64,000 nt of DNA from Hawksworthiomyces lignivorus (lineage: Eukaryota; Ascomycota; Sordariomycetes; Ophiostomatales; Ophiostomataceae). The notes under the pieces were generated by a model, which was not told the origin of the DNA, searched no databases, and worked only from the letters and a program-made list of their open reading frames with translations. A program made the translations under genes and the position numbers. The DNA is taken from assembly GCA_002917075.1 (NCBI GenBank), contig NTMA01000043.1, positions 62,001 through 126,000 of the forward strand. The letters run 5' to 3'. Positions 1-64,000 of this stretch are shown here, piece after piece (positions within the stretch are counted from its first letter, which is position 1; each line of letters begins with the position of its first letter).

Positions 1-822
1 TACCTGAAGAGAGGATGAGTATGGATGCAACTATAAATTGGACATGTTCGACGTCTGAGGACCTTTGGGCTGTGTGGTTGCGTCTTGGAGCTTCTGCATT
101 TTATTAGGATGAGATGACCCATTAGTGATGAATCTTGCTTACCTGTAGTCCTTGGATTTGAATAGTGTTATTTCGGCTTTCGTTTTTTGCAAAACCGAGA
201 TTTTACTCCAAGAGTCCATTTTCAATTCTTAGAGCCGTGTTTCCTTCATCAATAAAAGAGGCTCCTATTGCACTTAAAGTAAGGGCATGCGGATTGTATT
301 CGAAATAGAACCCACAAAATGGATCAACCTGCTGGCCCAGATAGCGAAGTTACGTGAACGGCTGTGGCGGGGCAAGCGAATAGTCTCTCTCCCCGCATCT
401 ATCTTGGCAAATTCTAGCTCTTGTTAAACTGGCAACCAGGCAGTGGAGATGATGAGCGAAATTAAAAGCAACCAAGCTCTTTTACAGCTGCCTAGCTATT
501 TTGCCTTGCGACCCAGTCAACCAGTCACAGCTCAATGTGCACATGTGCAAAACATCCCGTCGACTCCGCCTCATTGCTGATTTCTGGACAGGTCTCAAAA
601 TATTACAAGTCATCTTGGAATTTCCGGTGTCTGCGCCCTCTGATGTGACCATGTTTGAGCCGCAAACATCTAGTGCTTGACTAACTGCACTATCCGCACT
701 GAACATCTACCATGAGCTTAATTGAGAAATCAAAGATTTCTATCTATCGTATACATACGTCTTAGTCGGTATCCAGACGTGAGGCGCATCCATTTTTAGC
801 CCGAGATCATTGTACCGGAGGC
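1..822. other. Intergenic, no gene seen
   Basis: No convincing coding region, RNA gene or repeat is visible. The stretch is moderately AT-rich with short meaningless ORFs. Its right end is the presumed promoter of the NLR gene that starts at 823. Confidence 0.6.
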
Positions 823-3800
823 ATGGCGCTCGCTGCGCGCACAGCGGCGCCGCTGAGCCCCGAGGTCATTTTGGCGCAGACGATCTCGGAATTTGAGAAC
901 AGTCTCTCGGCTGAGCAGAAGCCGACGTTTCGCAATTTGCGAAACCAAGCACTTCGCTCTGCGCCACAACCGGAGGACGTCATGCGCTTGACGGCAGAAA
1001 TCAGCCTGCAGTTCAAAAGGAATTCGCCGATGAGCCGATGCTTCGGCCCGCGGTTTACCAATGTCCTGCAGACGGTCCAGCAATATGCGGCACTAGGCGA
1101 CGTCGTTGTCGGCGGCGCACAAAACATTCTTGCAGCCGGCATTTGGGCTTTAGTGAGAATGTCTCTCCAGGTGAGTGATTGCCCCGGCACCCCGAAAGCT
1201 TCGTCTTCTGGACCTTGCTCGAAACGGGTCTTGTCTCCTTGGGCCAGCACTCCCTCCACCTGTGCCTTGTATTGACGCGTGCGAACTGCGGCCTAGATGG
1301 TCGTCGGGTTGACTTCGTATGTGGAGAAGATCTCCATCTTTTTTATGAATGTTGGTCGTTCTTCGCCGAGATACCAATCTATGGCACTTTTGTATCCCCG
1401 CTCTGCCAACCTTAGAGCATATCTATGCCACTACTTCGTCGTCATCACACGCGTGTGCCAGCACTTTGTGTCTTTCAGCCAAAAGTCTCTTCTGGGGCAG
1501 CTTACGGCGTCCTTGGACGACTCGAAACTGCGCACAGCGCAGACCCAGCTGGACAAGTGGGCGAGCTGCATCCGAGAGGAGGTTGCCTTTCTCAGCGCGC
1601 AGACGGTGGAAGAGGAAGCACGGGAGAACAGCCGCTTTCGAGCGCTGATCAGCATGTCCCAATCTGCGGATGCGCACCGGCAGCGATTGGCACGGCGGCT
1701 GAAGCTGCTGGATGGCTGTTCGACCATGGACTTTGAAACGCCATGGAAGCAAGCGCGGAAACTGGGCAACTCGACCATCTTTGCGAACAGCAGCACATAC
1801 CGCGCGTGGAAGGATGAAGCCAATCCCTCGACGCTAGTCTTGATGGGCAAGCTTGGCTCCGGGAAGTCGGTCACCATGGCCAATATTCTCGACGATGTTC
1901 TCCTCAGCGACGACGGCGCGGCAACTGTTTATTTTTTCTGTAGACACGATATCCCGGAAGGCTTGACCGCGCGAGCCGTTGTCGGTTCTTTGCTTCGCCA
2001 GCTGCTGCAATTGTGCATTCAGGACCCAGCGCTGGACGAGCTAATCGATGACTTCAGAGCACATTTTAGTCTTGACTACATCGTCGGCATCGTCCATAAT
2101 GTGTTCCCTCACCAACGTAGGGTCCGATGCCTCATCGATGGTCTTGATGAATGCCCCGTAGAGGAAGCAATACAAGTGCTGCGTTGGATCAAACGTCTGC
2201 GCACCAACCTGGACTTGCAATGCTGCATGTCTGTCCGGACGACGGCGGATAGAAAGCTGATCTCAGACGAAACTCTAGCTGAAGGGGAGACCATCGCCAT
2301 TCCCGACGACAACCCGGACATTGTCAATTACATCGACGCCGAACTTCAGTACCGTGTCGAAGCAGGAGATTTGAAGATCGGCAACCCTACGCTCACCCTT
2401 GAGATCAGAGATGCCCTTTTGCATGGCGCCAATGGGATGTAAGATCTATCGACAGTGCTATTCTCGATTTTGGAAGCGGCTCTGACAAATTTATCACAGG
2501 TTTTTATGGGTGGCTCTTCAGATCCAATCCCTGTGCGAAGAAGAGAGCGACGAGAGCATCCGGACTGCATTGTGCAATCTCCCACACGACCTCTACATGA
2601 CGTTCGAGCGCATCTTGACGCGCGCGCGCAAGCGAGGAACAGCGTACCAGCAGCTGATTTTGAAGCTCGTATCTGCCGCATACCGACCTCTGACTATCTA
2701 TGAACTGCGCGAGGCGCTGAGCGTTCGCCCGCGCGATCCTACCTGGTATCCAGAGCGCCTGGTCAACGACATCCGCTCTACAATCAGCTGCTGCGGTAGT
2801 TTGGTCATTGTTGACGAGGAGGAGCTCTCGGTTCGGCTGATTCACCAGAGCGTACTCCAGTTCCTGCTGAGTCCCCCAGAAACCAGCCAATCACCACCTT
2901 GGCACTTTGACCTCGAAGAGGCGCACGTAGACGTAGGCGAAATTGCCGTGACCTTTCTCAATTATGGCATATTTGAAACTCGGGTTTCTGCAAGCGTAGC
3001 TCCGTCTGTCTCCGCAACTCAGCTGGCCAACAGAGTCATGGAAGACGCACTTGCTCCGGCGGGTATGGCTGGAAAACTGGCTCTGATGCTATTGCGCGCG
3101 ACTGCTTCCACGGCGCAGGAGGACCTGAACGTGGGCAGAATCGTCGCCGAGATCCAGAGCCAGCGCCGGCAGAAAAAGGAAGTGGAGATTTACCACTTTC
3201 TTCCATATGCGTCCCAGTACTGGCTACCTCATACGTCCTGGGTCAACAAAGAATCCAAAATTTACCCGCTCTGGCTGCAAGCCTTTAATAATCCCATGTT
3301 CGATTCCGTGCCGTGGGCTCACGGTGAAAGGCCTGTTGATGACCTAGTGGTCGATGAAGAGACCGGAAGCGTGTGGCAGTTGTCGCCAAGGATAACTTGG
3401 TCCATTTCACACGACCATATGGCGTTGTTCCGCGCTGAACTGACCGGAAAAGAATGGCTTCGTGGATTCAGAAGTGTCATGCCCTATCTTGTGGCATGCC
3501 TTAATAATGACGTCCCGCCACTCATTTCGCCTGGCATGGCCACCAGGCTATTGCTGTTTGCGGTCCTCTTTCGGTCAGTAAAGATTGCCAAGTGGTTGCT
3601 GTCGATGGGGGCAGACGTGTCCGCCCAAGATCGCCGGTTGTGGCAAGGAGCTGTAAACCGTCGCGAGCATGACTTCCTCGGCTCTATTGTCAAATTCGAC
3701 AATGAGAACGGATACGGCTTGTTAAAATATACACTCCTGGCGCTTGCATGTGAAGCAAAGGATGCCTGTCTTGTACACTTGCTCATACGATGTGGAGCAG

Positions 3801-5476
3801 GTGCCCATAGAGGGCAGCAGCATAGTTCGCAGCCAATCGTCTTGGACACTGTGCTCTACGATTCCAGCAACACCCGCATTGCCTTTAACCTTCTTCGTGC
3901 AAATCACTTCCCATTCTCTTATGATGTCGATACCTTTGTCAATCGCTTTTGCCAGCTTCTCATAACATGCCAAGCCATGGCCAATCTTGACTTTTTCGAC
4001 CCAGTCAAAGCTGCGCTAAGCGCTGCATCCTTTCACAGCGAGAGGGATTCAGGCAAGATCTCAAGACTTCTTGAAAAGACTCTCGTCCATGCCTGCCTAC
4101 GCGGCGATGTATTGTTAGCAGGGATGCTCCTCGGCCACGGATTTCCTTCCAATGAAGACACCACAAAGGAGTGTCTTCAAGCCACGCTCTATGCTCGATC
4201 AATAGCGAGAACGCAGATTGCGCTCGAGATTTTGGAAAGCAATTCCCCTCCAGAGTGTCTCCTCCGATGCGTTCAATTACGAGATTGGCATTTAGCCACA
4301 GAGCTACAGCTGCGAGGCGCTGCCGGAGCCGGTGTCAAGGCGTACGCATCGCGTTTTCCTGTCTTACACCTCTGCGCAGATGCCGGGGACTGCGTCGGAC
4401 TACGATTTCTCTTGAACCTCACAAAGGCCGATGTCAATGCACCATTTGGGGGCGACTCGATATTCGGCAAGGATACTTTGATACAGACAGCCTTAAAAGG
4501 TGAATGGGAGGCGCTGGGAGACTTGCAACGTCTCAAGGATACCATTGTTACTCTTATCGATCTGGGGGCAGATCTTGGCATTGCCAGAGCAGAGAGCGAA
4601 CCATGCATTAACCTTGTTTTCCAGCTATGCGGTAGGATGGCGGACCGAATGGAAAAATATTTGGGGAACACGGGTACTAGGAGGCTGTTCCACGAATTCG
4701 AACACATCTTGGAAACCTGCCTGCAGAAAGAGAACAGCACAAAAATGGGCAACAATACCTCCAAGGTTGGGCCAGGTCACTTAGAAATTGTCATGCGAAG
4801 GTACATAGCCCTGGTTGGGAAATTTCAAAGTCCCCGGAGAGGCATATCGACGCCGGTGGGCAACTGGAGCTCTGCCTGGGCTAGAGGGATTCTTGCCATC
4901 AAAGGCCACTATCTCAGGGTCACTGAAATGCTTCTGCGATACGGCCACCAGGAAAACTGTGCAGGAATAATTAGCGAGAATGCGCAAGCTCTCGGCGGAG
5001 TCATGAGGCACCTGCTCGCATCATATGGGTTCGACGTGTCTGCGATTGCGCTCGAAGACCAGATCCTTGTCGACCGCCGGCCGCCGATGCTCCAAGCGGC
5101 TTATCTTGGCGAGAACTTCATCAACGTGGTCAAAGCCATAATTCTGGAGGAAATGACATCAGACCATGCGGCGTATTTTGAATTCGTAAGTGTCAGGGAC
5201 GCGGTAGATAGAAGCTCTCTAGAACACGATATTTTGGTACGCGCCTTTGAGTTGGCACGCTTGGAGTCTCCTATCGTAAACCAAGTCGCTGCACAAGTCG
5301 AGATGAGTAGCAAAGAGGAGTCAGAAGAGGAGGGGAGCAAGAAGGACGAAGTCTTACCGAGCTGGGCTGAGGAGAGTCATACTGCAGCAAGTCTTTGCCC
5401 ACAGCAGACAGAAATTCGCTCTATCGTAGATTCAGACTCTGAAGATGACGATGGCGATGAGAATTCAATAGATTAG
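823..5476 (+). CDS. NACHT/STAND NLR-like protein with ankyrin-like repeats
   Basis: Three exons (823-1170, 1297-2438, 2500-5476) join in frame to 1488 aa. The second junction recreates the classic NACHT stretch GMFLWVALQIQSLC, which strongly supports the model. The N-terminal ~280 residues resemble the helical leader found before fungal NACHT domains. A Walker A motif (GKLGSGKS) lies near residue 300 and a Walker B motif (LIDGLDEC) near 394. A winged-helix-like segment with the HQSVLQFLL motif follows. Ankyrin-like repeats (AKWLLSMGADVSAQD, VHLLIRCGAGAH) lie around residues 845-925. The C-terminus is a Glu/Asp-rich tail. Fungal NLRs of this kind act in nonself recognition and regulated cell death; that role is inferred from the family. 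No break was found in 4.6 kb. The exact start is uncertain because another ATG could be used upstream of the NACHT domain. Confidence 0.85.
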
Positions 5477-6564
5477 TAGCGCCGACCTAACTTAGACATT
5501 TAGGCCGCCACCAAATACCGCTTCGCACAAATCATTACATCTGACACACCACCAGCCAATCATCTCAGCCATCATGAGCGACTGGCCCATAACGCCTCTC
5601 ATCTTTCTCCAGCTTCTCTCACACTCCTTGTGGCTCTATTTTTGTTTCTGGACAGAGAAAGAGACAATGTTAGATTTGGAATAATAGATATTAAGATAAC
5701 CCATTAGCATGCTACCTAAACATAGAGAAGGCACAAGATTATATAGATATTCTCATTTTCAACATGTCCCTCTTCCCTGCGAGTTCCCCCCGTATCTTGT
5801 GATCTGTCCATTTGTCTGCCTTACGGTTACGTTCTGCAGATGCCTAGCATTTTTCAGTTTCGGAAAAGAAAACACAACAGTACTGCCAGCCTTAAGGCTC
5901 ATATCATCTGTCTCAAACAAAATCATATCGCCATCGCCGTACTTCGTTTGTGGATCTGCCTTGACAGACTGCAACAAAAGCAAACCTAAGTGAGGCCTTT
6001 TCTCTTCCTTGTCTCCGCCGACTGCTTGTCATGGTCTTGTTCCATTAGCTATTAGAGTGGCACAAGGCAGGCTCATGCTGGTGTTTCTATTAGCATGACT
6101 GTGTAAGGAGTGTCGAGTTTTATATCATATGAATATCTCATTATTACCGTACATGTAGTATTGTATCTACCCTCCGCTAAGAGGCCTTAGCCCTCGTACT
6201 GTCGTAGGCACAGTTATTTCTCCTTTTACAATTAACAATCTGCATCACCTGAACTCAACAGCAGTCTTTCTAAATCATTACAAAATGGCTAGGGAGGCCC
6301 CCTTTGATGCAACCTTCCTACAGACTATTGGTGGTGACGCAAATTGTTCTTATACAAAAGAAGTCATTAAATGCTGTTGAGTTATAAGGGACTGTTACAT
6401 GGGCCCAACAGGATTAATCCTTTTGTACTGGTAGAGTGACTTAGTGGCACCGCTCAACAAATGCAAGAAAGACCTTTGGTAAAGAAATAAGTTTAAAATT
6501 CGAGCACAAGAGCACAAGGCACTATCACACCAACTCCAGTCCAGTTCTTTCACGGCGTCAAGAA
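5477..6564. other. Intergenic, 1.1 kb
   Basis: This separates the NLR gene from the precursor-like gene on the opposite strand. ORFs here (for example 5709-5993) have no recognisable domain, skewed composition and no intron support. Nothing else is seen. Confidence 0.55.
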
Positions 6565-6820
6565 TTAACCTAGAAAATTAGTTAAGATACTTTAACAAAA
6601 GAAAATGGAAGGGTCGCATACGCTGAGCAGCACCATCACCATATCCTTCGTCATCGTACGATTCAGCCCCTAATTGGGTTAATAGACAGACTGTACAACA
6701 AAGACCTGGTGGTTTAGACTTGCGTTTGGCAAAGGCACCGTCAGCCTGAGGCTGGATCGCAACGGCCTGGGCGATCGCAACGAAAATGGTCACTAAAAAG
6801 GCAACCGTAGGAACGCGCAT
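6565..6820 (-). CDS. Putative secreted RiPP precursor peptide (UstYa/dikaritin-type)
   Basis: The ATG at 6820 opens a short ORF with a clear signal peptide: a basic start (MRVP), a hydrophobic core and small residues before QAVA. An intron with donor GTATGC (6621-6570), branch-like CTTAACTAAT and acceptor TCTAG ends the protein after 67 aa, leaving only two coding bases and a TAA in exon 2. Without splicing it would be about 75 aa. After the leader there is a dibasic Lys-Arg site (AFAKRKS), as used by Kex2, then a Cys-rich stretch (CCTVC) and an acidic, Gly-rich tail with two tyrosines (SYDDEGYGDG). Tyr is the usual target residue in UstYa-made cyclic peptides. The adjoining genes are a UstYa oxidase, a tyrosinase and a peptidase, which is why I call it a precursor. 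A 42-base alternative intron (about 6706-6665) would remove the Cys stretch. A small secreted cysteine-rich protein of other function is the alternative. Confidence 0.55.
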
Positions 6821-7492
6821 TTTGAATAAGTGTAAAGTGTAATAGACCGTATATGGACAGGGATATAGCAGAAAGCAGAAGCAGACGTATGACACTAGAT
6901 AGATGGGTCTTAAAGTGAAGAAGATGGAAGCAAGGCAACAATATTGGTAAAGATATGAAATATCAAACGGGGCGGTCCTTCGATATATATAGACACCGCA
7001 ATCATAATAACAAGATTATTAGATACCGTATAATTCTAAAGCTACGAAACACGAAAACCACTTATACCAAACTAGGAAGGTTACAAAAGAGTTTGAAAGA
7101 CAAAAAACTTGTTGACTTACTGGGGACCAGAAAGAATGCCCTTTCTCCTCTTCTACACACCTTCGCTTACATGGGAGAGGGATGGGAGACGTCCATTATT
7201 CATGACTTCTGTGGTGCAATAATGGCGCACAGAGCTTATGTCTTTTGCATAACAATGAAACATACAGCATGTAAGTATAAGGCACGTAGATAAGCGGACG
7301 ACGACTGGAATGTAGGCAATCTCCTGTGGATTTGGAGGATTGAGTGATTTACAGAACAAGCGAAGCTACAATTTCTCCTCAGTTGCGCAGCCTCTCTTAC
7401 AGATGAGAGGGCAGGAGCCTGTCACTTGGTGGCTAACGAAGTACAGGCTTCCCACGGCACCGGCTATCAATAAAAAGTACTGTCTTTAACCA
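6821..7492. other. Precursor promoter and UstYa 3' flank
   Basis: This holds the upstream region of the leftward precursor-like gene, with an AT-rich TATATATA element near 6983-6990, and the 3' end of the UstYa gene. The + strand ORF at 6955-7293 is low-complexity and shows no family features. Confidence 0.4.
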
Positions 7493-8573
7493 CTATGTAC
7501 TGCCCGTCTCCCCTATGATATCGCCACGGCCCCCAGGATAAGCTGGCCCCAGCTTAGGGTGAATCAAATATCCCGGCTTGAAGAGGTTGCCAATTCGGCG
7601 GCTTCCAGCCCAAGCGTCCAGCTCTTTCCACTTTACACACTGATGTGGCATCGTGAAGTTGGCTGTAGGAATGCTACTCTCGGTTTGCCACTTCATAGTG
7701 AGAAGCTGCATGTCACCTTGACACATTACACTCTGACGAAGCATGTCCAAGCAGTGATCTAAAAACGTCAACTTATTAATGAAGAACCAAATAAGGAGAA
7801 ATGCGACAAGAAAGACACCATAATGGATGATCTTTTACGTACGGTTATGATATTCGTTTGCATGCTTCTGTTTCAGCGTGATGTTGGGAAAATAATGGTC
7901 CTCATACATATAATGATGAATTCGTTTCTGCTGCTGTTTTAGTCTGCATCATGGAACTTCTGCAAGGACCAAGGTAACTTACAATACAATGGAGGTTGTG
8001 GTATACGTTGGCACTTGCAAAGTATCCACCATCTGGCAAACGAATGGCCTGCTCTCGGCGACCTGGGATATGATCCATCTCTGATTCTGTGATGCGAATA
8101 TTGCTGTCTTCAATTTTGTTAGGCGAGAAAAATCAAACGATTGCAGTAGAGCATACGCACTTTTCAACAGACGGCTCCATGCTTCATCGAGCTCTTCACT
8201 CGGTGCCCCAACGTAGACAGAATGCTCGTGCATGAATACTTTCGACTCATATGCACCCGTGTATGGAACTGCTATTGTTAATTTTTTTTTCTTTCTCTCA
8301 ATGTATGTGACTCTTACCATACGTAACGGAAGGCCTAGTTAAACAGTTCCTGCCTTCCAATCGGTGCCAGGCGTATGCGAACACGAGCGTGTACGTTAGA
8401 ACCAGGCACAGGTGTAGGCATACGGACTGCCATGTCGGCCGGAGAGCAGCCTTTCCATTGTGAGACGTGTAATTCGCTTCGTAAGCGTCATTTATATCTT
8501 CCTCTTCAGATGAAGAGGAAGTGCGCCCTGCTGGCGGAAGAAGAGGAACTTTTCTTTCTTCTTTTGAAAACAT
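7493..8573 (-). CDS. UstYa-family (DUF3328) oxidase
   Basis: Five exons (8573-8318, 8271-8157, 8103-7983, 7933-7843, 7758-7493) join to 282 aa with consistent phases. The N-terminus is cytosolic and begins like other family members (MFSKEERKVPLLP). A single membrane helix spans about residues 50-69. The family block GAPSEELDEAWSRLL precedes the first HxxHC motif (HNLHC, 159-163, in VYHNLHCI). The second motif (HNHHC, 193-197) runs into the hallmark HCLDMLRQ..MC. UstYa proteins carry out oxidative cyclisation of Tyr-containing core peptides of ribosomally made fungal peptides such as ustiloxin, asperipin and phomopsin. Some members instead act in other pathways, for example cyclochlorotine hydroxylation. 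It lies head to head with the tyrosinase, 397 bases apart, and tail-on to the precursor-like gene. Both copper/iron-binding motifs are present, so it looks functional. Confidence 0.9.
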
Positions 8574-8970
8574 TGTGTCTGCTTTTGGTTGACATAAACT
8601 GAGTAGGAGGGGGAAAAGGCACAACTACAGAGTGCTTTATACATTGGATGGTTTCGTTTGGCTCGCAGTAGAGTCATATCTGACCACACTGCAAGCCGAA
8701 GGGTGTTCACCTTCCTGAATTGCATTTACAGAGTATAGAGGGAGGGAGGGTCGTAATAATAAACCTTCCCCTAAAGAATCAATCTATCCTATAGAATTAG
8801 CGTGGAACAAGGAATCACCTCTCGTGCTTCATGTAGTATTTTCGTTTCTTCTAGGTATAAATAGCCAGAGGGAATGAGACTATAGATATATATTTAATCT
8901 CTTCTGATTAAAGCACGACCGAAGGCAACTGCAATACATTAAACTGGGCATTCTTAAAAATTCTTTTTCA
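8574..8970. promoter_or_regulatory. Divergent UstYa/tyrosinase promoter
   Basis: The 397-base gap separates the start codons of two divergent biosynthetic genes. TATAAATAG at 8856-8864 lies about 107 bases before the tyrosinase ATG. On the other strand TATAAAGC (8635-8642) lies about 62 bases before the UstYa ATG, with a CCAAT just behind it. One shared intergenic region suggests joint regulation; no regulator gene is seen in the cluster. Confidence 0.55.
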
Positions 8971-10185
8971 ATGGCCTTTTTCTCTCGTGCATTCACTTAT
9001 ACGTCTTTGCCTCAGTCTGAAATAGAACTTGAAGGTTCTCAAAGAGGAAACAAGTCACTTGGAAGACGTCGATTGCGATTGTTTGCTGCGCTTCTCCTAT
9101 CAATAGCCGTCATTCTAATCACTTCCGTTTGGGCTGCGTTTGTTCCTGATGCCTCAAACATCTGTAGCAATCCTGTCGTGCGGAAAGAGTGGCGTACTGC
9201 AAGCCGTTCAGAGCAGCAGACGTATATTGATGCAGTCTTGTGCATCATGAGAGCGCCCTCAAAACTACGAGAAGACTCCAGTCGATACGATGATTTCGCA
9301 TACATTCATACGTCAGAGGGGGCCACAGTGCACTATGCCGCTGCCTTTTTGCCATGGCACCGATATTTCATTCACATTTTCGAGACCGCATTGCGGGAGG
9401 AATGTCACTATAACAAGTCCTTGTTGTAAGTCAGTTCGATATGTCACCAACTTTGCCAGTGTCTGATGAGAGAAACAAACAACAGATACTGGGACTGGAG
9501 CCTTGACGCAGGGGATCTTGCCATGTCGCCGATATGGGATCGAACGAGCGGTTTCGGTGGCAATGGCGACAGCAACGACGACACCCACTGCGTGACAAAC
9601 GGGCCATTTGCAAACACATCCCGCTGCTGGCAATCGAAGGCCAACGGTCATGGATTCGATACCCTCCGCCTGCGTCACTGCCTGGCGCGGGACTTTGCGA
9701 CTGGTGACTACAAAGATGCGCTGCAAGAGCGGATTACTGTCGCATCCATCGAGCAAGTCCTCGAACAAGGCACGTACGCGGCTTTTTTTGACCAGCTCGA
9801 GGTCAAAGTACATAATTCGATCCCTCTGTTTGTTCGCGGTGACTTTTTTCGACTTACCGCCCCCAATGGTAGGTCACTTGCGCTATTTAAGCACAACCAG
9901 GAAACTTGATATCCTGTACTGATGTTGGTTGTAGATCCTGTTTTCTTCTTGCATCACGCACAGGTGGATCGTCTATGGTGGTTGTGGCAACAGCGAGACA
10001 TATCTCAGCGCATGCATGACTTTGGTGGATCAATCCAGAATGTAAGAATCAACAAGACGCATACCAACTCGACCAACTCCGATGCATCTCTGGAAAACGA
10101 AGTGTCGCTAGGCGGGTTGGCTCCAAGTGTCCGCATCCGCGAGATAATAATCACGCAGTCGTCGTTGTTTTGTTACCGTTACTAG
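8971..10185 (+). CDS. Tyrosinase (type-3 copper), UstQ-like context
   Basis: Three exons (8971-9425, 9486-9868, 9935-10185) give 362 aa ending in CYRY, the usual end of short fungal tyrosinases. A membrane helix or signal anchor lies at about residues 31-57. The CuA site is complete: His113 (YIHT), His121 and His130 in FLPWHRYF. The CuB region shows VHNSIP near 261-265 and DPVFFLHHAQVDRLWW near 282-293. Tyrosinases usually have HxxxH at the start of CuB; here the second His appears to be Pro. Known dikaritin clusters (ustiloxin, phomopsin) carry a tyrosinase that hydroxylates a Tyr in the core peptide, and the divergent pairing with the UstYa gene fits this. A melanin-type function is the alternative. 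Confidence 0.88.
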
Positions 10186-10842
10186 GCAATTGTGTGCTTC
10201 AGATGGCGTATGCCTCTTTCAAAACCAACAACATTTTAATTGCTTTGTAACCCTCCTTTACTGGGTACGTGATCGTAGGATCTCCTCCTGGCCCGTTTCT
10301 CCCAAACGAGAAAGTCGTAATCGATATGTAGAATGCTTCGTAACACCTTCCACTTGGAGCAACGTAGTAGCATCCTGATCTAGGTCATTTGAAATATTAA
10401 TCTCTGGCTAACAAAGATAAGTTCTCATACAAATGAGTATTCGAAAGCTTCTTAGCCAGTGTCGGATCCTTGGCTTAATGGTATATACGGTGTCTCAATT
10501 ATCGGATACATTGTATTATGTCAGTAATAGTTCAGCAGCTTAGCTTATCCTCAAGAGACGGAAATCGAGCTATGTAAGATATGCAGCAATGAAAAAACTT
10601 AAAAATAGATAATAACTGCCGAGATAGGATGAGGTAAACTTCTACGTTTAACCGATCGTAGCGTGTCAAGGGAAGCCTGTACAAGCTTCGGTTTATTAAC
10701 AGATCCGCACTACGAAAAGCGAGTCGCACTGCTGTAATATTTTACTCTATCTTTTCCTCTGCCCTGCTGTGTCTTGAATTCATCCCTTCTAAACAGCTTC
10801 TTCGACTCTCCTTAGACCCGCTGTGAAAACCAGAACACATAA
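10186..10842. other. Intergenic between tyrosinase and M3 peptidase
   Basis: AT-rich spacer holding the tyrosinase 3' region and the peptidase promoter. The segment just before 10843 is pyrimidine-rich, as in many fungal 5' leaders. No gene seen. Confidence 0.5.
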
Positions 10843-13014
10843 ATGTCTTCTTTCAAAACAGGTGGCGCTCTGCCAGAGCCTCCACGAGAGTTTTCCACGA
10901 CGCCCGAGTCTCTTGTGGCTGAAGTAAAATCAATTTTGACAAAGACTGCTGCCAAGTGCGATACGCTTGCAGCGTCACTGTCGCCTGAGACGGCTACCTT
11001 TTCAAATACGATTCGGCCTTTTATCGACGACGAGAACGAAGCCGACTACCGTCTTACTATTCTCACGCATTTTCTGTCAGGCGTCTCTCCGGATTCTGAC
11101 ATTCGTGCAGCCGCTCGCCAAGCTAAATTGGCATTTTCAACGGCGACGGCGGCTAAATACATGCACCACGACATAGCGGCTCTCGTGAACACTCTACACA
11201 AAAGGCATACTTTGGAGGAGACTAGCCTCGATGCCGAAGACCGTTATCTGCTTGAGCACCTCCAGTCTCAATTCAAACGTTCCGGTGCCCATATCCACGA
11301 CGAAGACACGCGAGCGCGGTTGTTAGCTGCGCAGCAAGAGTTAGATCAGTTGTTAAGTGCGGCCAATGAAGAGTTTGCGGCAGCTGACGATGGCGTGTGG
11401 CTGCCTCGCGAAGCACTTGTTGGTGTTCCGGAAGATTTACTCTCATCTCTAAAAAATGACGATGCGAGTGGCAACGAAGGCACACCGCGGCTCTGGGTGA
11501 CCTTCCGGGATGCCCACTACTTGCAAATCATGCGCCACGCGACTAGTGGCGCCACTCGGCGAATATTGTATCTTGCAAGGCAGCAGCGTTATCCGCACAA
11601 CGCCGAGAGACTTAATAGCATTGCAACGCTTCGAGATGAGATCGCCCGGCGTCTTGGATATGTCAACCATGGATCACTGAAGATGGAAGAGAGAATGGCA
11701 GGAAGCGTGACAGAGGTACAGACAGAACTGCTGGAGCTTTGTCAAAAGTTGAAACCTCTAGCGAAGCAAGAAACGGCGGCCCTTCTTCGGCTAAAGAGCA
11801 ACGAGGCAGCACCCCAAGAATCAGACGCCCAGCATACAGATTTTGCAGTGAACGATGGGCCCGTTTTATACGCATGGGATAGACTGTATTACGAAAACAA
11901 GCAGGCTGAGCTCTTTTCCGTGAAGAGTAAAGTCGTATCCGAGCACTTCGAGGTGATGCATACACTCCAAAGTATGCTACACGTGTTTGAGGAACTTTTT
12001 AACTTGAAATTTAAAGAGATAATTACGGGCGTATGGCACAAGAGCGTTGTCGCATACAGCGTCTGGGATAGTTTGCCACAGGCAAATGGCTCCTTTCTCG
12101 GCTACCTATACCTAGACATCTTTGCACGAAAAGGAAAACGACCCGATCCGCACCACATGGTTCTCCGGCGGGGCTTTGAAACAGAAGATGGAACATGGCA
12201 CTGCGCGGTCTCGGCCTTTGTGTGTAGCTTCCCCGCACCGACGGACGACCGGCCGACCTTGCTTCAACATCGTGACGTGCGAATTATATTCCACGAGCTT
12301 GGCCATGCTATACACAACTTGACAGCCCGCACGAAATACGCTCTATCGCACCCCAAGGACTACGTGGAGATCCCAAGCAAGCTGCTAGAATACTGGATAT
12401 GGGAGCCTTCCGTCCTTGTTCGGCTAGGAAGACACTACAAATCCGGAATAGGAATGCCGTTGGAACTCGCAGAAAGCATAACGCGTACTATGGCACTCAA
12501 CAAGGCTACGAATCTTCTCCATATGATACAGCCAGCCGTATTCGACCTGTTAATGTATTCTCCGCTATCTCACATTGAAGCAAGGGAGCTTAATACCACG
12601 GCAATCTGGAACCAGACGAGACAAGACATCCTCTCTGAAGTTAGCAGGAGTGATGACAATGCTCTCGGACATGGACAAACAGCAGTATCGGTTCTCTTTA
12701 AGAGCTACGACGTTGCTTATTATGCATACACTATGTAAGCACACCTGTACCTTGAATCCAAGCCATATACAAAATAACGGCTATGACTAACAATGTATAG
12801 AGCTATTATCTACGCTGCAGATTTATACAGCTATGAATTTGTAAAAAACCCTATTAGCCCAACAGCCGGAATGCGGTACAGACGTATTGTTTTGACACCT
12901 GGGTCCAGTAAACCACCTATGGATACTTTACAACAGTATTTGGGGCGAAAACCAAACTCTGATGCAATTTTCACAGAAATTTCCGCTGGGCTACAGCTTA
13001 TTGCATCCAGCTAG
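10843..13014 (+). CDS. Peptidase family M3 zinc oligopeptidase
   Basis: Two exons (10843-12734, 12801-13014) give 701 aa, the normal length for thimet oligopeptidase/saccharolysin relatives. The zinc motif HELGH is at residues 484-488 in IIFHELGHAIHNL. The third ligand lies in EIPSKLLEYWIWE, 25 or more residues downstream, as in the family. The substrate-channel block GYLYLDIFARKGKR and the C-terminal GMRYRRIVL...LGRKPNSDA are also typical. M3 enzymes are cytosolic or organellar and cut short peptides. It lies next to the tyrosinase and could trim or degrade peptide intermediates of the cluster, but it could equally be an unrelated housekeeping-like gene. Peptidases of various families are found in characterised UstYa clusters. 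Confidence 0.92.
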
Positions 13015-13222
13015 GTTTTGTACGTAATTCCTGGTAAGAAAGTTGCTTCAATCGACTTGGTTGATTTTGCTTAACTACATTTCCTTATCCAGCCTTGTTG
13101 AGTATTTATGTCACTATACTGTAGTACGAGGGGACAGATCCCTTTTGTACAGATATAAGTTGCCTAGTAGTAATTCAATAAGTCTTTTATCCGTATTTTG
13201 TCCACCTCATTCTGCCGTGCGT

Positions 13223-14680
13223 TTATATAAGTTGTACTTGTACATAATTAATAGACAAGTGTTTCCTCTTTAGAAACCCAAGTCCAACTCTTTCATAGTA
13301 TCCGTTCGAAACAGGTTTGACAATCAAAACATAATAGTCTCGATCGTCGCGTGACTCATGAACCTTGCTTCTTCCTATGATAATATACTTCAGCTTTGGT
13401 AAATCATCGAGCCCAACATCACCTTCATCGAAGATCAGTCTTGTTGGTTCCGAATCGCCTGCACTTGTCTCGTGACTTTCACCAACCTCATCGTAGATAA
13501 CGTCTTGCCTGATTCCATCTAGCTGAGATTCTCTTGCAGGAGCATCAAGAACACTGCCTTCTGACGTTGGTAATACGCCTTTAACGTCCCGATTCCATCT
13601 CATCGTCTCAAGAGGAATATTCATGTAAATGATCTTTCCAGTATATGCCATCCAAGACCAAGATGGAACGGAATTTGAATCTTTTGGACCATATGGTCTT
13701 ATCCGTTTCATATTCTCACGGCGGCGTCGCCAAACACCTATGGAAATACTGCTCAAACACCCCATACTGTCCCTCTGTCTCGAGTGCTTGACAAAGCCGT
13801 TCCTGTAGTCCTAAGATCGCGACAGACCTATCAGCAGGCACCGTTAAACGACGCTGCGAATATGTCTCAAAAAGCCATTTAAAGAGATAGATTTGATTCC
13901 CCTCAAATATCCCAAGTAACGAGTTCTGGAAGTGATGGTCGCTCAAAAACCGCACTGTTTGGTTTCGTAATCTAAAGAGTGTCTCGCAACGGACCATACC
14001 ATTCTCTCCACCGCACTCCCAGTATGTTTGGTTTGCAGCAAGGTGAATCGTTCGACGGGACACAAGGTCCGCTCTTGCAAAACCCGGCCTCTTGTACTTA
14101 AATCGCTGTATTCCACGTCCCGCCTAAAATCATCGAATTGGCTCGACGCTCGGTGTGAGCTCGTTATGCCAGCGCCGGCATTTGGCAATCGCTGAAGGAA
14201 CCATTTGTCCATGCTAATGTCTGTCGCAGAAGTAGCGGCAAGGGTGCAATAGGCCGAACCAAAGTATTGCTCCATTTTGTGGCGCTCAGAATCTCAGTCG
14301 CTTCTACCATGGCATTCAGGACATTTATCATGATACTGGATTATGCAAATTGCGTCAATCCATAGGAATTGCGAGCCGATCTCGAGTGACAGTGACTGTA
14401 TCTTGAAATTGTTTGGTTAGATCAGTGAAGCGTATGCCTGCCTGTCGTTCTTGTAAATTGCAGTAGTAGGCGCAGAAATTGTATTCCGACAATTTCCACC
14501 GATGTGACAAAGCAATGTATTTGTGTTGCTCAGCAGGCCCAGTCTTACGGAGGTGTATCAAGGGCCATTGGCTAAGATGAAGGGTCCTCCTGGGCAATGG
14601 ATATGACGTTGGGACACATTGGTGCGTCTTATTGCAATCTCAGAGCCACTCCCGGAACAATTCAAACCGGCTATCTCCAC
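13223..14680 (-). pseudogene. Decayed HET-domain gene
   Basis: HET-domain blocks are spread over at least three frames. From 5' to 3' there is EWL-stop-DCNKTH (about 14650), HKYIALSHRWK and FTDLTKQFQDTVTVTRD in one frame, then QFLWIDAICIIQ in another (14310-14370). YFGSAYCTLAATSA and RGRVLQERTLC share a frame, followed by RRTIHLAANQTYWECG in a different one (about 14060). The tail SVPSWSWMAYTGKI sits in a further frame. In intact HET proteins these blocks are collinear in one frame, so at least one stop and several frameshifts have destroyed this copy. HET proteins act in heterokaryon incompatibility and nonself cell death. Confidence 0.85.
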
Positions 14681-15337
14681 CTGATGGTATACTATATTCG
14701 ATTGGGATATTGGCTAGGCTTTCAAGACCCTAGAGACCGGGACAGATAGCCTTTCACAAATTTGAAACCTTCTTCGAATACCCACTTGCTTTGCAACAAC
14801 CTCTCTCGCTCTAACTAGATTCTTGTTCCAGTCATTAACGCGCCTAGGTCTCCTATATCAGCCCAATATAAAATATGAATCTTGTCATTAAGAATTTCAT
14901 TATTTGGCATATTCCTGTGCTGCTCCAGCTTCAACCTGCTTAGAGGGTGTGCTTTTGGGTTTTATTGCAGCACAGCAGCAGACTTTTACTTCTCATGAGA
15001 CTTAAAAAAATAATTCCTTGTGAACCCTTGTGTATATGAAATCTAGCTTTAGTATATATCTTGTCCTTTTTCTGGGGCACTCTTTTGAATGTTCTTGGTT
15101 GTCTTCCGATGCCTCTTTAATACTGTAATATTGAACACACTGCTGTGGCCGCTGTAATGGGCGGTCTTCTCTTTTAACGTATGGGCTTTGGCACCGCCGT
15201 ACGTTCGTCGACATACGCTAGTGCGAGGGAATCTCAGTACATATTGCTGAGATTTGTATCTTTTGAGATTATTGGTGCAGTTGGCGAACTCTCACGCCAG
15301 CCGTAATATTATTACCTTATAATTCGCTGGTTCTAAA
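14681..15337. other. Intergenic
   Basis: No gene or element recognised. It may include the lost 5' end of the neighbouring HET pseudogene. Confidence 0.4.
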
Positions 15338-16519
15338 TCAGGCCTGGCTACGACCACGCGAAGCATATGCCGTCTCCCCACTCATCTCAATATATCTTGG
15401 CTCTCCACTTGCTTCAACATATCTTGGCTCTCCCCCTGCTTCAACATATCTCGGCTCCCCGTCTGCTTCGACGTATCGTGCAACTGCAGTCATTTCGGCG
15501 TACCTCGGAATTCCACCAATCTCAGTAGCCTCTGTTGACGGACTCTTCTTGCCCATCGATTCGAGCTCCACAAATGGCTGCTGAACATGGGACGGGTATT
15601 GAACAGGCGTGTTGGTATAGTTTTGCTGTTGAACTGCGTCGACCTCGGCGAGTGGTGATGCCTGGTACTGGTTCGGTCTAGGCCCGTACTGGTCTGCTTG
15701 GGCGACCGCTGGGGCTTGGACTGCTAGGGGGTGAGCGATCGGTTGCATATGATTGGCATGCCGGGCTACCGCACGATTCATGTTGCGGCGATGACATTCA
15801 ATGCAGTAGCGAACGAAGAGGACAATGTGGATGACCCTTGGGCAGTTTAGATGTCAGTGATGTTAGGTTATCATACACAGTACTTGGGGAAAGAACTAGA
15901 GAAGACCGGAGTAGCATACGCCAAGGGCCAGAAGCAGATCGCCAATGCCAATTCCAAACTGAGATACAGGGCGTAGCCTTCCGTGGGTTTGGTGCTGTTG
16001 TCAAAGGCGTTATAGGAAGTGTCCAACCACCAGTACGAAAACTCCGCATCGAGGGGATACTCCGAGGCGATCAAGCCGCCTCCCACAACACACCCCAGCC
16101 AGATGATGAGATGTATTCCGACGTGGGCACCGGGGTGGATGCCGCGGTTGCGGCGGAGACACAGGGTAACGAATTCAGTCTTCTGCCAAATGATGGCGAC
16201 AGCGGCCTGGCAATTGTCAGTGAGAAATTTACCGTGCAATCTAACGACGAGGACAACTGACCGTCCCGATAGCCAATCCGCCATCCATGAATCCATTGAT
16301 TTCTGGGTAGGGAATCTGGGCGGCAATGATTCCGCCTCCGAGGCCAAGCACCACATAGCTCACCAGAATTGAGAGGCACCCAAGAACTACCTTAGTCATG
16401 TACCATCCTTTGCTGGAAACAACTTTATTATTATCAGGAGTGGGAGCCAGAGGCGCGAAGCCTTGATGTTGCACGGAGAGTGGTTGGAAAACCGCGGGCT
16501 GAAGTCCAGTGGTAGCCAT
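15338..16519 (-). CDS. Four-helix membrane protein with repeat tail
   Basis: Three exons (16519-16262, 16206-15920, 15836-15338) give 347 aa with matching phases. The first donor is GTCAGT, a non-optimal but valid GT. Four hydrophobic helices are visible: YMTKVVLGCLSILVSYVVLG, GGLAIGTAAVAIIW, HLIIWLGCVVGGGLIA and YLSLELALAICFWPLAVIHIVLF. This topology recalls small fungal MARVEL-like or unknown membrane proteins. The C-terminal ~150 residues are cytosolic, Pro/Gln-rich, and end in about four imperfect repeats around GEPRYVEA. I do not recognise the family and assign no function. Confidence 0.75.
15383..15480 (-). repeat. Short coding tandem repeat (RYVEA unit)
   Basis: Imperfect units of about 30 bases inside exon 3 of the membrane-protein gene encode variants of GEPRYVEA(S/G/D). 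The units differ slightly at both DNA and protein level. This suggests repeat expansion in a tail that may be exposed. Confidence 0.7.
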
Positions 16520-17988
16520 AACACTACCAAGTTAGGAATCTTTAAAGAGTTCCTACCAGAGCGCAGTCATTAAGAACTTAAATCAGACGTGTCGTCGAGG
16601 TCCCTGTCGTCTAGGTGCACCGTCAAGTAATCGTTTCGAAAGTTGATAACCTCAAAGGGAAGACGTGGTGTTGTATCAAAGCGTTTCGTCGCCGAAGGCG
16701 CCCAATGTGGAATTGCCCCGAGTTTTAAAGCATCTTGGCTGCTAATATATTGAGGCTCAAAACTACAGCGGTCGACGCTCGGTGGTACTTGTATGCCCTG
16801 CCATCCAGACATGGTGTATACCTGCTAGTCGGATAGGGATTGGCGAATGGGGCGTCTCAAGATTCGAGGCGCCTGCACTTGGCATGTAGAAATTGCCCTA
16901 AGGGAGTAGATTGCAACATCCGTACGTATAGCAGTTCCCATCGCAGGCGATAGAGGCCCTGGCTAAAAAGGCACATTGCAGGAATACTTCTCAGAAGGTC
17001 GGTGCGTTGGTTGCAAGAGAAGAATGAATCAGGAAGATCTTTAACCAAACACGGCAAACGAGTGTAAGCTTGTACTTCTTTATTTCCACATGGCCAGGCC
17101 CTTCGCAATATACTTATGCTTATTATAGCTGGAATTTCCCGTCTTCCCTGGTAAACAACTTGACAAGTAGAATAATTAAACCTTGCTAGTGAGAACGGCG
17201 AGGCTATGTCTCCACTTCCAACCTATCACAGCACATCTAGATCCTTCGTTTACGTCGTATAATTAAAGTCGTACTAAATCTTCCGCTGTAGCTGGTTTAC
17301 AAGAGAGTTTTGAAACTTTGTATACTTACTACCTTGACGAACCAGGAAAAAGGAGTCAACTAATACGCCGTATACCTAACAGAACCTGCCATGTGGTGGA
17401 TGTCAGACTATTCCCCATTTCTACAAGTGACAGTACGCTTGAAGATTCTGGCCAAATTGCAGGCTCTCTCTTACGGGTTTCCCTGCTGGTTTAAAACCTT
17501 TGACACGACGTTCGCCAAAAAAAAAAAAAAAAAAAAAAAATTGGAAAAAAAATTAGAAAAACATACTAGTTACACTCCGCCCATCCGGTGAGCCATACAG
17601 GAGACGGCGGTCACACCTAATCGTTGACGTGGCCGTACGTGTCAGGCACGAACGGCGCCTTGTCCTCCTCGTTCTCCACGCCGTCGGGGTTCACAACCTG
17701 GTTATCCAGTGCCGTCTGGAACTGCGTCCAAGCCGTCCTATGCGCTATCATCCGCCGGATATTGCACGGCAGCGTGGCGACCCTTGCTTCTCCTCGTGGT
17801 AGGTGCCAGCACCCTGCCGCGCTAGGATTAGGACCTCCCTCTCGCGCTCGCCCGGTGCCGTGGCAGCGGAGTCCTCTAGTTCACTGAACGCATCGAGGGT
17901 CTGGCCGTCGCTAGCGAAGAAGACGGTGGTGAAATTTGATCGCGGCGCAAGTGACACTAGCACTCGAAAGTAATGCCATATGTTCTTT
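16520..17988. other. Gene-poor stretch with weak ORFs and an A tract
   Basis: On the minus strand, 16570-16812 (80 aa, with HWAPSATKRFDTTPRLPF) and 16857-17108 look slightly protein-like but have no recognisable domain, and may be remnants of one degenerate gene. A run of 24 A is at 17517-17540. The rightmost ~300 bases may hold a decayed C-terminal part of the S8-like gene, in a different frame. Confidence 0.3.
17517..17540. repeat. Poly-A tract
   Basis: Twenty-four consecutive A followed by further A-rich sequence. No retroelement coding or target-site duplication is evident beside it, so it is listed only as a simple repeat. Confidence 0.9.
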
Positions 17989-19275
17989 TCACCTTTTTGT
18001 TGCTTGGTACGCCGTCTTGACGTCCACCGCTAGAGCAAAGAGCGCCTGGGTTAGATTTTTGTCGCTAGTCTCGCGGAGCTCGTCCAGCCTTGCAAACCGC
18101 TCCAGCACGAGGAACTTGCTGTTAGATGCCGATGTGGCCCCCTTGGTCAGATAGGCCTTGGCCACGGCATAGCGAAGATTCTTGTCGTCCTGGAACAGGT
18201 CCAGGCTGCACTGCAGGTCCTCCAAACCGGCAGCCTGCTGCAGTTTCTTCTTCAAGATGTCCCGCTGCTGCGTGATGCTCATGTCCGAGGCCGTGGCGCG
18301 GCTGTCATCCAGAATTGCGTCTACAATTTCGTCAAATTTCCTTGGCAGCAACTTGATCAGCCACAAACTCGACAGCAGCAGGCTGCACGGCCCCGCCGTC
18401 AGCCCCGTGGTCACGGAGCTGCTGCCAATGTACTCAGTTGACTCGAGGAACGGAATGGCGCCTGCGGCAATGTATTGGCTGTTGATGCAAAAGTCATACT
18501 TTTCGTGCTTGTGATCGTCGTCCGATTCGGGCTTCAGCTTGCCAAACGCGTCGCAGCTGCCATGCGCAGCTTCCTCTCTACCACCGCGGACGCCTGATAC
18601 ACGTCCGTCGTCCGCGTGCCCTCGTCGTGCAGACTGCACAGGAGGATGATGCCCGCCTCCGATACCTTCACGAGCGCTTCCTTAAAGTCCTTATTCTTCT
18701 CCACCGTCATGAAGCTCATCGAAATGATGTCTACGTCCTTTTCCATCGCCCACAGCACAGCCTTGGCCGCTCTCTCTGCCGAGTAGCCGTAGCGGTTGTC
18801 TGCAATCTTGGCCACGTAGAGCTCGCAGAGGGTCGATCGCGCACATCATGTTAGCCATTTGCGTGCCGTGTGGGTTGGATGCAAGGAACCACTGGCTGGC
18901 CCGATCGTGCTCGTTGACGAACGACTTCCCATCGTAGATGCGCAACCACAAGTTGCCCTTCTCGAAAAAGTCGTCCACGCGCTTGTTCCTGGTGCCCGAG
19001 CCGGAGTTTGAACCCAAGTCTGCGCCTGTTCCCGTGCCGTTCATATCGTTGGCGTCGGTGTTGTTGCTGCTCGTCGTAATTGTCTTCTCGGGCTTGCCTT
19101 CTAGCACCATGCTGAGAATGCCATTGTCGATAATGGCCACCTTGGTGGCCCGGAATTCGCCTGGTCTTCCTTCGTACATGCGACGTACAGTTCCGCGATA
19201 GTGGTGGCTAAACTGAGCTAGCTTCGGTGATATTCGTTGAGCTCTGATATTGTATAGAAGTATACGTACACACAT
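17989..19275 (-). pseudogene. Decayed subtilisin-like (S8) serine peptidase gene
   Basis: The S8 core is recognisable but split over three frames. KVAIIDNGIL (Asp region) and ASNPHGTQMANMMCAIDP (catalytic His, HGT) are in the first. VAKIADNRYGYSAERAAKAVLWAMEKDVDIISMSF is in the second. FGKLKPES and the Ser region GSSSVTTGLTAGPCSLLL are in the third. The first switch, near 18840, looks like one extra base; the second, near 18545, like one missing base. The architecture matches fungal cytosolic S8-domain proteins in which the peptidase follows a longer N-terminal region. That region is not clearly seen upstream. The C-terminal part is helical and resembles domains found in these large fungal proteins. 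Two assembly errors could also explain the breaks. Confidence 0.75.
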
Positions 19276-19983
19276 ATATATATACTACGGTAGGAAAAAG
19301 GACTTGCTTCCGACTTCAACTTTAGCGGTTCTATATTTGTCTTTTGTAGTAATGATGATAAGGAAAACGATCGTGTCGCCAACGAGGTAGAAAGAAAGAG
19401 GTGAGATGTAATCTGCTAAACGAGAACGAGGAGAGAAAGATGGCGCATTTTTGGAAGGATTCGCGACCTTGCCTGTCAGATGTTAGTGAGCTATTTATCT
19501 ATATTGAGCCATTGTGCTCTTTGAATCCCGTCAGTAGCTGCTGCTGAAGAATTACCCCGACGGGATCCCGTCTTACGGGGTCTCCTCGTTCCGGGATTTC
19601 AGCTCCACCTCATCGGAACTTCCACCCGTAAATAGGAGCCAGAGGGTTCGTCTGCACGGCCAGCGCGCGCTGCTGGTCCGCCGCCTACTGCCACAGGCAG
19701 CAGCACTACAGAGCTGCCAACACATCCAGCATATCGCGCCGGAGCGCGGCGTGACGACCAGCCGGTAGTGCCCCTGCTCCGCGTCACACCCCATGGCCAC
19801 GTTGCCGCCGCCGTCCGTCCATCCACTTGCTGGCGCCATGCCGGTGGCGGACCTCCAGCATTGGCGCCGCGGCAGCCTAGACAAAGTACGCGGCCTCCTA
19901 GGAGGACGGCAGGCGCAGCTGCGGCTGCACATGGTGCAGGTTGTAGATATGGTGGGCTCTTCATATTGATCCTTACGGTATTC
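19276..19983. other. Intergenic, GC-rich right half
   Basis: Long overlapping ORFs in 19573-19964 on both strands arise from GC-rich composition. I could not recognise a domain. It may be remains of the N-terminal part of the S8-like gene. Confidence 0.3.
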
Positions 19984-22974
19984 TTAGGCCAAACGAATGT
20001 TCTCCACGTTCTGTTTTGCTATTCTGGAGAGCTCGCCGTCCATAAGACCAGCCACAAAAGTCTCGCTAATCAACTTGTATACACTGTCATGCTTGCGAAG
20101 AACAAAAGGAGTATTGCTGCCAGGTAAGACAGCAACCTGGTCTTTCGGCTGAGTTGCGACATAACTGATGCCAACGTGCCCTTTCGCTGTGCAGAAGAGT
20201 TTACGCTGGTGAGTTGTGGATAGGATGCGTTGGTAGACTGCGTCGACTTGGCGACCGAATGCGGTCTCTGGCACGTTCCGGAATTCAGGGCGTCCCGACC
20301 GCATGGACCGATTCCCTACGACAGTCTTGAGCATTGCGCCAAAAGACCGAAGCCCAAAAAAATCCTTGGTACCAGGGTTCTCCGCTAGCATCCGCACAGT
20401 ACCGCTATATTGATAGGCTGCGCCTTTGCGCACAATACCGTCGAATGTGCTCAGGATTGCCTTTTCTTGCTCTTGGACAGGCATGCTGGCGTCTTGCGCA
20501 GGTAGGACGAGCCCCGGTGTAAGTGCCCGGAAAATGTCTCTGTGCGCCTTGCTAGGATCCAGCGGAGACTCTGGCTTGGATCGAATGGCTTTAATAATGT
20601 TCTCAGCATATGGGGTAAATGTTTTGAGCCACTCGAAAACCAGCTGCTGACCCGGTAGATTTGTGCTACCCGGCGGTACGGCTGGTGGCCCGTCAAACAC
20701 GACAACAATCTCGTCGATCACGGTGCCATCTAAGTCCACGAACGAATAAGCATCGCTGCTGCCCGCCGGTGGCAGCCGAATCGAAGGAGCCACTGTTAGT
20801 GTGCCTTTCTGGGTGCCAAAGGGCGAGGTCCGCCGCCAGTTGATCTTCTTCGTCCAGTCCGGCACCCACGACGGAAGCGGCGCATCGCCGCCGTCACCTT
20901 CGCAGTACGCGAGCAGCCAGAGGTCGCCCTGTTTCAGGTAGGCCCGCGCCAGATCGACAAAGACTGTCTTGGCGGGTAGCCGGTAGTCGATCTCGAGGCC
21001 CAGCTCGTCGCGGTCTGCCGCCAGGCCCAGCAAGGCGTAGACGTGGTCCCGGGGATCTGTCGCCTCCAGCGATGCTTCGGCGGCATCCATGAGCAGCTGC
21101 TTCATAGACGGCATGCGGCCGGCGCCGCAGCCCAAGCGGGTCGCAAACTGGACCCACGGGCGGTGATCGAGCACGTAGGGCGGCCGGCCCAAGGCCGCGG
21201 CGTGCGTGTCCCAGGTGTGGAGGAAGGACGCGAACACGCCATCGGCCGCCGGGTCGTCGATGCGCTTTCGCCCACAGAGGACGGCGACGCGCGGCGCGAG
21301 AGCCAGCTCCTGCAGGACCCAGATGCGCCCCCACCAGCTGCGCTGGAACAGCGCGGCGACGGCCTCGATCGGGTAGGGCGGGATCGGCGCGTAGCTGCGC
21401 ACGTCGTAGCCGAACAGGATGCCAAAGGCGCCCTGGACGAGCTCGTCCTGCACGTCGCGCTCCGGGTTGAGCGCCGACATAGGCACATTGCGCATGTCCG
21501 TGCGCAGCGTGGCGGCGTCGGCGTATGCCTCGGTGCGCGCGGCGTAGCGGTGCTGGGCGGCGAGGGTGTCGAGGGCCTTGTCGCTGTCGACGGTGGAGGG
21601 GCCGAGCCACACCAGGACGCACTCGGCCTGCGCATATACGCGACGCATCTGGCCGACCTGCCAAGACTTCTCGCCGGGGTCGTCCTGGTTGATACACACG
21701 GCGTCGATCCATAGGACTATGTCGTCGACGTCAGAACGGAGGTGGCGGAGCGCGCTATCGAGATTGGCACGAATGCGGAGCGGGGCGTCATCGACATACA
21801 GAGTCAGCTCGGAGAGGGGATATCGTGCTTGCCGGTCTTCGGACCAAGTGTAGGACAAGGCACTGTACTTGGGCTTCTCGTCTAGAGAGGCATATTCCAT
21901 CTTGCACCGCAAAGACCCTGACTTGGTGCTACAAGGTTGCAAGCGGATGAGCCGGATCTCGCGCTCTTTCTTCTCCAATGGACGTTCGTATTTGAAGAAT
22001 TGAGAGGGGGATGATGAGGAAGCAAGTGGAGGGACAGATGCGATCACGACCCTTCCGAGCTCATAGCCCATTGCTATTTTCAAGCCTGATGCTGCAGCTG
22101 CTGAGCAGCTGGGCTGCTGGTATTCCGCAGGTAGACAGAGCACATTCTCGCTATCACGAGTAATCCATGAGCCGTCCTTGCTGACTGCATATCTGAATTG
22201 CCTCTGGGATGGATTTCGCTGGGGCTCTCCAAGATTGACAGCTGGCTCAAATGGGTCCGCTGATATCGTTACGGAAGTTGAGTTGGATCCAAGATCATGA
22301 CTCTCGAGCTTTTGCAGGCAGCGGCCACTGTCGACGTCCCAGATCTGCACAGTATAGTGCGATGCCAAAGCGACCCGCTGCGAGTCGGACGAGAAGGTGA
22401 CAGAGCTGTCCCAGTCATCATGGCCAGCAAGTGTGTGGAGACAGAGGCCACTGTCTGTATCCCAGATCCGGACTGTCCCGTTAAGCGTTGATGAGACGAT
22501 CTGTCGTAAGTCAGGCGAGAAGGCAGCTGAAGTGACACCAAGAACTTGGTTCGAGAGCACCCGGATGCAGCGGCCGCTCTCAGTATCCCAGATTTTCACT
22601 GTTGCATCATCGGATGCTGAGGCGATCTGCCGCGAGTCAGATGAGAATGCGACTGAGTTGACCCCGAGAATATGGTCCTCGAGCGCGTGGAGGCAGCGGC
22701 CACTACCGGTGTCCCAGACTCTGACTGTTCCGTCGCCTGATGCCGAAGCGAGTCTCCGCGTGTCAGGAGAAAAGACGGCTGTCGTGATTGAAAAACCATG
22801 GCCCTTAAGTGTCTGTATGCAGTTGCCACTGACAGCGTCCCAGATGCGGACTGTTGCGTCGCGGGATGCCGAGGCAATCCACTGCGAGTCGGGGGAGAAG
22901 GCGACGGAACTGATTCCATCAACATGGCCCTCAAGCGTCTGGAATCTACCGCTGTGTTCATTTGCCATGATCAA
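19984..22974 (-). CDS. WD40-HET fusion protein
   Basis: A single exon encodes 996 aa with no break. Residues ~5-220 are five good WD40 repeats (LEGHVDGISSVAFSPDS...DATVRIWD) plus a degenerate sixth. From ~330 a HET domain follows, with IRLIRLQP, YSALSYTWSED (near 370), LWIDAVCINQDDPGEKSWQVGQMRRVYAQA (near 420) and WGRIWVLQELALAPR (near 550). The C-terminal ~400 residues (TDPRDHVYALLGLA, PSWVPDWT) are the usual tail of HET proteins. WD repeats normally follow a NACHT domain in fungal HET-D/E-type proteins, with HET first; here WD40 comes first and no NACHT is present. The start is the first in-frame ATG; nothing NACHT-like lies upstream. A role in incompatibility or nonself response is inferred from the family. 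Confidence 0.88.
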   Translation of the reverse strand: MIMANEHSGRFQTLEGHVDGISSVAFSPDSQWIASASRDATVRIWDAVSGNCIQTLKGHGFSITTAVFSPDTRRLASASGDGTVRVWDTGSGRCLHALEDHILGVNSVAFSSDSRQIASASDDATVKIWDTESGRCIRVLSNQVLGVTSAAFSPDLRQIVSSTLNGTVRIWDTDSGLCLHTLAGHDDWDSSVTFSSDSQRVALASHYTVQIWDVDSGRCLQKLESHDLGSNSTSVTISADPFEPAVNLGEPQRNPSQRQFRYAVSKDGSWITRDSENVLCLPAEYQQPSCSAAAASGLKIAMGYELGRVVIASVPPLASSSSPSQFFKYERPLEKKEREIRLIRLQPCSTKSGSLRCKMEYASLDEKPKYSALSYTWSEDRQARYPLSELTLYVDDAPLRIRANLDSALRHLRSDVDDIVLWIDAVCINQDDPGEKSWQVGQMRRVYAQAECVLVWLGPSTVDSDKALDTLAAQHRYAARTEAYADAATLRTDMRNVPMSALNPERDVQDELVQGAFGILFGYDVRSYAPIPPYPIEAVAALFQRSWWGRIWVLQELALAPRVAVLCGRKRIDDPAADGVFASFLHTWDTHAAALGRPPYVLDHRPWVQFATRLGCGAGRMPSMKQLLMDAAEASLEATDPRDHVYALLGLAADRDELGLEIDYRLPAKTVFVDLARAYLKQGDLWLLAYCEGDGGDAPLPSWVPDWTKKINWRRTSPFGTQKGTLTVAPSIRLPPAGSSDAYSFVDLDGTVIDEIVVVFDGPPAVPPGSTNLPGQQLVFEWLKTFTPYAENIIKAIRSKPESPLDPSKAHRDIFRALTPGLVLPAQDASMPVQEQEKAILSTFDGIVRKGAAYQYSGTVRMLAENPGTKDFFGLRSFGAMLKTVVGNRSMRSGRPEFRNVPETAFGRQVDAVYQRILSTTHQRKLFCTAKGHVGISYVATQPKDQVAVLPGSNTPFVLRKHDSVYKLISETFVAGLMDGELSRIAKQNVENIRLA

Positions 22975-23760
22975 GTTCTCAGCAAATCCAGTCTAACACC
23001 TTGCCTCCTTAAATTCCTGCCAGGCAGATGTACAGGGTGTTGACCACCTAGAGCAATAATACAACAGCAGGTGGACAAACAGATAAGTTTGAGTTGTTAT
23101 AGAAGTGTGGTTCGCGGGGATGTAAGAGCCGAGAATAATGTCAGAACGGCAATGACGAGGAAAACAGTGATGAAGCTGGTTGAATACGATATGATCAGAA
23201 ATTATGTTGGTGATCGCTGTGATCTGATTCTTTCTTGGACTCCCTTTCACCCAGCCTTGAAGCCGTAGGCTAGCAACGGTTGTCTGCTGGCCAACCATAC
23301 TAGCCATGCCATACCATGCATACATTGCGACTGCACGAATAGCTCGGATAACTTTATGACTTGACAGCTTCTTTAGTCGACCAGTAATTGGTGCGTGGTA
23401 TTGATCCTCCACGCTCACAGAGCAAAATAGATTGGATAGCGACACAGTAAAAGCAGCCCCCACAAGGATGAGGCTAGGCACCCCACCACGGCAAAAAGCA
23501 GCCCAAGCAGTGCGCCGAGCTGCTGGTAATAGTGGAGAGGCCGCTAACCGCAGCAAACATACAATAAAATGTGATAGGCTGAAACAGTGATGGGACTCGT
23601 CGTCATTAGCTGCCGATGACCAAAAATATATTGCAACCAGAGACGCGTCATTTCAGCAGGGAGCTTGAGTGTACAACGCGCCTCATAATTGCGCCTGTTG
23701 GCATGCGCACCTTTCTTTTTTCTGGTTCTGCTTTTCCTCTTCATTGCCTTGTCATTGCCA
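22975..23760. other. Divergent intergenic region
   Basis: This lies between the divergent WD40-HET and Fta4-like genes. The minus-strand ORF 22993-23556 has no family features and is probably spurious. A CT-rich leader precedes 23761. Confidence 0.45.
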
Positions 23761-24713
23761 ATGGATCCTCCGACCATCCTCGCGATCAAGCAGGCCTTCC
23801 TAGCCCGCGCGACGCGCCAGCTGGCCCAGCCGCTGTCCCCGTCACGGGCGTGGCGGCGGAAGAACGACCTGCGGGGCAGCGCCGCGGCGGAGCAGCAGGA
23901 CAGCTCAGCCGCGCCCGCCGCCCGCCTGCCCCCCCGGACTGTCGATGACGTCTTGGCGCGCGTCAACCAGCGGCTGCAGCAGCACACGCGCCGCGTGTAT
24001 GCGCCGGCTGCCGTGCGGCACGTTGCCGAGCAGCTAGACCAGTTGTACGAACCGCCGACATTCCCCGCCAATGGCGGCGTCGCTGCAGGCCCCGACGGTG
24101 AGAGTGGGCAAGCGGACGTCCTCTTCGACCTCGGCACAGATTACAGTAAGCAAAGCCCTTGTTGCCGAACCCCTCCTTCCCCCACTCCTGCTCTCTTTCT
24201 TCCTCCGGCCCCCCACCACAAACGACGCTGATAGAATGGTCCACAACAGCTACTGATGCCGCCATCGACGCCCTCCCCCCAACCTGGGACGAACCTCGCG
24301 AGGCTGAGGCGCTCCCTCTCGAGGCCCGCCGCTACGCCGAACTCGTCAGCCGACTGCAGGAGCTCGCAGCGCAGCGAGCTGCCGCGGCGAGCCGCGTGCA
24401 CCGCCTCCGCCGGATGGCCTCACTGCTGGAGCCGCTTCAGCAAGATGGCAGCGGCGCAGAGGCAGCCGACGACGACGACGACACAAGCACGATCCAGAGT
24501 AATCTTGTCACGCGCAATGGGCCAGTAGAGCGCGAGCTGGAGCGCATGCGCGTGCTGCTGGCGCGGGTCGGCGACCGTGTGGCCGGGTTGCCGCAGAAGA
24601 GCGCGGCGGCTGGCAGTGGAGGCCGCCTGCACTCCGAGACGGACAGCATGCACATTGACGACGTCGAGGTCGCGGGGCACAAAAAAGTGCAAGCGCTGCT
24701 GGAGCAGTTCTAG
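23761..24713 (+). CDS. fta4: Kinetochore Sim4/COMA-complex subunit Fta4-like
   Basis: Two exons (23761-24145, 24250-24713) give 282 aa. The N-terminus (MDPPTILAIKQAFLARATRQLAQPLSPSRAWR) and the block RTVDDVLARVNQRLQQHTRRVYAPAAVRHVAEQLDQLY match what I recall of filamentous-fungal Fta4 proteins (CENP-U/Ame1-Okp1-type Sim4 complex). Long helical segments with heptad character (LVSRLQELAAQRAAAASRVHRL) fit a coiled-coil kinetochore protein. An in-frame alternative acceptor at about 24232 would insert six residues; the chosen one has a better branch-point distance. The gene is very GC-rich compared with its flanks. The family call rests on recalled sequence similarity rather than a catalytic motif. 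Confidence 0.72.
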
Positions 24714-25766
24714 ACTGGAGATGGAGCAAGCGATTTCTCGGACCCTTCTGGGCACGTAAATTGCTTGGTTTGTATATACTTGACTCTGGGAACGGGCTTG
24801 GGAAGCTGCATTGATCTGGGGCGTTTTGGACATGTATGGTTTTATGGCACGATATCCACAACTTATTTCGGACTCGGGACGCAGTCTTTTTACAATCCTT
24901 TCTGTGTTTCAAAAAGCGGTGCAGCGCAATATCATTTCCATTAGAGAATCCGTTTTCTTTCAAAGAATAGAAGACACAGCTCAATTACATGCTACAGAGT
25001 TTCGACATCTTGGTCACGAAAGCCAATTCGCAACGTTGGAAACGGAGCTGAGCCGTAGTGTGCTGGTCTGGAATCGTATGCGAGCTATGTGGGAATGATG
25101 CTGACTGAGGATTGAGGACCTGGAGAAAAGAATTTCAAGATAAGAGAAAAGGAAACGGTACAGTGTTCGTGGGCCATTGGCCTACTCACGATATATATAG
25201 TAATAAACAATGTAATGACAAAGCTAAATGCAAACTCATTCCTCCTGATAAGACTAGAAGAAAATGTACACTGTAAGACAGCTGTGAAAGGAAGGTGGAC
25301 ACCAAGAGGCAGCGGGCCCAAAAGACTGAAAATTAAGCTTAGATATGCAGCAGGTTCAATCAAGCATCGAGTTTTGACTGCGTTTACAGAATAGGAGCGG
25401 AAAAAACAGCTCAAATCAATAAATCAATTCGAAGTCATCCGGCCGAGGCAGCTGTGGAGCAAAGCAGATCGCGAGCGTTTAAGCTGGACATCCAAACCCC
25501 GAGATCTCTGAGGGGCAGCACTACTAACGCCTCACCGCTGACAGAAAGGGGCAGGTGAAAAGACGAGCTGTATCACAAGGTTGGGCTGCTCTGAAATTCA
25601 CACAGGCAGCAACATATGCTCCATCTCTGTATTTAAGCTACTTCGAGTATTTGCTTTTGATTTATTTGCTTTTTATATTGTACCTTTTCTGCAGCTTCTC
25701 CTTACTTCTTCATTTTGACTGCGTCCTCGTGCCTCTTGCCTCTGACTAACAGCCCTTTCTCACACA
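24714..25766. other. Intergenic
   Basis: About 1.05 kb between two co-directional genes. ORFs such as 24811-25098 show no domain. The last 100 bases are CT-rich and look like the decarboxylase 5' leader. Confidence 0.5.
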
Positions 25767-27567
25767 ATGTCTGACGCCGATACCAAGCTGCTGGTAGAAA
25801 ACTACCAGCTCCTGCGCCAGGCCATCCGCCAGCTTGGACTGGACAGTAGCAAGAAGGAGGATGCGCAACAACAAGGCAGTATTGGCGGCGATGGCGCGGG
25901 TGCTGCCCCGCCTCCGCCCATCCTGCCGTCGGCCGCGCGCATTGACGCCGCGCTTGCGTCGCTGCCGAGGCCCGGCCAGCCGGGCTACCTGCAGGGGCGC
26001 GGCGCGGCGGCGGCGCTGGCGCACATCCGCGCGGACGTGGTGCCGGCGCTCAACGGGCAGAGCGGCAGCGGGCGCTACTATGGGTTCGTGACGGGGGGCA
26101 TGCTGCCGGCGGCGGAGGCGGCCGACAACGTGGTGTCGGCGCTAGACCAGAACCTACACGTGCACCTGCCGCGGCAGACGGCCGCCACGGCCGTCGAGGC
26201 GGCCGCGCTGCAGATGCTGGCGGACCTGCTGGAGCTGGGTGCCGACTGGAACGGCCGCCTGCTGACCACGGGCGCCACCGCCAGCAACGTCGTCGGCCTG
26301 GCCCTGGCGCGCGAGGCCGCCGTGCGCTGGCGCATGCGCGACCATTGGGCCACCGCCGGCGACCGCGACAGCGGGCCCAGCGTCGCCGCGCTGGGCCTGG
26401 TCGAGGTCGCACGCCGCGGCCTGGCGGGCGTCCGCGTGCTCACCAGCGCCGCGCACAGCTCCCTCTACAAGGCGGCCAGCATCGTCGGCCTCGGCCGCGA
26501 CGCCGTCGTTGACCTCGCCCTCGACCCTGCCGCCCGCCCCTGGCTGCTCGACCTCGCCGCCGTCGAGCGCGAGCTGGCCGCCGGCCACGCCGCCGGCATG
26601 GCCCACATCATCTGCGTCAGTGCCGGCGAGGTCAACGCCGGCGGCTTCGCCACCACCTGCCGCGCCGACATGGAGCAGCTGCGCGCCCTCGCCGACCGCT
26701 ACGACGCCTGGATCCACGTCGACGGCGGTGAGCGCCTTGCGCCCTCTTCCTTCCTTCTCTCTAATTAGCTCTTGTACGCTCTTGTCTGCTGACCAAATAA
26801 AATTGCAGCATTCGGCCTGTTCGCGCGCGTCCTGCCGGACACAAAGGAGTTCCAACTTCTACGGAGGTACGCAGAGGGAGTTGAGCTGGCCGATAGCATC
26901 ACGTCTGACGGGCACAAGATCTTGAATGTGGTAAGTGAAAGATATAAAAGTTTTAAAAAATTATCATCAATTCAGGAGCTGCTGTTCTGACATATACATT
27001 AACTAGCCATACGACGCGGGCATATTCTTTTCCCGCCACCGCCACCTACAGACCACCGTCTTCCAGAACGCCAATGCCGCCTATCTCACCGCCGGCGGCG
27101 CCGCTGCCTTGGATATCCCCAGCCCCATGGACATGGGCATCGAGAACTCGCGCCGGTTCCGCGCGCTGCCAGTGTACGCGGTGCTGCTGAGCGAGGGCCG
27201 TGACGGCATCGCCGCCATGGTAGCACGTATGGTACGGCTGGCCCGCGGGATCCGGCAGCTGATCTGTGCGTCCGATGCGTACGAGTGCGTCGGCGAGCAA
27301 GACACCGCGCCGGCCGGAGAGGGCAGCAGCGAAAGCCCCGCCATGAGCGTGGGCGAGGCCGGCACGTTCATCAGCGTGCTCTTCTGGGCCAAGGACGAGG
27401 CGCGCAACCGCGACCTCGCGGCGCGCATCAACGCCACGGGGCAAATGTATGTCAGCCCAACGGCGTGGGCCGGCCGCTCAGCGTGTCGGGTGGCGGTGAG
27501 CAGCTGGCGCGTAGATGTCGAGGCGGATCTTCGGGTTGTGGAGGAGGTGCTGGCCAGCGTCTGCTAA
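25767..27567 (+). CDS. PLP-dependent (group II) decarboxylase-like protein
   Basis: Three exons (25767-26727, 26809-26930, 27007-27567) give 547 aa. Features in order: the substrate-side block RYYGFVTGGMLPAAEAADNVVSALDQN, the cofactor loop LLTTGATASNVVGLALAR, VLTSAAHSSLYKAASIVGLG, the cofactor-contacting IHVDGAFGL (Asp and Ala, recreated at the first splice junction), and the PLP lysine in SDGHKILNVPYDAGIFF (Lys357, at the second junction). This is the fold of aromatic-amino-acid/glutamate/tyrosine decarboxylases. The substrate cannot be read from the sequence. Many fungal members of this subgroup are uncharacterised. No cluster partners are evident. Confidence 0.88.
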
Positions 27568-27754
27568 GCAGAGAAGAAGGAAATGAGAAAAAAATGGGAG
27601 GGCGAGGAAAAGAAAATGCCTCGGGTGGAAGAAGTAAAATGAGACCATAGAAAAGGCCAGGCAACTTCCAAAAACCCGCCCAATTGGCACTCTCTCTGGC
27701 CCCAAGACCAAGATCAAAGCGCCACCGGTCTGCGGCAACGGCCTATGCTGATAT

Positions 27755-28087
27755 TTAGCCAAACTTGCGTGAGCCGCCCTGGTGCGCCTTGTCGCCCTTT
27801 CGGCCCTTGCCGTCGGCGCCCTTCTTCTTGCCAGGGCCGATCAGCTCAAGGTGGCCCGCACGCTCGCCCAGCATAGCCTCCGTCTTGGCGATCAGCCCCG
27901 ACGAGAACTGCTTCATCAGCTTGTTCGTGTTGGCGTGGGCCTTCTTCGCCTTGGCCGACTGGGGGGCCTTGGTGACGCGGGCACCACGCTTGGGGGCTCC
28001 GGTGGCGCCGCTGGATGCGGCGTGCTTCTTGGCTTTGTGGCTCGAGCCGGCCTGCTTGGCCGACTTTTTGACGGCTCCCTGGGCCAT
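27755..28087 (-). CDS. UPF0390 / DUF2462 small basic protein
   Basis: A single exon of 110 aa, starting MAQGAVKKSAKQ. It is Lys/Ala/Gly-rich with the family core NKLMKQFSSGLIAKTEAMLGERAGHLELIGPGKKK. This matches the conserved eukaryotic UPF0390 family (human C19orf53-like), thought to be nuclear/nucleolar. The start is the conserved MAQG; longer upstream in-frame sequence is not conserved-looking. Its 3' end faces the decarboxylase gene about 190 bases away. Confidence 0.85.
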   Translation of the reverse strand: MAQGAVKKSAKQAGSSHKAKKHAASSGATGAPKRGARVTKAPQSAKAKKAHANTNKLMKQFSSGLIAKTEAMLGERAGHLELIGPGKKKGADGKGRKGDKAHQGGSRKFG

Positions 28088-31000
28088 TTGCTTTTCTATT
28101 TTAGAGTGAAGAAATAGCGGTGAAAGGGCCTGTTGGTGTGAGTTGGAGTGCCGAATAATGTTGATATTGTGTGGTACCAAGTGAATGAGTTTTGTTACAT
28201 GCTGCACCAAAGAAAATTTTGAAAATGGACGGCAGATTACAAGTAAAAAATAGCGGTGGAGCTGTCTGATGTCAGACTTCTCTTTTTCTGCCCGACCTGA
28301 CCGCCTAGAATTTTGCGAGCTTCATCACACCGCCTTTCAAATCTAGCGAATAAGCCCAAATTCCAAATCAGCCAGTGCTGAATTGGCCTGATTGTCCAGA
28401 CCACCCGTCCAGTGACGAAATGGTACCCTACCATCTTGTCACACCAAGAGATTGAGCACTTTCGTAAAGGGCTATCTTGCGAATTTTTTTGGCAGGATCA
28501 GCCATGCCACTGCAAATACCTGGAAATGTGCCGTGTGGCAGAGCCTGTCGGCAAAAGAGCGCATGAGGCTCTGCGGCAGTGTCATATGTAATGCAAACGC
28601 GGCATACAAGCTGGCCATTCAAGAAAAGAGACGAAATCGCAGTGAAGGAATATGCGCTCCACGATGTGTGCGTGTGTGCATTATCAAGTTGGAGAGGCAT
28701 ATTCTGTACTTTTCTAACATGTAGGATGTCTGATAGTCTCTCTTTGGCGCTCCTTGCTGCGCGTGTACAATAAGCACATACGATGTTAACTGTATACCCA
28801 TTCTTGCGGATTGCGGCGACCTGCGTACGCGCATGTTTCCAGCGTAGAAATTTATCAGATGGGAAGGTGCAAATGAAACTGGCAGTGCTCTCCCTTACCT
28901 CAAATTACCTTGCGGATCCAAACCTCTTTGGGCAACCGCCCGCAAGCTTGCCTACGTTTTGCTTTCTTTTTCGCACATTTATTTTTATTAGTATCAGCTT
29001 TATTTCTTTTTCTACCGTTCCGCGCGATGCTATGTCCCCATTGCTATGTAAATCCAACCCAGCCGCTATGTTGTTTGGCGCAAACTGCAAGCTGGTTGCA
29101 CATCTAGCGCGCCCTTCCAAGACCGTAAGCCTAAGCATCTCGTAGACGTATGTAATATTAGTTTTATCTGCGGCGTGTGCTCCAGACAGATTGCCAAAAT
29201 GAGACAAGTGAGTTTTTCCAAGCAAGTGCCAGCATGTACCAAGTCAGTGCCTTCCTTTTACGAGTACACCGGCCGAAATCTCCGCGAGCGAAAACATACA
29301 TGTATCGTAATGTTGAGTGCTTGAGAAAATCTTTGCTAGCGTTCCCCTCGATGATAGATCTCTACACATAAAATAGCCAAAGTCCGAGAGAGGGAAAAGT
29401 AAGGAAAGATAACATGCCAAATAACAAAAAGCTATCCAGCGACAGCACGGGAAGCGAGACATAAGACGGATCGAAAAAGCGCTAGCAAAGTCATGAACTA
29501 GATCCTTGCACAGCAGCGGAAGACAGGGGAACCTACCCGGCCTTTGCTGGCCAAGAGGCCAGGCCGGACGCATCGAGCCGTCTGCAAGGCAAGCTGCAAA
29601 AAAAGAACAGAAAGGCGACAGAAATCACGCATGACACCCATGTTCTATCCTACGACGCATGCAAACTCACTAGATTGCTGCCGCTTTTTCTTGGTTTCTA
29701 AAGAGGGTCTTTCTTGTGTCTTACGAATGCTGAGGTAAATCTCTCTCTTCCCAAACTGGCAAGCTTGTCCCTCCCAAAAGAGCGAAACCGCCTGCTTGGT
29801 AAGGGATGTGAATATTCAGTCGTCTTCCGAGACATGACCTAGAGTACTGCAAGGGTGCTGACGCATATTTTGGCTTCGGATGGCATCGACCTTCGTTGGC
29901 CGGACTTTGCGATAGGAGCACACCAGAGTAGCATTTCTTCTCCGACCGAGCCGGCGGATCAACTCCCTAGGAGCCATAAGCATAGAGAAGTCGAGTGCGA
30001 CCACAGCGTCTTGTAGCATTTGTCACTTCGCATTTTATATCTCCTCGGATTTCTTGAACTGCGCATAGCGCGCTGCATCTATGTAGGCTTACACTGCCTC
30101 GGCTCGTGTAATACTTGGAGTTTCTTTTTTTTTTTTCAAATTTTCTCTTTGGAATCCCTTATTTGAAATTTCCATGTTCTGTCTAGACACCCCTTGTTAT
30201 AGCCATGTCTCACCAATCGTTGTACCGAACTGTACTAAATGCCTACCCGCCAGGACGGCAAGTCTGGCCCATCTAACCCGACAGCCTGTCACCGCCCCTC
30301 TCTCCACCTCAGTATATTTCTAGCTTCATCGTCACTATTGAGTGGCTTTCTGCGGTAATTGTACTTCAGCACGGAGAACGGCTCCTCTCCAGCCTCTCCC
30401 AGCTATTCCAAAAAAAGATATTTGGGGGCCAAAAGAAAATCTCAATGATTATTCCCCGCGATCTTCTGTCATTATTTATTTGCTTATCGTCGTTTTCATT
30501 GGAACTGGAATTACATAGATCCAAATTGGAATTCGTCTCCATTGACATGCCCATTCCCCACAGCTCTTGCGCCCGCGGTTCATTTCCTCGTGTCCCCGGG
30601 ATCGATCACATCACAAATTTGCAATTAGCTTTGTCGATCTCCAACTGCACAAAATTTTATCGTCAATAATCCCAGCAAGGCACCTCGGGGCAGAGGGAGA
30701 ATGAAACACCAGAAAAGTTCCAATGTTTCTTGCAGATCATCGCTCAATTTGGCGGTATCCCGACGCTTTGTCGCAGAAGAAGCACGAGAGCACAGCGCTG
30801 TGCAAAGGCACTGACTGATTAGTCTTTCTCTCGTGGTTCAGTGCATGCCCTGCCCGTGCTGTCTTATTCAGTTCAGCCCCATATACCTGCAGCTTACGCA
30901 AATAACCACGTTGCTGGTTGTCATGCAGCTCTCGCGGTTTTGGGACAAAGGCCGAGTGACACCTATACTTTTTTTTTGCCCTCTTACGTTCGGACGGTCT

Positions 31001-32654
31001 CGGAGCAACAACCCTCCCTCTGGACCTTGCACATGCATATGCAATCATGCTGTACAATGACAAGGAACACCCCCTTTGACCGACAGAATTGGCCTCATAG
31101 TTCTTTCTTTTCTTTGCTTTTTCCACTGCGCTTTATTTCGCTGGAGTCGCCCCCCTGCTGTCTATGTAATACCATGCTCACACCCCTGCCCTGGGACAGA
31201 AATTGAGCATCCGCTAATGGCAGAGATTGCATGTCGATTCTGCAGACTTCACGTAGGATGCCGTGGCATCAGCAACTCGCCGGTCCATATGTCCAAAATG
31301 ATTTAGTTACGCTTATTTTTTTATATATTCGCGATGTGACTCTGCGAGCTGCTACTCTTTGCTACATCATGCACATCCCTAGAGGAGAGGTCTGGTCTTC
31401 TGTTCTTGCCTTCTGCTGGTATCTTTTGCTGATGTCCTCTCACCAGCCGTGTCCATAGACAGCAGTGAAGAACTACCCTGCCGAGAGTTAACGTATACTC
31501 AAACTAAGATTCATTTGTCAGATTGTCCATATTTTGCATCACCAGGGTAGATCCCTTGGCCAGCATGCCCTGGTGTTTCTTTTTTCGGCTCGGTTTTTCT
31601 CCTTTCGACTAGAGCAGCAGGTTTTGCCGTTACCCAAGCTGCTGGGTCGGCCTTGTTTCTGGCACAAGTATCTATTGTCCACTCCTGCTCTTGGTTGGTT
31701 CAACTGATACGGAATATTAATCCAGCTAGCCGGAGGATAGAACTACACCACCTTCCTATTCACTGCGTTATGGCTGCTTCCCATATCCTGGGGCAGAGCC
31801 CGCCTCGCCACCTTTGTGCTCAATTTCATATTCGACCCCTTTAGTTCCGCATTCCTCTCCTTGGCCAAGATCAGAGGCTGTTCCGTGCATGTTTTCTACC
31901 TTTGATATTGTATCTATTATTGAAGCAATCGCCGTCTCCCCGCTCCCTCTTGCTCCCAAAAAACCGCACCATCACTAGCTCTGCAGAAAATAAGATTTTC
32001 GGCCGCTAGAGTTGGTCAAAGTCCCAAGGCTGGATGAGCATTTGTGGGTATCTCAGTTTCCTTCTTAAGAAACTGCTTCCCGTCCCTCTATTTCGAAAAT
32101 TCCCTGGGTGATTCTTACATTTTCTGTGTATCTGTGCCTGTTCTTGGTACTTTGTATTTTTTTCGTTTCGTGTTCTTCTATTTTTTTTTTTTTATATGGA
32201 AGACACCGTTCCTGCATTTCCAGGTTTTTCTACTGGTTCTTTTCACTTCCATGTTGTCTAATTTATTTTTCACCAAATTCCTTCGTCCTTTAACATTATT
32301 TTTAACTATTATTGTTATTAAATTCATACCCGTATCTCTACCCGTTGAGGCTTCAGCTTGCAAGCCAAGACAATAGGATCTGAGTAACCTCCCTGGTGAA
32401 AACAAACAGCCTGCTAAGCTGCACACCATCTTGCTTTCGCCTTTCCACCTTCCCGTTCCCTTGGGACATACCTCAACTCTTCTCTTCTTGCAGCAGCAAC
32501 TGGATAACCCCCGGCCCACACTAGAGCTAAAAACCCCTACTCTCAACTAGAAACGAATATCAGCATCTATTGTTAAAGCGGAGGAGCTGGGAGCCGGAAG
32601 GCTAAACAGCATCCTTTTGTTTCTTCTCTATCTTCATTGGACTGCTAAAGCTCT
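28088..32654. other. Long gene-free region, 4.6 kb
   Basis: No ORF over 130 codons has recognisable features on either strand, and I see no tRNA or retroelement. The right end is strongly T/CT-rich (32100-32350). It may be a long regulatory region or leader of the methyltransferase gene at 32655, may hold non-coding transcripts, or may be a decayed locus. Confidence 0.5.
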
Positions 32655-34123
32655 ATGATCTTCCCGCTAAGCGAAATGGAAGGGTCCAAGGATTTTGAGT
32701 TCACATTCGACACCCTCTTGGATAACTCAGCTCGAATTGAAGTGGACGTAAGGCATCTCATTTTGTCTTCGTTGACACTGTGGCTTCTGAATCTGCTATC
32801 CCGCGTTTCTAACATCTTTTTCAGCCAGAGCCACCAGACAGTGATAGATTGTATGTTCTGTCATTGCAGTTTTTCTTTCTGACTTAGACTTTCACACCCC
32901 GGTACTAACTGTGCGCAAAGAGAAGGTGTGTCGCTGACTGAGAGCATATACAACTATCAAAAAGAAAATGGCCGGACATATCATGCATACCGTGCTGGCT
33001 GTAAGTAATTTAAACTTGGTGTTTCAGAGGGACCTCCTGTCGTATGACGTATCACGATACAAGGGTAATTCTGGGGAAGACTGTTGCTCACTAGTTTGCC
33101 TGTCTCTAGCCTATTATTTCCCAAACGATCAGATCGAAGTTGAGCGCCTCGATAACCAACATGAGATCATCAAAATCTTAATGGACGGCCGAAATTACCT
33201 AGCCCCTTGGTCAAGACAGCACCCACCGACCAGGGTGCTCGACGTGGCCACCGGCACAGGTCGCTGGGCCGTTGAGATGGGTGACGAGTTCCCAAGCGCC
33301 GAGGTCATCGGCATCGATCTTTCGCCGATCCAGCCGACGCTCGTGCCCCCAAACGTCAATTTTTTTGTAGAGGATGCGTATGTTCCCTAACCCTTTTAGT
33401 GCTCACCTTTTCTACACCCTAGCTTCCTGCTGACCTATCGTCCCTAGGGCTGATGATTGGCACGAAGAAGATCTCGATTACATCCACACCCGCTTTACCA
33501 CAGGCTGCTGGGCCGACATGAACGCCGACATCATCGCCAAGGCCTACGACAGCCTGCAGCCGGGCGGCTGGCTGGAGACCCAGGAGCTGCGGGAGCTGGT
33601 GTACAGCGACGACGGTTCTCTGGCGCCGAACTCGGCGCTATTGCTTTGGTGCCGCGACATGATGGCCGCCAGCGAGAGCGCACAGCGGTCGCTGTCGCAG
33701 GCGTCGAAGCTGCGGGGCTGGTTCGAGGCGGCGGGGTTCGTCGACGTGCAGGAGAAGGTCTACAAGCTGCCGGTGGGCGGGTGGCCGCGCGACCCGCAGC
33801 TCAAGAAGATCGGCGAGCTGTGGCAGCTCAACATACAGAACGGCCTGCAGGCGTTCAGCTACGGCTACCTCCACCGCGTGCTGGACAAGAGCAAGGCGGA
33901 GATCGAGGTGTCGCTGGTCGACGTGCGCAAGGACATTGCCAACCCACAGATCCACGCGTACAGCCAGTTCTACGTGGTGTGGGGGCGGAAACCCCGGGCC
34001 GACGAGGTCGCCAAGACCGCGACAAGGGCCTGGGGCGGGGGTGGAGACGACGCTTCGTCCATCACGCCCACCGTCTCGACGTCGACGCCGACACCGACGA
34101 TCCGGCATGCGGGCAGCGACTGA
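32655..34123 (+). CDS. LaeA/UMTA-like SAM-dependent methyltransferase
   Basis: Five exons (32655-32747, 32825-32850, 32921-33000, 33110-33377, 33448-34123) give 380 aa with consistent phases. A second ATG at 32676 would remove seven residues. Exon 2 is only 26 bases. The N-terminal SLTESIYNYQKENGRTYHAYRAGSYYFPND matches the signature start of fungal UMTA/LaeA-like proteins. Motif I is VLDVATGTGRWAVEMG near residues 109-124, followed by VIGIDLSPIQP and VEDADDWH. YIHTRFTTGCW and LQPGGWLETQE are further family blocks. The group includes LaeA (global regulator of secondary metabolism) and many methyltransferases of unknown target. Gly/Thr-rich low-complexity sequence ends the protein. Confidence 0.9.
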
Positions 34124-35948
34124 GCTAAGGCTGAGCTGCGGTTTTCTGAATGGCTTGGAGGAAACGCACGCATTTGCGACACTGGGGCACAAAAAAAGGG
34201 GATGGTTTGGGCAAAGGAAGGGCTCATTTGGGGGTTTTCTTTTTCTCGGTCGTTTCTGGATATACCCACACATTTTCAACGGTCTTTGGAAAACTGGGAC
34301 GGGAAGGAAACAGGGCTCCTATTATTTGAGGCCGCTTGCAGGCCTTTTCATGTCTGGGAATGGCACATCTTTGTGGCTGATGTGTTATCTTGGGCTCAAG
34401 GCAGCACACATATGGTTGGGCTTCGGGAAAGATGCTTCCTACAAGAGAATAGTGGGATAATAAATGAACCGCACATTAACCGCAAATCATCCGCCCTGAT
34501 ATCTCCCATACATACGGGTATACACTCGAATGATTGAACTAGGTTCAAAGCTCACCCAATTCTTGTTTCCGCTGGAGAAAAGCTCAAGAGGAAAGGAGGG
34601 AGAAAAAAAAGGTACCAGTAGTGAAAATAAAGGTACGGAGTATCATCAGTACGAAATATCGGCAAGCCATTAATTATCAAGCAGCCTTTCTTTTGGTCTA
34701 TCGTTGCTTCGAACAAAAATCTAAGCCTACGTCGCAATACGCATGAACGGATATGCTGCTATCGCAAATCCTTTACCCCTTTTCGTCCCTTGTCAGTTCC
34801 TCTGATTGCCCCTGGGCAAAAATTCCGTTAGTGGCCTTAGCTCTAAACTGGGTCATTTTTCTGTGCGCCATTCGGTTTCTTTCCTAGTAAACGAGGTAGA
34901 GGATCCACTGCGTTTTCCCCTCTTTGCCCGTACTTATCTAAGCCTGTGAAGCTTGTAGGCGATTATAGGCCTGTTAGGGCGTATATGGATGCAGTAATAT
35001 ATACATACAAGCTCGACTGGCCTGGACCTTGCTTCCCTCCTTTAGATACTGGTTGGACCCGGTTTAGTGGTCGTCCGCCCGCACCAAACTACTCTTTCCT
35101 GGTTACATCTCTGTTCCTTCCCTTCCTGAACTTGACTAAAAAAGTGTGGAGACTCGCGCCTTCTTTTTTTTTTTTTTTTTTTTTTAAAATATGTTTTTGA
35201 CAAGAGGACAATCAGGAAGGCAGGCATGGGACCAGACCCGCTCCTGCTCTCTCCCTACGTCGTATTTCGCACTTTCCTTTTTTTTTCTTTTTCAAACTAG
35301 AGGGTTTTCGCTATTATCCCTTTTCTTTATCGTTAGAACAATATTCTTCGGCAAGAAGAGCAGATAATTGAATAAACTGGAACATATACTCTCGCCGAAT
35401 TGTTGCAACATCGCCACATCTTGACATTTGGCGTTCTCCCGTCTTCACGTCCATCTAGTTATCCCAGACCGACCTCCAACGAGAACGTCCAACGGACACA
35501 CAGCACACACACTGGTTCAATTGGCCCAGCCGCTGCGGGAGTGTGGGACCGTGTTCCGCAGCCTCTCCCGTGGATCTTCCCTCCCCCCCCAGAACCCAGA
35601 GAATTCCCCTTGTCGCCTACGTCGCTCGCAATTGAACTACTCTATATTTTTTTTGTCTTCCCCTACTCTGTAGGGCGCGTCGCAATCTATTGGATTCGTT
35701 TCCCCTATTTCTATCTTCTTCATCTGTTACTAAATCCTCACCACGTTTTTCCGACCCAACCAACCAAACTTCATTTATCCTGCGTGTCGGATCCCTCGCC
35801 AGTGTCTTTCTCTACCGATCCCGCAATCGCATATTTGCCTTCCTTTTCTTTACCGAGCCTTTGTGCTCCCGCTTTTCTCTTCCTTTTTTTCTTATTCTCC
35901 TTTATCTGTTCTCGCTTTCCTCCTCGTCCTTTTCCCAACTCTCTACAA
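34124..35948. other. Intergenic with CT-rich leader
   Basis: About 1.8 kb between two co-directional genes. A run of 22 T lies at 35164-35185. From about 35640 to 35948 the strand is very pyrimidine-rich, typical of a fungal 5' UTR of an expressed gene. ORFs there (for example 35400-35948) are upstream extensions, not a separate gene. Confidence 0.5.
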
Positions 35949-38696
35949 ATGTCTGGCGCTCTCAGTAAGCGTCAGCAGGCGCGCAACGAAAAGGCTTTGC
36001 AAGACCTCGTCCAGTCCGTGCCAGGAAACAATGTCTGCGCCGACTGCCAAGCGCGCAATCCCGGTGTGTGCTGCCGTCTCGTTCCTCATCATCTCTTTCT
36101 TCTCTCCTCTTTCTGGATTCTACCAGCACAAGAGACCTTTGCTAACGAGTGACAGCGTGGGCATCATGGAATGTAAGCATCGCAACCCCTCGATCTCTGG
36201 GCATGATCCGGCAGACCAGCCAAGCCTAATCCGAACTTCGCCCTGCATGATAGCAGGACCCGCGCACCTTGCATCAACGAATCCGCGTTGCATCTCCTTC
36301 TCCCCTCCTCTGATGCGAAGCAGGCTAACACGTCTCTCTTTCTCCGCAGCTTGGCATCTTCCTCTGCATGCGGTGCGCTGCCATCCACCGCAAGTTGGGC
36401 ACGCACGTGTCCAAAGTGAAGTCCCTAAGCATGGACAGCTGGTCCAACGAACAGGTTGATGTACGTAGACGTCTAAAGTGTCTTTTTTCCGGCTTCTTTA
36501 TGCTGTATCCTGACTTGCCGGTGCCTTTACTAACGCCCACAGAACATGCGCAAAGTTGGCAACGTTGCGTCCAACAAGGTCTACAACCCACAGGGCCAGA
36601 AACCCCCCGTCCCCATCGACGCCGACGAGGCCGACTCCGCCATGGAACGCTTCATCCGCAAGAAGTACATCAACTCCGCCTTCACCAAGTCCGCAAACGG
36701 CCGCCACAACACATCTGGCAGCTCCGATTCCAACGACATTCCGCCACCGCTCCCTCCCAAGACACCCGGCCGATTCGGCATCCGATCCGCCTCGTCCATC
36801 TTTCCCCTCTCTTCGAAAGCGAAGCGCGAAGCGAGCGCCACGACCGAACACAGCAACGGTAGCGGCCACTTCCACTTTGGCGGATCGCGCTCGCCGACAT
36901 CGCCGCTGCCGCGTGCATCATCCTATCCCCGGCCAGATTCGTCTAGCTCGGGAGGGCGCAACAGGACGCCTCAGTCATTTGGTGCCAGCGCGCATTACGA
37001 TGGCGGTGACTTGGACAGCAAGCTCGCCAAGTTGCGGGATATGGGGTTTACGGACGACCAGCGCAGCGCGTCTGTGCTCAAGGCCGTCGACGGCAACCTA
37101 GAGAGGGCCGTCGAAGCCTTGGTGCGCTCAAACAACGCAGGAGGACGGTTGTCGCCGCACCCGATGATCGCCCAGCGCGAGAGCTCCCTCTCGGCGCCGA
37201 CGCGGACACTGACGCCAACCACCGCCTCAGCAGCCGGCCTCAGCCTCCCCCACTCTCGGCAGACGCCTGCATCTGCCACCGCCGCCAGCAACAACCCATT
37301 CGACATGCTCGACTTGGTCTCACCAGCACCGCCACAATCCTCCCAATCGACCGGAACACTACAGAACAAGAACCCCTACAATTCGCTGAACCCATTCGGA
37401 TTTGTGGCGCCACAGCAGCAGCTGCAGCCTTTGCAGCAGTCTAGCCCGTTCAACCAGACTGTCACTACCTCCACGTCTGCTCTGAACCTGAACCAGGCCT
37501 TCCAGAATATGGCTCTGAGCCCCCCGCAGCCTCTGTTCCCACACCACACTGGTGGCGGGCCATTCTCACAGCAACCGCAGCAGCCGCAGCAGCCGCAGCA
37601 ACAGCAAGCCGTTCTTCAATCCTCCTACCAGGCATCTTCGCCATCGGGGCTCTCACCTGCAGCACAAAGTTATTTTGCCGTCACCCCCAACGGTGTAGGC
37701 CAACAGGCCTACTCTCCGCAGCCGATGCAATACAATAATCCCTTCCTGAGTGCCAGCGGACAGACGAGTCCCCCGCCGCAACAGCCGCTGTTCCAGCAGC
37801 AGCAGCCGCAACAGCAACAGCAACCGCTCGCAGTGAACACGGCAGCGACGGGCGGCATCTACGGGAACAACCCTTTCACACGGTCGCCTACGCATATTCA
37901 GTCGCCTAAACTGGGCCAGATCCCAGAACAGGCGCAGGCTAGCTATTTCACCTCGCTGCCACAATCGCAGACGTATCCTCTTCCCAATGGGAACCCGTAC
38001 AGCGCTTCGATGCAGTCGGCCTCCGTCCAGTCATCCTTCTTCCAGCAGCAGCCGCAGCAGCAGCAACCTCAACAGTCGCTTCTACTACAGCAACAACAGT
38101 TGCAGCAACAGCAACTCCAGCAACAACAACTACTACAGCAACAGCAATTGCAGCAGCGGCAGCAGCGGCAGCAGCAGCAGCAGATCAATAATCCTTTCAT
38201 GACCCAGCCGGCTCCTGCTCCACAGGCGCCACTCCGCCACAACACGGCATCGATCTTAGCGCTATACAACATGCCGCAAGCCGCTCCCCAAGCAGCACCA
38301 GCAGCAGCATCCTCATTGCAGAATCCTGCTGCCGGCATCCAGCAGCCAAGCGCTGTTAATGCAGACATCTTCGGTCTCGGAGTTGGATCGACGACAGCGA
38401 CATACGGTACAACAAACCAACCTGATGCATCCGCGCTATCCGGCACCAAAAACCCATTTGCTGGTCTAGGTGGTAATAGTATTGGCCTGGGCAACACTTC
38501 CGCAAACATACTCGGCCAGCGGCAGCCGCCTCCGCCACCACCAGCGCCATCTGCCGGCGCGGCCTCCGCGTCTAATGCAGCGGACATCTTCACAGGCGGC
38601 CGCAGCCGGGACAGTATGATGGCGCTGGGCATGGAGTGGACGAACGGGCGCCACAGCCCAGACGCATTTGCTAGTCTCAGTGCGCGGCATTATTGA
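35949..38696 (+). CDS. ArfGAP-UBA-polyQ protein, Gts1-like
   Basis: Four exons (35949-36063, 36156-36172, 36350-36460, 36543-38696) give 798 aa; exon 2 is only 17 bases. An ArfGAP zinc finger C-x2-C-x16-C-x2-C (Cys30, 33, 50, 53) spans exons 1-3. It is followed by AAIHRKLGTHVSKVKSLSMDSW with the arginine finger. A UBA domain (SKLAKLRDMGFTDDQ...LERAVEALV) lies at about 237-275. The rest is disordered and rich in Gln, Pro, Asn and Ser, with long Q-rich runs and several NPF motifs (NNPF, SPF), which bind EH-domain endocytic proteins. This layout is that of yeast Gts1 and relatives, which act in Arf GTPase regulation and vesicle traffic or endocytosis. Confidence 0.92.
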
Positions 38697-39272
38697 GCAG
38701 CGTCCTTTTTTTCTTAAACACCACTAATGACCAATCACTTTTTCTTTGTTGCCTTTGTAAAAGTTCTTGCATAAGTACCTCTTGGTGCTCCATTAACGAT
38801 TTATTTCGTCCATAAAGCATTATCATTGCTGTCAACGCCTTCATCGCCAGTATGAGTTATCCTGTAATTTTTTTTTTTCCTTATATTTTCTTGGCTTACT
38901 TTAGCGGTTGGATTCCCTGTGCATGATACTCGTTTTGTTTGATACAGCTCACAAGTCGGTTTGTTTGGATGTCGAAGACATGAATCAGAAAAAGCAGGAA
39001 ATGAAAAGAGGAAAGTTAATAAACAAACAATACGAGAACTAAGGAAAGACTGACGACTTTTCCCTTTCTTGGACACACATAATATTTTGATCCCGCTTGT
39101 ATATTATTACCAACATAGCACAAAATACATTCAGCTTACACGCAAAATTTGTGTTCAATATCTATTTTTCTACATCTCATACCACGTGCATACTTTTGAG
39201 TTCTATTTTATTTCGTTCTGTTTTACATATGGTCGCCAACTGCGGTAGTGCTGGCGGTCATCTTTACGATTC
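38697..39272. other. Convergent 3' intergenic region
   Basis: AT-rich 3' flanks of two convergent genes. No gene seen. Confidence 0.55.
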
Positions 39273-40241
39273 TCACTCTTTCTTTTTCTTGATGAGCAGC
39301 AGTACGATCGATACTTGGCCACCCAGCACCTCTTCGCCAGGCGGCACGCCGGCCTCGTGCAGAATAGCTGCGATCCGGCGTTCCATCCGCTCGACGACAT
39401 CCTCCTCCTTGCCGGCCGTCACCGCCTCCCGGTGCGCCTCGCGCCAGCGTGTGACAGTGCTGTTCGTTGCCGTCAAGCGTGCGAACTCGGCCAACGTCAC
39501 CATTCTCTTTGTCCCCATTTCGCTGTCGTCGCTGTCGCTGTCGTTGCCGCCCGGCCCCCACACGCGGCGCACAAAGCTCGCCTGGTCAAAGTCCGCGACA
39601 GGCTCGGCCAGCGTCCACGGCAGCGGCAGCTCTGCGTAGAGGTCACGCGTGAGGATGCTGCCGCGCTTGTTGAAGGGTTCCAGGTCCTGCCGGAACGTCT
39701 CGTCGACGACAGCACGCACGGCCGCACCGTTTGGAGTCCGCGCGGGGTCCGGGTCCGCTGTCATACCCGTGCGGGCCCACAGAGCCACGGTGCCGCCGGG
39801 CCGCAGCACCCGCGCTGCGCGCGGCCAGAAGCGCGCCAGGTCGAACCAGTGCGCCGCAGTGGCCGCCGTCAGCAGGTCGACGCTGCCGTCGGCGAGCGGC
39901 GGCTCCAGGTCGGACCCCAGGTGCTCGGCCGCCGACACGGCGAAGCGGAGGTTGGCAGGCTCACGCGCGTCCGCAGCCGTCGCCTCGCGCGCGCCGCTGA
40001 TCATGCCTGGCGACGGATCGAGGCCGACGGCCTCAGAAAAGTAGGGCGCCAGGTCGCGCGTGGCCTGGCCCGTGCCGCAGCCGACGTCGACGACCAGGTC
40101 GCGCCCGCCGCCTGTCGCCAGGTGGTGGTCCACGACGACGCGGAACAGCTTGGGCGCGTAGCCGGGGCGGCCGGCGGCGTATGAGGCGCCCTGGGCGGCG
40201 GTGTACGCACGGAAGGTCTTCTCGTCAGAGGCCATGGTCAA
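39273..40241 (-). CDS. Crg1/Tmt1-like SAM-dependent methyltransferase
   Basis: A single exon of 322 aa. The N-terminal YAAGRPGYAPKLF and motif I LVVDVGCGTGQATRDLAPYF (residues 49-68) are followed by AVGLDPSPGMI and the acidic-loop region. AAEHLG, SVDLLTAATAAHWFD and RVLRPGGTVALWA (motifs II and III) come next. This combination is typical of the fungal Crg1/Tmt1 (trans-aconitate methyltransferase-like) group, which methylates small carboxylic acids or lipids. Either of two ATGs, six bases apart, could start it. It is markedly GC-rich. The substrate is unknown. Confidence 0.88.
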   Translation of the reverse strand: MTMASDEKTFRAYTAAQGASYAAGRPGYAPKLFRVVVDHHLATGGGRDLVVDVGCGTGQATRDLAPYFSEAVGLDPSPGMISGAREATAADAREPANLRFAVSAAEHLGSDLEPPLADGSVDLLTAATAAHWFDLARFWPRAARVLRPGGTVALWARTGMTADPDPARTPNGAAVRAVVDETFRQDLEPFNKRGSILTRDLYAELPLPWTLAEPVADFDQASFVRRVWGPGGNDSDSDDSEMGTKRMVTLAEFARLTATNSTVTRWREAHREAVTAGKEEDVVERMERRIAAILHEAGVPPGEEVLGGQVSIVLLLIKKKKE

Positions 40242-40836
40242 GTGAGAAGGTCAAGATAAACGTTTACTTTTTATGACTTCTATTTGCACTGCTCTAGATA
40301 TGTTAGAAAGGACAGACAGACACACAACAATGGAGATACATAGAATGCAGAGATCAAGCTGCAGAACTTTTGATGGAGGGGGGGACGAATCCATTTCACG
40401 GCATACGTACGTGTTAGGCTAAGAATTAAAGAGACCTGCATTAGCTTTCAGTGTCTGCTGAAGATGGAGCAGACATCTAAAAGTAGCCGAAACAGGGATG
40501 ATTCTTGGCTGTTCTCCTATGTAAGTCCAGATCGAGGCTCAAGTCCGCTGCCGACAGCGCGCCGACACATTTTAGCGAGAAAACGCCGGACCTGAGCCCC
40601 ATTTTCTCCGTATTGCGTGCTCAACTCCGAGATGCCTCTCCATTCTGCCGGAACCAAGTTGTGGAGGTATAATTGAGCGTACAAGTAGGCATAGTTACAG
40701 GAATGGCAGGAAATGTTCTCACTAATATGTTTTTATAGGCTGCTCGAAAATCTTAAATAACTCGTCCCTCACTCCCGAGGGCCCTCAAAATGTTAGCGAA
40801 CTTTCGCTATCACGATTTCTAGTATGTCTATGAAAG
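40242..40836. other. Intergenic
   Basis: About 600 bases between two leftward genes. Nothing recognised. Confidence 0.55.
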
Positions 40837-42862
40837 CTATTTCCGTCTCTTCTTAGTGATTTGCGCTTCATCCGCTGTATCAGTTGCATCCTCGGTGTAG
40901 CGTTTTATACTTCTTCTTTCCAACGTTGGATTCCGAGTGGCAGCTTCGTCCTCCTTCGTAGATAATAGCAAACGTTGGAATTTTCGCTTCCATTTTGCAA
41001 TATGAGCATCGCTAAATCCGTGGGCTTCGAAAAGATGTTTTGTGATTTCCTCTCGCTCAACTAGAGGGCAATAATCTGGGCTAGATAGACCACAGTCGCC
41101 TACTTTGCAGGCCCAGTTGAGGCCATGATACTCGCTTCCCTCGAGCTTGGCATAGGCCATGATGATGTGCATCATCTGCTTCTTTTGCAGCTCGAGGCGG
41201 GCATTTTCATTGATTTGTTGCGTCCATTCGGGCAGTATTGAAATCTGAGAGGGCAATCTGTACGATACCGAATCCCCCAGCACCTCTAATCGTGGTCCTT
41301 GTAGTTCGTGTAAAATGGCGGCGTCTGTAGCGTAGCAGTTTGTAGCAAACGCGTGCCACGGCTGGAGGTGTCGCATGACAAAGTTCCTGAAGTTGGTTGC
41401 ACCCCAGATGTGTATTTGATCGACAAGCGACAGGAGCTCCCAGGCTTTGCGCTCAGTAGCGACACGGCCGCTCCAGATTCGTTGGAACAACTACCTTATG
41501 AGTGAGCTACGAAAGACCAAAACCGGCACGGAACAGGACTTACATATACATATTTGCTCACCCCTTCGTGTCCCGCGTGCTCTCGTCTGAGCCTCAGCCT
41601 CTTGTAGCCAACCAGAACATGCCAATGGGCACCAAACGAAGTGAACACGAACACTTGGCCCTTGTGGCTTTCAGATGTCTGGTAAGCGATAGTTTTCTCG
41701 CTGAGATTCCCTGGCTCTCGTGTTAGGTTGTCGAGTATGTCGAGGTATACGGCTCCTGCTGCGCAGGCTTGCTGCCGTGCTTCGCGCGGGTCGCCTCTCC
41801 ACCCCTTAGCTTCGTAGACGGCAAAGGGGAAAGCAAGGCTTCCTTCGCCCCACTGCGGGTCGGACACGAGGCCACAGTTTCGATGTAGGAGAAGAGCTTC
41901 AAGACGGTCGCAATCAAGATCCCACTCGGCTAAAGCATTTTGATAATCTTTTGGCTGGAACGTTGTGAGGCCGAACGTAGCATCAGGAATTCTTTTAAGA
42001 AATTTGGAGTTCCCTGTCATAAGACATGTCACATTGTGCCTCTCGCGTCCTATCGTATTGTACCCATGCTTGTCGCTTGATATACCATGTCAGCTGTCTG
42101 CGCGAGCGGACAATAGGGCGAAACAACATACACGGCTAGAACTGGATCGTTCCTCATTCCACCAAAGACATCTGTCCACGCATCGGCTTCCCATGCATAC
42201 TCGCTCTTGGCCCATCTCTCATTGTCCGTAGTACGTCTTAAAAACGCCTTAGCTCTGATCCGACGATCTTCTTCGCCGGCATCATCCCAGTTTATCTCTT
42301 CAAGGGACGGAAGCCACAGGCTGTGATCAGCTGTGACCCACTCTGGCGAATAATGATGGCGATAGTAGACGCCTCGAGCATTGGCGCCCCAATCACGGCC
42401 CCATCGTTGAATTATATGCGGTGGGAGAGATAAGTAGGGATTCAGGAAACTTGGCAGGTCAGTTATATCTTTCGGTCAGTTGTGTGCTTTGTGAAAACAA
42501 GAACTCAGATAGACTCCGTACCACTTAGCGCCGACATAACATCTTTCGACCCAACGAGAAATCTCCACATCTGGGTGGCCTTGGGCTGCCTGCATGTCCA
42601 TCATTTGATACTCCTTGATGGCTTCCAGAATCTCAAGCCTTTTGTTTTCCTCGCCTTCCCATGTTTTCTTAATTTCTTCTAATTTTCTATGCCTTATCCG
42701 ACGGTAGTCCTCCATGTCGATATCTGATGGAAGAGGAGCTGGCAGATCCTTCCTATATACCTCGAAGATAGTGTCTTCGCTTCGGAGCAGTGGTCCGTCA
42801 ACGAATTCTAGCTCCTCGTCATTGTCAGAATTCTCAGTCGCCGTGGTTTCTTCTGTCGACAT
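40837..42862 (-). CDS. Uncharacterised 614-aa protein with possible PD-(D/E)XK core
   Basis: Four exons (42862-42522, 42449-42132, 42075-41544, 41490-40837) join in frame to 614 aa. The N-terminal ~45 residues are acidic. A helical region with conserved-looking Trp/Arg follows (FLNPYLSPPHIIQRWGRDWGA). Around residue 300 the segment FPFAVYEAKGWRGDPREARQQA has the E-x-K strand followed by a helix, as in fungal PD-(D/E)XK nuclease-like proteins. The part after ~400 contains two possible zinc-binding Cys (WACKVGDCGLSSPDYC) with a later His pair (KHLFEAHGF), resembling a C2H2-like finger. It ends in a basic nuclear-localisation-like KKRRK. I do not recognise a named gene. The first intron donor (GTACGG) is weak. 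Confidence 0.65.
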
Positions 42863-44186
42863 AGTTTGGCAGATTGAAAATTTTCAACTAAAAGAAATAA
42901 GTAATTCATTGTTTGCATTCATTTACAGTTCCCTTCTCTTAAAATTTTACTGAAGGGCCCCTTCATATTTAAAATCATACGAGATGGCCTTGGCTACCTT
43001 GCACACCATCTTCCTCTTTGTACGTAGTGTTAGCTCAAACACCTCTTGCTCGACCTAGGCCTCGATCTGGGCCGCGTGCTAGGGGTATGAGACTCAAGGT
43101 AGGGCGCCGGCAACTTTCACAACAATATGTCCTCTGAGATTGTCTTATTGCTCCAGTAGCACATGCCCACCTCCGAGATTTTACATGCAAACTGTTTAGC
43201 AGGCGTGAATAATGCTATGGTTAAGCTCTCCTTCACTCGACTTGGATTCTCCAGCTCTAACTCCATAAATAGAGGATATTCTTGTTCTGCGGCACTGAGA
43301 TTATGTAGACAGCCTTGTAGGCACCTAGAGGCCGCCTAGAATGTACGAGGTTCAGCCCCTCCTCAGGAAGAGCATGGCCCAATAAGGTCGTCTTGTAAGC
43401 GCTGGGCTGCATTTCATCGTAGGCCGGTTTGTTGGGCCACTTTCAGCGGTCTCTTAATGTTGCATGTTTTCCTTTCACCTTGTCTTTCATTTTTCTTTCT
43501 TTCTTCCTCTATTTTTAAATTTGATTATTAAATTTTTTTAAACCACTCCCCCATGTGCTAAACAATAATAGCTACGATATAAGTTATTGTCTTTTAAAGT
43601 TAAGAGTAAACTTAGTGGAGTTTTGCATTGCAGTAGGATCATTTTATCAGTGAAAATTTTGATCTTTTAAGCTGTACCGGGCATGACTTTCTTACATCGA
43701 TTCCTTAAGATGAACTGCCGCCCTTTAAGCTATGGCCTGAATTTGGACTCGATTCCGTATTTTGCTTGAGCCTAGATGAAGCATAATTTAGTCAAACAAT
43801 AGTTCGACGTACAGTAATTGAAAAAAGAATAATTGCTGCAGACTTTCAGTGTTTTGGTTAGCAAATAAAAGAGCGCTGGTAAGCACCAAGCTAAGACGCG
43901 ATGCTGCATGAATTTTCCTTTCAGTTTCAATCCTCTCTACTTGTATTTCTTTTCATCTGCCCTAAACACTGCCGTTTTTCCCACACGAAATTGCATGAGA
44001 AAGTTCTAGTGTCTCGCTAGATGAGTGTCCCAGTCGACCTACTCCGGGCTGAGAGAAGATAATGCTATCAAATCTAACAAACCGCACACTGCAGAAGTTC
44101 ATACAATTTTTCAATGCTAGTATGTGAGTTTCCAGCCGCTCTACCAACTAACACAAATGGCCCAATTTTCTCGCTTTTCCGCCGCT
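42863..44186. other. Intergenic, 1.3 kb
   Basis: No ORF of note. The 43000-43450 part has a more balanced composition than its AT-rich surroundings and might be a degraded gene or element, but I could not identify it. Confidence 0.4.
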
Positions 44187-46152
44187 TTAAAGCGTGTACA
44201 CAAATGTATACTTCATGTCACCCCGGCGGACTTCATCATTAGCATTCTCTTCTGCGATTTGCTCTGGCGTCCAGTTGGCAATAATCCTGGCACGCTTCTT
44301 ATTATGGTAGATCAAGCTGAAACGGTAACCGAGGTAGCAAAGCCACCCAAAGCTAAGGAGGCCGAGCGAGGTGTAGAATGGAAGATCGTACTTGGGTGCG
44401 TACTTGGAGAGGAAGAGTTGCTGAGGCGCGTTGGCAGTTAGATTTATTACACGTCATTCAAGAGTGGGATGTATGGTTAGTAGGGAGAGTACATACACCT
44501 GCAATGACGCCGCCCAGATTTCCATAGCCCTGCACGCCCATGACAAGAACTCGCTTTCCGGGGCTGGGCGTATTATTCATCAAACTCGCGCTGATCAGAG
44601 GTGTCTGCGAGTACGTTCCGATGTTCATGATGCAGAGACCGACGTAGCGGCCGACATTGGACTCGAGCGTGACAACGAGGATAGAGCCGACGATGACGAT
44701 ACTGACTGCCAGCAAGAGGTGATAGGTGCGGTCTTTGAAATAGTCGGACGAGTAGGCAAGAGCAATTAGGCCCACGGTCCCGATAAAGTAGATGGGCACA
44801 CTGAAGAGATTGGCACGGTAAGATGTGTAGCCGAGGTTCTGCACGATCAGGGGAAGGAAGACGTTGAAAGCTTGGTATACGACACTAGCTGTGATGTTGC
44901 CGGGAACGACGATCCCTACGAAAATTCGAGTGGTTAAAATTAGAAGAGACAAAACGTGGTAAGAAGGCCAACGGCGCAGACGTACACATCTTAAAGTCTT
45001 TGATGACTTCAATAACGTCCCTTTTGGAGATGCCGCGTCGAGCCTGGTGTTCGTCGGCGCTGTCGCGGCGCATGCGCTCACGAGCCCAATCTTTCTCTTC
45101 GTCTGTCAAGAACCAGGCTGTGCACCCCTCGCTGGGCAGCATGAAATAGTTGATCACGGCAAAAAACATGGCTGGATGGAAGAGCAGCAGGTTAGCTGAA
45201 GAAGCTGCTATTTGTCTGGGAAGGAAGACAAGAAGTTCTCACTGAGGCTGCCTTCAATTATGAAGAGATACTGCCATGAGTACAGCGGTTTGTCCTTCCA
45301 CTGCAGAATACCGTACGAAATAAGTCCAGAGAAACAACCAGCAAAGGTGAAAGAGCCCTACGAACGAGAGGCGGCGTCAGTAGGCATGTAGAAAGTGAAC
45401 AACAGGCCAAACGCATAACTCACATAGAAAAGAGCGAGCCTCCGCCCAAGCCAGAAACGAGGGTACAAGGTGCTGATGTAGAATGTGCACAAGGGGTAGA
45501 AGCCGGACTCGAAAGCGCCTACGAGGAGACGAACGGCATAAAGAGAAGCGTCTCCCCTGACAAACCCATTGGCCAGCGTCATACTGCCCCAGAAAAACAT
45601 GCAGCCGGCCAGCCAGCGCGAGACGCCAATCCATTTACCGAACCCGCCAGATATAGGTTGAAGGGGGACGACTGAGAACAGGTGTCAGAGACAAGGAGAC
45701 ACAACAAGAAAGGAAGGATATCAGAAGGACGATACAGGTAATGAAAAACAAGCTCGCTGCATTGTTGACGGCGTTCTTGGATAAGCGTGCGGTCTGCAAG
45801 AAGTCGACGGTGGCCGCGTTGCCGATATTGCCACGGTCCATACCGTCAAACAGGAACACGATAAAGAGCAGCGGGAGAATGAGCCAATCGAATTTAGCAT
45901 TTACGCGGCGGTCCTAATTTTCTGTCTCAATACATGTCGTAAACCAACGCAGAGTGGGATTTGATCGAGAGAAGTTCAACAAACAAGACGTACAATTTTC
46001 CGCTCTTCCTCGGTCATGACCAGACCGCCAACAGGAATATAAGCAGCATCCTCCTGGCTTATGGGCTTGACTCCGGTCTCGATACGGTCAAGTGCTTCGA
46101 CCTGGTCGGCAGTTGCCTCTGCGGGCAGCATATCTGCTTCGGTCTTCGCCAT
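44187..46152 (-). CDS. MFS permease, anion:cation symporter (Dal5-like) family
   Basis: Seven exons (46152-45994, 45913-45736, 45671-45424, 45357-45243, 45171-44986, 44915-44497, 44420-44187) join with consistent phases to 512 aa. The signature of this family, LFDGMDRGNIGNA, lies after the first helix, followed by GESGFYP-like AFESGFYPLCTFYIS at helix 4. The loop WFLTDEEKDWARERM lies between the two halves, and YAPKYDLPFYTSLGLL near helix 11-12. Twelve hydrophobic segments are expected. Relatives carry allantoate, nicotinate, vitamins or carboxylates into the cell. The C-terminal end ANDEVRRGDMKYTFVYTL is typical. It may supply the aldolase and cyclase genes to its right, but that is inference. 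Confidence 0.92.
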
Positions 46153-48084
46153 ATTTTTGGGGGGGATTTTGTCTGACCAATATAAGAGACAAGGGTTAAA
46201 GAAAGAGTAAATAAAGAGCAATAGCTACAGGCCCGACAAAACGAGTATGAAAATTTTGACTGGATGAGGGACATGCAGGAGCAGGAAGCTGGCATATATA
46301 ATTGCTAAGCTACTTAAGCTGGTCTCATTTCTCCGCATCTCGGTAGGTTCTACACAGAGAGTGGACTGACCAGGAACAAGGACAATACAACGTCTTCAGG
46401 GAAGGAAGACTCTGGCTTACGAGCGGTATGACTCCTGTAAGCATGGGTGCTCATACAACCTACCCCACGGAAAAACGTGCGTCTGCACCCCGGCCGGACT
46501 CACTTTAGACTGGGCGTGCCGTGTGCCGGCATGCTTGCTAAACATGGCTCTAAAGGAGAATACGCTACAGCATATTGGCGGAAAATTCAAGAACCATGCC
46601 AAGGTTTGCCTCGTTTATGCTTATATCACAGATTAGAGTACGCTAGCATAGAGCTGGTCTACACTATGCCTCTGTATGGCTCACTGTTTACTTTCTTATA
46701 AGGGGAAAAAATGACCAGGAAAATACCAAAAGCCGATAATGCGATCGGTGTAAAGTCACTAAAAGCGATTTCTCTTAAAGTCACATCCACTAACAAGACG
46801 CGTATCCGCATTTCATATATTCACGGTTGCCTCCTTACCGACCCCATTTTTCGTACACGTACAGAAAATTGTGTGCTAGACTGGAGTCGCAGGACCGTAT
46901 CCTTGATGAGCAGCAGAAGGAGAACAGTAGTCTATTTTAATACATATTCCTCTTCTCATACTTTGTACGTATACAAAGCATATCATTTTCCTGGAGATAA
47001 ATCTGGTTAGTACAAAAGTGGAGATGCGGCTGCTCAGTGCACCGTAATGCATGGGGACGGAATCACAATCCCATGATTGCATGCGGGAATATACCGTAGC
47101 GTCGGGATTTTGCCGTATGTGCTGATAGGGCTAATAAATGTTGGAGAAGCACTGGAACCGACCATATGACTTTGCAGCTCCCAACTCTGTAAACTTGTTG
47201 GCATGTACTACCCTTGCATTGGGGTACATGTCCTGACCGATCGCTGAGACCGCAGCAAGAGCCATACGGAGGTCGCCTTACCTATCCCAGGCTAGCGACC
47301 TCCGTGATCGCTGTTTTTCGGAAAGCCGTGTCGTGTCCGTGCCCTTTATTCAAGCTAAAGCCAAACTTCAAGGATATCGTATTGTAGTTCGGGGAGGCAT
47401 CACCGGAAACCCGACTCCACATGAAAGAGTGACCTGGGGATAGCGTGTGGGGGAGATGCGGAGGATAAGAAAGCTACTCCGCTAATAGTACTCCGTATTT
47501 CGGTCGTATCTCCCGTGGTAGGCTAAGGCAATAGCGTGGAGCTATACCTCACCTACGCACTGAGCTACAACCACAACCCACGAAGAGCAGCATAGCGAGA
47601 TTTATCGGTTGGCCTTTTGTCCTATTTTCTATCTTCCCCATCTTTCTTTAGCTCTGTTCTCTTTCGACCTCATGTGCATCCGGCACGGGATCGGGAATCC
47701 TCCGTTCGACTGTAGAGCTAGTAGAATTACAAATAATGACTTTTGGGGGAAAATGCTAGTGACTGTAACATCGTAATCTCAGGTTGGAAAGTTTTTTTTT
47801 TTGTCTTCTCTTGCTAAACCTCTCGCTTGACGTGTGCTATTAGGAGGCCATTAACTAGTGATGTCATGTTTCGGCTCGTTTGACCGATGTGGATTAGCAT
47901 AGTTTAAGATACGTGACCCGTGGGACTCTTTTTCGAGATAATCCACCGTATAAGATCATGCTTCTTCGCTTGTAGAGATCATAGACGCATGTTCTCTTTC
48001 CCCACTATTTTGACAACAGAATCTCTTTGCTTCTTGGTCTTCCCCCTTCTCTTTGATTTCGCTTCTCAGACTCTCGTATTCACC
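46153..48084. other. Intergenic, 1.9 kb
   Basis: No gene recognised between the divergent MFS and aldolase genes. ORFs 46711-47010 and 46417-46602 have no domain. The last ~300 bases include a T tract and a pyrimidine-rich leader before the aldolase. Confidence 0.5.
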
Positions 48085-49281
48085 ATGGTCAGCCCTGCTG
48101 AAATTGCTGCCACCAGGGCACCCGCCTACCCCAACACCTTCAAAGCTGCTCTCAATGAGGGCAAGCTGGTGGCTTCGGTGATGCCTCGCGCTGTCACTAG
48201 CCATCTTGTGGGACAGATCGCTGCCAATGCCGGGTTTGAAGCCGTGCTTGTCGACATGGAGCACTCTGTGGTTGGACTCGAGACGGCATCTGGTATTTTC
48301 GCATCAGCAATGAGCGCTGGGTGCGTCCAAGACTTTTCAAGCTTTTATTTCCTTGTTGGCCATCGTCCCTGACAATTTTTCAGAATCACTCCCCTTGTTC
48401 GAGTGCCGGCCAACACGTCAGAGTGGATTTCGAGGTCTCTTGACGGTGGCGCCATGGGTGTCGTCGTAAGTGGCGTTCCGGCGCCTCTGCCATGGCTCAT
48501 ATGCTTTGCTAACTTACGCGTAATGAAAGATCCCTCATGTTAACTCGGCAGACGAAGCAAGACAGGCGGTAAAATATGCTAAATTCAGTCCTCTCGGTGA
48601 ACGATCTATATCTGGAAGCATGCCCCAATTCCGCTTACGCAACGTCCCGAGTGTGGCGAGCTCCTACGTGGCCAACGAGATGACCTTGGTCATATGTATG
48701 ATTGAGACCGCACGGGCGGTTGATGTGGTCGAGTCCGTTTTACCTCTGAACGCTTTCTTTTGATGGAATAGGAGACTGATAATGCTTTTCTGTAGCGAGA
48801 TTCTAGCTGTTGAAGGCGTGGATATGCTTCATATCGGAACTCACGACCTTGCAGATGAGTATGTCTATTTTTTCTCACTTATCTCATACATTAATTCGTC
48901 CGTCTCGTGGCTACTTATATTGTCTTGCTAATCACAACCTGTCTCAAATAGCCTTGGCATCACCGGAGATCTTGGAAATGAGAAAATATTTGAAATGTAC
49001 GCTCGCGTTTCAGACGCCGCTGCACGGGCCTCTGTGAATGGCCGCAGAGTGTTCATCGGCATGGGTGGATTACAAGGCCGGCCAGACATCATCTCGAGGC
49101 TCGTAAACGATGACAAGAATAAGCTCATTCGGTAAGCACAGGTTTTCAATTCCATCCCTGCCACACCAAGACGCTAAATTCTCTGACTCTTATCGACAGC
49201 TATGTTTCTACGCAAGACTTCCCTGTCTACACCGAAGCGATGGAAAAGTGCGCAAGAGCAATGACTAGTCTTCTGAAATAA
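48085..49281 (+). CDS. HpcH/HpaI-family class II aldolase
   Basis: Six exons (48085-48320, 48384-48465, 48530-48732, 48796-48858, 48952-49131, 49200-49281) give 281 aa. One donor is GTCCGT, unusual but GT. Family landmarks are in order: AVLVDMEHS (start of the active site), ITPLVRVPAN with the catalytic Arg, GVVIPHVNSADEAR, the metal-binding Glu in ICMIETARAVD, and the metal-binding Asp region in VDMLHIGTHDLADDLG. The family makes or breaks pyruvate-type carbon-carbon bonds (2-keto-3-deoxy acid aldolases; macrophomate synthase is a fungal member). The substrate is not deducible. It sits between the MFS gene and the cyclase gene. Confidence 0.9.
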
Positions 49282-50069
49282 GATGAAAAGACTAAAGGAT
49301 ACGAAAATGGAGGAAATTGGGTTACGCTTGGTTAGCATATATAAGTCTAGAGTACAATATAGTGTGCGTATCCACCTTGAGGAATTTAACTACTCTCTTC
49401 AGTCTGTGAAAGTAGCTCAAATACTATCCTGGACGCACAAATCTTGAACAAATTACTTCATACTTTTTCTGTTTATTTGCATCCGTCCTCCAAGCGCTGT
49501 TCAGACATGAACAAGCTGCCTAACTCAAGGGACTATTAATCGGGCCTATTCATCGATTGATTATCTTCTATATCCTCTATTCTGGATAAGGGCATGGTGG
49601 ATGTTAGTCGCACTTTTGCAGTCGAAGCGCTTGCAAAGTACAGCAGGAAGTGATCACGAAGTGCCTATCAAATATGTAGTTACACTAAGCCACGACTAGT
49701 AGAGCTAGACTCGCGCCACCTGAGCGGCAACCGCCGACCACGGAGAGGTATCGGGATTTTCCCGATAGCTGCTTCAAGGGTGTTGGATCAATTCAGGAAG
49801 TGCACACACTCTCGCGATCCCGCTTCAATATAATCACTGCGGGGATGTGGACGACGGTACGAAATACGGAAGCGGGGAAAAGTTTATTTTTTTTGCGGAG
49901 GCGATCCTCGTCACTAGGAACTCACCAAGGCCAGCCGGCACAGATAGAGGCCAACATCTAAAGTTAATGCGAAAAGGAATCACCCAAGCATACATAAACG
50001 GAAAGTTCTTGTTGAACCCGCCAATGTATTTTGCTAGATAGCTTTGGCAGACAACTCTATTGAACTACA
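49282..50069. other. Intergenic / cyclase-gene promoter
   Basis: Holds the aldolase 3' flank and the upstream region of the cyclase gene, including the perfect palindrome at 49749-49767. The ORF 49847-50041 is not convincing. Confidence 0.5.
49749..49767. promoter_or_regulatory. Palindromic CGG-N7-CCG site
   Basis: Sequence TATCGGGATTTTCCCGATA is an inverted repeat with 8-base arms and a 3-base centre. CGG...CCG half-sites are the usual target form of Zn2Cys6 fungal regulators. It lies about 300 bases upstream of the cyclase start. Binding is inference. Confidence 0.4.
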
Positions 50070-51391
50070 ATGGCCCCTTCAACTTCTACCTCTACATATC
50101 CGTCGTTTGAGGATTTGCCACTCCGTAAAGATGGGCCACCATACAATGCCTGGGGTCTGTACGGCCCCGATGATGAGCTCGGCCGCCTGAATCTCATTAC
50201 CCCAGAGGCAGTGCGGCGCGGTCTGAAGGCAGCCGAGCATGGAATTGTCATCAATCTTAAGTGAGCCTTCTCGTGCGCATCTATTCGAACCTCGGAAGAT
50301 GGACGAGATATTCACTGTCTGATCACTGACTGGCCTTTGTAGCCTTCCTCTAGACATACAGACGTCTTTTGGCAACCGTATCGGTCTCACTCGTAAACTG
50401 TAAGCAAAAATTAAGAAGGGGAGGCAGGCGAAGACTGTTTGTATAAAACTAGGTGCTAACATATATATCAAGGGTCTTGCCACAAAAAGGAACACAGCAG
50501 CACCTGGACGATGAGCTGTCCTTCAACACGCAGTGCTCAACTCAGTGGGATGGCTTCAAGCATTTTTCTTACAAGAATTGGCCCAACCAAGGAGATCTGG
50601 TGTAAGCAATCTGACGCTTTATATTCTCTATGATCTTAATAAATGCTAATTGGCGTAGCTTCTACAATGGTCAGACATACGAGGGTGCATCGGATCCGAA
50701 CGAGGCACGAAATGGAATCCACAGTATGTTGCTCTGTTCTGCGCTGCTTCTTCACTATTGTTGTCCACGTGTATCTTTCTGACTAGTTAGACTTTGCCGA
50801 CCATCCCATAACGTCTCGTGCCCATCTCCTCGACTTACCGCGATATTTGGCCAAGAACAACCTTCCGCCGCTGGTACAGCTCGACAATGCCACGCCTATT
50901 GATGCTGAGCTGCTCGAAGCTTGCGCTCAGTTCGAAGGTATCACTTTTGAGCGGGGTGATATCTGCGTTCTAAAAATTGGCCACGTCGACGCCTTCTTTA
51001 CCCTCAAGGATCGCGAGGCGCGGATGAACGTCACAAAATACTGCGGCGTGCGCAAGGCCATCGACGTCGCCAAGTGGCATTGGGATAAGGGCATCGCAGC
51101 GGTAGTCACGGACGGGTAAGCCTCTCTCTCGGTGAATAAGCAAACAAATACATAAAATAGTGACATGCAAATAGTGTCGCATACGAGTCGTCGCGCGAGC
51201 CCGAAAATCCCATCTATCTACATGAGATATTCCTGGCTGGCTGGGGACTTCCAATTGGCGAATGGTTCGACCTAAGGAAGCTGTCGGAGGAGTGTGAGCG
51301 GCTAAACAAGTGGACGTTTCTGTTTACGAGCATGCCGCTCAACGTGACTGGTGGCATAGCAAGCCCGCCCAACGCACAAGCCATATTGTAA
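50070..51391 (+). CDS. Metal-dependent cyclase/hydrolase (PF04199 family)
   Basis: Six exons (50070-50260, 50343-50399, 50473-50601, 50659-50723, 50791-51115, 51175-51391) give 327 aa. N-terminal YNAWGLYGPDDELGRLNLITPEAVRRGL is the standard start of fungal members. The metal-site block QCSTQWDGFKHFSY has the Asp and His of the HxGTHxDxxxH-like motif, in the variant form seen in fungi. EGITFERGDICVLKIGH and WHWDKGIAAVVTDG, then EIFLAGWGLPIGEWFDL and SMPLNVTGGIASPPNAQAIL at the end, are also typical. Bacterial relatives include kynurenine formamidase and isatin hydrolase. The fungal substrate is unknown. It may work with the neighbouring aldolase and permease. Confidence 0.9.
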
Positions 51392-51689
51392 TAAGATCAC
51401 CATGTTGCGGCTTGAAGCTGCAAGTTCGGAAAGCTTATTCCGAACATCAGCTTCTAGATTAGTGGTGCTTAATTATAATTTTTGTTTCATTTCAGGGTGA
51501 AGACGAAGCCATGAAATTCCTTATGAAGAGGGGAGACGCAAATCTGAATCACTCCCTAGAACCGCAAGAGCAGGCTACTGACAGTTATTCGGCTGCTAAA
51601 GCAAAGCGCGAAGACCGCTTTCAGAATTAAAAGATAGAACACATACAACAGCAGAACAAAAATTGCTCAAAAAGAGAGACTCTGCGATC
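51392..51689. other. Convergent 3' spacer
   Basis: Just under 300 bases between convergent genes; nothing recognised. Confidence 0.5.
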
Positions 51690-53209
51690 TTAGCTCTGCA
51701 GCGGCTTCTGTGCCCACACAGCCTTGGACCGGTAGTATGCGTGAATTTTCTTGCTCCGCATTTCCCTCCGGAGCTGCATGGCGTACATGGTGATCTCCTC
51801 CTTTGACCAGCCCAGACCTGATGCCATGTATCCAACGATTCCCTCGATGTCGCTCTCGAGGGCGGTTCGCGCAAACTGGCCGACGCTGCGCAGCTTGGGG
51901 TCGGCGGGCCACTCGGAATACGGAATCTTGACTTCTTTCTCTTGGATGTTGACAAAGCCGGCCGCTTCCATGCCATTGAGCTGGAGCCGGTCAGCAACGA
52001 TGGAGAACGAGGCGTTCAGGCCTAGCTTTTCTGCGCCATGGCGAAAGACGTAGCCATACTGCTCCGTGGCGCTCCCCGTGGCGATGGTGTCGTCGTCGGA
52101 AGAGAACCAGCCGTCGCATTCGAGAGACTCGACCCAGCCGCCCGGCTTCAGGACGCGGAAGGCCTGGCGGAAGAAGTCGTCCCAGTCCGAGATGGAGCCG
52201 ATCAGCCATCGTGCGTACACAAAGTCGACCGAATTTTCCTCAAACAGCCACGGCTCTTTAAGATCGTCGATAATGCTGCCAGAAAGAAGAGGTCAGAGGC
52301 GTGCAATGTTGAGCTGAATCAGGACATGCTTTAGAAGAATCCTTACAATCGCACGTTAGGCGGGACCCATGCCGGCTGAATGGGCGAGAGATCGGTGCCG
52401 GTCACCTGGGTTTCCGGCCGCTCGTCGCCAAAATCGCTGAGTTGTTAGACAGGCGCAAGAAAACAGACGGGTACACGACGCAACAAACACACTTACATTG
52501 CCCATATCCCCGTCCCGGTTCCAATGTCGACTGCTTTCTAGAGGAAGATTAGCTTTGCTGCAGTTTTGCGCTGTTGTTCTTTTTGTTTTGATAGAGCATA
52601 CATCGATCTTCTCAGGTAAAGGAGACATGTACAGCTTGCCATCGTAGGCAAGCGTCAAGGCGTGGTGCCTAGAAAGCGTGTTAGCAAGCGTGTAGAGGGC
52701 ACGCACAGCATCGCAACCGGTGTGAGATGTACTGGATGTCGAGACACTCGATCCCTTGGTCGTCGTTCGGCCCCCTGGAGCAGACATGTCAGTTGCGCCT
52801 CACAATATGACGAGCTCAGGAGCGTAGCGTGAAAGCCGCTTCCTACCAGTATGAGGTACTTCCACGTTCACTGTGGTATGTCCGGCCGTTCACAGTCCGA
52901 TACTGAAGGATCATCGAGGCAAGCGAGGCTGTGGAGCTGCCTGCATCGTCGCCTAGCGCCGAATCGTTGTCATCGTCCTTGAATGAGCAGTGAGTCGACT
53001 AGTCTATCTATTGCAGACATATTTTGGTACCGTACCTCTGGTAGATGCTCTTCGTTCCAGTGCTGGCCTGGCAAGAGAGCACCATCATTCTCTTCGGGAC
53101 TGCCTGGGGCGCCAGGACTTCTCGGGGAAGCAGCTTTCGGGGACGCAGTTTTAGGGGACGCAGTTTTCGGCGATGCGTCTTTCGGAGACGCGGTGGGTAG
53201 CGAAGCCAT
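51690..53209 (-). CDS. LaeA/UMTA-like SAM-dependent methyltransferase with SPKTA repeats
   Basis: Seven exons (53209-53036, 52977-52847, 52774-52718, 52668-52602, 52537-52497, 52436-52347, 52275-51690) give 381 aa with all phases matching. Exon 5 is 41 bases. The N-terminus has four or five near-identical SPK(D/T/A)A units, then a Gly/Pro-rich linker. The family blocks are [37 protein letters not shown], motif [19 protein letters not shown] (about 145-162), [31 protein letters not shown] and [16 protein letters not shown]. It is the second such methyltransferase in this window and belongs to a different sub-branch from the one at 32.7 kb, judging by the sequence blocks. The substrate is unknown. 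Confidence 0.9.
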
Positions 53210-54900
53210 GTTTTCTTGGCAGGGGAGGTGAGAGCGAGTGAAGGCGAGGCCAAAGCCGTGGTAGGGAGACTGTCTCTGACAAGAGGCAGCTGACAGCCGT
53301 AGAACGGGAGACGCTGCGACTTATACGCTCACATTCTGCAACGAGAACCTAATCTCCAGCAGGCCACGCAAGTGACTCTAAGCGAGTTTGGTGAGTACTG
53401 CACCCTGGAAGGGCTCGATTAGGGATTGAGACTCCCCCCTCTCTTGCGTCTCATTGTCGCACCGACACGGAAGGTTGCAATAATATGACGAGTAAAAAAA
53501 AAAAACGAGCACCTTTAAACGAGACAATTATCAGATGGTGCAGTCCAGCTAGCAGCATTGACCTTTACTAGAGGGAGAGTGGTCTGCTGCTAGACCATAA
53601 TTACAGGGGTCAATGCAAGCTTTTCAAAGGAATGAGGACCCATAGTGATACACCCAATCGCGGGTTTCCCGGTTTGTAAAATTAGGGACCACGGCCAGAC
53701 TACACGTATGACTTGAAGCTGTCGGCTGAGCAGGCCAGACTAGCGTCAACGGATGTGGTTCATTATTGCAGAAGTTCATCTCTCCTCAGCCAAGGGGACA
53801 CTAGACACGGACAATTACGCAAATAGGCAAACGCGGCAACATGCTTTCACACACCACCTGAGGCGGGTTCTTATGCTTATTTAGGATACCCGCCGTTTAC
53901 GGAGAGCATCAAAGGATATGTGGTCAAGGCAATCAGCTCGGCTGGATATCTGCCCATGAGAGCGAAGCACATGTCCCGTGTAGCTGGACGCCTTTGCTGA
54001 GTCTTGCGTACCAGCTCTGTCCCAAGTGTCCAAGCTTAGGGCACGAGTAGATGAAAATACAGAAGCAAAACTTTGTGAACCCCCACAACCGCACGCCCGA
54101 CGCTGGCCTTTTTGACCACCAATGCAACCCATAATTTCCCGTTTCCTTCGCCGCGGTGCGCCAAATACGCGAATGGCTTGGCGTCGGCTAGGTGGAACCC
54201 CTTTCCCTTCACAACCTGGAACAGAGTGCAGCAGGACACGAGCAGCATCAAGCAACATTAAGCAACTTCAATCAGAATGGAATGCTGCGGGGACGTCGCC
54301 TCAACCACATCATATTCTGCGACTAAACGCTCTAGCTAGCATAACTTGTACCCTTTTTTTTCGCGTGTGCTAGAGCTTCTAGGTGGCAGAGATAGTTTCG
54401 GCTCTTGCCGTGGACGCTACAGCCTAACCTGGTAAAGAGGTGCGCAGGTTCTCGTGCTAGCGCTAACGTCTGCAGCGCCAGCGCTCGTCTCTTTCAAGTA
54501 GCTCGTATCACATCCCCTCGAAGCCAAGAATACGTACGACGCATGACCTTCTCTCAGACCACATCAATTCTCGGATACAACGATACCACTTAAAGGGGCA
54601 TGTGGTTAATGCGATTGTGCGTTTTCTTCATTTTGTCTGGTTAGGCAAAGTCGGGGGATGTTAGGCCCCCCAATCAAGTTTCTTGCCCTTGGAAAAATGC
54701 CTCGAGCATATTATTAGCAATCCCGTCGCATTACAACTCCGTATCTATGTGAGAATGAGTGTTCTCGCTTAGTTTTTTTCTAAGTATAACTTTGTCCCGA
54801 TATACGCGCGCAACCCTGTTCTATGCTCTGAGATTTACTCAGCAATGGCCAGCTTAACATGGCATCTATTTGCCGCCGTCCTCTTGCTCGGAAAGAGAAG
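53210..54900. other. Intergenic, 1.7 kb
   Basis: No gene recognised. ORFs around 53881-54258 and 54122-54373 overlap on opposite strands and have no domain. The right end may hold the lost N-terminus of the HET pseudogene. Confidence 0.45.
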
Positions 54901-54929
54901 GAGATACGTATTTTAACGGTATAAGGGTC

Positions 54930-56606
54930 GTCCTCGACGACTATGGGCGGATGCGGTCTACGTTAATCAAGAGGATCTAGAAGAAAGATCCGCACAGGTG
55001 GATATGATGGCCGAGATCTACACAGAGACTGAGACGACGGTGTCATGGCTTGGTAAGGCAGTCGATGAGAGTGACGACGCTGTGGAGCTCATCAAAAGCC
55101 TTGGAGACTGTGTACGTGAGCATGACAACGCTGAGCTGTGGAACAACATGTCCGGATCCGTCACAGAAAGGATAGACGCTGCGGAACTGATTGGCTTTCC
55201 CTTGCGCCAGCAGAATTGGCCGTCTCTATGGCGTCTTCTCGAACGTCCATATTGGTCCCGGTTCTAGGTAATTCAGGAGCTCGCAACACGAGCGTGGTAC
55301 GGTAAGACATCCGGCACATTTTTCTGTGAGAAGAGACACTTTGAGAGATCTCAGTTTGATTATTTCTGCATCTTCATTTTGACCATCGTCTTTGCAAAAC
55401 CTACTGTATGTGTTAATGCCCCCGACATAGACGAGCCCATTAAGTCCATGCTCAAGGGCGGGCAGCCACCGGGGCTCCAGAGGCCCAGTCACTGATTGCA
55501 TGTACTTATAAATCACAAAGAATTATGGACCAGCTGCTGCGTACTTCGGCAAGATTCAAAGTAACCGATCCTCGAGATAAGTTGTATGCACTACGGGGCT
55601 TGACTGAAGATGGCGATATCCTTTGGCCAGACTATACAGTTAGCTATGAACAAGTCTTCGGGAATTTTGTATCATCGCATATTAAAAAAGACCAGTCTCT
55701 TAGAGTGCTACTTCGCAACAAGTACAGAGAAAATCCGTCACGGGCGTCTTGGGCTCCAGACTTACTTCTCAGCGACGATTATAACCATGCCCGTCAGGGT
55801 ATGGCCCTTGTACTTGATACTGCTTCTTTCGGGCAGCAGGCTCGATGCTCGCAGATGCGTGGATTGATCCCGCTCGCAATTGCCTGTTTGCGTGTGGTAT
55901 TTCTGTTGGAGAGATTAACAAGGTGATTGGGCCTCTGCGTATACCAGAGAAGCACGTTGATCTTACATCCCAGAGCATACCGGACATCCTCACTTCGTTA
56001 GGGCGAGACGAAGTTTTGATAGCATTGATGGACTTTTGTAAGGGAGTTCCTGAGAGGAGCAGGGAAGAGTTCTGGCGGGCATTGTGTTTGGATGGCGACT
56101 GGAGCGGCCAGGGCAAGATATTTCCAAGCCCAGTTGAATTTGACACGCAGCACCGAGTGCTATTCGGGTTGGTGTCCGCGCTAGCGGATTTTATGCCGCG
56201 AAGACTGCATGAGAGAGATGCGTTATTTTCATAGTCTTTTGACATAAGTATGCAGGGAGCCTTAGGGGACCGCACCTTTATTGTAATGAAAGATGGTAAG
56301 ATGGGACTGGGGCCGTATCTTGCACAGCCGGGTGATTTGGTTTTTGTACTCTTTGGCGCCGCTTTCCGCTTAGTTCTCCGCCCAGTGGGCCATCAGTACC
56401 GCCTAGTTGGAGATGCATATATTTACGACATCATGCATGGCGAGCTCGTTCAAGAAATCCAGCAAAAGAACAGTGACTTGGGTCTCAAACGCAGTTTGCT
56501 CAAGCCTTTGCAGAATATATTGAGGCTTATGCGAGGACCCCTGCCAAAGAAAGAGGAGCAACCAGAAGTGTTAAAACAAGACATTGTGACAGTCGAGATC
56601 ATATGA
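54930..56606 (+). pseudogene. Decayed HET-domain gene
   Basis: HET blocks are clear: RPRRLWADAVYVNQEDLEERSAQVDMMAEIY, TVSWLG and RLLERPYWSRF, then a TAG at 55265 exactly where the conserved Trp of the W-VIQE motif should be, followed by VIQELATRAWYG. TDPRDKLYALRGL and PDYTVSYEQVF (55520-55650) follow, then a frame change near 55800. The C-terminal LGPYLAQPGDLVFVLFGAAFRLVLRP (56300-56390), the usual end of this HET subfamily, lies after a further stop at 56232-56234. The 5' part with the first HET motif is missing and a stop (TAA) precedes the first recognisable block. The change at 55265 is a G to A on this strand. Several stops and a frameshift make it non-functional. Confidence 0.85.
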
Positions 56607-56733
56607 AAGCCTCTCGAGCGTGTATGTAGCAATATAACATCTGCTCGTCTAGTTTATTTATGATGTCATAGTGCTCGTTGACGAACGTAATCTTTCGATG
56701 GCATACTTTTTTTTTTGTTTTGTTATCTATGAA

Positions 56734-57979
56734 TTATTCTTCAAAACCCCAATTTTTAAAACTTTCCAATGCGTCCAGCACAGTCTGCTCAAATGGCGTC
56801 CACGTCACCCCAAGAAGCATTTCAATTTTGGCTGTCTCGACATGGTAGGCCGCGGCACGAATGGTCTTCAACAGACTTTGGTCATAGCGTTCATTGACAG
56901 ATGAGGCCATCGATCGCACCATATCCCATGAAAATGAACCTCCTGCAGCCAGCAGGCGCTAGCTTGTTGGAATGCGGCCTGTATCAAGGCAGAGGACGTG
57001 GATGCGGGCCAAGTCTCTCACATCAACAAAGGCGGACATGGTCGTGGTCGCAGCTAGCTCGTTGGCCGGGCGGAAGGCGTGTTCCTGCAACTGTCGGCAA
57101 CTCTCGCTAAGAGAAGAGACGACTTGGCTGGGGAGTGACCCAAAAATAAGTGGCGGGCAGATGGTGATGAGCGTGAAGGCAGGCTTGACGCTATCGCTCT
57201 GCAAGATATCCCAGGCAGCCTTTTCTGCAAGCTTTTTGGAGGCTTGGTACGCGTTTCGCGTCGAGATTTTCGCCTGCTCACGAGTGATAGGATTCCAATC
57301 ATTTTCTGCTCGGTCGGCTGTCAGTCATATTAGACTGTCTTATTTTCTTTACTTCCATCCACTTACCAGTGTAGACGTAGCCGGGTCGCGGATTTTTGGA
57401 TACATCAACGACGGAGGCCAGTGACGATGTAACGACAACGCGTTTCACAGACTCTACTGCTACAGCAGCTTGAAGAACGCTTATTGTTCCCTTTATAGCC
57501 GGATCGAGCAAGCATCTTTCAGGGTCGGTGGTCTACAATGTGACGCTGTGAGAGAGTGGATGGTTTCAAGATATAACTTGGGAGGATGTGCGTGGATCAT
57601 AAAAGAAGATGACCAGTCCACGAGAAGTCCTTCATAGACAAACTTGCCTTGAACGTGTAAGGGGACGCAGAGTGAATGATAGCCCTTAACGGCGTTGACA
57701 AAAGCGTTTTCGCTGGCAATGTCCGGAACAATACATGTTTCTAGATCGCTGTGATCCTTGTGACAAGATACAATGGCGGCCGCCTTGTCTGATGAACGAA
57801 CAGATGCTCGAACCCGATACTTGTGCGTATCCAAGAGGTGGTCTAGGATGTGGCCACCGAGGAATCCTGAGGCACCAGTTACCTATAGCCCGCGGTCAGG
57901 AGAAACCTACTACAAAATGAAGTAGTGGAAGAGAGTGATGGTACCATACTAGAATTAGAGGCTTTGTAAAAGTCTTCAT
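56734..57979 (-). pseudogene. Decayed NAD-dependent reductase/epimerase (dihydroflavonol-reductase-like)
   Basis: Exons of an extended SDR are visible: MKTFTKPLIL joined to VTGASGFLGGHILDHLL (nucleotide-binding GxxGxxG), [49 protein letters not shown], the catalytic YxxxK in AYQASKKLAEKAAW, and FVDVRDLARIHVLCL. Two lesions break it. A frame change near 57690 lies between NAVKG and AIIHSAS. An in-frame TAG at about 56957 stands between RIPTS and RLLAAGGSFSWDMV, where relatives have Gln (CAG to TAG). One intron near 57650 seems to start with GCAAGT, a GC-AG type. Relatives reduce ketones or aldehydes with NADPH. Introns are otherwise intact, so decay is recent. Confidence 0.8.
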
Positions 57980-58318
57980 GCTAGCGATTCGAGGATTTCT
58001 CACTAACTTAGTAGTTAATCTCAAAGCAGAACGACTTATCCAATCGTTGATCATTCAGCTCAACAACAACAGGAAATATAAAACTATGATATAATGTCTT
58101 AACCTCTTTTGCTGGTTGGGTTATTTTACTGTATTTAAATGTTCAGCATGAGAAATCTTCGAGTTAAAGAAGTCACTAAAAAAAGGCAGCAGCTGACGAC
58201 TGCAGTTTCTTGGGATTAGAGAATGGAAGGAAAAAGAAGACGTGAATCATCCACGGATACCAATAAGTTGCATCACCTACCCTTCCTGTCTACCTAATAT
58301 GCGCTTACTGCTATATTT
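57980..58318. other. Spacer between two pseudogenes
   Basis: AT-rich, nothing recognised. Confidence 0.5.
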
Positions 58319-59199
58319 CAAATGCGCTTGGTTGTGGGCTTGAAACCGTAGATCCCGTTGTTAGCAGCCGGGTGGCGAATGGATCCGCCGATGTCACTGC
58401 CCACGCCCTGTTCTTTGTCAGGGAGAGAATATCCAATCGACAGGAAATTTTAAAAGAGGGTCTTACAAGAATACTACCCCGAATACCAATCAGAGCACCT
58501 TCGCCGCCAGAACTTCCACCGGCGTCATTGCTCGGTTATAGGGGTTGACCGTTGGACCATAGAGTACCGAATCAGTCTCGAGATGCATGATGGACTGGGG
58601 CTGGGTTGTGCTTGCAAAGATGACAGCACCAGCCTCTTCTAGCGCCGCCCAGACAGAGACGCGTCCCGTGGCTGGTGGATCCGAAACGAAGGCCACCACT
58701 GAAGCGTTGGTATAGCCACAATCCATGCCTATGTGCTCTTTGATGGATACAGGCAAGCTATGCAGTGGCCCTAGAGGTGCAGGAAGGCTGTCGAGGTAGC
58801 GAGCACGTTCAAGAGCTCTTAAAGGGAGCAACTCAGTAACACAGTTTGTCTGAGTGGATTAGAAGCCTAGCTTGGAACTAAACAGGATAAAGGCAAGGAA
58901 AAAGACAAGTGCTAGGAGGCGTACCAGTCTCTAGGCTAGAGCAGCTCGGTGAAGAAATGCCTTGACAACCGTTTCACAGGTATACGCGTGTGATGGATCT
59001 TCTCTAATAAGTCGATCGCATCGAGCGAGGTTACACGAACCTCCTCATCAGATAAGTAGCCTGTGATAACATCTACAGAACGCGTAGGCAATTCATTATC
59101 CACAATCGTCGAGACGTGTGGCAGAACTACAGCGATTGAAGCATCACACATAGTCCGTGCTTGGTTGATGAGATCGGTGCGCAAACTTATGGCAGCCAT
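58319..59199 (-). pseudogene. Truncated, decayed amidase (amidase-signature family)
   Basis: The 5' half of a fungal amidase is recognisable. AIDLLEKIHHT is followed, after a frame change near 58970, by VVKAFLHRAALA and a TAG where relatives have Gln. LLPLRALERARYLDSLPAPLGPLHSLPVSIKEHIG carries the catalytic Lys; AGAVIFASTTQPQS and NPYNRAMTP follow. A second frameshift (about one base missing, near 58521) precedes the signature GGSSGGEGALIGIRGS and then VGSDIGGSIRHPAANNGIYGFKPTTKR with a stop. All three members of the Ser-cisSer-Lys triad can still be read, but the C-terminal ~half of the usual ~550 aa is absent. Confidence 0.85.
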
Positions 59200-60342
59200 G
59201 GCGGTTGTTTGAAGGACGATGCAGTAAACGATGTGATACAATGGTGCGAAAAGGACGTAAGACAATTATGGCACGCAGCCTGTGTTTTGAATAAATTATT
59301 CTTTTTTTTCATTCAGCAGGTGTGCTGTCTTGAGATCCATCAGCGGAGTTTGATAAGAAGAAACAAGTCGATGGCTCGTCTATGAGAACGAAGAAGCCGT
59401 AGTTGCCCAGTGGGCCTCCACTTCCAGAAGAACAAAAGCCAGCAGAGCAGCCAGTCCAAACTCGCAATAATGTACAGACAAAAAAAAAACATCAAATAAA
59501 CAAAGCCACCTCTGCACTACCACAAATATTCTTATTTTGAAGTATAGGGATAATCTTATATAAATTGAAAATATTGGAAAATGAGAAATTGGATCTCTCA
59601 CACCTCTACAAAAACTTCTAATAAAGCTTAATTGAGGCACGAAAGGAGGCTGTAACAAGACAAGTCTGATTAAAATTGTTGATTGAATTGTGCTTGAATT
59701 TGGAATTTCGATTTGGCCATGCTCTTGGAGACTGAGACATCGAAAGCCATAATGCAAATAAGAAGACTACATAACAGTTATGATTGTCATGATGCGTCCA
59801 ACAAAACAGTCAACTTTGATTCACAGCATAGACGCTCTGAACTCTACAGGCACTTGGCTCTCCTAGATTTCCCAAGACTCCTCTAGACTCCTCTAGACGC
59901 CTTAGACGCCTTAATCGACAAATAAACGGCCACATGCACTTATCAGTCGGTAGCTGGCGGGTCACCACTATCGATGATTTTTTTTGTGAAGCCGCGAGTG
60001 GACGCGAGATGTGCACCGCAACATAAAGGTCTAAATGTGAAAATAATGGACTGGATATCTATTAACAAAGTCAAGTATCTAGGAAAAAAAAGCAAGACGG
60101 AAGAAAGCAAATCCTGAGGTCTGATATCAGTAAGGCTCCTGGGGAGAACAGAAAGAAGGGGGTTGAAGATAACTGAAGAGAAAGTGTGAGACTTTTGTTA
60201 TTATATAGCACTTCCTCGTTACCTCACTTTCTTCTCTTCTTTCTTCTTGGGACGACATTATATTTATAATTTGATATTTGACTCTATTCATTATTATTTT
60301 TGACCTCCTTATTCTCCGTCTAATCTCTCTTTAGAATACAAC
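59200..60342. other. Intergenic with short tandem repeat
   Basis: About 1.1 kb without a gene. It holds the small direct repeats at 59875-59912 and pyrimidine-rich sequence before 60343. Confidence 0.5.
59875..59912. repeat. Tandem 10-mer and 9-mer direct repeats
   Basis: AGACTCCTCT occurs twice in tandem (59875-59894), immediately followed by AGACGCCTT twice in tandem (59895-59912). The units are related, suggesting one ancestral repeat. Confidence 0.9.
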
Positions 60343-61413
60343 ATGGATGATGCCGTAAACATTGTCCCGCCAGGGACGCGGCTACAACAAAATAGCCCCA
60401 TCGTCCAGAACATCATATCGGGTGTGTGTCTGGGTATGACTTCTGGGATTTACCTAGCTATCACGGGCCTTGGTGCCGGAGGTGGCAAACTACAATCGTC
60501 GTCTCTATCTTCCAAGTCGCAAGCGTACGTATGAAACAGGCAGAGAAGAGAAGGAGGAAAGAAAGAGTAATCAGAAGAAAAAGAACTGACGGAAACAGAA
60601 CCCTTAATGGCATGTACGCTCTTTTTGGTTGGGTAAGTAGTTTTTGAGGTATCTAACAGACCTCTGGTATTGTCTGTCACATTGCACTTCTTTCACTTGC
60701 TGACGCTTTTCTTCACTACAGTTTGGTGGCGCATTTGTCAATGAGTTTGGCGTCCGCATCACAATGTTGGTCATTCAATCTTGTGTCCTCTCAATATCTT
60801 TCCTTCACTAATTATCACAGGTCTTTGGGAATCATCGGCTACCTTCTGTATGTTGGTGGACTTTGGTACTTTGGTAACACAGATGCCATTTGGTTCCCTC
60901 TGTGGGGTGTCGTTATGTGCGGCATCTCGGTTGGTCTCCTCTACGCCGTCTCCGGTTTTACCTCGTATGCCTACGCCACTGACAACCGCGAGGCTACCGT
61001 ACGTTAGGTGGATGCGTTTTTTTTTTTTTTTTTATAAAATTTGTTTCTTTGGCTGCAGTGACTAACGCCTGCAATAGTATATCCTTTTGCAACATAGCCT
61101 GCTTGTTACCGGAGCTGTTGCTGGGGCTGCCTTGTCTCTGGGAATCAATTTTCACTCGACCGCGGCTCATGTGCCCACGGCCGCCTACGCCAGCTTTATT
61201 GCTGTCATGTCTAGCATTCTTTTTCTGACTATTTTTGGCCTCGTTGAGCCTCGCAGAATTATCCGAAATGATGGCACCCACATTGCCATCTGGAAGAAGC
61301 CTGGCTTGAAGGAGAAGCTCCGCTACTTGTGGGATTCCGTGCAAACACCAAGGCAGAATTGGCCGGAAAGATGTGGCAGAAAGCCGGGAGAGGGCGACAA
61401 CGTCATGCCTTGA
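60343..61413 (+). pseudogene. Truncated UNC93-like (DUF895/MFS) membrane protein gene
   Basis: The exons match the N-terminal half of fungal UNC93-like proteins: GTRLQQNSPIVQNIISGVCLGMTSGIYLAITGLGAGGGK, ATLNGMYALFGWFGGAFVNEFGVRITM, LGIIGYLLYVGGLWYFGN, GISVGLLYAVSGFTSYAYATDNREAT, AALSLGINFHSTA and EPRRIIRNDGTHIAIWKKPGLKEKLRYLW. Between exon 3 (60722-60769, donor GTCATT) and the next (from 60821) no pair of GT-AG borders keeps the frame. After KLRYLWDSV the expected second set of six helices is absent and the frame ends at 61413. Relatives have about 480 aa. It is therefore a half-length, frame-broken copy, although an unannotated non-canonical splice could rescue the middle. Confidence 0.7.
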
Positions 61414-61760
61414 TATTTGACAGCCTCTTTTATTGCGCAAAAGGTGCTTTGCAGCCTGTATTTGGTATGTACAGCTGCCAAACCAAGATCTACTCTAAAA
61501 AAAATATCAACGTAGTGTCGGCTCTATCCTAAAACAAGTTATTCCTACTACAAGAACAAGCATAGAAAAAGTATACCAGCACTTGAGTCTGAATTAATTG
61601 AATGTTAATGTTTCTGTAAACTGAAACATGCTGTTGGAGTAAAAATGACTAGGCAAGGGCATTCGCCACAGGGAACAAAGGCCCTTCTCGCGCGTCTAAA
61701 TTTCTTTAACGTCTTCTTATCTGAGGATATCATCTCGATGCTCATTGTTCTCTGCCCTGT
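61414..61760. other. Spacer
   Basis: Nothing recognised in about 350 bases; no trace of the missing UNC93 half. Confidence 0.5.
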
Positions 61761-62417
61761 TCAAGACTGCAACCTCCGGCTCCCCACTATCTGCACCAAA
61801 GCGACCGACGACACCATCAGACCGGGCCTCTCGCCCCAAAACTCCACCGTGAGCGTCACTCCCAAGCCTCGTGGGTTCTCATTAAACTGCATCCAGTTAT
61901 CTTCTCCATAAATCACGCTGCCGATATGAATTCGGAAATCCCGGTCCGCAGGCAGCGGCCCTTGCTGGTGCTGCTGGTACGGATGCGTGTGCTCGCCCGC
62001 ATCATCACCGCCGCTCTTCTCTGACGACCACAGTAGCTCTCGCCCCGCGTAGAGCTCGGCGCGCGTGATCTTTGACGGCCCGTGCAGCGGCAGCCCGTCG
62101 TGGTGGGGGTGCGGGACCACGCCGATCTCGAGCGCAGTCGACACTATCGCATAGCCTGCAGCGAGCGAGCCGCGGGGCGTCTCTTCTTCAGGGGCGCGGA
62201 GCGTCTGGAGGGGGAAGTGCACCTTGCCTGTCACCCTAGTCGCCGTGGCAGACTCTAGAGACTCCGGCGAAGAAGTGCGAGGGAGTGAGGAAGGAAGGGT
62301 GATGATGGCGCCCAGGCTGTGGTGGGCAATGGTGACGGGATGGGCGGCATCGGAGAGAGCAGCGTTACCGTGAACAGAAGAGACGATGGTCTCGCAAGGG
62401 CCGGGGAGGGTATTCAT
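61761..62417 (-). CDS. Hypothetical protein, 218 aa
   Basis: A single exon with coding-like composition: higher GC than its flanks, and balanced amino acids. It has alternating beta-like hydrophobic segments (SLGAIITLPSS, VTGKVHFPLQTL, AAGYAIVSTALEIGVV, DFRIHIGSVIYG, GLGVTLTVEFWGE, MVSSVALVQIVG), a His-rich loop (HTHPYQQHQQG), and no signal peptide or membrane helix. I do not recognise the family. It looks like a beta-rich soluble domain. Confidence 0.55.
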   Translation of the reverse strand: MNTLPGPCETIVSSVHGNAALSDAAHPVTIAHHSLGAIITLPSSLPRTSSPESLESATATRVTGKVHFPLQTLRAPEEETPRGSLAAGYAIVSTALEIGVVPHPHHDGLPLHGPSKITRAELYAGRELLWSSEKSGGDDAGEHTHPYQQHQQGPLPADRDFRIHIGSVIYGEDNWMQFNENPRGLGVTLTVEFWGERPGLMVSSVALVQIVGSRRLQS

Positions 62418-63449
62418 GATGACAACAATATATTGCTAGTGATTTAGAGCTGAGAGAATCCGAGCCAAGGCTGGCAAGGTTGTATGGCTTGAAAAGACGA
62501 TGATATATGCTTCAAATATGTGCAGGCGAGCATGTAGCGCAGGAAGTTTTTGGCACAACGTTTGGTCTTTGTTTTTCTCCTAGTTGTTCCAAGTATCATG
62601 CTAATATGCTGTTTGGGAGAGCCAGAGTGAAAGTAATTTCTGAAGCAAATCAGAGGGAGGTCAGCCGAACTAGCCTACACAATGATTCTACTGTGCTACC
62701 GGTATTAATAATTGTTATCGGCCAATCGAAGTCTCCTTATGCTTCTGGTTTTAAGTTGCGTAGGATTGCATGGTGGCCCAAGGATGTTCGTTTTTCTACC
62801 AGGAGAGCTTGGTGCTGGGAGCCAGGATCGTACAAAATATTGCAGTCAGTACCTTCTGCATAGAAATTCCGAAGGTCTAGAATTTGCCAAAGATGACTGC
62901 AGAAATAAAGGCTTCTGTTGTGTCCTTCCCTGGTATGGGTCAAGAAAGTGTGATTTGTTCGCTTCGAAGCCACAACGCCGTAAGCAGAGTGATGACAATA
63001 ATGTGGCTGCGTTCAAGGCATCGTGACTTAAACTAAATAAGTTCATTGGGTGATCCAAGTCCGTCAGACAATATTATCTTCTTGGCCACCAAAATATGAC
63101 CTTTTCCAGAAGAGATATTAGTATTGCAGGTGAGATGCGCAAGAGTCAAACTGACAGTCTATCAGCATCTTAGTCTGCCCTACACGATAAATCCAATGCA
63201 GGTTGTCGGAGAATTCAACATTTCTATGTTTTCCACTTTCATCCTTTCATCATGTCTCCAAACTCAAGAACGAGAGACCGCCAACTATATAAGGCATAAG
63301 GATCTCTCTGTATGAACCAGGACTCGACATGACTGAGCAGACCTCTAGAAGTCGCATCCCCCAGACCATACAGATTTCACGTCTATCATCGTATAAAAAA
63401 AATTGCATCTTTCGAACTTTGCACTGATCTTGCATAACATATTTTTATC
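62418..63449. other. Intergenic
   Basis: One kilobase without a recognisable gene. ORFs 62507-62863 and 62712-63026 overlap and lack domains. Confidence 0.5.
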
Positions 63450-64000
63450 ATGGACCTGCCTCAGATTTGCACGCAGATGCCTGTTCCGCCAGAACTCCAA
63501 AAGCTGGCAGATACACTCGCAATTCAGGAGAATCCTCTCAATGGGCACCAAATCACAGCCGGAGGACTCACCAAAGGCGGCGGGGACGTGGTCGGCCTTG
63601 CACTCCCAGTGGGCACCATGTGGCGAACTGGCCGCAGCCTGCGAGTCAAGATCCTTAACGGATCCGAGAAGGTCCGAAGCAAGGTGCAGCAGTACGCCAG
63701 CCTATGGGCGCAGTATGCCAATATCAAGCTTAATTTTGTCGACTGGGGGAACGCAGAGATCCGTGTCAACATTGACTCTAGCGGCGCATCTTGGTCGTAC
63801 GTGGGTACTGCGAACCTGGCCATCTCGTCTAGTGAGTGCACGATGAACTTCGGCTGGCTGACGGACTCGACGACCGAGACTGAGTTCTCGCGCGTAATCA
63901 TTCATGAGTTCGGCCACGCACTGGGCTGTATCCATGAGCACCAGTCGCCAGCGGCCAACATTCCCTGGAACAAGCCGGCCGTGTATGACTATTACCAGAG
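63450..64000 (+). CDS. Metzincin-type zinc metalloprotease, 5' part (runs off the window)
   Basis: The ORF from ATG 63450 stays open to the window end (183 codons seen). The sequence MWRTGRSLRVKILNGSEKVRSKVQQYASLWAQYANIKLNFVD is the usual start of a metzincin peptidase domain. The zinc motif HEFGHALGCIHEHQSP follows (three His plus the Glu; HExxHxxGxxH, here with the extra Glu of astacin-like enzymes). No signal peptide is visible at the first Met, so it may be intracellular, or the true start may be elsewhere. The end, the Met-turn and any C-terminal domains lie outside the window. Confidence 0.85.
   Translation, partial: MDLPQICTQMPVPPELQKLADTLAIQENPLNGHQITAGGLTKGGGDVVGLALPVGTMWRTGRSLRVKILNGSEKVRSKVQQYASLWAQYANIKLNFVDWGNAEIRVNIDSSGASWSYVGTANLAISSSECTMNFGWLTDSTTETEFSRVIIHEFGHALGCIHEHQSPAANIPWNKPAVYDYYQ

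Follow-up and report, generated by a model that had tools for sequence, protein, structure and literature searches.

A compact gene cluster in the Hawksworthiomyces lignivorus window (the whole 64,000-nucleotide stretch analysed) likely directs the synthesis of a tyrosine-modified, probably cyclic, ribosomal peptide. It combines an oxidase of the UstYa family, a tyrosinase resembling UstQ/PhomQ and an oligopeptidase of family M3 with a predicted 67-residue precursor that would carry a single DEGYGD core. The first-pass annotation had grouped these four genes within 6.5 kb, and the grouping stands: spliced models give intact frames, and the three enzymes match Pfam families. The features that it reported, namely both HxxHC motifs, the CuA site, HELGH and a signal-peptide-like start with a dibasic site (KR), are all seen in the models.

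UstYa Oxidase, Tyrosinase and M3 Oligopeptidase

The UstYa/DUF3328 oxidase (7493..8573, minus strand) has 282 residues encoded by five exons in the spliced model. It matches PF11807 at 149.8 bits, against a cut-off of 25, and both HxxHC motifs are intact (HNLHC at residue 159 and HNHHC at residue 193); a Pfam score over the cut-off and two such motifs constitute the sequence criterion for the family. Hydropathy indicates an N-terminal hydrophobic helix, with a hydrophobic stretch from residue 50. DUF3328 enzymes hold copper through the paired HxxHC motifs, as described in PMC12435403. A further criterion is a binuclear copper site on paired helices in a membrane-anchored dimer; the structure model of a Fusarium proliferatum UstYa relative (P0001) had a pLDDT of 50, and its fold was not usable. 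Non-ribosomal pathways, too, employ UstYa enzymes, for example CctR (PMC12435403), so the oxidase alone is no proof of a ribosomal pathway.

A divergent promoter region of 397 bp (8574..8970), delimited by the gene limits, separates the UstYa gene from the tyrosinase gene on the plus strand. No word of 8, 9 or 10 bases is common to all three promoter regions compared. The tyrosinase (8971..10185, plus strand; spliced model of three exons, 362 residues) matches PF00264 at 140.5 bits, far above the cut-off, and hydropathy again indicates an N-terminal hydrophobic helix. The CuA-type histidines 113, 121 and 130 are kept and CuB-region histidines 261, 286 and 287 are present, with ligand roles that we presume from known tyrosinase structures. 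The second CuB histidine position is occupied by proline (P265), which the first-pass annotation did not mention; in the alignment of 120 listed of 709 homologues, this position is Pro in 94, His in 16, Ser in 9 and Asn in 1. On the gene tree, the protein falls within a 14-row clade (99/98, window included) of fungal homologues, among which two bear the name ustQ, and PhomQ1′ is 43% identical to it over 82% of the query.

The M3 oligopeptidase (10843..13014, plus strand; spliced model of two exons, 701 residues) matches PF01432 at 307.8 bits, far above the cut-off. HELGH at residue 484 is followed by EIPSKLLEYW, giving the HExxH and downstream Glu of peptidase family M3; we take this Glu to have its usual active-motif role. 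Among solved structures, thimet oligopeptidase and neurolysin are its closest relatives. By hydropathy alone, the enzyme has no signal-peptide-like start, which means that contact with a secreted peptide would require one of the two to change compartment.

A Predicted Precursor with a Single Candidate Core

Downstream of the UstYa gene, and likewise on the minus strand, lies the predicted precursor ORF of 67 residues (6565..6820). Its spliced model joins exons 6820-6622 and 6569-6565 across one 52-nt intron (GTATGC...TTTTCTAG). The N terminus is signal-peptide-like, a single KR site occupies residues 32-33, and the protein contains cysteines (CCxxC). DEGYGD (codons at 6635..6652, minus strand) is present once in the ORF, with no KR directly before it, and this is its only occurrence in the window in all six frames; no second DEGYG-type stretch was found in the same six frames. 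Across the 43.7 Mb genome, DNA encoding DEGYGD has two exact places, this ORF and C2:257566.

An extra intron within the ORF was rejected on inspection by eye. The stretch CTATTAAC...TTAG lacks a good donor and the only in-frame candidate would be 36 nt, so the unspliced reading was kept. We also rejected the ORF as an ordinary repeat-type precursor: it has one KR, one DEGYGD and no tandem repeats, and no repeat relic was reported in 6500-7450. The ORF matched no Pfam family, had no homologue among 5.8 billion proteins in a word-based search needing three shared 5-mers, and had no paralogue in its own genome, where the sole match was itself. The string DEGYGD was not found in a text search of 5.39 million papers, and it is unlike the dikaritin cores that the sources consulted name (YAIG, YVIG, YVIP and FYYTGY).

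The candidate core is suggested by the protein that is sister to the window UstYa, P0006 of Thermothielavioides terrestris (support 86/91, not starred, on a tree of 12 rows, the window and 11 of 14 hits). The UstYa part of P0006 is 67% identical to the window enzyme over 165 columns. In place of a normal UstYa C terminus, P0006 has a tail of three repeats starting with DEGYG(E/D), with KR between them; Two of these copies directly follow a KR. No string shared by this tail and the 67-residue ORF is longer than DEGYGD, and its site is the only place in the window, in six frames, that holds two overlapping 5-mers of the tail. When the ORF was shuffled 20,000 times with its composition preserved, 7 shuffles shared a string of six residues with the tail; the match itself was noticed post hoc and rests on one relative. 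The tail resembles the product of a separate precursor gene that the gene model has joined to the oxidase. Because P0006 is known here from its protein sequence alone, we infer this merger; on the simplest reading, the precursor gene would follow the UstYa gene on its strand, which is the arrangement seen in the window.

UstYa Neighborhoods in This Genome and in Relatives

In Fusarium verticillioides, a UstYa gene and a tyrosinase gene have consecutive locus tags (FVEG_03588 and FVEG_03589) on equally long contigs. In Nemania sp. FL0916, the UstYa hit (43% identical) and the tyrosinase hit lie on contigs of unequal length. The 120 tyrosinase homologues listed, of 709, include none from T. terrestris, and a literature text search returned no mention of the four Fusarium locus tags. 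The synteny proposed by the first-pass annotation is found for the UstYa-tyrosinase pair, in F. verticillioides, and not for the whole 67-codon ORF, which the word-based search found in no relative; what is conserved of the ORF is its core motif, in P0006.

UstYa matches fall at 14 places in the window's own genome (27 matches listed), one of them on the window's contig, C130. Of 14 tyrosinase places, 2 have a UstYa place within 10 kb, versus 0.09 expected, and of 9 M3 places likewise 2, versus 0.06 expected; these counts use grouped places, mostly one per contig. The window was chosen for this neighborhood and accounts for one of the two in both counts, which leaves a single independent case of each kind, the tyrosinase on C151 and the M3 on C136. 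The C151 locus also carries a nine-repeat precursor and the C136 locus a four-repeat precursor. Clear repeat precursors occur at 3 of the 12 UstYa places outside the window with some flank read (C1, C136 and C151), and at least three ordinary repeat-type precursors adjoin other UstYa genes of this genome.

Comparison with Known Pathways

The ustiloxin and phomopsin clusters likewise place a UstYa-family oxidase and a tyrosinase (UstQ or PhomQ) close to a secreted precursor of the Kex2 type whose core contains Tyr, and formation of the first cyclic ustiloxin intermediate needs UstQ with UstYa/UstYb, according to PMC6514808. They differ, as described in PMC7329392, in having two and five UstYa genes rather than one, a tyrosinase seven or eight genes from the precursor rather than two, and a Tyr-X-Ile pattern, in contrast to the acidic, Gly-rich core of the window. 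The single unrepeated core and the lack of a methyltransferase among the four genes of the locus are further differences. Asperipin-2a is made by a similarly compact set of four genes with a single UstYa-family enzyme (PMC6514808), but those listed are the precursor, the UstYa homolog, a transporter and a reductase, without a tyrosinase, and its core, FYYTGY, lies in a repeated precursor. Non-repeated candidate precursors with signal peptides and Kex2 sites are described for lichen UstY clusters in PMC12048977; no core is named in that description, whereas the window core is pointed to by a relative's repeats.

Kex2-processed repeat proteins (KEPs) share with this locus a signal peptide, a KR site, a Tyr-containing product (predicted here) and an adjoining DUF3328 gene. 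They are defined by tandem repeats split by Kex2 sites, which the 67-residue ORF lacks. The survey procedure described in PMC7329392 filters for repeats and so would not list it.

Whether the locus is called a dikaritin cluster depends on the definition. The newer one given in PMC12048977 takes the DUF3328 protein, recognized by two HxxHC motifs, as the class-defining enzyme; the window UstYa is such a protein, and the assignment of the ORF as its precursor rests on DEGYGD. The older five-gene definition of Ding et al., as reported in PMC12048977, lists a precursor with a leader and repeated core and recognition motifs, a tyrosinase, a methyltransferase, multiple DUF3328 proteins, and a transporter or peptidase. 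Against this list, the locus has one KR and one DEGYGD instead of repeats, a tyrosinase, one UstYa place on C130 rather than several among the 27 listed matches, and an M3 enzyme as putative peptidase. An ORF with a methyltransferase domain at 39273-40235, at a distance of about 26 kb, is the nearest methyltransferase seen in a scan of 11 flanking ORFs from which intron-split genes may escape. Of the earlier description of a minimal dikaritin member, a UstYa-tyrosinase locus with a likely secreted precursor is supported; the core lacks the repetition required by the older definition, and membership of the M3 enzyme is uncertain. The product may be simpler than known ones.

A Model for the Pathway and Its Alternatives

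Considered together, the DEGYG(E/D) repeats in the P0006 tail, DEGYGD downstream of the window UstYa and the F. verticillioides gene pair make it most probable that the 67-residue ORF encodes a dikaritin-like precursor, with one core instead of tandem repeats; the secreted precursor beside a UstYa-tyrosinase pair suggested by the first-pass annotation is borne out to this extent. In our model, the precursor would enter the secretory pathway, and a Kex2-type protease would cut after KR and release a peptide of 34 residues (KSKPPGLCCTVCLLTQLGAESYDDEGYGDGAAQR). The tyrosinase and UstYa, the latter as a membrane-anchored copper enzyme, would oxidize the core Tyr and join it to a neighboring side chain, and the product would then be trimmed by another protease, perhaps the M3 enzyme. 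Core number would vary by lineage, from three or more in T. terrestris to one in the window.

Several observations count against this model. The core is unrepeated and does not directly follow a KR, as two of the three P0006 copies do; the ORF lacks a homolog; a second DEGYGD-coding place exists on C2; and the Nemania contigs, the lack of a listed T. terrestris tyrosinase, the start of the M3 enzyme, the pLDDT 50 model and the unshared promoter words add to these. The same contrast between three repeats in P0006 and one motif without a flanking KR, together with the homolog search that found none, would also fit a decayed cluster, whose precursor lost its repeats and the KR before the core and whose product was lost while the enzymes persist. 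We consider such decay unlikely: all four genes splice into intact frames, both HxxHC motifs, the CuA histidines and HELGH are retained, one KR is left with an open frame behind it, and 6500-7450 holds no reported repeat relic. It is also quite improbable that the ORF is an unrelated small secreted CCxxC protein or a chance ORF, with the substrate of the UstYa-tyrosinase pair encoded elsewhere. Similar ORFs arise in 20 of 2000 dinucleotide shuffles of 5477-7492 (∼1%), where a hit is any small ORF that has a dibasic site and reaches a comparable score on a crude signal-peptide measure, and the non-ribosomal substrates of UstYa enzymes (PMC12435403) and the C2 place point the same way; however, the exact hexapeptide is common to the ORF and the tail of a sister protein, with the same order and strand implied.

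A narrower alternative concerns the M3 enzyme, which may be a bystander or a cytosolic clean-up enzyme beside a pathway of UstYa, tyrosinase and precursor. This is plausible, if not the reading we favor, and is compatible with the other parts of the model. Its start and its kinship with thimet oligopeptidase and neurolysin argue for it, but another M3 gene of this genome also has a UstYa place within 10 kb, and that place (C136) also carries a repeat precursor. The phomopsin cluster, moreover, includes an oligopeptidase.

Implications

Known precursors of this kind are repeated; the 67-residue ORF would have a single copy instead. If its core is indeed recognizable in the three repeats of P0006, one and the same pathway may gain or lose cores. 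A wider reading, which we hold tentatively and as close to evenly balanced, is that UstYa pathways need no repeated precursor, that a single-core precursor can serve a UstYa-tyrosinase pair, and that one-core dikaritin-like peptides lie hidden beside “orphan” UstYa genes, the one here perhaps being a new acidic, Gly-rich, Tyr-bridged scaffold. Genome surveys detect UstYa peptides through tandem repeats, and such mining would miss the window ORF. Should one-core precursors be in use, many UstYa genes for which no obvious precursor is seen would become testable.

Gene Content of the Locus

Clean splicing was obtained for four genes between positions 6565 and 13014 of the window, which belongs to a 43.7-Mb genome in 191 contigs and whose genes have short introns of the filamentous-fungus type. 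The candidate precursor is a 67-aa ORF (6820–6565, minus strand; spliced model with one 52-nt intron). Upstream of it, a five-exon gene (8573–7493, minus strand) encodes a 282-aa UstYa protein (PF11807, 149.8 bits), and divergent from this gene is that of a 362-aa tyrosinase (8971–10185, plus strand; PF00264, 140.5 bits). A 701-aa M3 peptidase (10843–13014, plus strand; PF01432, 307.8 bits) completes the set. The spliced models and Pfam matches bear out the close grouping of the three enzymes noted in the first-pass annotation, as well as its motifs: both HxxHC motifs in UstYa, three CuA-type histidines in the tyrosinase and HELGH in the M3 peptidase. Within residues 261–287 of the tyrosinase (9811–9957), the second CuB histidine position is occupied by proline, as in PhomQ1′ and 94 of 120 listed homologues (histidine in 16 of 120); the copper site of UstQ-type tyrosinases may be altered.

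A 40-nt direct repeat (73% alike) lies upstream of the 67-aa ORF, at 7142–7181 and 7372–7411. NACHT-type ATPase and ankyrin-repeat ORFs adjoin the cluster (1297–5476, plus strand). An ORF tail at 15338–15781 (minus strand), with no Pfam match, carries 27-bp tandem repeats that encode RYVEAxGEP-like units, and in a single ORF at 19984–22968 (minus strand) WD40 repeats precede a HET domain.

Genome search matches, grouped by us into places, gave at least 14 places for UstYa, at least 14 for tyrosinase and at least 9 for M3 peptidase. Two tyrosinase places are no more than 10 kb from a UstYa place (0.09 expected), and the same holds for two M3 places (0.06 expected), with the 10-kb limit picked post hoc and one place of each two being the window itself.

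A Candidate Core Motif Shared with a Repeat-Bearing Relative

Taken by itself, the 67-aa ORF is only suggestive of a precursor, since dinucleotide shuffling of the 2-kb gap yields a comparable small ORF in 20 of 2000 trials. The UstYa relatives found comprise 14 proteins (E ≤ 1e-10), from sources including Fusarium, Lecanicillium, Thermothielavioides, Nemania, Cadophora and Microdochium. The Thermothielavioides terrestris protein, P0006, tracks the window UstYa through IPTANFS and then departs from the family, ending in DEGYGEKEKTDGVPVTPVTGKIKR DEGYGDKEKTDGLPVPPLAGRVKR DEGYGDEEKTDGVEVPVREW, a tail of three repeats with two KR sites between them. Because the normal UstYa C terminus is missing, P0006 is likely a gene model running from the oxidase into a same-strand downstream precursor gene, two genes that the public annotation seemingly fuses. 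DEGYGD is present in the window ORF, downstream of UstYa on the same strand, and a six-in-a-row match to the P0006 tail arose in 7 of 20,000 shuffles of this ORF. A tree with 11 of the 14 matches places P0006 as sister to the window UstYa (86/91, not starred). Among 134 proteins (the UstYa relatives and 120 listed of 709 tyrosinases), DEGYG-type repeats occur only in P0006; EGYGE in the tyrosinase P0017 is unrelated to them. DNA with the potential to code for DEGYGD occurs at two places in the H. lignivorus genome, the 67-aa ORF and C2:257566, and the reversed control pattern at none.

Several features speak against a precursor: the ORF is without repeats, no KR immediately precedes DEGYGD and the link to a core comes through P0006 as the one relative. 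The first-pass annotation had looked to conservation of the ORF in relatives, and our search found no full-length homologue. A decayed precursor is a possible reading, as is an unrelated ORF. The precursor claim thus keeps the recurrence of DEGYGD in the P0006 repeats, but not a conserved or repeated ORF.

For the enzyme pair, whose synteny had also been proposed as a check, the F. verticillioides tags FVEG_03588 (UstYa, P0002) and FVEG_03589 (tyrosinase, P0020) are consecutive, on contigs of equal length. In Nemania sp. FL0916, whose UstYa is only 43% identical to that of the window, the two are probably apart, because the matches lie on separate contigs of 153 and 219 kb. In Lecanicillium saksenae each of the two falls on a short contig of its own (10 and 11 kb), which is neutral for the pairing. 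The 120 listed of 709 tyrosinase matches include none from T. terrestris. In a tree with 32 of these 120, the window tyrosinase falls outside the branch of PhomQ1′, within a 14-row clade (99/98) that includes Fusarium, Metarhizium (one named ustQ), Cladobotryum (ustQ), Lecanicillium, Akanthomyces, Xylaria and Nemania.

Other UstYa Loci in the Genome

Scans that ignore introns, covering the flanks of 12 other UstYa places (ten over 20 kb, two over 8 kb; contig C166 left out), gave clear repeat precursors at three. Nine GYQYTTV repeats (C151:31746–32312, minus strand) have two UstYa stretches and a tyrosinase as neighbours, in what would be an ordinary-looking dikaritin cluster; C151 also holds the best genome match of the window tyrosinase beyond its own gene (35–61% per stretch). 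Four EGVVGWADVSK repeats with KR (C136:192439–192726, minus strand), whose core contains tryptophan, have UstYa stretches and a gene for an M3 peptidase close by. Ten DEAWTFHI repeats between KR sites (C1:840321–841125, minus strand) lie ∼2 kb from a UstYa gene. Over their best stretches, the M3 copies on C68 and C136 share 35% identity with that of the window. Two signal-peptide-like small ORFs near UstYa genes, one with YASYG(S/D)YPPP repeats (C90:193474–193728, minus strand) and one with QYSNEVQSAAK/AYSEQVQSAAK pieces (C142:36809–37021, minus strand), are possible further precursors, weaker as candidates than these three.

Proposed Pathway and Relation to Known Dikaritins

In the pathway we propose, the 67-aa ORF product would be secreted and cleaved after KR, the DEGYGD tyrosine would be oxidised and bridged by UstYa and the tyrosinase, and trimming would come last. 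As described in PMC6514808, the first cyclic intermediate of ustiloxin requires UstQ, UstYa and UstYb, and asperipin-2a cannot be made without AprY, for which a sequential role in ring closure is indicated. The same source gives ustiloxin Kex2 fragments as longer than the core, with the trimming proteases unknown, so the position of DEGYGD inside a predicted 34-residue fragment does not stand in the way. The M3 enzyme is the weakest link, because it resembles thimet oligopeptidase and neurolysin, and no signal-peptide-like start was found in the protein.

Both a five-gene dikaritin definition and a newer enzyme-based one are reported in PMC12048977. The locus has neither the repeated core nor the several DUF3328 genes that the former asks for, and no methyltransferase was noted next to it; under the latter it qualifies. 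We therefore describe it as working like a dikaritin locus, but as a novel variant that is not typical of the group. The published KEP survey (PMC7329392) selects for tandem repeats and would pass over such a locus. Lichen UstY clusters described in PMC12048977 contain signal-peptide genes with Kex2 sites and without conserved repeats, so non-repeated precursors were already suspected. Tying one to its core through a repeat-bearing relative appears to be new in the portions of the literature searched, and models merged in the way that P0006 seems to be may conceal precursors in databases.
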